From NCBI GenBank assembly GCA_001602645.1, contig LUYE01000022.1, positions 1-42,950 on the forward strand: a stretch of DNA of 42,950 nucleotides, in the 5' to 3' direction. Below the pieces are notes generated by a model. The model was not told the DNA's origin. It was given only the letters and a program-made list of their open reading frames with translations, and did no database searches. The position numbers were made by a program, and so were the translations under genes. This DNA is from Methanosarcinales archaeon Methan_01 (lineage in GTDB: Archaea; Halobacteriota; Methanosarcinia; Methanotrichales; Methanotrichaceae). This document shows positions 1 to 42,950 of this stretch, one piece after another. Every line of letters begins with the position of its first letter. The first letter of the stretch is position 1.

Positions 1-1
1 C

Positions 2-865
2 CTCGATATAAATAGCAAGTCACAAGTATATAAATCAACCTATTATGAGGTCACGATCTATGCTCTAAGGGATGAATCAAATGATCTCCTTGATAAAGCT
101 GAGGTGCTTCTTCGAGAAGCCCTCAAACTTCCACCACTTGAAACGCTCGAACCTATTTATTTTGAAAAAGATGCTGAGCTACGCAATTACACGGTGAATC
201 TCTCAGATATAGCAGGTCGTTTGGATGGTTCCTATCACGTACCTCTGATTGATGCTATTCTACACCAATTGGGCGAGGAGGCTAAAGAAGTTACGATAAT
301 CGGAGACCCACACATTTCTAAACATGTCCTCCTTCCAGGCCGCTTTGCCCGTATTTATGTTGATGAAGGACAGGGTACGGCATTCTTTGGCGGCAAACAA
401 CTATTCGAGCTTGATCCTAGCAACAAAAAATATCTTTCGCTATCTCGTCACGGCGACCGCATTAAGAGGGAGCTTCTTTTGAAAAATAACACGATTCTCA
501 TAACGCGGAGTGGGACTATTGGAAAAGTGGTTTTGGTCCCGGAACACTGGGAGCACTGGGTGGTTAATGAGCATGTGATTCGTGTTGTACCGGCATCTTC
601 TGATCTCGCGGGTTATCTGTATGTGTTTCTCAATACAGATTACGGTCATGAACTGATTACCCGGTTCACCTATGGTGCCGTCGTGGATGAAATTGACGAC
701 AACCACGTTTCACAGGTCCCCATCCCTCTGCTGAAAGATGCTAATATACAGGCAGAGATCAATCGCCTAGCCTTGGAGGCAAACGCCAAGCGTACCGAAG
801 CTTACCTTGCTGAGCAGGAAGCGATTCGTATAACAAATGAAGAAGTAATCCATGCTGTAGTATAA
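2..865 (+). CDS. Type I restriction-modification specificity subunit (HsdS-like), 5' end outside window
   Basis: The reading frame is already open at base 2, so the true start lies upstream; an internal GTG at 104 is only the first usable codon inside the window. The visible protein carries a target-recognition-type segment, with ILITRSGTIGKVVLVPE followed by NEHVIRVVP, and ends in a helical stretch rich in Ala and Glu, as expected for the second half-domain of HsdS. In this family the subunit recognises the DNA site and directs the methylase and nuclease. An entry such as RLDGSYHVP just before the domain is typical. The partners HsdM and HsdR are not visible here and would lie to the left. 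The gene is more AT-rich than the core of the window, in keeping with an accessory island. Identification is by motif recognition; the number of recognition domains in the full protein cannot be seen. Confidence 0.75.
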   Translation, partial: LDINSKSQVYKSTYYEVTIYALRDESNDLLDKAEVLLREALKLPPLETLEPIYFEKDAELRNYTVNLSDIAGRLDGSYHVPLIDAILHQLGEEAKEVTIIGDPHISKHVLLPGRFARIYVDEGQGTAFFGGKQLFELDPSNKKYLSLSRHGDRIKRELLLKNNTILITRSGTIGKVVLVPEHWEHWVVNEHVIRVVPASSDLAGYLYVFLNTDYGHELITRFTYGAVVDEIDDNHVSQVPIPLLKDANIQAEINRLALEANAKRTEAYLAEQEAIRITNEEVIHAVV

Positions 866-881
866 CCTGCTTTAAATTTTA

Positions 882-1037
882 TCACCCCTTCTCTATGTAG
901 ATCTTGCCGTCCTCTTGATAAAACGCGATTATATCGCCCTTACTTATCCTCAGAATCGCGGCAGCATCCTTTACGATTGTCACCTTATTATCTGTGCTGA
1001 CTTTTGTGCTCCCCAGTAGTTTCCGGTCATCTGTCAT
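882..1037 (-). CDS. Small AbrB/SpoVT-type DNA-binding protein (51 aa)
   Basis: A 51-codon frame begins at ATG 1037 and stops at TGA 882. It reads MTDDRKLLGSTKVSTDNK, then VTIVKDAAAILRISKGD and IIAFYQEDGKIYIEKG. This is the swapped-hairpin AbrB/MazE-like pattern: a short strand, an 'xVTIPKxxxxxLxIxxGD' core and a closing strand. Such proteins bind DNA as dimers and act as transition regulators or antitoxins. It is transcribed divergently from the SWIM transposase at 1116, and a TATA-like ATATAT lies at 1062-1069, about 28 bases before its start, which suits a leaderless transcript. It may control that divergent region. No toxin is visible next to it, so an antitoxin role is not supported. Confidence 0.7.
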   Translation of the reverse strand: MTDDRKLLGSTKVSTDNKVTIVKDAAAILRISKGDIIAFYQEDGKIYIEKG

Positions 1038-1115
1038 ATATGTGAGGAATGTACGATAAAGTATATATAGTACGCGGTCCTATGTACTAATTGTACGAAT
1101 TGTGAGGATCGGGAC
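1038..1115. promoter_or_regulatory. Divergent promoter region with repeated motifs
   Basis: This 78-base AT-rich spacer separates the AbrB-like gene (leftward) from the transposase (rightward). A symmetrical GTATATATAG at 1061-1070 can serve as TATA box in either direction. TGTGAGGA occurs at 1041-1048 and 1101-1108, and TGTACGA at 1050-1056, 1092-1098 and again over the transposase start at 1117-1123. Repeats on both sides of the TATA box are what a shared operator for the AbrB-like protein would look like; binding is inference. Confidence 0.45.
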
Positions 1116-2342
1116 ATGTACGAAAACAGTAATCCGCGTGAACAGAAAGGTAGGGCAATCGCAGATCAAGGCAACCAAATCAGGAAAGTCGGTGAGAATT
1201 CCTTTAAGGTGAAGTCACAATCAAGCAACCGCACCTACGAGGTCAAAAACTCCATAACAGGGATGACTTGCACATGTCCTGATTTCGTATATCGCGGCGG
1301 AAAGTGTAAACACATCATGGCCACCAGATACTACCTCGAAGTTGAAAAGGACACGCCAAAGGGAACTGTTACCGAGAAGGTCCACCTGACCTATAAACAA
1401 GCATGGGATGCCTACAATGCTGCACAGAAGGCAGAGGTGAAGCTCTTTGATGAGTTGCTGAAGGATCTCGTAAAAGCAGTCCCTGAGCCTGAGCAGACCA
1501 CAGGGAGACCTCGCCTACCTCTTCAGGAGAACCTATTCTGTGCTATCCAGAAAGTGTACTCTCAGCTTTCGAGCCGCCGTGCACACAGTCTGTTTCGGAG
1601 TGCCACTGAGAAAGGACAGATCAGCCGTGCCCCTCACTTCAATTCAACCTCAGAACTCTTCAACAAACCAGAGACGACAGAAGTTCTACACAAGCTTGTC
1701 ATGCTTTCCGCTCTACCTGTAGCTGGTATTGAAACTGATTTCGCAGTTGATTCAACGGGATTTCGTACAACCACGTTCAACGCTTACTGTGGTGTAAAAC
1801 ACGGCGAAAAGAAACAGCATCGATGGGTGAAAGCTCACCTTTGTGCTGGCGTAAAGACCAACATCGTAGCGGCTATAGCAATAACAGATGAACATGGGAA
1901 TGACTCGCCTCAGTTTGGACCTCTGGTGAGAAAGACCGCCGAGGGCTTCACCATCGGTGAAGTATCCGCTGACATGGCATACTCTTCACGGAAGAACCTA
2001 GAAATTGTAGGTGATGTTGGAGGTACGGCCTATATCCCTTATAGGAAGAATGCAACGGGTAAGGCTGGAGGTTCACCGTTATGGAAAAAGATGTATCACT
2101 ACTTCCAACTCAATCGCGACGAGTTCATGGACCACTACCATAAGAGGAGCAACATCGAAGCTACGAACGCTGCGATCAAGAGGAAGTTCGGAGAGACCTT
2201 GAAGTCCAAGAATCAGGTTGCTCAGGTAAACGAACTGCTGGCAAAAATTGTAGCCTACAACCTCACCGTCGTCATCCATGAGATGTATGAGAATGGGATT
2301 AACCCTGAGTTCTTGCACGTAAAGTCCGATGTCTGCACGTAA
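1116..2342 (+). CDS. SWIM zinc-finger DDE transposase (IS5/IS1182-like)
   Basis: The 408-residue protein has two parts. Residues about 25-70 form a SWIM zinc finger with C52, C54, C64 and H66 (CTCPDFVYRGGKCKHI), a nucleic-acid- or protein-binding module. Residues 130-390 are a DDE transposase core: D212 in FAVDSTGF, D286 in SADMAYSS and E348 in KRSNIEATNAAIKRKFG. The spacing and the Y-x-x-x-R-S-x-x-E signature fit IS5/IS1182-like enzymes. All three catalytic residues are present, so the enzyme may be active. Clear terminal inverted repeats or a target duplication were not found by eye; a strong hairpin lies at the 3' end. SWIM fusions are unusual in this transposase class, and a second, unrelated SWIM transposase lies 2 kb away. 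Confidence 0.8.
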   Translation: MYENSNPREQKGRAIADQGNQIRKVGENSFKVKSQSSNRTYEVKNSITGMTCTCPDFVYRGGKCKHIMATRYYLEVEKDTPKGTVTEKVHLTYKQAWDAYNAAQKAEVKLFDELLKDLVKAVPEPEQTTGRPRLPLQENLFCAIQKVYSQLSSRRAHSLFRSATEKGQISRAPHFNSTSELFNKPETTEVLHKLVMLSALPVAGIETDFAVDSTGFRTTTFNAYCGVKHGEKKQHRWVKAHLCAGVKTNIVAAIAITDEHGNDSPQFGPLVRKTAEGFTIGEVSADMAYSSRKNLEIVGDVGGTAYIPYRKNATGKAGGSPLWKKMYHYFQLNRDEFMDHYHKRSNIEATNAAIKRKFGETLKSKNQVAQVNELLAKIVAYNLTVVIHEMYENGINPEFLHVKSDVCT

Positions 2343-2370
2343 AGTAGGGTCAAAACGACCCTTTACGTGC
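2335..2370 (+). terminator. Hairpin at 3' end of transposase gene
   Basis: GCACGTAAA and GGGTC on the left arm pair with GACCC and TTTACGTGC on the right arm, with a three-base bulge and a short AAAAC loop. The left arm starts in the last codons of the transposase gene. A further copy of TTGCACGTAAAGT lies just upstream at about 2313. It may be a transcription terminator or the structured right end of the element. Confidence 0.45.
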
Positions 2371-2413
2371 AAAGCCCTAGCATGGTTCTGTTGCATCTAT
2401 GGGTGTTCGTTTG

Positions 2414-2435
2414 TGGTGGTGCATCTGTGGTGGGG
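2414..2435 (+). repeat. Left copy of 22-bp inverted repeat flanking the island
   Basis: TGGTGGTGCATCTGTGGTGG with two further G matches the reverse complement of 7429-7450 at 20 of 22 positions. The two copies point inward and bracket the DUF1828-like pair, the second transposase and the 613-residue gene. The rest of 2371-2514 holds no convincing gene. Confidence 0.35.
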
Positions 2436-2514
2436 AATTCTACCAACTGATCAGTCCATGTTACGATATGAGAACGATTCGGAGACTAACAATGTAAAAT
2501 TAGTTTTGTATGAA

Positions 2515-3357
2515 TTAATCAGAAGAGACTGCGATTGGTTCTTCCATCAGAAGCCGGGCAATTTCCTTTTCTGCACCCGTCTCACAAGTTTCGATTATAT
2601 TCCCGTCTGATTCTTGCCTTAAGAGCGCCCGTGATTCGGAAGCATACGCATCTAATGTTTCCACTATAGCGTACATTTCCACCTCGGGTACTTCCCTTTT
2701 CCAAAGCACTGGATGTAATATCTTTGCTTCAACGTGTTGCCGTTTATCTGTTGACCCTGATGTTGCATGACTAAATATTTGAATCATTCTGAAATATCTT
2801 TTAGGTGACATGTCGCTACGGACTTCGATCCCATTCAATTTTATAGTACGCTCCTTTGTAAACATTGTTGCCCATTTAAGGCGTTCATCTTCCGGGTAGC
2901 CAGAGGGCGCGAAAGGTCTCAAAGCATCAATTGTCATAGCTCTTACGCGGTCAGGATATCGATCCATGGTTGAATAAATTGGCTTTGGCTCAAAATAATT
3001 TGGTAGTCTCGTTATACCTTGAACATAGCTAAGGACATTCTTTGGATCGTCATTTATCGGCACCAATCGGCCCCGTTCTTGTTCAATACAGGATTGCTTA
3101 AAGAAACCAGATCTAAATGGCCAATTATTAAAATCCTCAATCGCCCTCAATGATTTCAATTGACTTAATATTCGCCCACCATCAGTTATTTTGCCGTCTT
3201 CAGTTATGTAAAACGACACTTGAACACCCTTCCAATCCAAGAAGGGAGTTACGACTTCTATGGCGTTTTTCCCTGCAATATTATAGTTCACACTATTACA
3301 TATCTCATCTTTTATTTTTTTATATACACCTAATTGAAGATCAGTTACCAAATTCAT
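2515..3357 (-). CDS. DUF1828-like protein of a two-gene overlapping pair
   Basis: I place the start at ATG 3357 (MNLVTDLQLGVYKK) because it is preceded by GGGGG, and because the longer frame would run 74 bases into the upstream gene instead of 17. The 280-residue product has an N-terminal segment with VVTPFLDWKGVQVSFYI then DGKITDGGRILSQLKS, the pattern of DUF1828 ('...ITPF.D..GD.I.iyi...g..iTDdG..l..L'). The remainder is unfamiliar and has no signal peptide or membrane segment. DUF1828 proteins are often found in accessory loci beside a second small gene and are suspected to belong to toxin-antitoxin or defence systems; their activity is not known to me. The gene overlaps the 184-residue gene upstream by 17 bases, so the two are probably co-translated. 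Confidence 0.6.
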   Translation of the reverse strand: MNLVTDLQLGVYKKIKDEICNSVNYNIAGKNAIEVVTPFLDWKGVQVSFYITEDGKITDGGRILSQLKSLRAIEDFNNWPFRSGFFKQSCIEQERGRLVPINDDPKNVLSYVQGITRLPNYFEPKPIYSTMDRYPDRVRAMTIDALRPFAPSGYPEDERLKWATMFTKERTIKLNGIEVRSDMSPKRYFRMIQIFSHATSGSTDKRQHVEAKILHPVLWKREVPEVEMYAIVETLDAYASESRALLRQESDGNIIETCETGAEKEIARLLMEEPIAVSSD

Positions 3358-3895
3358 CCAACCCCCGTTGCTTTCCCTTCTTCTTTGGCGGCTGAATTGA
3401 CTCTGTGCGACCATCGTGAATATAATAATATGACATGAAAGCGTCTAGTAAATCGTTTGGAGATATGCTTTCGTGGAGGGTTTCTGTTACTCTTCTGCGA
3501 GTTCCTGGTTTGTTACTATTCCATTCTCGTCTATAATAATCTAATTCATGAAAATGTGGATAGTCACCATATTCATATCCCTCAACGGTTTTAAATGTCC
3601 CTTTATGATGTGTCTGATCAGCCCTGATAAGATAATCGAATCCATTAGGAACCACATAAAATGATATCCCATCGAAATCTGAATATTGACTAAACAATAT
3701 AGTAATTTCTGCGTAATCCTTTGGAAGGACAGCGGAATTCACATGGCGTGAGGGTAAAATAACAGCGTTGTCGTCCTCTATATCCGGATCATCTTCTAAT
3801 ATGATGGGCCCACCATCAACTGCTTTGGGATTTTCTAGTAGCCACTCCTCATAAACTGCTGGCTGCAACTCCACCGAGGGGTCTTTTTTGGGCAT
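3341..3895 (-). CDS. Uncharacterised partner of the DUF1828-like protein (184 aa)
   Basis: The protein starts MPKKDPSVELQPAVYEEW, has an acidic segment (EDDPDIEDDN) near residue 35, and a central region with DYLIRADQTHHKGTFKTVEG and GDYPHFHELDYYRREW, then RRRVTETLHESISPNDLLDAF. The His-rich H-H-K-G and G-D-Y-P-H-F-H motifs recall the short 'G.GDH.H' pattern of TumE-type (DUF6516) proteins, but I am not sure of this. It ends with a basic tail (PPKKKGKQRG). The downstream DUF1828-like gene overlaps its end by 17 bases, and a ribbon-helix-helix gene lies upstream on the same strand, 49 bases before its start. The arrangement suggests one operon of conflict or toxin-antitoxin type; this is inference. 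Confidence 0.55.
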   Translation of the reverse strand: MPKKDPSVELQPAVYEEWLLENPKAVDGGPIILEDDPDIEDDNAVILPSRHVNSAVLPKDYAEITILFSQYSDFDGISFYVVPNGFDYLIRADQTHHKGTFKTVEGYEYGDYPHFHELDYYRREWNSNKPGTRRRVTETLHESISPNDLLDAFMSYYYIHDGRTESIQPPKKKGKQRGLDEFGN

Positions 3896-3944
3896 TAATT
3901 AGCTACCTCTTAATGAGCAGCTAACTAACTCATTATACACATAT

Positions 3945-4106
3945 TTAAGGTTCGCGCCGCGTATATGTCTTATTTTCTATCCACGTCTTCATAGCTTCCT
4001 CGATCGCGATTTTGATGTTACCCTTTTTCATACCCAGTCGTTTCGCAACCTCGCTTCGAAATTGCTCATCCAAATCGTCATCAATTACCAAGTTGATGCG
4101 GGCCAT
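3945..4106 (-). CDS. Ribbon-helix-helix transcriptional regulator (CopG/Arc-like)
   Basis: The start is taken at ATG 4106 (MARINLVIDDDLDEQF), not the earlier in-frame Met, because the ribbon strand of this fold normally begins within the first residues. The 53-residue product is ARINLVIDDDLDEQFR (strand and helix 1), KRLGMKKGNIKIAIEEAMKT (turn and helix 2) and a basic tail. The pattern is that of RHH proteins, which bind operators as dimers through the N-terminal strand and frequently serve as antitoxins. It precedes the 184- and 280-residue genes on the same strand and is divergent from the transposase at 4190. A 13-bp imperfect inverted repeat in the divergent spacer is a possible operator. 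Confidence 0.7.
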   Translation of the reverse strand: MARINLVIDDDLDEQFRSEVAKRLGMKKGNIKIAIEEAMKTWIENKTYTRREP

Positions 4107-4189
4107 GTAGTTATCTAAGCATATACGCATATATCAATTTTTGCACTTATACACTAACTATTTATATGATACGTGCATAAGTGTACATC
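4107..4189. promoter_or_regulatory. Divergent promoter with inverted repeat around a TATA box
   Basis: TGCACTTATACAC (4142-4154) and GTGCATAAGTGTA (4173-4185) are inverted copies matching at 11 of 13 positions. Between them lies ATTTATAT at about 4160-4167, which places a rightward transcription start close to ATG 4190. The spacer also feeds the leftward RHH gene. The layout fits an operator that would hide the TATA box when bound. Confidence 0.45.
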
Positions 4190-5350
4190 ATGCCTTGGGA
4201 TGAATCCACCAATCCAGAATATGGCAAGCGCCTTCTTCGAGGCCATCAGATGATTGAGAGAGGTATCGAGCCTAAGCAGTTGTCACAAAACAAGTTCGAA
4301 ATACCGTCCCAAAGCAAAGATTTAAATTATATAGTAACATCCTACGCCAACTCTTGGAACTGCACTTGCCCCGATTACCAATTCAGGCACGTTACCTGTA
4401 AGCATATTCACGCTGTCGTCTTATGGCAAAGGCTCTCCAAGAAGATCGAAAAAGACCACGAGGAGAGATCCGTATTCGACACTTCGCTAGATAACGGTAT
4501 TGCCTGCAAGTTCTGTGGGTCATCCCAGGTAATCAAGTACGGTAAGGCCAATAATAAGCAGGTCTACAAGTGCAAGTCGTGCGCGAGGAAATTTGTGCCG
4601 AACCAGGGATTTGAGGGGATGAAGTACGACCCGCGCGTCGTCACGACCACCCTAGACCTGTACTTCAAGGGCGTCTCTCTGCGAAAGATCGCAGATCACC
4701 TGAAACAGTGTTACAGCTTGGATATCGACCACAGCACCGTTTACCGTTGGATCGCGAAGTATACCGAGATCATTGAAGCCTACGTCGCGACGCTGGAGCC
4801 AGAGTTGGGCGACATCTGGCATACCGACGAGATGAAGATCAAGATAAGCGGTGAATGGCATTGGCTCTGGAACGTTATGGACGAGCGCACCAGGTTCCAC
4901 CTCGTCAGCGTCGTTACCAAGACTCGCGAGATACAGGACGCGAAAAGGGCTTTCAGGCAGTCTAAAAAGGTAGGCAACAAGAAGCCCAGGATCATGGTAA
5001 CTGATGGCCTCCAGTCTTACAAGAAGGCGTTTAACGCCGAATTCTATGACCATCACCAGTCTTGTAAGCACGTTGCGGACGTCGCGTTGCGCGAGAGCCT
5101 CAACAACGTCTTGGAAAGGATGAATGGTAGCATCAGGGAGAGGGAGAAAGTGATGAGGGGCATCAAGGTAGACGACACGCCCATCATCCCCATGAACCAG
5201 ATCTATTACAACTTCATCCGGCCACATATGGGGCTGGATGGAATTACGCCAGCAGAGATGGCTGGCGTGGGTATCGAGGGAGATAATAAATGGGATGGCC
5301 TATTGAGAAGAAGTCTAATAAAACCAACCGAAAGATTTATAAATAAATAG
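4190..5350 (+). CDS. SWIM zinc-finger IS6-like DDE transposase
   Basis: Start taken at ATG 4190 (MPWDESTNPEYGKR), which lies about 25 bases after the TATA box, so the mRNA may be leaderless; a GTG at 4181 would add three residues. Numbering from that GTG, a SWIM finger has C61, C63, C73 and H75 (CTCPDYQFRHVTCKHI). A zinc ribbon follows, with C109, C112, C131 and C134, then a helix-turn-helix (GVSLRKIADHLKQCY) and an IS6-type catalytic core: D216 (WHTDEMKI), D275 (MVTDGLQSY) and E312 (LNNVLERMNGSIRERE). The family cuts and pastes or co-integrates DNA. The core looks intact. No terminal repeats were recognised. The N-terminal SWIM part resembles that of the transposase at 1116 although the catalytic domains are of different families. 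Confidence 0.8.
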   Translation: MPWDESTNPEYGKRLLRGHQMIERGIEPKQLSQNKFEIPSQSKDLNYIVTSYANSWNCTCPDYQFRHVTCKHIHAVVLWQRLSKKIEKDHEERSVFDTSLDNGIACKFCGSSQVIKYGKANNKQVYKCKSCARKFVPNQGFEGMKYDPRVVTTTLDLYFKGVSLRKIADHLKQCYSLDIDHSTVYRWIAKYTEIIEAYVATLEPELGDIWHTDEMKIKISGEWHWLWNVMDERTRFHLVSVVTKTREIQDAKRAFRQSKKVGNKKPRIMVTDGLQSYKKAFNAEFYDHHQSCKHVADVALRESLNNVLERMNGSIREREKVMRGIKVDDTPIIPMNQIYYNFIRPHMGLDGITPAEMAGVGIEGDNKWDGLLRRSLIKPTERFINK

Positions 5351-5373
5351 TACCTCTCTGCATCCTGTACCAA

Positions 5374-5416
5374 ACCTGTATATTACCTGTATATTACCTG
5401 TATATTACCTGTAATT
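5374..5416 (+). repeat. Tandem 11-bp repeats before the 613-aa gene
   Basis: ACCTGTATATT occurs three times head to tail (5374-5384, 5385-5395, 5396-5406), followed by ACCTGTAATT (5407-5416); CCTGTAC at 5364-5370 may be a fifth partial copy. The 11-bp period puts each copy on the same face of the helix. The array ends 18 bases before the start codon, so it could be an operator of the winged-helix protein that follows, or an iteron-like origin element. Each copy also offers a TATA-like core. Confidence 0.8.
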
Positions 5417-5434
5417 GCTGGGAGAGGATGCAAT

Positions 5435-7276
5435 ATGAAGAAAGGGCTTCAGATGGATCTAAACGGCACCGTCGTCGTCAAAGACGAGAATTTGACTTGG
5501 AGACAAAAACAAGCATTGATTTCTATTTATTGGCGAATCAATAATTTAGGAAATGCAACATTCTCAGATGTCGTTGGCGACATGGGGGTGGCTTTTGCTA
5601 CAATGGCTGGTCATCTGGCAAGATTAGCTGATAAAAACTTAGTTCTCTGTAGAGGAAAACCAATTAACATGACCTTCAGTGATGAACTGTCTCTTACAGA
5701 TCGTGGCAACATAATTGCCCAAGAGTTCTTGGTTAGAATCGGATCAAGTATAAATGATCCGATAGACACGATCTTCAGTGAACTAAGATCCGATTATGAA
5801 AGTGTTTCACATTTGCCATCATCTGGTTTTAACCTTAACAGTCGATCCACTTTTTCTAAAGCATATAATGAGTTAATTAAAAATAAAAATATGACAGAGC
5901 CTGTCATCACTAGTATTGCCCTTTACACTGAGTTAGATAGCCAATTAAATCTCCTGAAAGAGACAAACAAACCCGAATATCTATTGTTAACTAAAAATAA
6001 ATTAAACGTGGAGATAAGAAACGGTCGATTAGCATCGATAGCTATCCCAATTATGCTACGAGGGCATTTACCCCATATGGAGCTGAAGAATATTTTGGAA
6101 AGCAGTTGGTGCTGGCTCAATACTGTTAGAAATATACAAATAAATAGATATATGAGCGAGGCAACCAGCTTAGGACTAATTCAACAACAGGGGGGGTTAG
6201 TAACTAGTCTAAAACCAAGTGCTACGGATATAGTTTCTTGGCTCGCTGTAAAAACAGGAGATACGTTTTTGAACACTGTAAATACCGCCCCAAAAGCCGC
6301 CTTGGTCGTCTTCAGGGAAACATTTAATTATCCAACTGAAGAGGAGCTACTATCCCCAAACATATCAAATGATCTGGTGTGGGCGCAGCAGATATATGGC
6401 AGTGTCAATAAGGACATATATACGAATTCAATGAACGATGCAATCGATATTCTTGTTGATAAAGCTAAAATTGTGGAGCGGTTGGAGGGGGGAAGATTAG
6501 TTCCTAGGACAATTATGAGACATATTAAAGATGGGAGTGATGTTGAGCGGGCATTTAAAACCATTCTGAAATTTAGTCAATCTGAGAACAATAGTACTGC
6601 GACAATATTGCTCTCAATTACTGCAAGACCTGGAATTACTATTGATGAATTATATAGAAGCATGAAACCGATTAGAGATATGAGTATGGAGACGTTGGAA
6701 ATTATTATAACTAGTTTAGCTAACAAGGGGTTGATCCATATCGCTCGATCAACATTCTCAAAAGACAGTAGTACAATTAAATTATATGCGTTTTCACATA
6801 TTCCATTCATTCAGCCCAAATTTTCTAACGATGGTCGAGTCATAACAGAAGCAAACGCGGTTTTAAAAGGAATGGAGCCATGGATATTATCATCAATTAA
6901 GGATTTCTTCCCAGGAAACACTGAAAAAGAACATCTATATGATGTATTATGTAAGCTACTAAAAATCAAAGAGATAACCTTTGATGAAATCGAGGATGAA
7001 TACGGGAAAAAGATGGCCCGAAAAATTGGCGCATGGAGTTACATGCTAAACCCGTTCATTGAATCAGATAAAAATTATTCTTTTATTAAACTATCAGATA
7101 TGCAACTTGGTAATATCGTCTTAGACATATTGCAATATTCTTTACTTACCACGAATGACGCCCTTGACATATACGCTAATGCTCTTTCAAATATTGTTAG
7201 TAAAGACAGCAACATCGTTAAAACGATTGAAGAAGATGCTTATATATTGAAAAATAAATTTATGAAAATAACATAA
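5435..7276 (+). CDS. Uncharacterised 613-aa protein with N-terminal winged helix
   Basis: ATG 5435 is preceded by GGGAGAGG at suitable spacing. Residues about 20-100 form a MarR-like winged helix: LTWRQKQALISIYWRI, then FSDVVGDMGVAFATMAGHLARLADKNLV and a LSLTDRG wing. The remaining 500 residues are predicted helical and contain at least one more winged-helix-like unit near 390-450 (ILLSITARPGITIDELYRSM ... LANKGLIHIARSTF). No catalytic motif, membrane span or signal peptide is visible. I do not recognise the family. The gene is strongly AT-rich compared with the core of the window, which suggests transfer. Its place behind a transposase and an 11-bp repeat array makes a DNA-binding regulator or a replication/maintenance protein of a mobile element the most reasonable guesses. 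Confidence 0.7.
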   Translation: MKKGLQMDLNGTVVVKDENLTWRQKQALISIYWRINNLGNATFSDVVGDMGVAFATMAGHLARLADKNLVLCRGKPINMTFSDELSLTDRGNIIAQEFLVRIGSSINDPIDTIFSELRSDYESVSHLPSSGFNLNSRSTFSKAYNELIKNKNMTEPVITSIALYTELDSQLNLLKETNKPEYLLLTKNKLNVEIRNGRLASIAIPIMLRGHLPHMELKNILESSWCWLNTVRNIQINRYMSEATSLGLIQQQGGLVTSLKPSATDIVSWLAVKTGDTFLNTVNTAPKAALVVFRETFNYPTEEELLSPNISNDLVWAQQIYGSVNKDIYTNSMNDAIDILVDKAKIVERLEGGRLVPRTIMRHIKDGSDVERAFKTILKFSQSENNSTATILLSITARPGITIDELYRSMKPIRDMSMETLEIIITSLANKGLIHIARSTFSKDSSTIKLYAFSHIPFIQPKFSNDGRVITEANAVLKGMEPWILSSIKDFFPGNTEKEHLYDVLCKLLKIKEITFDEIEDEYGKKMARKIGAWSYMLNPFIESDKNYSFIKLSDMQLGNIVLDILQYSLLTTNDALDIYANALSNIVSKDSNIVKTIEEDAYILKNKFMKIT

Positions 7277-7561
7277 TTCATCGTTTTTAATGAGCTTGTG
7301 GCCACGGTTAATATCTCATTTTGACTTCTAAGTTCTAGTCGAAATCATCGCCCACGATTGAAACTGTAGCAGATTTTTATTATCAGCGAGATCTAACAGT
7401 AACACGCCTTCAGGAAGTCGCTCCACGTCACCACCACAGATGCAACACCATACTTGCACCACCTTCAAACGCAACAGTACCTCTAGCATTTCGGATGAAT
7501 AGGCAATCAGAGGGGCGTCATCAAATAAGTTCAGAGGATCTCATCACAGATCGAGGTCGGA
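7277..7561. other. Intergenic stretch at island edge; possible small zinc-binding frame
   Basis: No firm gene. A 53-codon leftward frame runs from ATG 7489 to 7328 and contains VQVWCCICGGDVERLPEG, a CxxC knuckle, but it lacks a clear ribosome site and may be a remnant. The right copy of the 22-bp inverted repeat lies inside at 7429-7450. GATTGAAAC near 7360 looks like the end of a CRISPR repeat but is single. Base composition changes from AT-rich to GC-rich here. Confidence 0.3.
7429..7450 (-). repeat. Right copy of 22-bp inverted repeat flanking the island
   Basis: Its reverse complement, TGGTGTTGCATCTGTGGTGG plus TG, matches 2414-2435 with two mismatches. See the left copy. Confidence 0.35.
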
Positions 7562-8551
7562 TCAATCCGTCCCCTCGCCACCCGACCCGCCCCCCGAATC
7601 GTGATCGTACTTCATCTTCGCCACGCAACCCCGGTCGCCGTTGTAGAGCCAGAGGAAGAGATTCTCCCAGAGGGCGATCTCATCGTCCAGGGTCTCGGGG
7701 AGAGGCAGGTGGAGGGATCTCAAGAGATCGAACCGGTAAAGGTCCACCGCTGACCGGATCCTCTCACCGTAGCTCTGAGCCTGGGCGACGGCCGCCCTAT
7801 ACGATATGAAGGCGAGGACCACCCCTCCCGCCAAGACCAGAGCCCCTTCTCTCTGGAACCCCAGACCGCCCAGATATAGGGAGCCTCCAATTGAGACGAT
7901 GGCGACGAGGGACGTGAAGTTCAGCAAGGCGACCATGGGGGTGAGAGCCTCCTCGACCTCCTCCTGGACCTTCTCCGGGAGGAGGGGCCAGAGCCGCGGC
8001 CACCAGAAGACGGTGTCCATCCCACCGCCGTAGGCGTCCTTGGAGTAGTCCTCGGCGGCTCGGAGGGCGTTGCCGAGACGAGTGGGCATCAGCCGCTCTC
8101 TCTTAGGATAGCCGTAGAAGAGCTCAGCCTGAAGCTCGTTGAACCTCGGCCCGTCGTCGTCCTCCTCAGCCTTGCCAAAGTCCTCGTCCATCCTCTCATA
8201 TACGGCCCTCTCGCCCCACCTCGGCATGCCGGCGAAGTGGCGGTACAGCCACCGGGGCCAGTAGCCCTCGTAGAAGCGGACCGTCGGCCGGGTGAGGGGC
8301 ATGAGGAGGTAGGCTAGGACCGTGATCAGGATCAGGGCTCCGACGAGGATCAGGATCTGAGCCGAGAGCCCGCCCTCCTGCCCTTTGACCATCCACTCCT
8401 GCTGCCAGAGAGCCAGGGCCTTCCCAAATCCGAGGGGCCAGGCACTTATCAGGACGGCGATCGAGGCGGCGATGAAGGCAGGAAACCAGTAGGCTAAGAG
8501 GAAGTTTCGGTCCAGAAGGCCCGATGCCTTGTCCAGGAAGTTTCCGAGCAT
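7562..8551 (-). CDS. Conserved multi-pass membrane protein of unknown function
   Basis: The 329-residue protein has hydrophobic spans near residues 18-45, 65-90, 205-232 and 236-255, with a cytoplasmic or external loop of about 115 residues between the second and third. That loop carries RLMPTRLGNALRAAEDYSKD and FWWPRLWPLLPEKVQEEVE, a pattern I associate with a family of bacterial membrane proteins without known function. The C-terminus is hydrophilic and glycine-rich. It is the last gene of a tight operon behind a zinc-ribbon protein (30-base gap) and a stub resembling the start of CHAT-domain proteins. The context suggests a signalling or conflict role at the membrane, but nothing in the sequence gives an activity. 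Confidence 0.7.
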   Translation of the reverse strand: MLGNFLDKASGLLDRNFLLAYWFPAFIAASIAVLISAWPLGFGKALALWQQEWMVKGQEGGLSAQILILVGALILITVLAYLLMPLTRPTVRFYEGYWPRWLYRHFAGMPRWGERAVYERMDEDFGKAEEDDDGPRFNELQAELFYGYPKRERLMPTRLGNALRAAEDYSKDAYGGGMDTVFWWPRLWPLLPEKVQEEVEEALTPMVALLNFTSLVAIVSIGGSLYLGGLGFQREGALVLAGGVVLAFISYRAAVAQAQSYGERIRSAVDLYRFDLLRSLHLPLPETLDDEIALWENLFLWLYNGDRGCVAKMKYDHDSGGGSGGEGTD

Positions 8552-8581
8552 GGTTTGCCCCTGAGAAGATCTGGTCCCGTC

Positions 8582-8803
8582 CTATCCGCCCTGGACCTCA
8601 AGCACCGTCCCGCATTTGGGGCAGTGGGCCCTCGTCCCCCGCCACTTTATATCCCGGGTTTTGATATTTTTATCGCAACGGGGGCATCGATAGCTATTGG
8701 CCTTGCCGCCCCTGATCTCGGACGTATCTGGGGTTCCGAAGACGTCGGCGCACTGTCGCGTTTCATCATCATTTTTATAGGCCTTCTTCCAATCCTCATT
8801 CAC
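8582..8803 (-). CDS. Small zinc-ribbon protein (73 aa)
   Basis: Two CxxC knuckles, YRCPRCDKNIK and HCPKCGTVLEV, lie in the C-terminal half and form a classical zinc ribbon, the sort found in DNA-binding or protein-scaffold domains. The N-terminal 35 residues are polar. ATG 8803 overlaps the stop of the upstream gene in an ATGA arrangement, and GAGGTGA lies 9 bases before it, so start and translational coupling are well supported. Its function is unknown. Confidence 0.75.
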   Translation of the reverse strand: MNEDWKKAYKNDDETRQCADVFGTPDTSEIRGGKANSYRCPRCDKNIKTRDIKWRGTRAHCPKCGTVLEVQGG

Positions 8804-9147
8804 GAATTGTCACCTCTCGCTTTCTCGGTGATCCCCTGGATCACCTCATCGCCGTCGGCGTCCGGACCTGCCTGCCGGCACGCCACCTTGCCGGAGACCT
8901 TGGAGCCGATCCAGCGGCTCAGCTCGTCGATAAGCCGCTTCTGTTCAGCCATCCGATCGCCAGGAGAGGAGTGGCGGTCCAGATGGCCCTGGAGGTCCAG
9001 GATGGCAGTGGTGTTAGGATCTTGAAGGTCGAGGTTCACCTCCTGGTCTGCAAGGTAGTCTCCTGAGGCGTCCTTCAGCACCCAGCGCCAACGCTGAGGG
9101 TCTTTATAGTCGACAACTTCAAGAAGCAGTCCGTCTCCTCTCGCCAT
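8800..9147 (-). CDS. Stub resembling the N-terminal domain of CHAT-protease proteins
   Basis: The first 60 residues (LLLEVVDYKDPQRWRWVLKD, then SGDYLADQEVNLDLQDPN) resemble the opening domain of many bacterial CHAT-domain (caspase-like) proteins, which typically read '...RWRW.L.D..G.fLADHeV.LD'. A helical part with RLIDELSRWIGSKVSGKVA follows, also as in those proteins. The frame then stops at 115 residues, so the caspase-like domain is absent. It is either a stand-alone adaptor or a truncated relic. It heads an operon: its stop overlaps the zinc-ribbon gene, and the membrane protein follows. The family link is from memory of the pattern and needs a profile search. Confidence 0.5.
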   Translation of the reverse strand: MARGDGLLLEVVDYKDPQRWRWVLKDASGDYLADQEVNLDLQDPNTTAILDLQGHLDRHSSPGDRMAEQKRLIDELSRWIGSKVSGKVACRQAGPDADGDEVIQGITEKARGDNS

Positions 9148-9332
9148 GAGACCATCTTAAGAAGTTGAAAGAATTATAACTTTCGGTATTTATATTCCGG
9201 CTGAGAAGGCGGGAGAATGCAATCGGATCTTTGTTGAGTGGTAAAAAATGCAGCCACCCGGAATCGAGGGGGAGCTTCCTCCTCCTCTTCTAATCTCCGG
9301 GGACTATCAGCTCTCAGGGCAATTTCGAGACT

Positions 9333-10097
9333 TCAGAGCTCGATCCCCAGCGCCTCCTTCAAGGCCTTGACGTCGGTGGTCGCCTCCCCCCGCTCAGCCG
9401 AAACGTTGGAGAGGGAGGCGAGGGTCGCCTCCGTTGCGTTGGTTGCTGCCACCGTAACGTTCCCGAGGGTGCTGAGGGCCCTCACCTTCTCCGCCGGTGG
9501 CGCCACCAGGACGTTCCCCAGGACCTTCACGTCCATCGGCTCCGTCGCATTGGAGGTGCTGGCGGCAGCTGATCCCGGACCGACGGTGCTGAGGTCGGTG
9601 GTCCTCTCGGCGGAGGCGTTCAGGCCTCCACCCAGGGTCGCCGCCTCCACGGGTTCCGTGGCGTTGGTGGTGCTGGCGGGCGTCATATCCAAATCGAGGG
9701 TGCTGAGGTCCGTGGCGTTCCCGGCGGCAGATGCCACCAGGCCGCCTCCCAGGGACCTCAGCTCCGTCGGCTCCAGGGCCCCGGGCCCGACCCCGATCAC
9801 CTCAACCTCTGCCACCTCGGAGCCGTTGCCGAGCGAGCCGATGGCGGTCTCATTGGCGTCAACGGCTAAAGAATCGTTGGTGAAGTTGGCGAAGTCGGTG
9901 GTGTTGGTTCTGTTCATGGTGTCGTTCAGGGTGGCGTTCGTCACGATCTCGTCGCCGGCGACCGGATCTTCATCGACCAGGTTCATGTTGGTCGGGTCCT
10001 CTCCGACCTCCGACGCCGCCGAAATCGGGGCGGCGGCTGCGAGGATGGAGACGATCGCCATGGCCATCAAATACTTGGACATCTTGTTTCGGATCAT
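9333..10097 (-). CDS. Secreted, sequon-rich repeat protein
   Basis: Residues 1-28 are a signal peptide (basic MIRNKMSK, then a hydrophobic AMAIVSILAAAAPISA core). The mature chain of about 226 residues has 15 N-x-S/T sequons, so it would be heavily N-glycosylated in an archaeon. It contains imperfect repeats of the form 'NATDLSTL...ASTTNATEPV...LGGGLNAS', seen at about residues 125-160 and 162-195, low in aromatic residues and in Cys. The start at 10097 is fixed by AGGAGG nine bases upstream. No anchor is visible at the C-terminus. Surface or sheath matrix is a reasonable guess. Its mRNA leader shares sequence with that of the secreted protein at 14942-15880. Confidence 0.65.
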   Translation of the reverse strand: MIRNKMSKYLMAMAIVSILAAAAPISAASEVGEDPTNMNLVDEDPVAGDEIVTNATLNDTMNRTNTTDFANFTNDSLAVDANETAIGSLGNGSEVAEVEVIGVGPGALEPTELRSLGGGLVASAAGNATDLSTLDLDMTPASTTNATEPVEAATLGGGLNASAERTTDLSTVGPGSAAASTSNATEPMDVKVLGNVLVAPPAEKVRALSTLGNVTVAATNATEATLASLSNVSAERGEATTDVKALKEALGIEL

Positions 10098-10165
10098 CGT
10101 AGTTAACCTCCTATCGAGGACGGACCCCCTCGACGGAGGGTCCGATCTGCTGCCTTCCTGCGGCC
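10098..10165 (-). promoter_or_regulatory. Structured 5' leader, copy 1
   Basis: Read leftward, the leader has a hairpin with GGACCC/GGGTCC arms (10122-10143), then the motif GGTCCGTCCTCGA (10114-10126), which overlaps the hairpin's 3' arm, then AGGAGG (10107-10112) and the ATG. A TATA-like TTATATTC lies near 10190, so the transcript would start near 10160. The same motif, again next to a hairpin, precedes the gene at 15880. Confidence 0.55.
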
Positions 10166-10371
10166 TTAAGATAAAGATCTCATTTGAATATAAGCTGAAT
10201 GCAAGTCCGGACCGCCGCCATCTCGGACCCGCGTGCCCGGCCCCCGGCGAACTCTGGAGGGATGTACTGAATCGGGAGGGCAGATCGCCGAGGGCTCTCG
10301 GGGCGGGTCCGGGCGTGGATTCAATCTGTATTTTTTATAAATCTATATATATGGTACCGAACACGGCAGCC

Positions 10372-10692
10372 CTATCCTTCCCACCGGCCTCCTTCCGATG
10401 GGCGTAAAGCTCCCGGCCTCTCGTTCCCGGCCCCCTGGCAAGGGAGAGGAGGTAAACTGAAACTCTTGCGTTTCGCCAGTGGGCTATCGGGGAGAGGCCG
10501 AGCCGTCTCCAGAGGCCGATATTCTCGGCGGCCCCGTCCCACGAGGCCGGCCTTCCGCAGAACCGGCACCTCGGGCCGGATCGAATGAGGGGTGCGGGAG
10601 GCCGGTCCTCCGCTCCAACGCCGGATCGCCTCCTCCTTCGAGGTGGTGGCCTTCCAGACCATCCCGCCGGTGCAGAGGCGAGTTTTGACCAT
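10372..10692 (-). other. Possible decayed small Cys-containing gene behind the permease
   Basis: ATG 10692 overlaps the permease stop (TGATG), and the frame begins MVKTRLCTGGMVWKATTSKE, which looks protein-like, but then becomes a Pro/Arg-rich GC frame. In another frame of the same strand the region reads RCRFCGRPASWDGAAENIG and ends in IYIDL at about 10338. A single gene broken by a frameshift would explain both; chance open frames in GC-rich DNA are the alternative. The rest of 10166-10691 has no gene that I can support, only a TATA-like stretch at 10329-10352. Confidence 0.25.
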
Positions 10693-11906
10693 CACTCCCC
10701 CCGGAGGGCCACGATGGGGTCGAGGACGGCGGCCCTGTTCGCCGGATATATCCCGGCGACGGTGGTGATCAAGACGCCGAAGACGAGGCCGAGGGCCACC
10801 GACTGGACCGTCACCTCCTGGGGTATATTCGCCACCATTCCCACGAGATCCGAGACGAGGACCCCGAGGACTATCCCCACGACGCTGCTCACAAGGCCGA
10901 GCATACCGGCGTCCAGGAGGTAGAGGGTCCTGACGTCCCAGGCCGTCGCCCCGATCGCCTTCATCACCCCGATCTCGGAGGTCCGCTCCCTCACCGTCAG
11001 CATCATGACGTTGGATATCCCGATCGCCCCGACGACGAGAGATATGCCGCCTATGCCGGCGAGGGCGTACTTGATCATGCTCAGGACCTCCAGCATCGAC
11101 TCAAACCTCGTCGTCATCGCCTCGACGTTGTAGGCCTCGTTCCTGTGAATCCTGGATAGCTCCTTCTCAATCTTCTCAGCCAGGTCCTCCACCTCTGCCG
11201 AGTCCTCGGCCCTGACGGTGATGCTGTCGTAGTGATAATCCCCGGCGTCGAGGAACTCCTCCATCGCCCTGTGGGTGATGTATATGCCGGCGTTGGAGGC
11301 GTAGGTAGGGTCCTCGTCCTCCTCCAAAACCCCCACCACCTTGAAGTCCATGTAGCGGTCCTCGTCGTCCGAGTACAGCCTTATCTGGTTCCCGGGGGAG
11401 ATGTCCATCCTGAAGTACTCCTCCGCTATCTCGTGGCTGACCACCGCCGCCTTGTAGTCGGACCCGGTCAAAAACCGGCCCCGGGCCACCGCCTCCTTCA
11501 GATCGTCGTGGTTCTCAGGGGATAACCCGACGACGGTGGCGGAGGTGTTGTCCCCCCGGTAGGAGAGGAGGGCTCTTGAGGTCTTGAGGGGGTATGCCGC
11601 CTCGACCCCCAGGACGTTCTCAACTATCTTGACGTCTCTGTCGTCGAACTCCGCGGGCTCCTCAGGGGTCGAGGCGGGCCGCTCTCCCGGCCCCATCCCC
11701 ATCCCCGATCCGGGCCTAACGGTGATGAGGTCCATATCGAAGTCGCTGAACCGCTCGGTTACGCCGCCGTAGAGCCCCTGGCCCACCGACAGGAGGGCGA
11801 CTATCGAGATCACCCCAATGATGATCCCGAGGCTCGACATCAGGGCCCTCCTCCGGTCGGCCCGGAAGCTCAAGAGGACGTACTCCAGCATGTCCTTCGG
11901 CTTCAA
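10692..11906 (-). CDS. MacB/FtsX-type ABC transporter permease
   Basis: The protein of about 404 residues has the layout of MacB-type permeases: one N-terminal membrane span (RRALMSSLGIIIGVISIVALLSVG), a periplasm-facing domain of about 230 residues (MacB_PCD), then three spans in an FtsX domain from about residue 275 (YALAGIGGISLVVGAIGISNVM ... GIYPANRAAVLDPIVALRGE). The conserved VRERTSEIGVMKAIGAT loop that contacts the ATPase is present. Such transporters work by mechanotransmission, exporting or releasing peptides and lipoproteins outside the membrane. The start may be TTG 11906 or ATG 11891. It is the last firm gene of a five-gene operon with its ATPase and three secreted or peripheral proteins. 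Confidence 0.85.
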   Translation of the reverse strand: MKPKDMLEYVLLSFRADRRRALMSSLGIIIGVISIVALLSVGQGLYGGVTERFSDFDMDLITVRPGSGMGMGPGERPASTPEEPAEFDDRDVKIVENVLGVEAAYPLKTSRALLSYRGDNTSATVVGLSPENHDDLKEAVARGRFLTGSDYKAAVVSHEIAEEYFRMDISPGNQIRLYSDDEDRYMDFKVVGVLEEDEDPTYASNAGIYITHRAMEEFLDAGDYHYDSITVRAEDSAEVEDLAEKIEKELSRIHRNEAYNVEAMTTRFESMLEVLSMIKYALAGIGGISLVVGAIGISNVMMLTVRERTSEIGVMKAIGATAWDVRTLYLLDAGMLGLVSSVVGIVLGVLVSDLVGMVANIPQEVTVQSVALGLVFGVLITTVAGIYPANRAAVLDPIVALRGE

Positions 11907-11949
11907 GGATGCTCATCCCCGAAAGCCCCTCTGAGCTTCGACGACGGGG

Positions 11950-12876
11950 TCAATGTCTCTTGCTCCTCTTCCGCCAGAAGTAAGCGCCTCCGATAACCGT
12001 CGGCAAGAGGACCGCCGCCGCTGCCTTCGTCATCCCCGTCCTCTCCTCTCCGGGCGGGCCCCTCCCACCGCTGGCGGCTTCTGCCCCAGGCTTGAGGGTG
12101 GTGGTGTAGACCTCCGACTCGTGCCAGGTGTCACCATTCTTGAACCTCGCCCGGAACAAAAGGTCGACGGCCTCGGCGGGAGACGCGGCCGTGAGGTCGA
12201 AGTCTATGGTGAAGATCTCGTCCGCCTCCATCGTCCCGATGTAGTACTCTTTGGGCGAGAACTCCACCCCTTCGGCCTCGGGAACGACCGTCACCGCGTT
12301 GAGGGTGTTCTGCCGGGGATTTGCGACGTCGAGGCTCGCGCTAGCGGAGGTCGGAGCCTCGGCCTGGATCAGCATGACGTCGGAGGAGTCGACCTTCACC
12401 GGGACCTTCCGGTTCATCTCCGACGGAGCCTCCCGGTATCCGCTGACGATGTGGGCGTCGAGGAAGCTGGTTCCATCGGTCGTCGTCTCGTCGGCCTTGA
12501 TGTTGAAGTAGACCGTGATCCTGTCGCCGGGCCCGATGGTTCCGACGTCCAGATAAGGAGCGGTCAGGACTTCTATCCTTTCCGTCCCGTTCAGCTCGAC
12601 CCGGTATATGGGCACGGTGAAGGAGAAGTCCTCCCTCTGGTAGGAGACGACGTATTGATCGGCGGAGTTCTCGATGACTATCGATACGATCCCGGTGTCA
12701 CCGGGCATCAGAACCTCCGGCGAGACCGAAGACTCGATCACGATCGTCGGCTCGGGGACGCGGTACATGTAGCTGTGGGTGTAGGCTAAGGCCCCGGGGG
12801 CGAGGGCGGAGCCCAAGATCAGGATCGAGGCCAAAAGGGCGAAAGCCCGATTCGATATCAGACAGTCCTTCGGCAT
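11950..12876 (-). CDS. Secreted, membrane-anchored accessory protein of the ABC exporter (COG1361-like)
   Basis: ATG 12876 is chosen because it overlaps the ATPase stop as TGATG and has AGGAGG upstream. The 308-residue product has a signal peptide (RAFALLASILILGSALAPGALA), two Ig-like beta domains (VSPEVLMPGDTGIVSIVIENSA; ASASLDVANPRQNTLNAVTV, typical of COG1361/NEW3-type modules), a Gly/Pro hinge at about 275-290 and a C-terminal span (TKAAAAVLLPTVIGGAYFW) followed by a basic tail RKRSKRH. It would sit outside the membrane, held by its C-terminus. In many archaea a protein of this kind lies between a MacB-type ATPase and permease, as here, and probably serves as an extracellular adaptor. Confidence 0.75.
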   Translation of the reverse strand: MPKDCLISNRAFALLASILILGSALAPGALAYTHSYMYRVPEPTIVIESSVSPEVLMPGDTGIVSIVIENSADQYVVSYQREDFSFTVPIYRVELNGTERIEVLTAPYLDVGTIGPGDRITVYFNIKADETTTDGTSFLDAHIVSGYREAPSEMNRKVPVKVDSSDVMLIQAEAPTSASASLDVANPRQNTLNAVTVVPEAEGVEFSPKEYYIGTMEADEIFTIDFDLTAASPAEAVDLLFRARFKNGDTWHESEVYTTTLKPGAEAASGGRGPPGEERTGMTKAAAAVLLPTVIGGAYFWRKRSKRH

Positions 12877-13553
12877 CAAGATGGTTCCTCCTGAACCCGA
12901 CCGTCTATCATCCAGATGACGCGGCTGCAGTATTCCGTCGTCTCAATATCGTGGGTCACCATGACTATGGTGCGACCGTCTCTGTTAAGCTCGTTCATGA
13001 TCTCGATGATCTCTCTTCTGCTCTTCTGATCGAGGTTTCCCGTCGGCTCGTCGGCGAGGATCAAGGAGGGGTCGTTGGCGAGGGCCCTGGCGATGGCCAC
13101 CCTCTGCCTTTCACCTCCGGAGAGGTTGGTGGGGCTGTAGTTGAGCCGGTGCCCGAGCCCCACCGCCTCGAGGAGCTCCTCTGCTCGATCTCTCCTCTCC
13201 TCCCTCGGCAGCTCTTTGAGGGTCATCGGAAGCTCGACGTTCCTCAGGTTCGAGATCCTGCCGATGAGGTTGAAGCTCTGGAAGACGAACCCGATCTCGT
13301 CTCTCCTTATTCTGGCCAGATCGCCATCGGATAGGCGTCCGAGATCCTGGCCCTTCAGGAGGGCCCTCCCCCTGGAGGGGCGGTCAAGACCGCCAAGGAT
13401 GTTCATGAGGGTGCTCTTTCCGCAGCCCGAGGGCCCCATCAGGGCCACAAACTCCCCCTCCTCGATCTGGAGGTTGATCCCCCTCAGGACAGGAACATCC
13501 ATCTCACCGACCCTGTAGCTCTTCTCCAGCTCCGCCACCTCTACCAGGGGCAT
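12876..13553 (-). CDS. MacB/LolD-type ABC transporter ATPase
   Basis: The 225 residues form a complete ABC ATPase: Walker [10 protein letters not shown] at 40-48, Q-loop [11 protein letters not shown] at 89-99, signature [15 protein letters not shown] at 144-158, Walker [13 protein letters not shown] at 164-175 and switch His in VMVTHDIET. The Q-loop sequence and short length place it in the MacB/LolD group, which pairs with FtsX-type permeases. GGAGGTGA stands five bases before the ATG. The gene overlaps the secreted protein upstream by 13 bases and the adaptor downstream by one base, so it belongs to the same transcript as the permease at 10692. Confidence 0.9.
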
Positions 13554-14233
13554 GGTTCACCTCCGGCCGTTTCGGCGGGGCGGCCGTTATCTAACGCCTC
13601 GGTCTGGAGGGATGGGAAGGTGAGCCTGTAGCTCGTCGTCTCTCCGTCGGTCAGCGTCAGGTTCCCGCACCCCACCTGGACGCCGTTCTCCTCACAGGTT
13701 CTGATGGTGATGTGGCCTGCCGTCCTCCCCTCGGCGGACCTCTGCCTCTCTTTGAACTCCACCAGGTCGGCGTCGAGGATGGTGCAGTTCTCTTCGCTGG
13801 TCTGGTTGATGTGGACCAGAACGAAATGGTTCTCTCCCAAGATCATCCCTCCCAGGGTGGTGCTCGAGCCTTCAGACTTTGATATCTCATCCCTGATCTC
13901 ATCGAGGCTCCGGTTCTCCCTCAGCATGTCTCTGGCGAGGGTCGGGGGGATCCTTTTCGTATCTATTAGCCATATCTGAAGGAAGTAGGTCTCACCCCTC
14001 TCCAGGGCGAACCCCCCCGCCCGGAAGGGCCCGCCAGGTGAGCGGCCGTCTCCGCGGGGCTCTGGCCCAGGCCACACCCCCTCCGGCGGGATGGGTTCGG
14101 GAGGGATGGACCCTTCGGAGGCCGAGATCGGCCGGTCCGCCGGGGCCAGGCCCTCTCCGGAGGGGGATGATAGGGCGGTCGTCATCATGGAGACGAGGAT
14201 AGCGAGGAAGACCGGAATCTGGACCATCTTCAC
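13541..14233 (-). CDS. Secreted protein of unknown function in ABC exporter operon
   Basis: The GTG at 14233 overlaps the stop of the gene upstream (GTGA). A signal peptide (MVQIPVFLAILVSMMTTALS) is followed by a Pro/Gly-rich linker to about residue 70 and a domain with RGETYFLQIWLIDTKRI, NRSLDEIRDEIS, ENHFVLVHINQT and GHITIRT. The order 'leucine-rich helix, ETxF/Y strand, later GH strand' recalls the neighbouring 179-residue protein (RRSIEEVKMLIEE ... GHVVGRIETR), so the two may be diverged relatives. Several Cys residues (EENCTI, RTCEENGVQVGCGN) could form disulphides outside the cell. I do not recognise a named family. Being in the exporter operon, it may be the exporter's substrate or sensor. 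Confidence 0.6.
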   Translation of the reverse strand: MKMVQIPVFLAILVSMMTTALSSPSGEGLAPADRPISASEGSIPPEPIPPEGVWPGPEPRGDGRSPGGPFRAGGFALERGETYFLQIWLIDTKRIPPTLARDMLRENRSLDEIRDEISKSEGSSTTLGGMILGENHFVLVHINQTSEENCTILDADLVEFKERQRSAEGRTAGHITIRTCEENGVQVGCGNLTLTDGETTSYRLTFPSLQTEALDNGRPAETAGGEPCPW

Positions 14234-14769
14234 AGGGATCCTTCCTTGGGGGGGGTGTCCAGGCGGATCCTGTACCTGCCTCTGAGAGCCCCCTCTTTTA
14301 TCACCAGGTTCCCGAGGCCCTCTCCGCCGGCGCCCAACGGCTTCTCTCTCGTCTCTATCCGCCCGACGACGTGGCCCATCATCTCAGATGATCGGATCCC
14401 ACCCCGACCTCCTATCTCGGCGACGTTGGCTCTGAGGACCGTCTCGGTCTCTTGGTATCCGTAGTAGAGGTCCACCAGCCGGAAGTCCTTGCCGTCGAGG
14501 CTCAGATCGCCCTGGTATATGAAGGTGGGGTCAGCCTCCTCCTCGATCAGCATCTTCACCTCCTCGATGCTCCTTCTACAGGTGAGGAGCTCCCTGATCT
14601 GGGTGGGGCTGAGGAGCCTCAGCCCTTCGATCTCTATCTTCAGGGGCAGAGCGGCCGCGAGGGATGGCCCCCTCGGCCCAAAGGCTAAGCCGCACTTGAC
14701 GGCCGACGTCTTCCTAGGGAGAGCGGATGAGCCGATCTTCAGTTCGGGAATTGTCGCGTCTTTCATCAT
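14230..14769 (-). CDS. Uncharacterised protein heading the ABC exporter operon (179 aa)
   Basis: The frame opens at ATG 14769 with GAGGTGA shortly upstream. It has no signal peptide. Recognisable pieces are LLSPTQIRELLTCRRSIEEVKMLIEE, then TFIYQGDLSLDGKDFRLVDL, GHVVGRIETREKP and LVIKEGALRGRYRIRLDT. This looks like an alpha/beta domain with strand-rich second half and shares a plan with the secreted protein behind it. Family unknown. Its stop overlaps the next start, so it is translated with the rest of the operon (14769 down to 10692). Confidence 0.55.
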   Translation of the reverse strand: MMKDATIPELKIGSSALPRKTSAVKCGLAFGPRGPSLAAALPLKIEIEGLRLLSPTQIRELLTCRRSIEEVKMLIEEEADPTFIYQGDLSLDGKDFRLVDLYYGYQETETVLRANVAEIGGRGGIRSSEMMGHVVGRIETREKPLGAGGEGLGNLVIKEGALRGRYRIRLDTPPKEGSL

Positions 14770-14941
14770 CTCCGGTCACCTCGGGTCCTGGGCAGTGGGC
14801 CTTCATCAGGCCCCCGACCCATCAAGACGCCGGATTTGGATCCGTCGGTGCCCGTCGGGGCTGGGGTGGTCGGGCCGCCGGGCCCCTCCAGCCCCGATCT
14901 CCGCATCGGATGTATCCGGAATCCTCCCACCGAATCTCCGG

Positions 14942-15880
14942 TTATGCCTCACCGGCTAGGCCGGCCCTGTTCATCTTGCCTCCAAATCCTCCCCTACCCA
15001 TATCGTCCATGCCAGGGGCTCCCATTCCGAACTGGTTTACATGGCACCCCTGACCAATGGAGGCACCCGCCATCCTGAACTCTCCACCGTGGCTGGCCCC
15101 AGGCCCTCCCATCCGACCGTTTCCCAGGCCCAGAGCTGCGCAGACCTCCATCCTCTCCTTCAGCTCTGCGATGGTCATATTCTCCATCTCGGCTCTCATC
15201 TGCTCGTTCATCTCTTCGATCTCGGCGATCGTCATGTTATTCAGCTCGGCTAGCTTCTCTTCCTTCAGCGCCTCGATCTCGGCGATCGTCATCCCCTCCA
15301 GCTCTTCGAGGGTCATCTCAGAGGCCAAGAAGCATCCTCCGAGGAAGGGACGGTCTACCCGATCCTCTTTCAACTCCCTCAGCTCTGCGATGGTCATATT
15401 CTCCATCTCGGCCCTCTTCTCATCTCTCAGAGCCTGGATATCCTCGGCGGTCATGTTCATCATCTCGTTCTGTTTCTCCTCTCTCAGCGCTGAGAGTTCG
15501 GCGAGGGTCATCTCCTTCATCTCCTCCTCGGTCAGGTCCATCAAGAGGAGCGCGCCTCCCCATCCCATCGCCATGGGGCATTCTTCCATGGCGGAAGGTC
15601 CCATCATCCCCTGGCCCATGGGACCCCGGATCATCCCCTCCCTGTTCATGGGGCATCGGGTCGTATTTTCGTCGCCTCGGGGACAGGCGGCCATGTTGGC
15701 ATCCTGTTTCATCTCCCTCAGCTCCGCCAGGGTCATATTCTCCATCTCTTCCTCGGAGAGGTTCATCTCCTCGAACCCCCCAAAACGCCCAGGGCCCTTA
15801 TTATCCCAGGGCATCGAGAGGGCGGGGACCGCGATAAGAGTGGCCACCGCCAGGGTCATCAACAGTCTTGTATATCTCAT
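14942..15880 (-). CDS. Secreted Met-rich protein with MTxAExxxL repeats
   Basis: A signal peptide (RLLMTLAVATLIAVPALS) is followed by about 290 residues. Eight units of the type 'M-T-[IL]-A-E-[IL]-x-x-[LM]-[KR]-E' occur, e.g. ENMTLAELREMKQD, KEMTLAELSALREEK, ENMTIAELRELKED, EGMTIAEIEALKEEK, NNMTIAEIEEMNEQ and ENMTIAELKERME. They should form amphipathic helices, possibly a coiled coil, and most bear an N-M-T sequon. Two Met/Cys/Gly-rich segments (ECPMAMGWGG; GPMGQGMMGPS) interrupt or follow the helices and might bind soft metals such as Cu(I). The tail is Gly/Met-rich. It shares its 5' leader with the secreted protein at 9333-10097 and lies just upstream of the exporter operon. I know no named family. 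Confidence 0.7.
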   Translation of the reverse strand: MRYTRLLMTLAVATLIAVPALSMPWDNKGPGRFGGFEEMNLSEEEMENMTLAELREMKQDANMAACPRGDENTTRCPMNREGMIRGPMGQGMMGPSAMEECPMAMGWGGALLLMDLTEEEMKEMTLAELSALREEKQNEMMNMTAEDIQALRDEKRAEMENMTIAELRELKEDRVDRPFLGGCFLASEMTLEELEGMTIAEIEALKEEKLAELNNMTIAEIEEMNEQMRAEMENMTIAELKERMEVCAALGLGNGRMGGPGASHGGEFRMAGASIGQGCHVNQFGMGAPGMDDMGRGGFGGKMNRAGLAGEA

Positions 15881-15945
15881 CGTTGATACCTCACTGTCGA
15901 GGACGGACCTCTCGAAGCTTCGAGAAAGCCTTCCTCAACAAACCC
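15881..15945 (-). promoter_or_regulatory. Structured 5' leader, copy 2
   Basis: Read leftward: a perfect 16-bp palindrome TCTCGAAGCTTCGAGA (15910-15925), immediately followed by GGTCCGTCCTCGA (15897-15909), then a GAGGT ribosome site and the ATG at 15880. Motif, order and spacing match copy 1 before 10097, while the hairpin arms differ in sequence, which argues for a conserved structure. A weak TATA-like TTTTAA lies near 15968. Confidence 0.6.
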
Positions 15946-15954
15946 CCATGGGGC

Positions 15955-16075
15955 CGAACGATAGTTAAAATTAGAGCCGAACGGGACCGAACTATAACCG
16001 TTCAGAAAAGGTTCCATCGGTCTGAAATCGTTCAGATTCGAGCAAGAGGGTTTTAAATAGTTCAATATAAAGGAA
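15955..16075 (-). promoter_or_regulatory. Upstream region with palindromes and repeated CCGAAC
   Basis: CCGAAC occurs three times (near 15954, 15979 and 15989). GAACGG/CCGTTC form an inverted repeat across about 15981-16006, and CTGAAATCGTTCAG (near 16021-16034) has 5-bp arms around ATCG. The region is AT-rich and lies before the leader of the Met-rich secreted protein, so these are possible regulator sites. No gene is seen between 15881 and 16199. Confidence 0.4.
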
Positions 16076-16142
16076 TAGTCGCAATTAATATCATTTTTCT
16101 CCATCAGAACCATTATAATCGATATTCTGAGATGCGGGCCGG

Positions 16143-16197
16143 GGCCTCCCGCGCAGATCGGCGGGGACCGGGCCCCGCCGGCGCGGCGGGAGGGCCT
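16143..16197 (-). terminator. Nested GC-rich hairpin behind the CDF gene
   Basis: An inner perfect stem CGGCGGGG/CCCCGCCG (16159-16180) is enclosed by outer arms GGCCTCCCGCGC and GCGCGGCGGGAGGGCC (about 16144-16196). It directly follows the stop of the leftward CDF gene and could act as a terminator or mRNA stabiliser; there is no long T tract immediately after it. Confidence 0.45.
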
Positions 16198-16199
16198 GG

Positions 16200-17072
16200 T
16201 CAAAGGCCTCTATCTCTGCCGCCTCGGTAGGGCTCCAGGTGGACGACGACGTCCACCACGTCTGAGACGTAGTCTATGAGCCTCCGCTTCACCTCCTCGG
16301 AGATCTCATGCCCCTCCTCGACGGTGAGCTCGGGATCGACGAGGACGTGGAGGTCTACCTCGATCCCTGAGCCGATGTGGCGGGTCCTGATGGCGTGGAC
16401 CTCCTGGACGCCGGGGGTGGCGCGCGCCAACTGCTCTATCCCGCGACGGATCTCCTCGGGCGCTCCCCGGTCGATCAGCTGCTCCAACGATGGCCGGACA
16501 ATCTTCCAGGCGGTCTGGAGGATGAAGATCGAGACGACGATAGCTCCCAGGTGGTCGAGGATGGCGAGGCCCGGAAGGAGGGCGGCGCCGGCTACGGCGA
16601 GGGCGGCAGGGACGGAGCTGAGGGCGTCGGATCGGTGGTGCCAGGCGTTGGCGATGAGGGCGGTGGACCTGATCTCTAACCCCACCGAGATAGTCCATCG
16701 GTAGAGGAGCTCTTTTGTGAAGATGGAGAGGATCGCGGCGAAGAAGGCGATAGGACCCGGAGGGTTGCGGTGGGGCTCGTGGAGGGTGTCTAGGGCGTTG
16801 TAGACTAGCCCCAGGCCGACGGCGGCGAGGAGGAGGCCTATGAATATAGTCACCAGAAACTCGATCCTCCGGTGGCCGTGGGGGTGGCATTCGTCTGGGG
16901 GCCTCGACCAGAACCTCACCCCCACCAGGACGGCGACGTCGGTGACGGTGTCGGTGAGGCTGTGGACGGCGTCCGCCACCACCGCCTGGCTGTTTCCGAC
17001 GATCCCCGCTGCGAGCTTCAGGGCTGATAGGAGGACGTTGATGGCGAGGCCCGTAAGGGTCACCCGCCTCAC
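16200..17072 (-). CDS. Cation diffusion facilitator (CDF) metal efflux protein
   Basis: The 290-residue protein has about six membrane spans and a C-terminal cytoplasmic domain of about 80 residues, the CDF layout. The metal site is visible: D in VVADAVHSLTD (span 2) and HHRSD (span 5), i.e. the HxxxD motif. A histidine segment (ECHPHGHRRIEF) joins spans 2 and 3. CDF proteins exchange Zn(II), Fe(II), Mn(II) or Co(II) for protons and export the metal; the HD-type site is most often Zn/Fe. The C-terminal part (TPGVQEVHAIRTRHIGSGIEVDLHV) is the usual ferredoxin-like dimer domain. The start is GTG 17072. The family assignment is secure; the metal is not. Confidence 0.9.
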   Translation of the reverse strand: MRRVTLTGLAINVLLSALKLAAGIVGNSQAVVADAVHSLTDTVTDVAVLVGVRFWSRPPDECHPHGHRRIEFLVTIFIGLLLAAVGLGLVYNALDTLHEPHRNPPGPIAFFAAILSIFTKELLYRWTISVGLEIRSTALIANAWHHRSDALSSVPAALAVAGAALLPGLAILDHLGAIVVSIFILQTAWKIVRPSLEQLIDRGAPEEIRRGIEQLARATPGVQEVHAIRTRHIGSGIEVDLHVLVDPELTVEEGHEISEEVKRRLIDYVSDVVDVVVHLEPYRGGRDRGL

Positions 17073-17225
17073 GGCTCCGACGACCGTATCGGGGTCTGCG
17101 ACGGAGCCTTCGAACCGGGGGATCTCAGCCCTTGGACGGGTCCAGGACGTTTCAGATGCCCCCAGGTTCGGGTTCCCTTTCTGCCATGAAGAACATCTTC
17201 ATCCTCCTTCTCTAGCCGTTCTTAT

Positions 17226-18302
17226 TCAAACCGGGACGCCTGCCCGGTACATGAGGATTATGTAGACGAGGAGGGCGAGCATCAGGATCCAGAGCGCCAT
17301 CGCCAGGATCGAAGCCCTCTTCGCCCTCTTGGCATCGGCCCTCTTCTGGGGCCTGATCCCCTGGGCGAGGAAGGTGGCCACCCCCGAGAGGTTGACGGAG
17401 ATGAAGTTCGCAATGAAGAGGAGCATCGCCCCCCAGGCGAGGCTCTCGTGTCCCGATCCCATCAGGAGGCCGAAGGCGACGAGCGGCGGCAGGAGGGCGA
17501 CGGCGACCATCACCCCGATGAGGGTGGCGGATAAGCCGGTGGTGAAGGCGAGGGCCCCCGCGCTCCCCGAGGCGAGGGCGAGGGCGACCTCGCCGAGGCC
17601 GACCACAGTCCTGGAGGCTACCTCTGGAGCCCCTGGGTCGACGGGCAGAAATGACCCCAAAGCGTAAGAGATGGCGATGGCGGTCCCCACCCCGACGAAA
17701 TTCGCCTTGAGGGACCTGACGGCCAGGGATCTGTCCCCCAGGATCGTCGCCAGGGAGAAGGATACATTTGGGAGGAGGAGGGGGGCGATGACCATGGCCC
17801 CGATGATCACCGCCACGTTATTTTTCAGGACGCCGAAGGCGGCCACGATGGAGGAGAGGATGACCATGAAGACGTAGACCCGGGAGACCCCCACCGGGGT
17901 TACCTCCGCGTAGAGCTCCTCTCTGCCTATCCGCTTGCTCCCCTTCTTGTTCTTATCTTTCGAGACGAGAGCTTTTGCCTCTGCCCTCTCCTCCTCGATG
18001 GGGGGCCTAGGGAGGGTCGCCGTCACGGGAAGGACGACCATCCGGTAACCTTCATTCCTCTGGAACCTCGCCTCCAGCATGTTGATGACATTCTCCGACG
18101 CCTCTGCCGATACCAGGATCCGGACCAGGATCCGCTTTTCGTCGAAGCTCGCATTCCAGACCCCCTTCACCGGCCTCCCCCAGACCCCCAAGACGGGCTC
18201 TATCCATATCCCCAAGATCTCAAGGCCGCCCCTGGTCAACAACCTCTCCAGACCCGTCCTCTCCTCTTCCGGGATGACCATCTCGATCAATCGAAGTATC
18301 AC
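17226..18302 (-). CDS. TIGR00341/DUF389 family membrane protein
   Basis: The protein has an N-terminal soluble domain (about residues 1-95) and, from about residue 140, six to eight membrane spans containing NVAVIIGAMVIAPLLLPNVS and TGLSATLIGVMVAVALLPPL, hallmarks of DUF389 (TIGR00341). The biochemical role is unknown. The start is GTG 18302, preceded by GGTGA; a TATA-like stretch near 18325 also fits. It lies among ion-transport genes on the same strand (CorA 75 bases upstream, CDF downstream), which suggests a role in ion or membrane homeostasis. Confidence 0.85.
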   Translation of the reverse strand: MILRLIEMVIPEEERTGLERLLTRGGLEILGIWIEPVLGVWGRPVKGVWNASFDEKRILVRILVSAEASENVINMLEARFQRNEGYRMVVLPVTATLPRPPIEEERAEAKALVSKDKNKKGSKRIGREELYAEVTPVGVSRVYVFMVILSSIVAAFGVLKNNVAVIIGAMVIAPLLLPNVSFSLATILGDRSLAVRSLKANFVGVGTAIAISYALGSFLPVDPGAPEVASRTVVGLGEVALALASGSAGALAFTTGLSATLIGVMVAVALLPPLVAFGLLMGSGHESLAWGAMLLFIANFISVNLSGVATFLAQGIRPQKRADAKRAKRASILAMALWILMLALLVYIILMYRAGVPV

Positions 18303-18377
18303 GATCTCACCCTAGCCAGATATTTAATGTATAAGTTACTGAGACCTGGGGGACGATCGACCGTTGGAAGTCCGGTC

Positions 18378-19457
18378 TCAGATCCATCTCTTCCTCCTGA
18401 AGTAGAGGAGCATGACCGCTCCCGAGAGGAGCATGAAGAGGAGGATCGCCGGGTAGCCCCAACGCCATCGGAGCTCGGGCATGTATTCGAAGTTCATCCC
18501 GTATATCCCGGCGACGAAGGTGAGGGGTATGAAGATGGTGGCGATGATCGTCAGGACCTTCATCACCTCGTTCATCCGGTTGCTGATGCTGGATAGGTAG
18601 ATCTCCAGCATCCCGGAGAGGACCTCCCGGAAGGTCTCGATCGCCTCGATGGTCTGGACGGTGTGGTCGTATACGTCCCGGAGGTAGACCTCCGTCGGCT
18701 CCTCGAAGATCTCCGACTCTCCCCGGGAGAGGCGGCTTATCACCTCCCGGAGGGGCCAGACCGACTTGCGGAGGAATATCATCTCCCGCTTCATCTGGTG
18801 GATCTGAGAGGAGGCGTCGGGGGTGGGGCCTGAAAGAAGCCTCTCCTCCAGGACCTCCAGCTCCTCGCCCACCTCCTCCAGGATCAGGAAGTAGTTGTCG
18901 ACGACGGCATCGATGAGGGAGTAAGCGAGATAGTCCGCCCCCCTCCTCCTGATCTTCCCCTTCGACTTCCTGATCCGGTCCCTGACGCCGTCGAAGACGT
19001 CTCCTTCCGTCTCCTGGAACGATATGACAAAACCGCGGCTGACGATCAGGCTCAGCTGCTCTGACCGGATCTCTCCATCCTCTCTCCCCTCCCTTGCGCC
19101 GTTGAGCATCTTCAGGACGATGAAGACGTAATCCTCGAAGTCCTCCATCTTCGGCCGCTGGTCGGTGTGGACGATGTCCTCCAGGACGAGGGGGTGGATC
19201 TCGAAAGAGCCTCCGATCCTCTCTATCACCTCGGGGCTGTGGACCCCGACGACGTTTATCCAGGTGACGGTGGGGCTCGTTTTGAACTCGGCCAGCATAT
19301 CGAGGGTGGTTGGGCAGAGCTCCCGGAGGTGGTCCTGGTCGTAGTCGACGACGGTGACCCGGACGGGCCCGGTCCTCTCGTCGCCGACGTGGACGAGGGT
19401 CCCTGGGGGGAGGCCCACCTTATTTGTCCTCATCTTTAAGCGCCGGGCCATGATCAT
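18378..19457 (-). CDS. corA: CorA-family magnesium/cobalt transporter
   Basis: A long soluble N-terminal part (about 295 residues, rich in charged helices) is followed by two C-terminal spans. The channel signature YGMNFEYMPELRWRWGYP follows the first span, and the protein ends in a basic LYFRRKRWI. This is the CorA layout; such pentamers admit Mg(II), sometimes Co(II) or Ni(II), and close when cytoplasmic Mg(II) rises. ATG 19457 overlaps the stop of the mechanosensitive-channel gene (ATGA), so the two are co-translated. The pairing joins Mg(II) uptake with pressure release. Confidence 0.92.
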   Translation of the reverse strand: MIMARRLKMRTNKVGLPPGTLVHVGDERTGPVRVTVVDYDQDHLRELCPTTLDMLAEFKTSPTVTWINVVGVHSPEVIERIGGSFEIHPLVLEDIVHTDQRPKMEDFEDYVFIVLKMLNGAREGREDGEIRSEQLSLIVSRGFVISFQETEGDVFDGVRDRIRKSKGKIRRRGADYLAYSLIDAVVDNYFLILEEVGEELEVLEERLLSGPTPDASSQIHQMKREMIFLRKSVWPLREVISRLSRGESEIFEEPTEVYLRDVYDHTVQTIEAIETFREVLSGMLEIYLSSISNRMNEVMKVLTIIATIFIPLTFVAGIYGMNFEYMPELRWRWGYPAILLFMLLSGAVMLLYFRRKRWI

Positions 19458-20422
19458 CCGACCTTGACCGGTTCCGTCTCGCCGGCCTCAAGCCTAACTT
19501 CGGGAAATCCGACGATATCGATGGTGGTGGAGGCGAGCTTGATCTTCTCAGACCTCTCGATCTCTTCCAGGATCATCTGGCTCAATTTGCTCTTGGTCAT
19601 CCTCCTCTCCCTCACCGCTGTCACGTATCTTATGTTGAATTTGATCCAGTTGTCTGTCATGGTTATGAAGACGGCGGGCTCCGTCACCTTCCTTGGGAGA
19701 TAATACTTCTCTTCGAGGGTGGAGAGGCTAATTTCGGCCTTGTTGCCGACCTCTTCTGTCTCCCTTCTGACGATGGAGAGGATCCTGTTGACCGCTTCCT
19801 TCCAGTCGCTGTCGTAGGTTATGGGGATGCTGATCTCGTCCCATAGGAAGGGGTGGTCTTTGGTGTAGTTGTTGACCGGACCCGAGAGGATGTAGCCGTT
19901 AGGCATCATCGCAAGCCTGCCGGTGGCCTGATCTCCCGACATCCACTCGCCCATCTCCATGAGGGTGGTGTATAGGATGTCGATATCGATGACGTCCCCC
20001 ATCATCGAGTTCATCTCGACCCTGTCGCCGACCCGGTATATCCCGGTGACGAAGATGACCACACCCCCGAAGAAGTTTTTGAATAGGTCCTGGAGGGCGA
20101 CGGCGAGGCCGGCGGCGATGATCCCGTAGGAGACGAGGAGGCTCTGGGTGTTCTCTACCCATATGTTCATGACGACGGCGACGAGGACCACCAGATAGAC
20201 TATCGAGACCGTCTTTTTGAAGGAGTACCTGGTCTTGGAGACGGTAATCTTTCCGATGAGGAGCTCCTCGAAGAGGTGTTTGAAGAGGATGTGGATCGCG
20301 GCGACGGCGACGGCGGTGATGAAGGCCTTCTGGAGGTGCGGGTTAGGATATAAGTGATTGAGAGCCCAGAGGGAGGCCGCGAGGGCGATTAGGGATAAGA
20401 GGGGGAGGAACCTCTTGAGCAT
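19454..20422 (-). CDS. MscS-family mechanosensitive channel
   Basis: Three or four N-terminal spans are followed by the pore-lining helix and MscS beta domain: YGIIAAGLAVALQDLFKNFF, then GIYRVGDRVEMNSMMGDVIDIDILYTTL. The C-terminal domain (about residues 190-310) is the usual alpha/beta cage. MscS channels open under membrane tension to release ions and osmolytes. The spacing of Gly/Ala in the pore helix matches the family. A TATA-like AAAATATTTAAT near 20450 gives this gene and corA their own promoter. A second MscS gene with a different partner lies at 33380. Confidence 0.9.
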   Translation of the reverse strand: MLKRFLPLLSLIALAASLWALNHLYPNPHLQKAFITAVAVAAIHILFKHLFEELLIGKITVSKTRYSFKKTVSIVYLVVLVAVVMNIWVENTQSLLVSYGIIAAGLAVALQDLFKNFFGGVVIFVTGIYRVGDRVEMNSMMGDVIDIDILYTTLMEMGEWMSGDQATGRLAMMPNGYILSGPVNNYTKDHPFLWDEISIPITYDSDWKEAVNRILSIVRRETEEVGNKAEISLSTLEEKYYLPRKVTEPAVFITMTDNWIKFNIRYVTAVRERRMTKSKLSQMILEEIERSEKIKLASTTIDIVGFPEVRLEAGETEPVKVG

Positions 20423-20481
20423 ATGGGGGTACCTCTTTCTTCAAAACATTAAATATTTTATCCTATCTATCGATCGCAACC

Positions 20482-21459
20482 TCAGAAGAGGGCGAAGAGC
20501 TTTCCCAGGAAGAAGGCGTAGAATATCACCAGCAACCACCCCTCCCAGTGGGTCATCTCGTTCTCCCAGATCACGACGAAGTAGAGGAGGGTGGCGACGA
20601 TCATCATGGGCATGACGAAGGTTGTTATCGTCGCCGGGATCGCCACCGTCCCGAATAGCGCCGAGATCCCCATGATCCCCAGGGCGTTGAAGATGTTCGA
20701 GCCGATGATGTTTCCTATGGCCAGCTCTGGCTTGTTCGTGGCGGCGGCCTTGACGCTCACCACCAGCTCCGGGAGCGAGGTTCCCAGGGCGACGGCGCTG
20801 GCGGCGATGATCTCGGTCCCGATCCCGACCATCTCCGAGAGCCTCACCACCGAGACGACGGTGTAGTTTGCTCCTATGTAGAGGAAGACGATGCTGAGGA
20901 ATAGCTTCAGGTAGACCCGGGGATCGAGCCTCCTCTTTTTGGGGTGGACCACTCCAGAAGCCTCCAGCTCCTCCATCGACCTCGCCCTCGCCTCGTCCGC
21001 CACCCTCTCGACGCTGACGGCGTAGAGGAGGTAGACGAGGAGGCAGGCTAAGCATAGCAGCGCCTCGGGGAGGCTGAAGGCGCCGTCCCAGACCATCAGG
21101 GAGAGGAGGACCGCAGAGCCGACGAAGAAGGGGAGGTCGACGTTGACGAGGCTGTAGCTCGTCACCATCTTCTTCCCCACTATGGCGGAGAGGCCCAGGA
21201 TGAGGAATATGTTCGTCACGTTCGAGCCCATGACGTTCCCCGTCACGATCTCCGAGGAGCCCTTCACCACCGCCAGGACCGACGAGACCAGCTCCGGGGT
21301 CGAGGTCCCCACCGCGACGATCGTCACCCCGATGATGAAGGGGGATATGCCGAAGCCGATGCCGATCCTCTCGGCGGAGTCGGTGAAGACGTCTGAGGCC
21401 TTCACCAAGACGGCGAGGCTCCCGGCGAAGATCAGTGCCCAGAGGAGGACGGAGAGCAT
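20482..21459 (-). CDS. Calcium/cation antiporter (CaCA family, YrbG-like)
   Basis: About ten spans in two homologous halves. Each half has the ion-binding alpha repeat: VGTSTPELVSSVLAV with GNVMGSNVTNIFLILG in the first, and LGTSLPELVVSVKAA with GNIIGSNIFNALGIMG in the second. The central loop (RARSMEELEASGVVHPKKRR) is cytoplasmic. The family exports Ca(II) in exchange for Na(+) or H(+). Both Glu residues needed for transport are present. It lies 60 bases upstream of the MscS-corA pair in the same direction. Confidence 0.92.
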   Translation of the reverse strand: MLSVLLWALIFAGSLAVLVKASDVFTDSAERIGIGFGISPFIIGVTIVAVGTSTPELVSSVLAVVKGSSEIVTGNVMGSNVTNIFLILGLSAIVGKKMVTSYSLVNVDLPFFVGSAVLLSLMVWDGAFSLPEALLCLACLLVYLLYAVSVERVADEARARSMEELEASGVVHPKKRRLDPRVYLKLFLSIVFLYIGANYTVVSVVRLSEMVGIGTEIIAASAVALGTSLPELVVSVKAAATNKPELAIGNIIGSNIFNALGIMGISALFGTVAIPATITTFVMPMMIVATLLYFVVIWENEMTHWEGWLLVIFYAFFLGKLFALF

Positions 21460-21543
21460 GCTCCCCCCCTCAGCCGCCCCGGTTAAATCGTTTTCTGAGA
21501 TGCTGGCGGGTCTGCCCTCCCGGCGGAAGGGGCATAGCCGCCG

Positions 21544-22314
21544 TCATTCCACGTCGCTCCTCTCGAAGAGGTATGCTCCCAGGCCCAGGGCCCCAGCGCA
21601 GCAGGCGGCGAGGATCGCGAGGTCCAGGGCCGGGGGGAAGGAGCTCGCGCCGACGAGGGACCCTCGGAGGCCGTCGACGCCGTAGGTGAGGGGGTCGAGG
21701 TAGGAGAGGGTCCGAAGCCACGGAGGGAGGTTTGATATCGGAAATAGGGCTCCGGAGAGGAGGAATAGCGGGAAGACCATGAAGTTCATGATCAGGGAGA
21801 AGCCCGACATGTCCTTCATCCGGGAGGCGAAGGCGAGGCCGAGGCTGTTGAAGGTGGTGGCGATGAGGACCATGAAGACTAGGGCGAGGAGAAAGCCCGG
21901 AAGGCCCGTGATCTCCAGCCCCATGGCGACGCCGGGGACGAGGATGATCAGCCCCTGCAAAACGGCGGTGGTGACGCCGCCGGCCGTCCTCCCGATGACG
22001 ATGGAGAGCCTCGATACCGGGGCGACCATGATCTCTCGGAGGAAGCCGAACTCCCGGTCCCAGAGCATCGAGAGCCCCCCGAAGGTGGAGGAGAAGAGCA
22101 GCGTCATCCCTATGATCCCGGGGGCGAGGAAGCTGATGTAGTCTACGCCTTCAGGGATCTCGGAGATCGCCGCCGACCGGAAGCCGAAGCCGAGGAAGGC
22201 GAGGAAGAAGAAGGGCGGGGCTAGGGAGCCGAAGACCCGGCTCTTCAGCCTGAAGAAGCGGATCATCTCCCGCAGCCAGAGGCTGTAGATGGCGTAATAG
22301 TTTAGCGAGATCAT
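21544..22314 (-). CDS. ABC-2 type transporter permease
   Basis: The 256-residue protein has six spans and the ABC-2 consensus near its C-terminus (FPLFLLSGALFPISNLPPWLRTLSYLDPLTYGVDGLRG). An N-terminal amphipathic segment (YSLWLREMIRFFRLKSRVF) is typical. It is preceded 46 bases upstream by its ATPase (22361-23368), so the pair forms a DrrAB-type exporter for lipophilic substrates or surface polymers. The substrate is unknown. Confidence 0.9.
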   Translation of the reverse strand: MISLNYYAIYSLWLREMIRFFRLKSRVFGSLAPPFFFLAFLGFGFRSAAISEIPEGVDYISFLAPGIIGMTLLFSSTFGGLSMLWDREFGFLREIMVAPVSRLSIVIGRTAGGVTTAVLQGLIILVPGVAMGLEITGLPGFLLALVFMVLIATTFNSLGLAFASRMKDMSGFSLIMNFMVFPLFLLSGALFPISNLPPWLRTLSYLDPLTYGVDGLRGSLVGASSFPPALDLAILAACCAGALGLGAYLFERSDVE

Positions 22315-22360
22315 ATCAGGGCGTCCTCCTCATCAGCTCCTCCTCAGCGCCTTCAAGTTA

Positions 22361-23368
22361 TCAGTGCCTCCTCGTCCTCATCCTGCTCTGGACCGCTGCC
22401 ATCCGACCGGCGCCGGCCGACTCCGTCTCCCGGATCTTCTTGCCGGTGAACTTGAGGAAGACGTCCTCGAGGGTAGGCTCGTGCATGCTGACGGACCTGA
22501 TAAATAGCCCGGCCCGAGAGGACGAGAGGACGATCTCTGGGATCCGGGCCTCGGACCGGTCGACTCTGAGCCGAAGGGTCGAGCCCGCCCGGTCGACGGC
22601 CTCGACCCCCTCGAGATCCGAGAGGGCCCGGACGGCCTCGTCGCCGACCCCGTCCTCCACCTCCAGGGTGACGATGTCGGCGCCGATGAGGTCTTTGAGG
22701 CTTTCCGGGCTGTCCAACGCGACGATCCTCCCCTGGTCGATGATGGCGACCCTCTCGCAGAGGTGGTCCGCCTCCTCCATGTAGTGGGTCGTCAGGACGA
22801 CGGTGACCCCCTCCTCCCCGTTCATCCTCCGGATGTACCGCCAGATGTACCTGCGGGTCTGGGCGTCGAGGCCCAGAGTCGGCTCGTCGAGGAAGAGAAC
22901 ATTGGGGTGGTGCATCAGACCCCGGGCTATCTCAAGCCTCCTCTGCATCCCCCCGGAGTAGTCCTCCATCAGCACATCGGCCTTCTCCGTCAGGTCGACA
23001 AGCTCCAATACCTCGGCGATCCTCTCGGCCCGGGTCTTTCGGTCCATCCCGTACATCCGGCCGTGAAAGTCGAGGTTCTCTCGGCCCGAGAGCTGGCTGT
23101 CGACGGATGGATCCTGGAAGACGACCCCGATGGAGCTTCGGACGGCGTCCCTCTCCCGCGTTACGTCATAGCCCCAGACGGCAGCCGACCCGGCCGAAGG
23201 CCGCAGCATCGTCGTCAGCATCTTGATGATGGTGCTCTTTCCCGCGCCGTTGGGGCCGAGGAGGCCGAATAGTTCACCCTTCTCGATCCTGAGGTCTACC
23301 CCGTCGACGGCGAGAAAGCCGTTGAACCGCATCGAAAGGCCGCTGGCGGCGATGGCTGGACCATCCAT
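22361..23368 (-). CDS. DrrA-type ABC transporter ATPase
   Basis: Walker A GPNGAGKST lies at 38-46, signature YSGGMQRRLEIARGL at 137-151, Walker B VLFLDEPTLGLD at 157-168 and switch His in TTHYMEEAD. A C-terminal extension of about 95 residues ending in EPTLEDVFLKFTGKKIRE marks the drug-resistance (DrrA/CcmA-like) group. The last residues are a basic tail RMRTRRH. It pairs with the ABC-2 permease that follows. A TATA-like CCTATAAAC near 23396 lies before the start. Confidence 0.92.
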   Translation of the reverse strand: MDGPAIAASGLSMRFNGFLAVDGVDLRIEKGELFGLLGPNGAGKSTIIKMLTTMLRPSAGSAAVWGYDVTRERDAVRSSIGVVFQDPSVDSQLSGRENLDFHGRMYGMDRKTRAERIAEVLELVDLTEKADVLMEDYSGGMQRRLEIARGLMHHPNVLFLDEPTLGLDAQTRRYIWRYIRRMNGEEGVTVVLTTHYMEEADHLCERVAIIDQGRIVALDSPESLKDLIGADIVTLEVEDGVGDEAVRALSDLEGVEAVDRAGSTLRLRVDRSEARIPEIVLSSSRAGLFIRSVSMHEPTLEDVFLKFTGKKIRETESAGAGRMAAVQSRMRTRRH

Positions 23369-23477
23369 GGGAGAGGATGAGGGAGGGAGGGGGTTTATAG
23401 GTTTGCGTCGGCCTCGGGGGTTGGCGCCCGTTTGAATGGAGGCGGAATCGCAACCTTAATCTCCGATCGGAGGGCAA
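23369..23477. promoter_or_regulatory. Divergent promoter region
   Basis: This 109-base spacer separates the leftward DrrA gene from the rightward radical SAM gene. CCTATAAAC on the minus strand at about 23393-23401 serves the ABC genes. On the plus strand AACCTTAATC near 23452 is a weak TATA candidate, followed by CGGAGGG before ATG 23478. Confidence 0.4.
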
Positions 23478-24872
23478 ATGCCGATTATGCCCCCCAAGGT
23501 CCTCTTCACCACGGTTTACAAGAACGACCCCGAGCCCTATGACTACATAGGCTCCAACGCCCGGTCGAAGTGGTTTCGGTTCCGCTGGCCCCGGATCCAG
23601 TCCTTTGGCCTGCGGTTTCTGAAGCAGAACATCCCCGAGATCGAGATCTTGGAGTACCCGACCTTCGAGGAGTATAAGAAGCGGCTCTCTGAGGGCTGGG
23701 ACGTCGTCGGCTTCTCCTTCTACCTCAACGAGACCTGCGAGATCCTGGAGATGGCCGACGCCGCCAGGGCCTCTGGAAAGGTGGGGGAGATCTGGGCTGG
23801 CAACTACGGCGCCCTGACCCCCCAAATTCAGGACAAATTCGATCGGATCTTCGAGGGGTACGCCGAGGGGGCGGTCGCCCCCTACTTCGGGCGGAAGATC
23901 GAGCAGAATCAGGTTTTGCACCCGCCGCTGATCGAGTACCTGGGGACCCCCTTCAATAAGAAGCTGAACATCTACGGGATCATGTTCACGACGAGGGGCT
24001 GCGGCGTTGGATGCAAGTTCTGCCAGACCCCGAAGTTCTGCAACAGGCCCCATCCCGTCCCCCTGGAGAGCCTCGAGAGGGTGATCTCCTACTACAAGGA
24101 CCACGAGATCAACGTCGTCCTGATCGAGGACGAGAACTTCGGCGCGAACCGCAGGCACGCCGACAAGGTCGTCGACCTCCTCGACGAGTACGGGATGGTC
24201 TGGGGATGCATGGCCCGGGCCGATTATCTGCGGAAGAAGATACCCGAGTGGGTCGAGATGAGGACGAGGCCCGATTCCGCCACCGGCAAGAAGAGCCAAC
24301 GAGTCCAGGGGTTTGCGGGGGCTGCGATCGGGATCGAGAACCTCCACCAGGATAAGCTCGACGACATCAACAAGAAGGAGGGGACCGAAGACGTCCTGGA
24401 GACGGTCAGGCTCCTCCAGAAGTATGGTCTCGGCACCGTCGGCTACTACATGGTCGGGTTCCCCGAGGATACGAGAGCATCCCTCAAAACGGATATCAGG
24501 GATCTCGCCAACCTAAAGCTCGACATAACCCAGATCTGCATAATGACGCCACTCCCCCAGACGAAGCTGTGGGACGAGCTGGACGGAGCCTACGGCATCT
24601 TCGAGGAGGACTGGCACAAATTCGACATGAAGCACCTCGTCTGGAACCACCCGAACATCCCCCCAGCGGAGATGGAGGAGATCCTCAGCTGGTCTCTCAA
24701 GCGGGTTTACAACCGGCTGACGCCTCTCCGGACGTCATTTAGAGTTTGGGCGAACGCCTACCGGTACGCCGGCTTCGCCGGGATGAAGGAGGTCGCCTCT
24801 TACGTCTCCCGGGCGAACCGGTTCGACTTTAACCCCGAGAAGCCGTGGCTTTTGGAGCCGGGGGCGAGATGA
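23478..24872 (+). CDS. B12-binding-type radical SAM protein 1
   Basis: The 464-residue protein has an N-terminal Rossmann-like domain resembling the cobalamin-binding domain (SEGWDVVGFSFYLNET; EIWAGNYGALTPQ), though the usual DxHxxG cobalamin-ligating motif is not seen. The radical SAM core follows, with C175, C179 and C182 in TTRGCGVGCKFCQTP binding the 4Fe-4S cluster. GYYMVGFPEDT and QICIMTPLPQTKLWDEL are typical late barrel motifs. A helical C-terminal region of about 80 residues ends the protein. Substrate unknown; relatives methylate, cyclise or rearrange lipids, cofactors and pigments. Four bases separate it from a second enzyme of the same kind, so the two probably act in one pathway. 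Confidence 0.85.
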   Translation: MPIMPPKVLFTTVYKNDPEPYDYIGSNARSKWFRFRWPRIQSFGLRFLKQNIPEIEILEYPTFEEYKKRLSEGWDVVGFSFYLNETCEILEMADAARASGKVGEIWAGNYGALTPQIQDKFDRIFEGYAEGAVAPYFGRKIEQNQVLHPPLIEYLGTPFNKKLNIYGIMFTTRGCGVGCKFCQTPKFCNRPHPVPLESLERVISYYKDHEINVVLIEDENFGANRRHADKVVDLLDEYGMVWGCMARADYLRKKIPEWVEMRTRPDSATGKKSQRVQGFAGAAIGIENLHQDKLDDINKKEGTEDVLETVRLLQKYGLGTVGYYMVGFPEDTRASLKTDIRDLANLKLDITQICIMTPLPQTKLWDELDGAYGIFEEDWHKFDMKHLVWNHPNIPPAEMEEILSWSLKRVYNRLTPLRTSFRVWANAYRYAGFAGMKEVASYVSRANRFDFNPEKPWLLEPGAR

Positions 24873-24876
24873 TATC

Positions 24877-26334
24877 ATGAAGGTCCTCCTGCTATCCTCG
24901 CCGGTCGTCCAGCCCGACTTCGACCGGATTGCGCGGATCCCGAACTACGGTATCGCCTCGATCGCGGGAAATGTCGACGACCTCTGCACCGTCCACGTAG
25001 CCGACCTCCACGGACTGAAGAAGCCGAAGGAGTTCCTCGAAGGCGTCTTGAAGAACGGATACGACCTCGTCGGCCTCAGCTGCATGAGCTTCCAGTACTC
25101 CGCCATGCTGCCCCTCGCCCAAATGGCGAAGGAGAGCGGCGCCGAGACGGTCTTCGGCGGCTACCATCCGACCCTCAGCTACGAAGAGATCGGCGACGGC
25201 CCCGAGGCGCGGCTCGCCGACTACGTCGTCCGGGGCGAGGGCGAGGCGACCTTCCGGGAGCTCGTCAGCGCCATCGACGAGGGGCGCGACCTCGGAGGGG
25301 TTCTGGGCCTCTCGTACTGGCAAGGCGATCGAATGGTCCATAACCCTCCCCGCCCCGTCTTGGACCTCTCGGATATCGAGCTCCCCAACCGCGACTCGCG
25401 GCTCGTGACGAAGGGCTTTGAGAGCTTCGACCTTCCCATCGACTCCGTCGAGACGAGCCGGGGCTGCACCAATGGGTGCAAGTTCTGCTCCATCCAGCAG
25501 ATGTATGGCCGCTCCTTCCGGAAGTACCCCTTCGATAGAATACTAGACGACATCCGGGACGCCGAGGCCCACGGCGCAAAGTCGGTATTCTTTCCCGACG
25601 ACAACATGACCCTGGACGTAAAAAGGATGGAGCGGCTCTGCGACTCCATCGTCGAGGCCGGCCTTTCCCACCTGAAGTACAAGGTCCAGGCCTCGGCCCG
25701 GGGGATCGGGTCGAGCAAAAGGCTCGTCGAGAAGATGGCACAGGCCGGTTTCGACGGCGTCTTTCTGGGGATCGAGAACACGAGCAAAGAGAACCTGAAT
25801 TTTTTGGGGAAGGGAAAGATGTCGGACAACGCCGATAAGGCGATCGAGTACATGCACGAGAACGACATCATCGTCTCCGCGGGGCTGATCGGCGGAAACC
25901 CCGAGGACGACGCCGAGGACCTCTGGTCGAACTTCGAGCTGGCTCGAAAGCTCAAAGTCGACATACCGATCTTCTACATCAGCACCCCCTACCCCAGGAC
26001 CGAGATGGCTCAGGAGCTTCGGGAGATGGGGCTCGTAGCCTGCGAAGACTACCGCCTCTATGACGGCCTCCACGCGAATTTGAATACGAAACACCTGACG
26101 GCGGAGGAGGTAGCCTACATCACCTGGGAGATGAACGCGAAGTACTACGACCTTGAGTGGTTCCGGTACAACAAGATCAAGAGGCTCTATCCGTGGTGGT
26201 TTTTCAAGGAGACCCTGAGGCTCGTTCCATTTTACGCCAAAAGGAAGCTCGGCCTCCTCTTGGGCCTCAAGACCCCCCGGGACTACTTCCGAGAGGACCT
26301 GGAGCGGGGGGAGCTATGCAAGGGGGTGGCCTGA
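24877..26334 (+). CDS. B12-binding-type radical SAM protein 2
   Basis: The 485 residues open with a cobalamin-domain-like fold (NGYDLVGLSCMSFQYS; VFGGYHPTLSYEEIGDGP), again without a clear DxHxxG. The SAM cluster motif is C197, C201 and C204 in SRGCTNGCKFCSIQQ. Further family features are FFPDDNMTLDVKRM, FDGVFLGIENTS and VSAGLIGGNPEDDAEDLW. The C-terminal 100 residues (YNKIKRLYPWWFFKETLRLV) include aromatic and basic helices that could touch a membrane. It follows radical SAM protein 1 in an operon; no further pathway enzymes are adjacent, the next gene being a convergent glucokinase. Confidence 0.85.
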   Translation: MKVLLLSSPVVQPDFDRIARIPNYGIASIAGNVDDLCTVHVADLHGLKKPKEFLEGVLKNGYDLVGLSCMSFQYSAMLPLAQMAKESGAETVFGGYHPTLSYEEIGDGPEARLADYVVRGEGEATFRELVSAIDEGRDLGGVLGLSYWQGDRMVHNPPRPVLDLSDIELPNRDSRLVTKGFESFDLPIDSVETSRGCTNGCKFCSIQQMYGRSFRKYPFDRILDDIRDAEAHGAKSVFFPDDNMTLDVKRMERLCDSIVEAGLSHLKYKVQASARGIGSSKRLVEKMAQAGFDGVFLGIENTSKENLNFLGKGKMSDNADKAIEYMHENDIIVSAGLIGGNPEDDAEDLWSNFELARKLKVDIPIFYISTPYPRTEMAQELREMGLVACEDYRLYDGLHANLNTKHLTAEEVAYITWEMNAKYYDLEWFRYNKIKRLYPWWFFKETLRLVPFYAKRKLGLLLGLKTPRDYFREDLERGELCKGVA

Positions 26335-26356
26335 GGGAGAGGGATAGCATAATAAA

Positions 26357-27394
26357 TTAATCAGAAATGTCGACGGCGGCGTTGCACGCCCCGTATAGGC
26401 TTACGTCGTAGTTCGTGATGACTTGAATTGGGGTTCTCTCCAAGATCTGCCGCTGCTTCTCGGCGTTCAGAAACTCTTTGGAGAACTCTGGCGACGCGAA
26501 GACCTCCCGGTTCTTGGCGGCGATCCCCCCGGCGATGTAGAGGCCGCCGGTGGCTACCGCCTCCAGAACGAAGTTCTTCGCGCACCTCCCGAAGCACCTC
26601 GCGTAGACGGCGAAGGTCTCGCGGCAGAGGGGATCTATTTTCCTGTATTTTGATATGATAGCGGCCCCATCTTCGGCACCGATGACCTCGGCGGTCCGAT
26701 CCGTCCGACCGCGCCTCTCCCTCAGAAAATCGTAGATCCCCTCGATCCCCCGTCCCGAGAGGAGGTCCTCGTAGCTCGCTGGGGTCTTTCTTTTGCCTCG
26801 GAGGTGGTCCGCCAGACCCAGATCGAACTCGTCGAGGACCGGAAAGTCGGCGTGCCCACCCTCGCTGGGGATGGGAGCGTACTTTTCTCCGTCGAAGGAG
26901 AGGATCGCCTTGCCCAGGCCAGTGCCGGCGCCGATCACCGCCCGTCCGTCTCCGAAGGTCGGCTCTCCCTCCTTCGCACAGAAGAGGTCGGCTTCGCCGA
27001 GGGAGTCGATCCCCCGGCCGATGATCAGAAAGTCGTTCTCTATCCTGAACTCCTCAAAGCCGAATTCTCCCTTGATCTCCTCGGCGTCCACCGCCCAGGG
27101 GAGGTTCGTCGGCTTCGCCTTTCTGGGGTTTGTGACGGGACCCGCGACGCCGACGACGCCCCGGCCGACCTCGATCCCATACCTATCCATCCCGTAATCG
27201 AGGGCTTCCCGGATCGCCGGTGCGAGGGACGAGAGCCTTCGGCTCTCGAAGTGAGCGGAGTAGAGGAGGGTTGTCTTTCCGGCTTTAGCCCCGGCGACGC
27301 CGATGTTGGTGTTCGTCCCGCCGACGTCGCCGCCGAGGACGAAGCTGTCGTACTCCTCCCTCTCGATCCTCTCCTGGTGTACTCTCGTCTTCAT
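26357..27394 (-). CDS. Glucokinase (bacterial Glk/ROK-like sugar kinase)
   Basis: The phosphate-binding motif LGGDVGGTNTNIGVAGAKAG lies at residues 20-39, a second motif VVGVAGPVTNPR at about 82, and the adenosine-side motif AVIGAGTGLGKAIL at about 153. EGGHADFPV matches the glucose-binding EGGH(x)DF signature of Glk (PF02685). The length of 345 residues fits. The enzyme would phosphorylate glucose, or a related hexose, with ATP. A GGGGGGAGG ribosome site precedes ATG 27394. In methanogens such a kinase would serve glycogen or sugar turnover, not growth on glucose; that is inference. It is convergent with the radical SAM genes. Confidence 0.85.
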   Translation of the reverse strand: MKTRVHQERIEREEYDSFVLGGDVGGTNTNIGVAGAKAGKTTLLYSAHFESRRLSSLAPAIREALDYGMDRYGIEVGRGVVGVAGPVTNPRKAKPTNLPWAVDAEEIKGEFGFEEFRIENDFLIIGRGIDSLGEADLFCAKEGEPTFGDGRAVIGAGTGLGKAILSFDGEKYAPIPSEGGHADFPVLDEFDLGLADHLRGKRKTPASYEDLLSGRGIEGIYDFLRERRGRTDRTAEVIGAEDGAAIISKYRKIDPLCRETFAVYARCFGRCAKNFVLEAVATGGLYIAGGIAAKNREVFASPEFSKEFLNAEKQRQILERTPIQVITNYDVSLYGACNAAVDISD

Positions 27395-27666
27395 CTTCCT
27401 CCCCCCGCAGACCCAGCCCTAGGGTCCAGCTCTTCCATCATGCTCCTCCTGTTGCAAAGAACCTTCCGGGGATGCTTCCGCCCTCTATCCAACGATGCCT
27501 GGCATCTTCAAGGCCATCTCAAGGAGAATGGCATCGGAGGATCTCGTCGGGGGCGCGGATATAAATGGATGGGCCTTCGAGATCGTTCCGGCCCCCACCA
27601 CGTCGGGTTTGCGGGACTGTCGCGATCCGCAATCCCTAAATCGTGGTCCGTCAAAGAGGTGTTGCC
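27395..27666 (+). promoter_or_regulatory. Divergent spacer with TATA box
   Basis: The 272 bases between the glucokinase and the AlbA_2 gene hold no credible gene. GGATATAAATGG at about 27557-27568 is a good archaeal TATA box pointing right; it would start a transcript near 27590, leaving a leader of about 75 bases before ATG 27667, which is preceded by GAGGTG. Confidence 0.5.
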
Positions 27667-28836
27667 ATGACCCTCGGAGACAAGCCCCTCAACCTCCTCG
27701 ACGAGCCGGAGATCCGGAGACTTCTGGAAGACGGGGTCCAGGAGAGCAAGATCATCGACTACAAGAGGAGGCTCCCCGGCCCCTCGGACCTGGAGAAGAG
27801 GGAGTTTCTCCGGGACGTCACCTCCTTCGCCAACGCCTCCGGGGGCCACCTCGTCTACGGGATCGCCGAGGAGAACGGGGTCCCTGTGAGGATCCCGGGG
27901 CTATCGGGAATCGACCCGGATCAGGAGATCCTCCGCCTCGACAGCATGGTCCAGACGGGGATCGCCCCCCGGATCCCGGGCATTTCGATGAGGGCCGTCC
28001 CCCTGAAGGGGAAACGGTTCGTCATCATCATCCGGATCCCCAAAAGCTGGGCCTCCCCCCACATGATCACCAAGGGTTCCTCCAAGTTCTACTCCCGAAA
28101 CTCCGCTGGAAAGTATCCCCTGGACGTCTTCGAGATAAGGACCGCCTTCAACGTCTTCGGGGCCGCCGCCGAGAGGATGAAGAGCTTCCGGGCAGAGGCC
28201 CTGGCGAGGATCGTCGCCGGGGAGATGCCGGCTGCTGTCGGAGCGGGGCCGAAGATGGCCTTGGCAATCGTCCCCTTGGGGGCCTTCGAGCCGGCCTCCA
28301 GGTTCGACGTCTCCGCCATAGTTCAGAGGTACAGGAGCGGGAAAGGGACCCTCCCCCTCCCCCTCACGGGGCTCTTCTCGGGCTGGAGGTACAACTTCGA
28401 CGGCCTCCTCACCTACGACGACCGGGGCTCTTACGCCCAGGTCTACGGGAGCGGGATCGTCGAGGCCGTCGACTCCTTCGTCCTCGGCAACTCCGGACCT
28501 GGGAAGGCTATATCGGGGGTCCGGTACGAGGAGGCCCTCCTGGAGGCCCTCCCCCGGTACACCCGGGTCCAGGAGGACCTGGGGGTAGAGCCGCCGCTCT
28601 TCGCCACCCTCACCCTCCTGGGGGTGAAGGGGTGCTTCATCCAGGTTGAAGGGCTGGAGGCCGCCGAGGAGATCCAGATCGACCGGGACGCCCTCCTCGT
28701 CCCTGAGATCATGATCGAGGGCTTCGATTACGATGCCGAGGAGGTCCTGAGGCCCGCCTTCGACGCCGTCTGGCGAGCTGCCGGCTGGGAGAGGTCGATG
28801 AACTACGACTCGAAAGGTCGCTGGATCGAGAGGTGA
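27667..28836 (+). CDS. AlbA_2 (Schlafen/AAA_4-like) domain protein
   Basis: I place the start at ATG 27667 (MTLGDKPLNLLDEP) because GAGGTG precedes it; an in-frame GTG at 27643 would add eight residues. The first 160 residues are an AlbA_2 domain: GVQESKIIDYKRRLPGPSD, REFLRDVTSFANASGGHLVYGIAE, then KRFVIIIRIPKSWASPHMI and SSKFYSRNSAGKYPLDVFEI. In this family the domain binds or cleaves nucleic acids (Schlafen) or serves regulation and defence. The remaining 230 residues are a beta-rich domain (SGWRYNFDGLLTYDDRG...) that I do not recognise; proteins of this layout occur widely as 'ATP-binding protein'. The gene stands alone. Confidence 0.8.
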   Translation: MTLGDKPLNLLDEPEIRRLLEDGVQESKIIDYKRRLPGPSDLEKREFLRDVTSFANASGGHLVYGIAEENGVPVRIPGLSGIDPDQEILRLDSMVQTGIAPRIPGISMRAVPLKGKRFVIIIRIPKSWASPHMITKGSSKFYSRNSAGKYPLDVFEIRTAFNVFGAAAERMKSFRAEALARIVAGEMPAAVGAGPKMALAIVPLGAFEPASRFDVSAIVQRYRSGKGTLPLPLTGLFSGWRYNFDGLLTYDDRGSYAQVYGSGIVEAVDSFVLGNSGPGKAISGVRYEEALLEALPRYTRVQEDLGVEPPLFATLTLLGVKGCFIQVEGLEAAEEIQIDRDALLVPEIMIEGFDYDAEEVLRPAFDAVWRAAGWERSMNYDSKGRWIER

Positions 28837-29013
28837 TGAGCCGGTCCGAACGGTCCCGGCTTCGATGAGGTGTGTGACGGTTTTTGGACCTTCTTCTCTC
28901 GAAACTGTCGGCCTTCCCCTCTCGATGGAGGATTATCTGAACGATGATTGATATCGGATCCAAGGCTTCGGATCTGCCGCCGGTTTTCGGAGCCGGCCAC
29001 CAGCCTCATCACC

Positions 29014-29021
29014 TATAAATA
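29014..29021 (+). promoter_or_regulatory. TATA box for DUF3795 gene
   Basis: CCTATAAATAG lies with its centre about 28 bases before ATG 29046, so transcription should begin at or near the start codon; the mRNA is probably leaderless. The rest of 28837-29045 shows no gene. Confidence 0.6.
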
Positions 29022-29045
29022 GTTTGAAATGCCACCATCCTACCG

Positions 29046-29498
29046 ATGACGACGGATTCGGATAAACCGGAGGTCGGTCCCTGCGGGATCGTCTGCGGCT
29101 TCTGTCCCCTGGGAAGCGGGGCGGTCGCCGAGACCGCCGAGAGGGCGAGGGGGTTTCTCGAAGGCTGCAATATCCCGGATTGGGCCCCTCTCGTCTCAGA
29201 GGAGGGGTGCGGGATCGACTGGCACCAGGTCGTCGAGGGGCTAGAGTGGATGAGGAGGTACGCCCTCTGCCCCGGATGCGAGAGCGGTGGGGGCCCACCC
29301 GACTGCCCCATCCGGGTCTGCGCCCGAGAGAAGGGCCTTGACCTCTGCAGCTTCTGCGGCGAGCTCGAGAGCTGCGGAAACTTCGGCTGGCTGGGGGATC
29401 GGGGCGAGGAGATGAAGGATGCCATGAGGAGGGCGAGGGGGGTCTCCAGGGAGGAGTACGTCAACGCCCTCCAAGGAGGTAAGTCCGGGGAGGGCTGA
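29046..29498 (+). CDS. DUF3795-type cysteine-rich protein
   Basis: The 150-residue protein contains GPCGIVCGFCPLGSG near the N-terminus, then ALCPGCESGGGPPDCPIRVC and DLCSFCGELESC. The order of Cys pairs and the final Leu-rich basic helix match DUF3795, small methanogen and bacterial proteins believed to bind zinc or an iron-sulphur cluster; the function is unknown. It has about 14 Cys. It appears to be a single-gene transcript from the TATA box at 29014. Confidence 0.8.
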   Translation: MTTDSDKPEVGPCGIVCGFCPLGSGAVAETAERARGFLEGCNIPDWAPLVSEEGCGIDWHQVVEGLEWMRRYALCPGCESGGGPPDCPIRVCAREKGLDLCSFCGELESCGNFGWLGDRGEEMKDAMRRARGVSREEYVNALQGGKSGEG

Positions 29499-29533
29499 GC
29501 TCCCTCGGGCGATCGCCTCCAAGGGCGGTCATC

Positions 29534-29686
29534 TCACATGTAGATGGGAACGTCCCACCTATCCTGCCTCTCCTTCGGCGCGTTCTTCTTAGACCAGACG
29601 GGGTACGTTATGACGTTCCCGAATTCGTCTTCCTCTCGGATGATCTCTTCCTTTTCTTCCGTTTCTTCCTTCTCTTCATCGCTCAT
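29534..29686 (-). CDS. Small acidic protein (50 aa), previously easy to miss
   Basis: A 50-codon frame starts at ATG 29686 and ends at TGA 29534. The N-terminal 21 residues are almost all Glu, Lys and Asp (MSDEEKEETEEKEEIIREED), followed by an ordered-looking segment EFGNVITYPVWSKKNAPKER and a tail DRWDVPIYM. The shift from an acidic low-complexity start to a Trp/Tyr-containing conserved-looking end is more gene-like than a chance frame. GGTGGGG lies upstream as a possible ribosome site. It is convergent with the DUF3795 gene. No family is known to me; the layout, a charged arm plus short binding peptide, suits an adaptor or RNA polymerase/ribosome-associated factor, which is a guess. Confidence 0.5.
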   Translation of the reverse strand: MSDEEKEETEEKEEIIREEDEFGNVITYPVWSKKNAPKERQDRWDVPIYM

Positions 29687-29855
29687 GGAAGTTGCCCCAC
29701 CGAGCTCTTGCCGCCCGCCTACGAATAGTCTTCTGGGCCACCGGATCTGGAGGAGGTTAAACTAGGTTCAAAGAATTTAAGGTTTGCTCCGATCTGATCT
29801 CGGGACCGACGGCTTCGTCCTGGCCGAATTCGATTCATATTCGGGGATCGATAAC

Positions 29856-29863
29856 ATATATAT
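29856..29863 (+). promoter_or_regulatory. TATA box for winged-helix gene
   Basis: ATATATAT within AACATATATATCTTATT is centred about 50 bases before ATG 29910, giving a short leader with GAGGAG and GTGA ribosome-site candidates. The spacer 29687-29855 shows no other gene. Confidence 0.5.
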
Positions 29864-29909
29864 CTTATTTCTCGCAAAAGAGGAGAATGTCAGCAGAGGG
29901 TGAAGTGAG

Positions 29910-30128
29910 ATGACGGAGACTACGATCGAATCGATATTTGGGGCGAAGGCGGGGCTAGTCTGGGATGTCCTGAACGCGAACGGTCCAAGCACCATCACCG
30001 AGATCATGAAGGGCACCTCCCTGAGGAGGGAGGAGGTCTATGGCGCCCTGGGGTGGCTGGGGCGCGAGAACAAGATCGCCGTGGAGATGCGCGGGAGGGC
30101 GAGGGTCTTCTCCCTTCGGGCTTGGTGA
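29910..30128 (+). CDS. Small winged-helix protein (DUF2582-like)
   Basis: The 72-residue protein is a single winged helix: ESIFGAKAGLVWDVLNANGP (helix 1), STITEIMKGTSLRREEVYGA (helices 2-3), LGWLGRENKIAVEMRGRARV (recognition helix end and wing). This is the pattern of PF10771 (DUF2582), small archaeal and bacterial wHTH proteins. The role is DNA binding as a dimer, presumably regulation; targets unknown. It has a good TATA box and stands alone. Confidence 0.75.
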   Translation: MTETTIESIFGAKAGLVWDVLNANGPSTITEIMKGTSLRREEVYGALGWLGRENKIAVEMRGRARVFSLRAW

Positions 30129-30752
30129 ATAAAGACCGGATTGCAGAGGTCCATCAATAATCCGGGCGGGGGCTGCCAGTCGCGGGCCTCGCCCCGCCCA
30201 TCCTCCCAGCATGGTCGGTTGGAAGCTGGCGGGATCGAGTAGCTGTGCGGGAGAAGCGGCAGCGTCCTCCCCAAGCGGCCGGCCTGGGGATGGCTTCTTT
30301 CGCCTCAGGACCGTTGATACGTTTTTTTGGGCTGCGCCAATATTTGCTACCGTCCCGGCGGCATTTGTGATGATGGCTTATTCGAGCCAGATGGCCATGC
30401 CCCCGGCCTCGGATACGGCGCCGTTTATGTCCCGAGGGCGATCGATTGCACCATTATGGAGAAGTCAGCCAGAGGCGTGCGCGAGGGGCAGGCCCGGAAA
30501 AAGAGGCTCGGGTCCGGGGATGATCATCGCAATCGCCCCCAATCGTGGCCCCCGCGCGAGATCGCTAGTAACGCCGCCGCCGAAACCTATCCTATTAATA
30601 AATCATAAAAATTGGATTCTTTTAATACCCATTATTCGATTAAATGAGATTAAGTAAAATTAGTATGTCTGAATTTCCCCATCTCGGCTACGAAGATCTC
30701 CCTTTTCTCCCCACAAAATGCGTTATTTTTCCGGATATTGGTCACAAAAAGG
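30129..30752. other. Long intergenic stretch without a firm gene
   Basis: About 620 bases. One rightward frame (30327-30608) reads GCANICYRPGGICDDGLFEP and later GLGYGAVYVPRAIDC, which looks protein-like and may be a gene remnant, but it has no ribosome site and ends without recognisable domain. The final 150 bases are AT-rich and lead into the promoter of the His-rich peptide gene. GGGCGGGG/CCCCGCCC arms near 30164-30200 can form a hairpin behind the winged-helix gene. Confidence 0.35.
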
Positions 30753-30812
30753 ATTTTATAGGCGGAGCCAAGAGGAGGGTATAGTGCAGTATAGAATGAA
30801 GGAGGTGAGAAT
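30753..30812 (+). promoter_or_regulatory. TATA box and strong ribosome site of the His-rich peptide gene
   Basis: TTTTATAG (30753-30762, within GGATTTTATAGG) is an archaeal TATA candidate that would begin transcription near 30783. GGAGGTGA at about 30801-30808 is a near-perfect Shine-Dalgarno sequence 7 bases before ATG 30816. Confidence 0.6.
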
Positions 30813-30815
30813 CGA

Positions 30816-30941
30816 ATGTGTTGCCATACCGGAGATAAGCACATCCACGCCCACGACCACGACGGGAAGGTCCACACCCACGAGCACGTCCACGACGCCG
30901 ACCATCACAAGCACACCCACAAGTGCTGCCACAGCCACTAG
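30816..30941 (+). CDS. His/Cys-rich metal-binding peptide (41 aa)
   Basis: ATG 30816 follows a near-perfect GGAGGTGA at seven bases; the frame ends in TAG at 30939-30941. The 41 residues include 15 His and 4 Cys. It begins MCCHTGDKHIHAHDHDG, continues with repeated H-x-H steps (KVHTHEHVHDADHHKHTH) and ends KCCHSH, so a Cys-Cys pair sits near each end of a His-x-His ladder. Such composition binds Ni(II), Zn(II), Co(II) or Cu; compare the His-rich stretches of HypB, CooJ and Hpn, which are named as analogies, not homologues. Methanogens have a high nickel demand, so storage or buffering of nickel is a natural guess. There is no signal peptide. The excellent ribosome site and near-absence of non-ligand residues make a chance frame unlikely. 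Confidence 0.7.
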   Translation: MCCHTGDKHIHAHDHDGKVHTHEHVHDADHHKHTHKCCHSH

Positions 30942-31406
30942 GCTCTGGACCGGCGGCTCATATTCTGGCGAACGAAGCCCTGTACCCTTCTTTCGGGGAT
31001 CGGGTCTGCGGACCCGAGCCGCCAGGGCTGCCGTTCTTTAATTCTAGTAAAATTTTGTATTCATCACCGTCGAGTTCTTCCAGATTTCTCTCGCGACTCT
31101 CAGGGATCGGGTCATGAAAAAAACCTCAAACGCCTTCTTTCTATGAAGATCAGCTATCTTGAGGGAAATTATTAATAAGGATCCGATAAGAGTTTGATTA
31201 TAGATATATACAATACGTCCTAAGAACGCATTGACGAACTTTCCGGTGGCTCCAGAGGGGAGACGTCAGACAAATACAGGAATTATAAAAATATGTACTG
31301 GCATCTCTTCTCTCGAGAATCGAGGGAGATTTGATCTTGAATGTCGAGATCATCAATCTCAGATTTTTCTGCCAAGAAGTTATGAAGATGGGATGAGGTG
31401 GCTCAG
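30942..31406. other. Intergenic stretch before the SDR gene
   Basis: No gene is supported. On the minus strand NLEELDGDEYKILLELKNGS reads well (about 31028-31090) but has no start codon after an upstream stop, so it may be a fragment. AATTATAAAAATATG near 31281-31295 is a TATA candidate for the rightward SDR gene. Confidence 0.35.
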
Positions 31407-32204
31407 ATGGAGGAAGAGAGAATGGGGAGGCTTGAAGGAAGGACGGCGATAGTGACCGGCTCAACTTACGGCATAGGGGAGTCGATAGCGAAGATCCTCG
31501 CCGGGGAGGGGGCGATCTCCATCGTCACCGGTAGGTCGGAGGATGAGGGGGAGCGGGTAGTCGAAGAGATCAGATCAGGAGGTGGAGCCGCAGAGTACCA
31601 CAGCCTTGACGTCACCAATGAGAAGAGGGTCGAGGAGGTGGCGCGGGCCGTCTACGAGGATTATGGGAGGATCGACATCCTCGTCAACAACGCGGGGATC
31701 GCCGGCCCCAGCAAACCGACCCACGAGTACACCAAGGGAGAATGGGAGCGGGTCTTCGACGTCAACGTCACGGGAGCCTTCCTCTGCACCAAGCACGTCA
31801 TCCCCTACATGAAGAGGGGCGGGGGTGGAAATATCGTCTACATCTCCTCTATATACGGGATCGTCGGGTCCCAGGACAACCCCGCCTACCACGCGACGAA
31901 GGCTGCGAACAGGATCATGGCCAAGACGGGCGCCCTCATTTATGCGAAGGACAATATAAGGGTGAACTCGGTCCATCCCGGCTTCATCTGGACGCCGATG
32001 GTCGAGGAGTTCCTCATTGAGCAGTCGAAGGAGCTGGGGGTGGCTCTCGAGGATCTGAAGAGGGAACTGGGGGCAAGGCATCCGATAGGCCACCTCGGAG
32101 AGCCGGAAGATATCGGATACGGCGTACTATACCTCGTATCCGACGAGGCCAAGTTCGTCACCGGCTCGGAGTTGATCATAGATGGAGGCTACACCAGCAG
32201 GTGA
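31407..32204 (+). CDS. Short-chain dehydrogenase/reductase (SDR)
   Basis: Classical SDR of 265 residues: cofactor motif VTGSTYGIGES, LDV in HSLDVTNE, NNAGIAG, the catalytic Ser in ISSIYGIVGS and Y-x-x-x-K in AYHATKAANR, plus PGFIWTPM after the active site and the C-terminal SELIIDGGYTSR. All four catalytic residues are seen. TGRSEDE after strand 2 suggests preference for NADP(H). The substrate is unknown; 3-oxoacyl reductases and sugar or alcohol dehydrogenases share these motifs. The start is uncertain between GTG 31398, ATG 31407 and the later ATG 31422, which has GGAAGAG before it. It appears to be monocistronic. Confidence 0.85.
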   Translation: MEEERMGRLEGRTAIVTGSTYGIGESIAKILAGEGAISIVTGRSEDEGERVVEEIRSGGGAAEYHSLDVTNEKRVEEVARAVYEDYGRIDILVNNAGIAGPSKPTHEYTKGEWERVFDVNVTGAFLCTKHVIPYMKRGGGGNIVYISSIYGIVGSQDNPAYHATKAANRIMAKTGALIYAKDNIRVNSVHPGFIWTPMVEEFLIEQSKELGVALEDLKRELGARHPIGHLGEPEDIGYGVLYLVSDEAKFVTGSELIIDGGYTSR

Positions 32205-32384
32205 TCCTCAGATCCGGCGAGCGGATGACCTTCGAGAAGAGGTTCGGGGTGGAAGCTATCCCATGGTATGGAGGATGAGCATGGAGGCTAAAAGGGGCTT
32301 GCGAGGTTCGTAGAGGCGAAAGGGGCTGAAACGCCCTTTCCGTCGATTTAACCCCCCTCCAGAGGCGCGAAGGTCCATTTCCAT

Positions 32385-33377
32385 ATGCTGCCATTCTTCG
32401 AAGAGGAGATGAAGAGGATTGAGGAGTCGATAGAGGACTATCGGGGGGGCATAAGGAGGAACGTCGCCATCATCTCTGACCCCTACTATGGCGAGGCGGA
32501 TCTCATGGCCCGAGCCGCTTCGGTGGCGGGACCCGACGGCCTCAGGATCGACGGTCGAAGGCTCAGGCACGACTTCGGGATTCTGGAGAGGGCACCCCAG
32601 AGGATCGTGGTGGTGGATGAGGCTCATCGGCTCAGCCTGCGGAAGGTTGGGGGTTTTGACCTGATGGACCGCTTTTTGAGATTCGTCACCTCCGAGGAGA
32701 GGCTCTTCATCACCACTTGGAACAGCTTCTCCTGGAGGTACCTCGAGGAAGTCCTGGGCATCGGACGGCACTTTCCCCGCCAGATCATCTTGCCCAGGCT
32801 GGATGCAGGCCAGATCCGAGAGATGCTCCTCGCCGGCCGCGAAGAGGGCGAGCTGACCTTCGTCGAGGAAGAGGCTCCGGGAGGGGATTCGAAGGTCTTG
32901 GACTGGCGCGTCTCCAGAAGGGCTGTGATGGGCCACAATATCGATCTCCCCTACCCCTCGGTGGACCCAGGAGTGATCCGGTCGCGCCTAAAAAGGAACC
33001 GAAAAGAGAAGAAGTCCGGCGAAGATGCCTTCTTCGAGAGGCTCGCCCAGATATCCGACGGCAACCCCGGCGTCGCGGAGCATCTCTGGAAGGAGGCTCT
33101 TAACTATCCGGAGGTGAGAAGCTCCCTGAGGGATCCCCCCACCATCGACCTAGACTTCGACGAGTCCTTCGTTCTGGGAGTAGTCCTCTCTTCGGGATCT
33201 CTGGAGCTGGACGAGCTCTCCGAGGTGCTGGGTCCCATGGACCTCTCCGCCGAGACGATGGCGGCCCTCCTGGAGGAGAAGGGGCTCGTCTCCATCGATG
33301 GCGGGGTCGTCACCTTGAGGGCCGAGGCTCTGAAGAGCGATATTGAGCATGAGAGAAGGCTCAGGCTGGTGTGGTAA
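32385..33377 (+). CDS. AAA/STAND-like ATPase lacking a Walker A motif
   Basis: The 330-residue protein has a Walker B motif (RIVVVDEAHRLSL, about residues 73-85) and a sensor-like strand (ERLFITTWNSFSWRYLEEVL), but where the P-loop should be it reads VAIISDPYYGEADLMARAAS, with no GxxxxGK[ST]. The N-terminal helix (LPFFEEEMKRIEESIEDYRG) precedes this. A four-helix lid-like part (LAQISDGNPGVAEHLWKEAL) and a C-terminal winged helix (SGSLELDELSEVLGPMDLS ... LVSIDGGVVTL) follow, as in archaeal STAND ATPases. It would not bind ATP in the usual way and may be a scaffold or sensor. Its stop codon is two bases before the start of an MscS channel gene, so the two products probably work together. Confidence 0.65.
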   Translation: MLPFFEEEMKRIEESIEDYRGGIRRNVAIISDPYYGEADLMARAASVAGPDGLRIDGRRLRHDFGILERAPQRIVVVDEAHRLSLRKVGGFDLMDRFLRFVTSEERLFITTWNSFSWRYLEEVLGIGRHFPRQIILPRLDAGQIREMLLAGREEGELTFVEEEAPGGDSKVLDWRVSRRAVMGHNIDLPYPSVDPGVIRSRLKRNRKEKKSGEDAFFERLAQISDGNPGVAEHLWKEALNYPEVRSSLRDPPTIDLDFDESFVLGVVLSSGSLELDELSEVLGPMDLSAETMAALLEEKGLVSIDGGVVTLRAEALKSDIEHERRLRLVW

Positions 33378-33379
33378 TC

Positions 33380-34288
33380 ATGGGCGAGGAGATGGCCACG
33401 GTGGCCCCGGAGTCGTCCTCCAACCTCTCGGCATCAGCTACCTCGGAGGGGGTCAGCGAGGCCTCCGCCGGGATCTCCTCGGCCCTCCAGGCCTTCGGGA
33501 TCGACTCCTCCACCATCGTCCACGTCATCCTCGTCCTGGTCCTCGCCTACGTCTCGACCCGGATCGTCGCCTTCCTCCTGACGCGGTTCAGTGAGAGGTT
33601 CCACTGGCTCCGCCTTGGGATCAAGATGGAGATCCCTCTCGCGAAGCTCGCGATCTACGGCTTCGCCGTATACCACATCCTCGGCTCCATCTTCCAGCTC
33701 TCAACAAATCAGCTCATCGCCTTATCGGGGCTCGTCGGCGCCGCCGTGGGCTTCGGGCTGAAGGATCTCGTCGCCGAGATCGTTGGAGGGATCGTCCTCG
33801 TCCTGGACAAGCCCTACCAGATCGGCGACAAGGTGAGGATCGACGGCCACTACGGCGAGGTGACGGACATCGGCCTTAGGGCGACGAGGCTCGTCTCCCC
33901 CGACGACAGCCTGATCGTCGTCTCAAATCAGCGGATGATCACCCAGGTCCTCGCCAACGCCACCGCCGGGAGCCTGGAGATGCAGGTCGTCATCGACCTC
34001 TTCATCGACTCGAGCTCTGATGCCTCAAGGGCTATGAAGATCCTGAGGGATGCCGCGGTGACGTCCCGGTACGTCTACATCTCCAGCAAGCGGCCGGTGA
34101 CGATCTTCCTGAAGGACTACCCCTTCTACAAGAGGGTGAGGGCCAGGGTCTACGTCAACGATCTCAGGTACGAGTTCAAGTTCGAGTCGGACGTTACGAA
34201 GCGGGCCTGGGACGCCTTCCTGGAGGCGGGGATTGAGCCGCCGAAGGCGATGGTGATGGACCCGGTGTCCACCTCCCCGGCGGCGTAG
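33380..34288 (+). CDS. MscS-family mechanosensitive channel, paired with the ATPase-like protein
   Basis: ATG 33380 is chosen; a GTG at 33371 would overlap the ATPase gene by seven bases. The first 45 residues are Ser/Ala-rich and could be outside the membrane. Spans follow at about 48-70 and 85-108, then the pore helix LVGAAVGFGLKDLVAEIVGG and the beta domain DKPYQIGDKVRIDGHYGEVTD. The soluble cage domain of about 110 residues completes it. Function: tension-gated efflux channel. The family is clear; the pairing with a Walker-A-less ATPase is unusual, and points to control by a protein partner. Confidence 0.88.
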   Translation: MGEEMATVAPESSSNLSASATSEGVSEASAGISSALQAFGIDSSTIVHVILVLVLAYVSTRIVAFLLTRFSERFHWLRLGIKMEIPLAKLAIYGFAVYHILGSIFQLSTNQLIALSGLVGAAVGFGLKDLVAEIVGGIVLVLDKPYQIGDKVRIDGHYGEVTDIGLRATRLVSPDDSLIVVSNQRMITQVLANATAGSLEMQVVIDLFIDSSSDASRAMKILRDAAVTSRYVYISSKRPVTIFLKDYPFYKRVRARVYVNDLRYEFKFESDVTKRAWDAFLEAGIEPPKAMVMDPVSTSPAA

Positions 34289-34429
34289 GCCGGCCGGATC
34301 CCGGCTGAAGAGGCGGGCCGGAATCACCGCCAAAGGCTTTCGAGGATTCTTTTGGGCTTTCTATTCCATTGGTCTAGTTGGAGTTCCCATCTCGGCGGGG
34401 GCTGCCGGAGGGAAGATGCGACGTCGGCG

Positions 34430-34515
34430 CCGGTCCGGGAGCTGGCCGATCCCGCGCCCTGCCAGCCGTCCGGACGCAGACGTGTCGGATCAGGATCACT
34501 TCGCTGTGCTTTGCC
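34430..34515. repeat. Degenerate copy of the 287-bp repeat (part)
   Basis: GGAGCTGGCCGATCCCGCGCCC, then CCGTCCGGAC and CGTGTCGGATCAGGATCACTTCGC resemble, in order, CTGGCCGCCGATCCCGCGCCC, CATCTGGACC and CGTGACGGATCGGACCACTTCGC of the repeat at 39734-40555. The copy is partial and worn. The surrounding 34289-34548 holds no gene. Confidence 0.45.
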
Positions 34516-34548
34516 CAGTATCTGATCGGATCATCGGGTCAACACTCC

Positions 34549-35892
34549 TCATGATATCTGTCCAACGCTCCGGCGATCCACCACCGTCCTCCCATCCCGA
34601 AAGACCATTACCACATTTTTGGCATCCCGGATATCCCGGAGCGGGTCGCCGACCACCACCACCAGGTCTGCAGCGCGCCCGGCCTCAACGGCTCCGATCC
34701 GATCGGTTCTCAGGACGCCAGCCGCATCACTGGTCGCCGCTCTGAGTGCCTCCTGGGGGGTGAGAGCACCATTCACCAGCAGCTCTAGCTCGCGATGAAC
34801 GCTGGCTCCGAAGGGAAGACCATTTATTGGCGCGTCGGTTCCGAGAACGATGCGACCCCCAGCAGAATGAAATTCTCCCGCCCGTTGCCTGAGCTTCGAA
34901 GCTACCTGGGGCGGAAGGACCGCATCGGTGACCGCCAGCGTCGGCGAGAGCGGCACCTCCTCTTCCACCAGCAGGTCCAGGATATCCTCGGGCCAGCCAT
35001 CCAGAACACCCCTCGATTCGATATGCTCCAACCCGTCAACCTCGGCGGCGAGGACGTCCTTCAAGTCGTCGAGGGTGCCCCAATGGGCGGTGACGGGAAG
35101 ATCGTGCTCGTGCGCCTCGGCCACTATGGCATCAAGAACTGCGGGCGCGATTGGTTCAAGGCTGCGACCAGGCCCGCCTCGCTCCTGCACCACCTTGATG
35201 AGGTCCACTCGATTCTCACCGCTAGCAACTTCCCTCACTGCCCTGCGGGCATCTTCGGGGGTGCTGGGAAGTCGGACCGAGTCGGATGCCGGATCGACTC
35301 CGAAGGTAGCTACTGGATGGCCCCCCTGCGTTGTGAAGATGGGGCCCGCGGCAAAGAGGCGCGGCCCTTCCAGGGAACCGTCTTGAAGCTGTCGGCGAAG
35401 CTCCATGATCCAGACGTATTCGTTTCCGAGGTCCCGCACCGTGGTGACTCCATTCTCCAGAAAGGCGCGCCGCGTTCCGGGGTAGAAGCGCGCCCAGTCA
35501 ATGACCAGCTTCGAGGTCGCCAGGATGCCCCCCACGCCCTCCTCCTCGAAGACCGGATCCGACGGTCCCATGTGGACGTGCAGGTCGATGAGGCCGGGCA
35601 TCAGGGTGTACCCGCTCAGGTCCAGAACCTTCGCCCTCGAAGGAACCTCTACATCCCCGTCATCTCCCACCTCCACGATCCTCCCGTCCCTGATCAGGAT
35701 CGTGGTGCTATGGCGGGGTTCCAGGCCTTCGCCCGCCAGCACGGTGGCGCCGGTCAGCGCCAGGTATCCCTCCTGCGCCTCATCGACCGTATAAAGCGTC
35801 GCATAGTAGTAGGCGATGCCACCTGCCGTCAGGATCGTGACGATGGCTAGCGAGCATAGCAAGATCTGCCTCAATCGAGAAAACCTGATCAA
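34549..35892 (-). CDS. Membrane-anchored amidohydrolase (imidazolonepropionase-like)
   Basis: The 447-residue protein begins with a membrane anchor (ILLCSLAIVTILTAGGIAYYY, residues 10-30). The amidohydrolase barrel has H105 and H107 in GLIDLHVHMG, a Lys in DLIKVVQ near 217 that may be carboxylated, His in VTAHWGTLDD and GLEHIES, and Asp in VLGTDAPI. The C-terminal part IGAVEAGRAADLVVVVGDPL is the family's usual closing motif. It would hydrolyse a cyclic amide, peptide or related bond on the outer side of the membrane. The nearest characterised groups are prolidase/imidazolonepropionase-like enzymes; the substrate is not evident. Codon use and the bacterial character of its neighbour suggest possible transfer. 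Confidence 0.8.
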   Translation of the reverse strand: MIRFSRLRQILLCSLAIVTILTAGGIAYYYATLYTVDEAQEGYLALTGATVLAGEGLEPRHSTTILIRDGRIVEVGDDGDVEVPSRAKVLDLSGYTLMPGLIDLHVHMGPSDPVFEEEGVGGILATSKLVIDWARFYPGTRRAFLENGVTTVRDLGNEYVWIMELRRQLQDGSLEGPRLFAAGPIFTTQGGHPVATFGVDPASDSVRLPSTPEDARRAVREVASGENRVDLIKVVQERGGPGRSLEPIAPAVLDAIVAEAHEHDLPVTAHWGTLDDLKDVLAAEVDGLEHIESRGVLDGWPEDILDLLVEEEVPLSPTLAVTDAVLPPQVASKLRQRAGEFHSAGGRIVLGTDAPINGLPFGASVHRELELLVNGALTPQEALRAATSDAAGVLRTDRIGAVEAGRAADLVVVVGDPLRDIRDAKNVVMVFRDGRTVVDRRSVGQIS

Positions 35893-35927
35893 TTGCCGAT
35901 CCCCCCAGGTCCCTTCGGAATCATCAG

Positions 35928-37013
35928 TTATTCCTCAGAGATTATACATTCTTTCTTACATCTTCTCGTTTTAAATGCGGCCAGGGAGAGCAATGCAACA
36001 ACGCCGAGGAAGAAAACCGTCCTCTGAATCAGCTTGTCGTTGAAGGTGACATCGCCAAACGGCAGTAAGAGGAACGCGATCCATGCTCTGGTCAATAGAG
36101 CGCCGACTGCCAGGGCAAGGGTATGGGAGGCGCTCCAATCTCTGCTCTGCGACCATCGCCATGTCAGGGCAGCCAGCAGGCCCGCTGTGAGGATGTTTAT
36201 TATGAAGCCTGGCCAGTCGATCATGAAGATCGAAGGGATGCCAAGCATTTCGCATGCTATTTCTATGATGTTCGGCAGGCTCAAGAGCATAAAGGCAGCA
36301 GTTCCAACAACCCATGGTTTGGGCAGCCGTCGAGCTGCAAAGGGCCGCTCTTCTAATCTGACGGAAAACGCCAGGGCTATCAAGGCCATAACGACGATGG
36401 ATGTTCCGGCCATCTGAGGTGCAGATGGCAAAAACTGGTCATCTATAGCTATGCCCCAGCAGAGGATTGAGGACGCCAGGATGTAAAGGAGCGATATAAT
36501 AGCTAACCCGAGGTTGCCCAACCACGGCATCGTCCTGCGGCTGGAGACAAAGGTCTCAATTATTGCGATGGGCGCACTTATGCTCCAGATCACATGCCCC
36601 AAAATGAAATACAGTGCATCCAGATAGCTGATGCCGAGTGCCGGGATATAAGTGGGATTTGGCATGTCATGCCACAATTCCGTGGTCTGATAAGATGGAT
36701 CGAACAGGCTGTGGTCGATCAAGCCCGCCTGGAACACACCGAATGCGAGGGAGAGCAGAATGATCGTCGGCCAACCACGGCCTGTGCGGCGAGCGCTCTC
36801 GCGGATGATAATGGCTGCGCCACCATAGAGCGGCGCTAAGAGCCATAAGCCCACCAGCATCTCCGTGAAGGTCTCAGACAAATAGCCGATGAGATACTCC
36901 GCGGTCAGAGGCGCCAGGAAGAATAGCCCGAGCACAGGTGCGATGCTATTCCAGAAGCCCAATCCCCTTTGAGGCCTGCTCAATCCGATTGTTTGGGATG
37001 TCGCATAATCCAT
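35928..37013 (-). CDS. Multi-pass membrane protein under TetR control
   Basis: I set the start at ATG 37013 because it lies four bases behind the TetR stop with GAGGTGA before it; the longer frame to 37286 would run inside the TetR gene. The 361-residue product has about ten spans. A conserved-looking section reads IIIRESARRTGRGWPTIILL then GVFQAGLIDHSLFDPSY; I recall similar sequences in actinobacterial membrane proteins of unknown function. It ends FKTRRCKKECIISEE. Being the direct partner of a TetR regulator, it may be an efflux or stress protein. The likely bacterial origin is an inference. Confidence 0.7.
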   Translation of the reverse strand: MDYATSQTIGLSRPQRGLGFWNSIAPVLGLFFLAPLTAEYLIGYLSETFTEMLVGLWLLAPLYGGAAIIIRESARRTGRGWPTIILLSLAFGVFQAGLIDHSLFDPSYQTTELWHDMPNPTYIPALGISYLDALYFILGHVIWSISAPIAIIETFVSSRRTMPWLGNLGLAIISLLYILASSILCWGIAIDDQFLPSAPQMAGTSIVVMALIALAFSVRLEERPFAARRLPKPWVVGTAAFMLLSLPNIIEIACEMLGIPSIFMIDWPGFIINILTAGLLAALTWRWSQSRDWSASHTLALAVGALLTRAWIAFLLLPFGDVTFNDKLIQRTVFFLGVVALLSLAAFKTRRCKKECIISEE

Positions 37014-37017
37014 AGTC

Positions 37018-37647
37018 TCACCTCTGATCCGCTCTGGTTGCCCTGTCAAATATCTCGAAAAGCTCGGCACAGTAGGTTTCCAGGCTGACGATGGCCATGA
37101 GGTACTGATTTGCGAGATACTCCCCAATGGCCCCCTGAATGGCGCTGGCCATGGCATGGACATCGAACTCGCGGAACTCGCCGCTGGCCTGTCCTTCGGA
37201 AAGGAGCTGTTCAAGTGCGCACGTAACCGGATCCTCCTCGTCATCGGACAGCTTATAATAGGGAACGTTGTCGGGCGTCCTGGCATTGAAAACGATCTCT
37301 ATCAGGGCGACATTATGTTGGGAATGTGTTCCCTGGTATGCAAGCCTTGACTCGATGAATATGCGCAGCTTTTCCCGCGCTGTTTTTCCTTCTTTTAATC
37401 GCTCTGTTACATACGCGTTAGCCTCAGAGAGCAGCGTCATCAGCGTATGGTTCATCAGGTCATTCTTGTTACTGAAATGGTATGAGATCAGAGCCGTGCT
37501 GATGCCAGCTCTCTTGGCGATCTCCGCAAGGCTCGCGTTTACGTACCCAATTTCGTCGAGGGTAGCAATGGCAGCATCGACTATTTGTGCGCGTCTTGCC
37601 TCGGCGATGAACGATTGCTTCTCGCCTGCGATATTATCGTCCGTCAT
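37018..37647 (-). CDS. TetR/AcrR-family transcriptional regulator
   Basis: The 209-residue protein has the TetR DNA-binding domain: RRAQIVDAAIATLDEIGYVN, then ASLAEIAKRAGISTALISYHFSNKNDLM. The C-terminal ligand domain is all helical, with RLAYQGTHSQHNVALIEIVF. GGTGA stands before ATG 37647. The family represses its own operon and releases DNA on binding a small molecule. The regulated partner is the membrane protein that follows by four bases, and an inverted repeat between promoter and start (37746-37761) is the likely operator. Confidence 0.92.
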   Translation of the reverse strand: MTDDNIAGEKQSFIAEARRAQIVDAAIATLDEIGYVNASLAEIAKRAGISTALISYHFSNKNDLMNHTLMTLLSEANAYVTERLKEGKTAREKLRIFIESRLAYQGTHSQHNVALIEIVFNARTPDNVPYYKLSDDEEDPVTCALEQLLSEGQASGEFREFDVHAMASAIQGAIGEYLANQYLMAIVSLETYCAELFEIFDRATRADQR

Positions 37648-37745
37648 GCCTTTTCACCTTCTGATCTTCCGGTTTGCTGGCTTCGCCCGACCACGATTTA
37701 TGTCGCTGGAGGGGATCCCTCCTTTTTGTATGCCAGCTCAAATTT

Positions 37746-37761
37746 TTGATCGATTAATCAA
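37746..37761 (-). promoter_or_regulatory. Probable TetR operator
   Basis: TTGATCGATTAATCAA is a near-palindrome with TTGAT/ATCAA arms. It lies between a minus-strand TATA candidate (TATTTATATTTG, about 37781-37792) and the TetR start at 37647, where a bound repressor would block transcription. Binding is inferred. Confidence 0.5.
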
Positions 37762-37879
37762 ACAACTGATCATCCCCTCAAATATAAATAGATTATGCGC
37801 AAGCCTTCCGCGAAGGAAGGGTGATGGGTCGGAATGGGCCCGAGATGGCCAAAGACGAACGCTGCCCTCACTTCGATGG

Positions 37880-38150
37880 ATAGCCATCCAGCATTGTGCA
37901 GAGCAGGCGGACGGGCAGCAGCCAAGGCGTCGGCCTCCCCACCATATTATTTTTCAGTTAGTTTTATAAATAAACATTAATATAACCCGGCGGCGCCGAA
38001 GGCCCTGCAGGCCAGAGGCCGCCGCCCGTCGGCCAGGACCACCAGGGTCTCGGCCCGCCGGATCGGCGCTGGCCCTGGTGCCGACCGGGATCGGACGCAT
38101 GGGGTCCGCCAGGGCGAGGAGGCGAGGGAGGGGCTGGCCGCCAAACGCGC
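37880..38150. repeat. Left block of the 287-bp repeat (end of one unit plus truncated unit)
   Basis: 37950-38150 matches the first two thirds of the units at 39734-40555: ATTTTTCAG, TTTTATAAAT, CAT(C/T)AATATAACCCGG, then the hairpin part and GGCGAGGAGGCGAGGG. 37880-37949 (GCAGGCGGACGGGCAGCAGC, AAGGCGTCGGCCTCC) is like the tail of a preceding unit. It stands upstream of the substrate-binding-protein gene, whose right side carries the other block. 37762-37879 and 38151-38243 hold no gene; CTTATATTC near 38190 may be the promoter of the next gene. Confidence 0.8.
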
Positions 38151-38243
38151 CTCTGTCAAGAGGTCAAGATCACATTCTGCCTCTAGCAAAGAGCTTATAT
38201 TCTCGTATCCGTAAAACTAAGTTACAACTTTGGTGATATAAAT

Positions 38244-39533
38244 ATGAAAATTAAATGCAGAATAACGAGCAAGATCATAAAATCGCCTCTATTCGTCATT
38301 TTGGCGATTTCTCTCTCCCTCGCTGCGCTTCCAGCTGCGGCCTACGAGGTGATAGTTCCCGGCGACCAGGACGGCGACATGATAGTCTCGGACGAGGAGC
38401 TTCAGGCTGCAATTAAATCAAACGAGGATGGAACGATCTCCTCCTCCGCACTCGAGACCATAAGAGAGATCCATGATCAATATCCTCGAGAGTTCACTGA
38501 TGGAGCGGGTAGGCAGATTACCATGTACAAGCCCGCAGAGAGGATTATCACCACAAGTCCGGATACTGCAAGGATGGTCATTGCTCTGGGGTTGGGAGAT
38601 AAGTTGATCGCATCAGAGGAATGCGTGAAGAACTGCATCTGCCCGACGCCGTACGGGGTCTCAGATCAGGGATGCATGAACTGCTACGAGACCATTCTCG
38701 ATGGCAGATTGGCCGAGCTTCCTGTGATCGGCACCAGCTCCAATTTGCAATATGAGCTGATCGCCTCGTTGCAGCCGGATCTGATCGTCGCATCGAGCGA
38801 GTCCCAAGCAGAAGATCTTGAGAGCAAGATCGATTGCCTTTGTGTGGTGGCAAGCGGCACTGGCTGGAATTACACCTACGAAAATGGCTTATACGGTTTG
38901 ATTCAGGTCATGGGTCTGACGCTCAATCGAGAGGAAGAGGCCGAAAACCTCATAGACTTCGTCGAGTCGAAGGTGGATCTCGTGAGGTCGGTCACCCAAG
39001 GCTTGGATGACGGCGAAAAGCCGACGGTCTACATCGCTCCCAGGGGCGCAGTCCTCGGTTTTTATGATCCCAAGCAGGGAAGGGACTTCACAAGGACCGA
39101 GCCGAATTACCCGCCTGTGGATATAGCAGGCGGCCTGAACGTGGCCAGTGGGGAGCCTGGAAGCTCGATCAATGTGGCTCTGGAGCAGATCATCGCCTGG
39201 AGCCCGGAATACATCTTCGTCGGATGCATCGATCCGGATGCCATGAGCGGGCTTGATAACGTTCGCACCGCTCCTGATCTCCAATCGGTGACGGCAGTAG
39301 AGGACGATCACGTCTACTACTTCTTCTATCCCCACTGCCGGGGATCTCCTCCTGAAATGAGCCTCTTCAACATAATCTATCTGGCGAAGGTCCTCCATCC
39401 CGATCTCTTCGGGGATCTGGATCTCGAGGAGGAGGGGAACGAGATCTTCAAGGCCTTCCTCGGGATTGATGGGGTCTTCACCGAGTACGCCGATTACATG
39501 ATCTGGCCTCGGGAGTATCTGGAGAGCCAGTGA
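38244..39533 (+). CDS. ABC-type substrate-binding protein with EF-hand (BtuF/FepB-like), isolated
   Basis: The 429-residue protein has a signal peptide (SPLFVILAISLSLAALPAAA) and then, at residues 41-52, a perfect EF-hand loop DQDGDMIVSDEE (Asp 41, 43, 45, Ile 47, Ser 49, Glu 52), which resembles a single dockerin-type calcium site. The rest is a two-lobe substrate-binding domain of the class III (iron-siderophore/cobalamin) type: RIITTSPDTARMVIALGLGDKLIAS, LQPDLIVASS, GLYGLIQVMGLTLNREEEAE. Many relatives in methanogens bind iron or cobalt chelates. A Cys cluster (ECVKNCICPTPYG) is unusual. GGTGA precedes the ATG. No permease or ATPase lies in the window, so it must use a distant transporter. 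It is enclosed by copies of the 287-bp repeat. Confidence 0.8.
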   Translation: MKIKCRITSKIIKSPLFVILAISLSLAALPAAAYEVIVPGDQDGDMIVSDEELQAAIKSNEDGTISSSALETIREIHDQYPREFTDGAGRQITMYKPAERIITTSPDTARMVIALGLGDKLIASEECVKNCICPTPYGVSDQGCMNCYETILDGRLAELPVIGTSSNLQYELIASLQPDLIVASSESQAEDLESKIDCLCVVASGTGWNYTYENGLYGLIQVMGLTLNREEEAENLIDFVESKVDLVRSVTQGLDDGEKPTVYIAPRGAVLGFYDPKQGRDFTRTEPNYPPVDIAGGLNVASGEPGSSINVALEQIIAWSPEYIFVGCIDPDAMSGLDNVRTAPDLQSVTAVEDDHVYYFFYPHCRGSPPEMSLFNIIYLAKVLHPDLFGDLDLEEEGNEIFKAFLGIDGVFTEYADYMIWPREYLESQ

Positions 39534-39591
39534 GGCGGACGGCGGTGGAATTGTAGCAGATGGCCGGGATTCTATTCCTGTGATCCGCCAG

Positions 39592-39733
39592 CGGCGACCG
39601 AGTTGGCCGCCGGTCCCGCGCCAACGAAACGCCTTCCGAAGGCGGGCGTGGAGGATTGGATTTGGGTCTCAGCATCGTGCAGAGTAGGCGGACGGGCGGC
39701 GAAGGCCAAAGCATCGGCCTCCCCGCCATACTA
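39592..39733. repeat. Partial repeat unit (right side of the gene)
   Basis: This stretch resembles the 3' part of the 287-bp unit: GAGTTGGCCGCCGGTCCCGCG, AACGAAACGCC, then GCAGAGTAGGCGGACGGGCG and AAAGCATCGGCCTCCCCGCC. It is closer to the tail found at 37880-37949 than to the tandem units. Confidence 0.6.
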
Positions 39734-40018
39734 ATTTTCAGCTTGTTTTATAAATCAACATCAATATAACCCGGCGGCGGCGAAGGCCCTGCAGGCCAGA
39801 GGCCGCCGCCCGTCGGCCAGGATCACCAGGGTCTCGGCCCGCCGGGTCGGCGCCGGCCTCGGTGCTGGCCAGGATCGGCCGCTTGTGTCCGCCATGGCCG
39901 GGAGGCGAGCGAGGAGATGGCCGCCGATCCCGCGCCCAGGAAACGCCATCTGGACCCGGGCGTGACGGATCGGACCACTTCGCAGGCGTCAACCAAGGTG
40001 TCGGCCTCCGGCCCAACT
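39734..40018. repeat. 287-bp repeat family, tandem unit 1 (285 bp)
   Basis: Begins ATTTTCAGC, TTGTTTTATAAATCAACATC, AATATAACCCGG and contains the inverted repeat GGCGGCGG ... CCGCCGCC around an inner GGCCCTGCAGGCC. Ends TCGGCCTCCGGCCC. The TATA-like TTTTATAAAT is about 30 bases before the GC-rich part, as in a promoter followed by a structured RNA. See the findings. Confidence 0.8.
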
Positions 40019-40307
40019 ATTTTTCAGCGGGTTTTATAAATCAACATCAATATACCCGGCGGCGCCGAAGGCCCCGCTGGCCGAGAATGCCGCCGCCCGT
40101 CGGCCAGGACCACCAGGGTCTCTGCCCGCCGGATCGGCGCTGGCCTCGGCGCGAGCCGGGATCGGGCGCCCGGGGTCCGCCAGGGCGAGGAGCCGAGCGA
40201 GGAGCTGGCCGCCGATCTTGCGCCCATGAAAACGCCATCTGGACTCGGGCGTGACGGATCGGACCACGTCGCAGGCGTCAACCAAGGTGTCGGCCTCCGG
40301 CCTTACT
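40019..40307. repeat. 287-bp repeat family, tandem unit 2 (289 bp)
   Basis: Same order of blocks as unit 1: ATTTTTCAG, GGGTTTTATAAATCAACATC, AATATACCCGGCGGCGCCG, the hairpin, GGGTCCGCCAGGGCGAGGAG, CGTGACGGATCGGACCACG and TCGGCCTCCGGCCTT. Differences from unit 1 include small insertions that break any common reading frame. Confidence 0.8.
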
Positions 40308-40555
40308 ATTTTTTCAGCTGATTTTATTAATCATGCTCAATATACCCCGGCGGCGCCGAAGTCCCTGCAGGCCGAGAATCCACCGCCCGTCGGCCAGGAT
40401 CGCCGAGGTCTCCGCCAGCCCGGTCGGCGCTGGCCCTGGTGCCGACCGGGATCGGACGCCCGGGGTCCGCCAGGGCGAGGAGGCGAGGGAGGGGCTGGCC
40501 GCCGGTCCCGCGCCTCGGAAACGCGACCCGAAATAGGGCGTAACGGATCGGGGTC
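40308..40555. repeat. 287-bp repeat family, tandem unit 3 (truncated at right)
   Basis: Begins ATTTTTTCAGCTGATTTTATT, CAATATACCCCGGCGGCG and runs through GGGTCCGCCAGGGCGAGGAG and GGCGTAACGGATCGG, then departs from the other units. The left part of its sequence is most like the copy at 37950 in the segment GGCCCTGGTGCCGACCGGGA. Confidence 0.75.
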
Positions 40556-40802
40556 GGGCACCCGGCGTCCTGGATGACCCTGACGCCGATGGGGTTCCCG
40601 GAATCCCCAGAACTGGTTGCCGTCCTTGATCTCCGCCGCGAGCTCTTCTCGCAGCATGTAGGGCTCTTTCTACAGATCGGGTAGTAATGAGGCCTCGGAA
40701 GGCGACGGTGGTGTCTTTCACGATTTCGTACGCGGTCTCGAGGTCGAAGGAGGTGCAGGGGTGGATGATGTGGGGGATGGTGTAGATTTTAGCAAAAAAC
40801 AA
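40530..40802 (-). pseudogene. Decayed gene with frameshifts
   Basis: From a TTG at 40802, just behind a TATA-like TTTATATAAA, the minus strand reads FAKIYTIPHIIHPCTSFDLE and AYEIVKDTTVAFRGLI. The protein-like reading then moves to another frame (KEPYMLREELAAEIKDGNQF, then WGFREP) and to a third (GNPIGVRVIQDAGCPTPIRY). Three consecutive segments, each natural in composition but in different frames, suggest one gene broken by two frameshifts. The family is not recognised. The repeat array abuts its 3' end and may have removed the rest. Confidence 0.4.
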
Positions 40803-40843
40803 TTTTTATATAAATAGTGATCTAACAAGATGTCACGGTTATT

Positions 40844-42562
40844 TTACGTTTCTTGCCTTCTCCAAGCGTCCAGAACTGTACAAACATCAATCTCTGTATG
40901 TTTGGAATTCCATTCTTTATAAAAAGATGTATCCTCGCTGTGAGGACTGGGGCTTGGTTTATCCATAATTATTCTCGTGGGCATCATTACCGAATCCCCG
41001 AGCAAGATGCATTCTCCTCTCCTCAATGTAGAAAACATGCTGGATATTCCTCTTGTAGAATCAGGGAGTAAATTCTTAACGTAACTTTGATCGTCTGGAT
41101 TTGTAATTCTTAAACACATAAATGTATTACATTGGGAAAGTATAGTTGCCGATACCTCTCTTGGCCGTTGGCTTATTATAATTATACTTATTCCATATTT
41201 TCTACCTTCTTTAGAAATTCTTTCAGCCGATAATCTTGCAGCCTCTGAAGTTGAATCCTTATCATTTAAGTAAATATGCGCTTCATCACAAACTACGGCA
41301 ATCGGATAAGTTGTGCCATTAATTCGCTTATACCAATATGAGAATTCAAATATACATCTCATTACTAACGAAATAATCGAATTTCTAACGTCGAATGGAA
41401 TCGAGCTTAAATCGATTATAACTATTTTCTTATAATTGCCCGATTCTTCGCCCAGAATTTTTCTAAACAGGTCCTCCATTGATGCAGACGTATTGTATTT
41501 CTTAGGGTGAAATATTAGGTCATAACGCTTATCATTTAGTCGAGAGTCAATCCTCATTAATAACCTTGAAAATTGTCCGTTTAAAGGTCCATTTTTCTCG
41601 CCTTTAGATCCTGGTACTCTTTCCGTATCTAATCTTCGAAACTCATTTATAATACCTTCAAAATTGAAATAAACAGGAGTGTCTATCGTAATTTTGGTCA
41701 GTTCTAGTTTCTTATTTTCGTCGACGTCTTCTTTCGCGCTCTGTAATAATTCTTTAAATTTTGCGATTTGGTTTGGTGCTGCTGATTCGGATCTATCCAC
41801 CATCAACCCTAACAATTCCTCACAATTCATTAACCAGTATGGTAACTCTAATTCTTTAGCATCAATATATTCAGCATCATCGCCAAACGCGTTTTTATAT
41901 TCTCCATGTAAGTCAAATAATATTACCGTTGACTTTGGGAATTCTGACAATTTTTGCAAAAATGATGCAGTTGTCCAAGATTTTCCGCTTCCTGTTTGCC
42001 CTAAAATTGCAGCATGTCTTGTCAAAAATGAATCAATGTTTATTTTTACCCGTTGATCTGGGATCAATGATAAATTCCCTATCGAAAAATTACCCTCAGC
42101 ATATTCTTGGTATATTTTATCAATGGTCTCAGGTAATACCGCAAAAACATCACTGTTTACCGTAGGCAAAATATTAGTTCCTTGCTCAAATTTTCCAGAG
42201 TGATTTATCGTTCCAATCGGTATGGTGGATATCATTCTTTTTGGGGCACCAAGTGGGTAATAGCCATAGTGTTCTGCTTCTTTTACTTCAGCGCTAGATA
42301 TCGATGTCTCTCTCATCTGGATTTCCGTTATCATAGATAATAGTTCACCGTTTGGTATAGATATTTTAATAAAACTTCCGGGTTGACCTATTAAAAGTGG
42401 CTTTGGACCTCCATCAGTATTTACATTTATGCTCATTTTTTCTGGAACGCCTAATTGTTGATCTCCATCTGCCGGATAATCTACAAGGCTTATATCGATT
42501 CGATCCCCGGATACACCAATGACCCTGCCGATTTTGTATTTACTCGTCGTAATCCCTCCCAA
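40844..42562 (-). CDS. HerA-family ATPase of a SIR2-HerA-type defence module
   Basis: The 572-residue protein has the HerA layout: an N-terminal barrel (IGRVIGVSGDRIDISLVDYP, about 1-90), Walker A GQTGSGKSW at 188-196, Walker B IAVVCDEAHIYL at 421-432, and an Arg-containing sensor (IISQRPREVSATILSQCNT) at about 475. HerA/FtsK-like enzymes form hexamers that translocate DNA. The SIR2-domain gene lies directly upstream, with its stop six bases before this start, which is the arrangement of known SIR2-HerA antiphage systems, where the two proteins form one large complex and deplete NAD. The start is a TTG at 42562; no better codon is seen nearby. Codon use is AT-rich, as for imported defence genes. 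Confidence 0.85.
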   Translation of the reverse strand: MGGITTSKYKIGRVIGVSGDRIDISLVDYPADGDQQLGVPEKMSINVNTDGGPKPLLIGQPGSFIKISIPNGELLSMITEIQMRETSISSAEVKEAEHYGYYPLGAPKRMISTIPIGTINHSGKFEQGTNILPTVNSDVFAVLPETIDKIYQEYAEGNFSIGNLSLIPDQRVKINIDSFLTRHAAILGQTGSGKSWTTASFLQKLSEFPKSTVILFDLHGEYKNAFGDDAEYIDAKELELPYWLMNCEELLGLMVDRSESAAPNQIAKFKELLQSAKEDVDENKKLELTKITIDTPVYFNFEGIINEFRRLDTERVPGSKGEKNGPLNGQFSRLLMRIDSRLNDKRYDLIFHPKKYNTSASMEDLFRKILGEESGNYKKIVIIDLSSIPFDVRNSIISLVMRCIFEFSYWYKRINGTTYPIAVVCDEAHIYLNDKDSTSEAARLSAERISKEGRKYGISIIIISQRPREVSATILSQCNTFMCLRITNPDDQSYVKNLLPDSTRGISSMFSTLRRGECILLGDSVMMPTRIIMDKPSPSPHSEDTSFYKEWNSKHTEIDVCTVLDAWRRQET

Positions 42563-42568
42563 TTCCTC

Positions 42569-42943
42569 TTATAATCCAGCTTCATCTGATAACAATTCGA
42601 CAAAATTACTAAATTTCCAAAGATCGGATTTTTCATCGGTCTCTACTCCATCTCTATAATATTTATCATTTGTTAAATAATTAAATGACTTATACTGTCT
42701 TAACTTGTCAAAAGTCTCTGGTTTGTATTCGCACAATGCCATGAATTTAATCCTACCTTCACGTAGTTTAGGAATTATTAATTGCTCATTTATATGTTGG
42801 TCCCTAAAACTATATCCACAACTTAAAATATATTTACACTTGTCTCCTAGAGTCTGAGTAGCGTATCGGAATAACTTATCATATGGATGCTCTAACCGTC
42901 GTTCCGCACTAACAATGTAATCTCCAAACATTTTCCCCATAAT
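42569..42943 (-). CDS. SIR2-like NAD-binding protein, C-terminal part only
   Basis: The frame of 123 residues carries the end of a SIR2_2-type domain: EHPYDKLFRYATQTL, then YILSCGYSFRDQHINEQLI at about 37-55, the usual 'GYSF.D.HIN' signature, and a final helical part (LWKFSNFVELLSDEAG). The NAD-binding N-terminal half must lie further right, but an in-frame TAA at 42944-42946 stops the frame within ten bases of the window edge. So either the gene is frameshifted, or the remaining domain is encoded in another frame or missing, or this is a sequencing error. It precedes the HerA gene. Confidence 0.7.
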   Translation of the reverse strand: MMGKMFGDYIVSAERRLEHPYDKLFRYATQTLGDKCKYILSCGYSFRDQHINEQLIIPKLREGRIKFMALCEYKPETFDKLRQYKSFNYLTNDKYYRDGVETDEKSDLWKFSNFVELLSDEAGL

Positions 42944-42950
42944 TTATAGC

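Follow-up and report, generated by a model that had tools for sequence, protein, structure and literature searches.

A conserved His/Cys-rich microprotein gene of methanogens and Desulfobacca-type bacteria with a putative role in nickel or cobalt handling

Does an isolated frame of only 41 residues in an archaeal genome encode a protein and, if so, what might that protein do? The question arises in the DNA of Methanosarcinales archaeon Methan_01 analysed here (the window, 42,950 nucleotides), where a short frame translates as MCCHTGDKHIHAHDHDGKVHTHEHVHDADHHKHTHKCCHSH up to its stop codon (Table 1). An earlier note on this DNA had claimed 15 His and 4 Cys in 41 residues with Cys-Cys near both ends, and translation confirms it: the pairs occupy residues 2-3 and 37-38, and the His residues are interspersed with other residues in a His-x-His ladder, in which HH pairs are the longest run. 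The ribosome-binding site and the TATA candidate that the note had placed upstream are also found, and the BRE/TATA-like element is conserved in relatives of the genus. In the window and in its closest relatives, the gene has a winged-helix ORF on one side and a short-chain dehydrogenase gene on the other and stands by itself, with no adjoining metal gene; in the window this gap measures 1.27 kb. Downstream of the frame, a stem encloses smaller hairpins and is followed by a T-rich run. It is retained in the four genus members having the 41-aa form and is tentatively regarded as the transcript end, with weak thermodynamic support (z -1.35). No tRNA or Rfam match was found in the window. Beside the gene there is also a 148-aa ORF (30211-30657) with no Pfam match, and a similar ORF of 125 aa occupies the matching position in genome G005; the window ORF is probably spurious, a product of GC-rich DNA. 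Elsewhere in the window, a periplasmic binding protein of the metal-complex type (PF01497, 38244-39533), located 7.3 kb downstream of the microprotein gene, carries a Cys-rich insertion, CVKNCICPTPYGVSDQGCMNC. Two transposase-like ORFs (1116-2342 and 4181-5350) have, by eye, an N-terminal SWIM-like zinc-binding stretch (CTCPDF..CKH).

Table 1. Coordinates of the described features; positions refer to the window unless a locus (L) is given.
Feature	Position	Strand	Remarks
His/Cys-rich microprotein gene, 41 aa	30816-30941	+	MCCH...CCHSH; TAG stop included
Ribosome-binding site GGAGGTGA	30801-30808	+	7-base spacer to ATG
TATA box TTTTATAG	30754-30761	+	55-62 bases 5' of ATG; preceded by purine-rich AAAAAGGA
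Codons M1-C2-C3-H4 of the microprotein	30816-30827	+	N-terminus, invariant in alignments
Codons C37-C38-H39 (C-terminal CCH)	30924-30932	+	conserved in alignments
Probable transcript end (tentative)	30977-31037	+	stem GCCCTG 30977-30982 / CAGGGC 31023-31028
Winged-helix ORF, 72 aa, PF10771	ends 30128		flanks microprotein gene upstream
Short-chain dehydrogenase	starts near 31400		flanks microprotein gene downstream
Conserved 3' RNA of bacterial loci	L140:5953-6048 and 16 further loci		covariance model

A lack of conservation in close relatives, which the earlier note had named as a ground for refutation, was not observed: homologues are present in five of nine genomes in the genus search and in 28 of 50 genomes, representing five of 11 genera, in the family search. 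A search of 238 genomes of the class revealed no homologue beyond the archaeal family. Scanning of contigs uncovered the microprotein in a MAG of Methanospirillum hungatei and, in MAGs of Desulfobacca/Deltaproteobacteria, a form of 53 aa that contains one additional His segment. In the class of Methanospirillum, it is found in three of 232 genomes, complete chromosomes among them, and in the class of the Desulfobacca-type bacteria the 53-aa form is found in 16 of 29 genomes. No new lineages were added by samples of 395 genomes from the phylum of the latter class and 393 genomes from the archaeal phylum, and plasmids and viral contigs yielded no match. The hosts are acetate-eating methanogens and bacteria of the sulfate-reducing type. 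Thus, the microprotein is not specific to methanogens, the setting in which the earlier note had placed it. Its pattern is patchy across two domains, which suggests gene transfer. Five other loci from the contig scan (L094-L096, L100, L103) were excluded from the family because their His-rich segment is a loop or tail within a larger membrane protein.

M1, C2 and H4 are invariant in one alignment (A2) and all of M1-C2-C3-H4 in another (A3), with rare N-terminal variants, CGH in L016 and CCQ in L154. The His ladder and the C-terminal CCH are invariant or nearly so, and the 38-aa and 53-aa forms end with CCH. In archaea and bacteria alike, the homologues are with few exceptions preceded by GGAGGTGA or a close variant of it, and nearly all archaeal copies have a TATA-like element 46-80 bases upstream. 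A common upstream operator, such as a NikR-like palindrome that would fit NikR-regulated expression as in Hpn and Hpn-2, was not found among the homologues. Some copies are decaying: L034 (G047:C46) has lost its start codon and contains an in-frame stop, and L153 (G482:C21) has AAG in place of ATG. In G009, one of two copies (L032:6635) has its N-terminus replaced or truncated.

Could the frame nevertheless be a chance ORF in low-complexity, GC-rich DNA that is never translated? It is short, repetitive and isolated in its gap, and the antisense strand is partly open as well. Nonetheless, the frame is conserved in two domains together with its ribosome-binding site and start codon, and its substitutions fall mainly at third codon positions of the sense frame. 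The pN/pS ratios in four homologue groups are 0.34, 0.18, 0.14 and 0.16, and in the 38-aa group all 15 invariant His/Cys columns display both synonymous codons. On the strength of the cross-domain conservation and the codon pattern, a chance origin was rejected and is considered practically negligible. Coding on the antisense strand was also rejected, given the stops in the minus frames and the preference of changes for third positions of the sense frame. The composition itself is exceptional: in 701 kb of related DNA, the mean His content of the 5,023 ORFs with a length of 30-80 aa is 2.9%, and all those with at least 25% His either bear CCH, that is, belong to the microprotein family, or represent a second His-rich ORF beside NikO. 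Judged by conservation and by selection acting on the protein, the 41-aa ORF is a genuine protein-coding gene under purifying selection, so the claim of an overlooked dedicated small gene holds.

Since the gene stands alone in the window, its link to nickel comes from relatives. At four Methanothrix loci (L032, L038, L051, L058), the peptide is encoded directly downstream of, and on the same strand as, a NikM-NikN(PDGLE)-CbiQ-CbiO operon, the identities being taken from NCBIfam/Pfam. Upstream neighbours comprise only NikMN at L037 and L062 and only NikO at L056, and a cobalt-type CbiM gene lies downstream of the peptide at L054 and L049. Eight of 32 archaeal loci are within 6 kb of CbiM/NikM, versus 0.43 expected when every CbiM gene in these genomes is counted (P 7e-9, with related genomes treated as independent). 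At about 70% of the archaeal loci, ECF Ni/Co genes are missing up to a distance of 6.5 kb, although the contigs are short for some of them. Some Methanothrix genomes carry, between NikO and the microprotein gene, a second small His-rich ORF, MTEKHEHEHKPEKMHEHEHEHE..., with neither Cys pairs nor a Pfam match (L058:8260-8442, L056:9026-9169, L040:2570-2683).

The association recurs in bacteria, where six of 17 loci are within 6 kb of CbiM/NikM, versus 0.09 expected on the same basis (P 2e-10, relatives again counted as independent), and 13 of 16 stand-alone copies have ECF Ni/Co genes, CbiK or DUF4198 at a distance of no more than 6.5 kb. The peptide gene follows CbiM-NikL-like-CbiQ-CbiO-DUF4198 at L140 and L144, CbiM-CbiQ-CbiO at L146 and CbiQO at L142 and L143, and precedes a Ni/Co-transporter operon at L150. 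At six bacterial loci, it faces a gene for the cobaltochelatase CbiK, and a cobalamin riboswitch lies upstream of one of these CbiK genes (L101). CbiK and DUF4198 were assigned by family matches (PF06180 and PF10670, respectively). Nickel systems are marked by NikN and NikK/NikL and cobalt systems by CbiN (PMC2667541). We infer that DUF4198 corresponds to NikK and that a 122-aa ORF at L140, which has no Pfam match, corresponds to NikL. Adjacency to Ni/Co transporters, far more frequent than expected by chance, is observed in differing arrangements, and each domain reproduces the finding made in the other. One bacterial genome also encodes a 113-aa paralogue (L102:892-1233) in which a His-rich stretch of the family type is fused to an HMA domain (PF00403).

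Nickel serves methanogens in F430/MCR and CODH/ACS, as cobalt does in corrinoids. To our knowledge, little is known of the route by which these organisms deliver the metal to the enzymes once the ECF importer has taken it up. With a probability of roughly two in three, we propose that the microprotein is expressed and is a cytoplasmic buffer or metallochaperone for Ni(II), possibly also Co(II), acting between importer and metal users. By composition, the 41-aa peptide very probably binds metal, and it is probably cytoplasmic because a signal sequence is absent. Once ECF (NikMNQO/CbiMQO/NikMLQO) or other ABC transporters had imported Ni(II), or possibly Co(II), the peptide would take up the metal, buffer it and release it to users, which in methanogens would be F430/MCR, CODH/ACS and corrinoid synthesis. 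Methionine aminopeptidase normally cleaves Met preceding Cys. We therefore propose that removal of Met1 would expose NH2-Cys-Cys-His, an X-X-His (ATCUN-type) terminal site with thiols and predicted tight binding; the His-x-His ladder would offer several weaker, exchangeable sites and the C-terminal Cys-Cys-His a second strong anchor. Albumin-like binding of Ni(II) and Cu(II) is described for ATCUN sites (PMC8704837). Nickel use does not require the gene, since many nickel-dependent relatives lack it: it is absent from 22 of the 50 genomes of the family, among them all six of genus g9. As for the metal, the gene neighbourhood in two domains points to Ni/Co as the best-supported candidates, which partly supports the nickel role envisaged in the earlier note, but nickel cannot be told apart from cobalt because NikMN and CbiM/CbiK neighbours both occur.

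The same chemistry could serve general metal detoxification or, as in metallothioneins, buffering of zinc or copper, with the proximity to Ni/Co genes reflecting general metal islands. His and Cys are not metal-specific ligands, and such ladders bind Zn, Cu, Co and other metals. ZnuA-like proteins are encoded near L036, L037 and L057 and a CDF exporter near L054, and the fused paralogue carries an HMA domain. However, the neighbours that recur in both domains and in varied arrangements are of the Ni/Co type (NikMN, CbiM, CbiQO, CbiK), and the peptide has just four Cys, in pairs, versus the Cys-rich metallothioneins. Accordingly, we regard detoxification or zinc/copper buffering as rather unlikely, although it is the alternative to be taken most seriously.

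A further conserved element accompanies the bacterial genes. Each stand-alone copy in bacteria is followed by a structured RNA of ~90 nt, which starts at the stop codon and consists of a 12-bp stem around the hairpins GCC-ACGAA-GGC and CCGG..CCGG, followed by a U-run. Its covariance model has 17 strong matches in 29 genomes, and each of them adjoins the 3' end of a peptide gene; 94.7% of the cells at paired positions are standard pairs, and the covariation exceeds that of 500 out of 500 shuffles and of all slid versions. No Rfam family matches this RNA. Archaeal copies have different, weaker 3' hairpins. A short ORF rich in His codons with RNA hairpins at its 3' side is reminiscent of a leader peptide, in which translation of the His (and Cys) codons would sense and control expression of a downstream gene, as in attenuation of the histidine operon. 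This explanation was rejected, a constant same-strand downstream operon being absent: the next genes vary and are often on the opposite strand. Furthermore, the His/Cys codons extend over the full length with both ends conserved, selection acts on the protein sequence while synonymous codons are free, and an HMA fusion exists in one paralogue. We consider a leader function very improbable. The bacterial RNA may simply be a dedicated terminator. More speculatively, it might control the microprotein, either as an element that responds to a metal or to corrinoids or as a small RNA of the 3' UTR, so that a new Ni/Co metallochaperone family transferred between methanogens and Desulfobacca-type bacteria would form, with this RNA, a protein-plus-RNA unit of metal control; taken as a whole, this scenario is doubtful.

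The proposed buffer or metallochaperone would provide a candidate small metal carrier, encoded beside the importer in several lineages, absent from the family libraries searched and easily synthesised. No member of the family has a meaningful match in Pfam, NCBIfam or PDB, the sole Pfam hit (E 0.51) being noise, and no published description was found in the open-access literature searched. Small His/Cys nickel proteins as such are a known kind, exemplified by Hpn. The microprotein may work like Hpn of Helicobacter, to which it is likened by published description rather than by sequence. Hpn and Hpn-2 of gastric Helicobacter are, like the microprotein, small, extremely His-rich, linked to nickel and missed by annotation (PMC4671568, PMC8704837). 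Hpn contains -Cys-Cys- motifs, proposed to be functionally important (PMC4671568); in the microprotein such motifs are near-invariant at both ends. The X-X-His (ATCUN) N-terminus of Hpn-like (Hpn-2) is predicted for the microprotein after loss of Met, and Ni binding, measured for Hpn-like, is likewise a prediction here. Whereas His stretches are described for Hpn, the microprotein has a spaced His-x-His ladder without long His runs, up to four His in a row occurring only in some bacterial copies. The hosts also differ, gastric Helicobacter in one case, methanogens and Desulfobacca-type bacteria in the other.

Other known systems share single traits. A NikO-type ATPase (L051:8119-8949) ends in a His-rich tail, NLIHEHMHFHGKAVHEHLHAHKGEHLHQHKT, that is conserved across the family. 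It resembles the microprotein in its HEH.H.H spacing and nickel-transporter context and is often encoded just upstream of it; however, the tail is part of a large ATPase and has no Cys pairs. HspA (GroES) of Helicobacter pylori likewise has a His/Cys-rich C-terminal segment for nickel sequestration (PMC4671568), but as a domain of a chaperonin, whereas the microprotein is free. Bacterial metallothioneins are small, Cys-containing metal binders, as the microprotein is predicted to be, but they have a much higher Cys content and form curated families; with 4 Cys in 41 residues, the microprotein has neither Cys-dominated clusters nor a match to a curated family in Pfam or NCBIfam. Hpn is annotated in 11 out of 305 genomes of H. 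pylori (PMC4671568), and the microprotein illustrates how microproteins escape annotation, as Hpn did.
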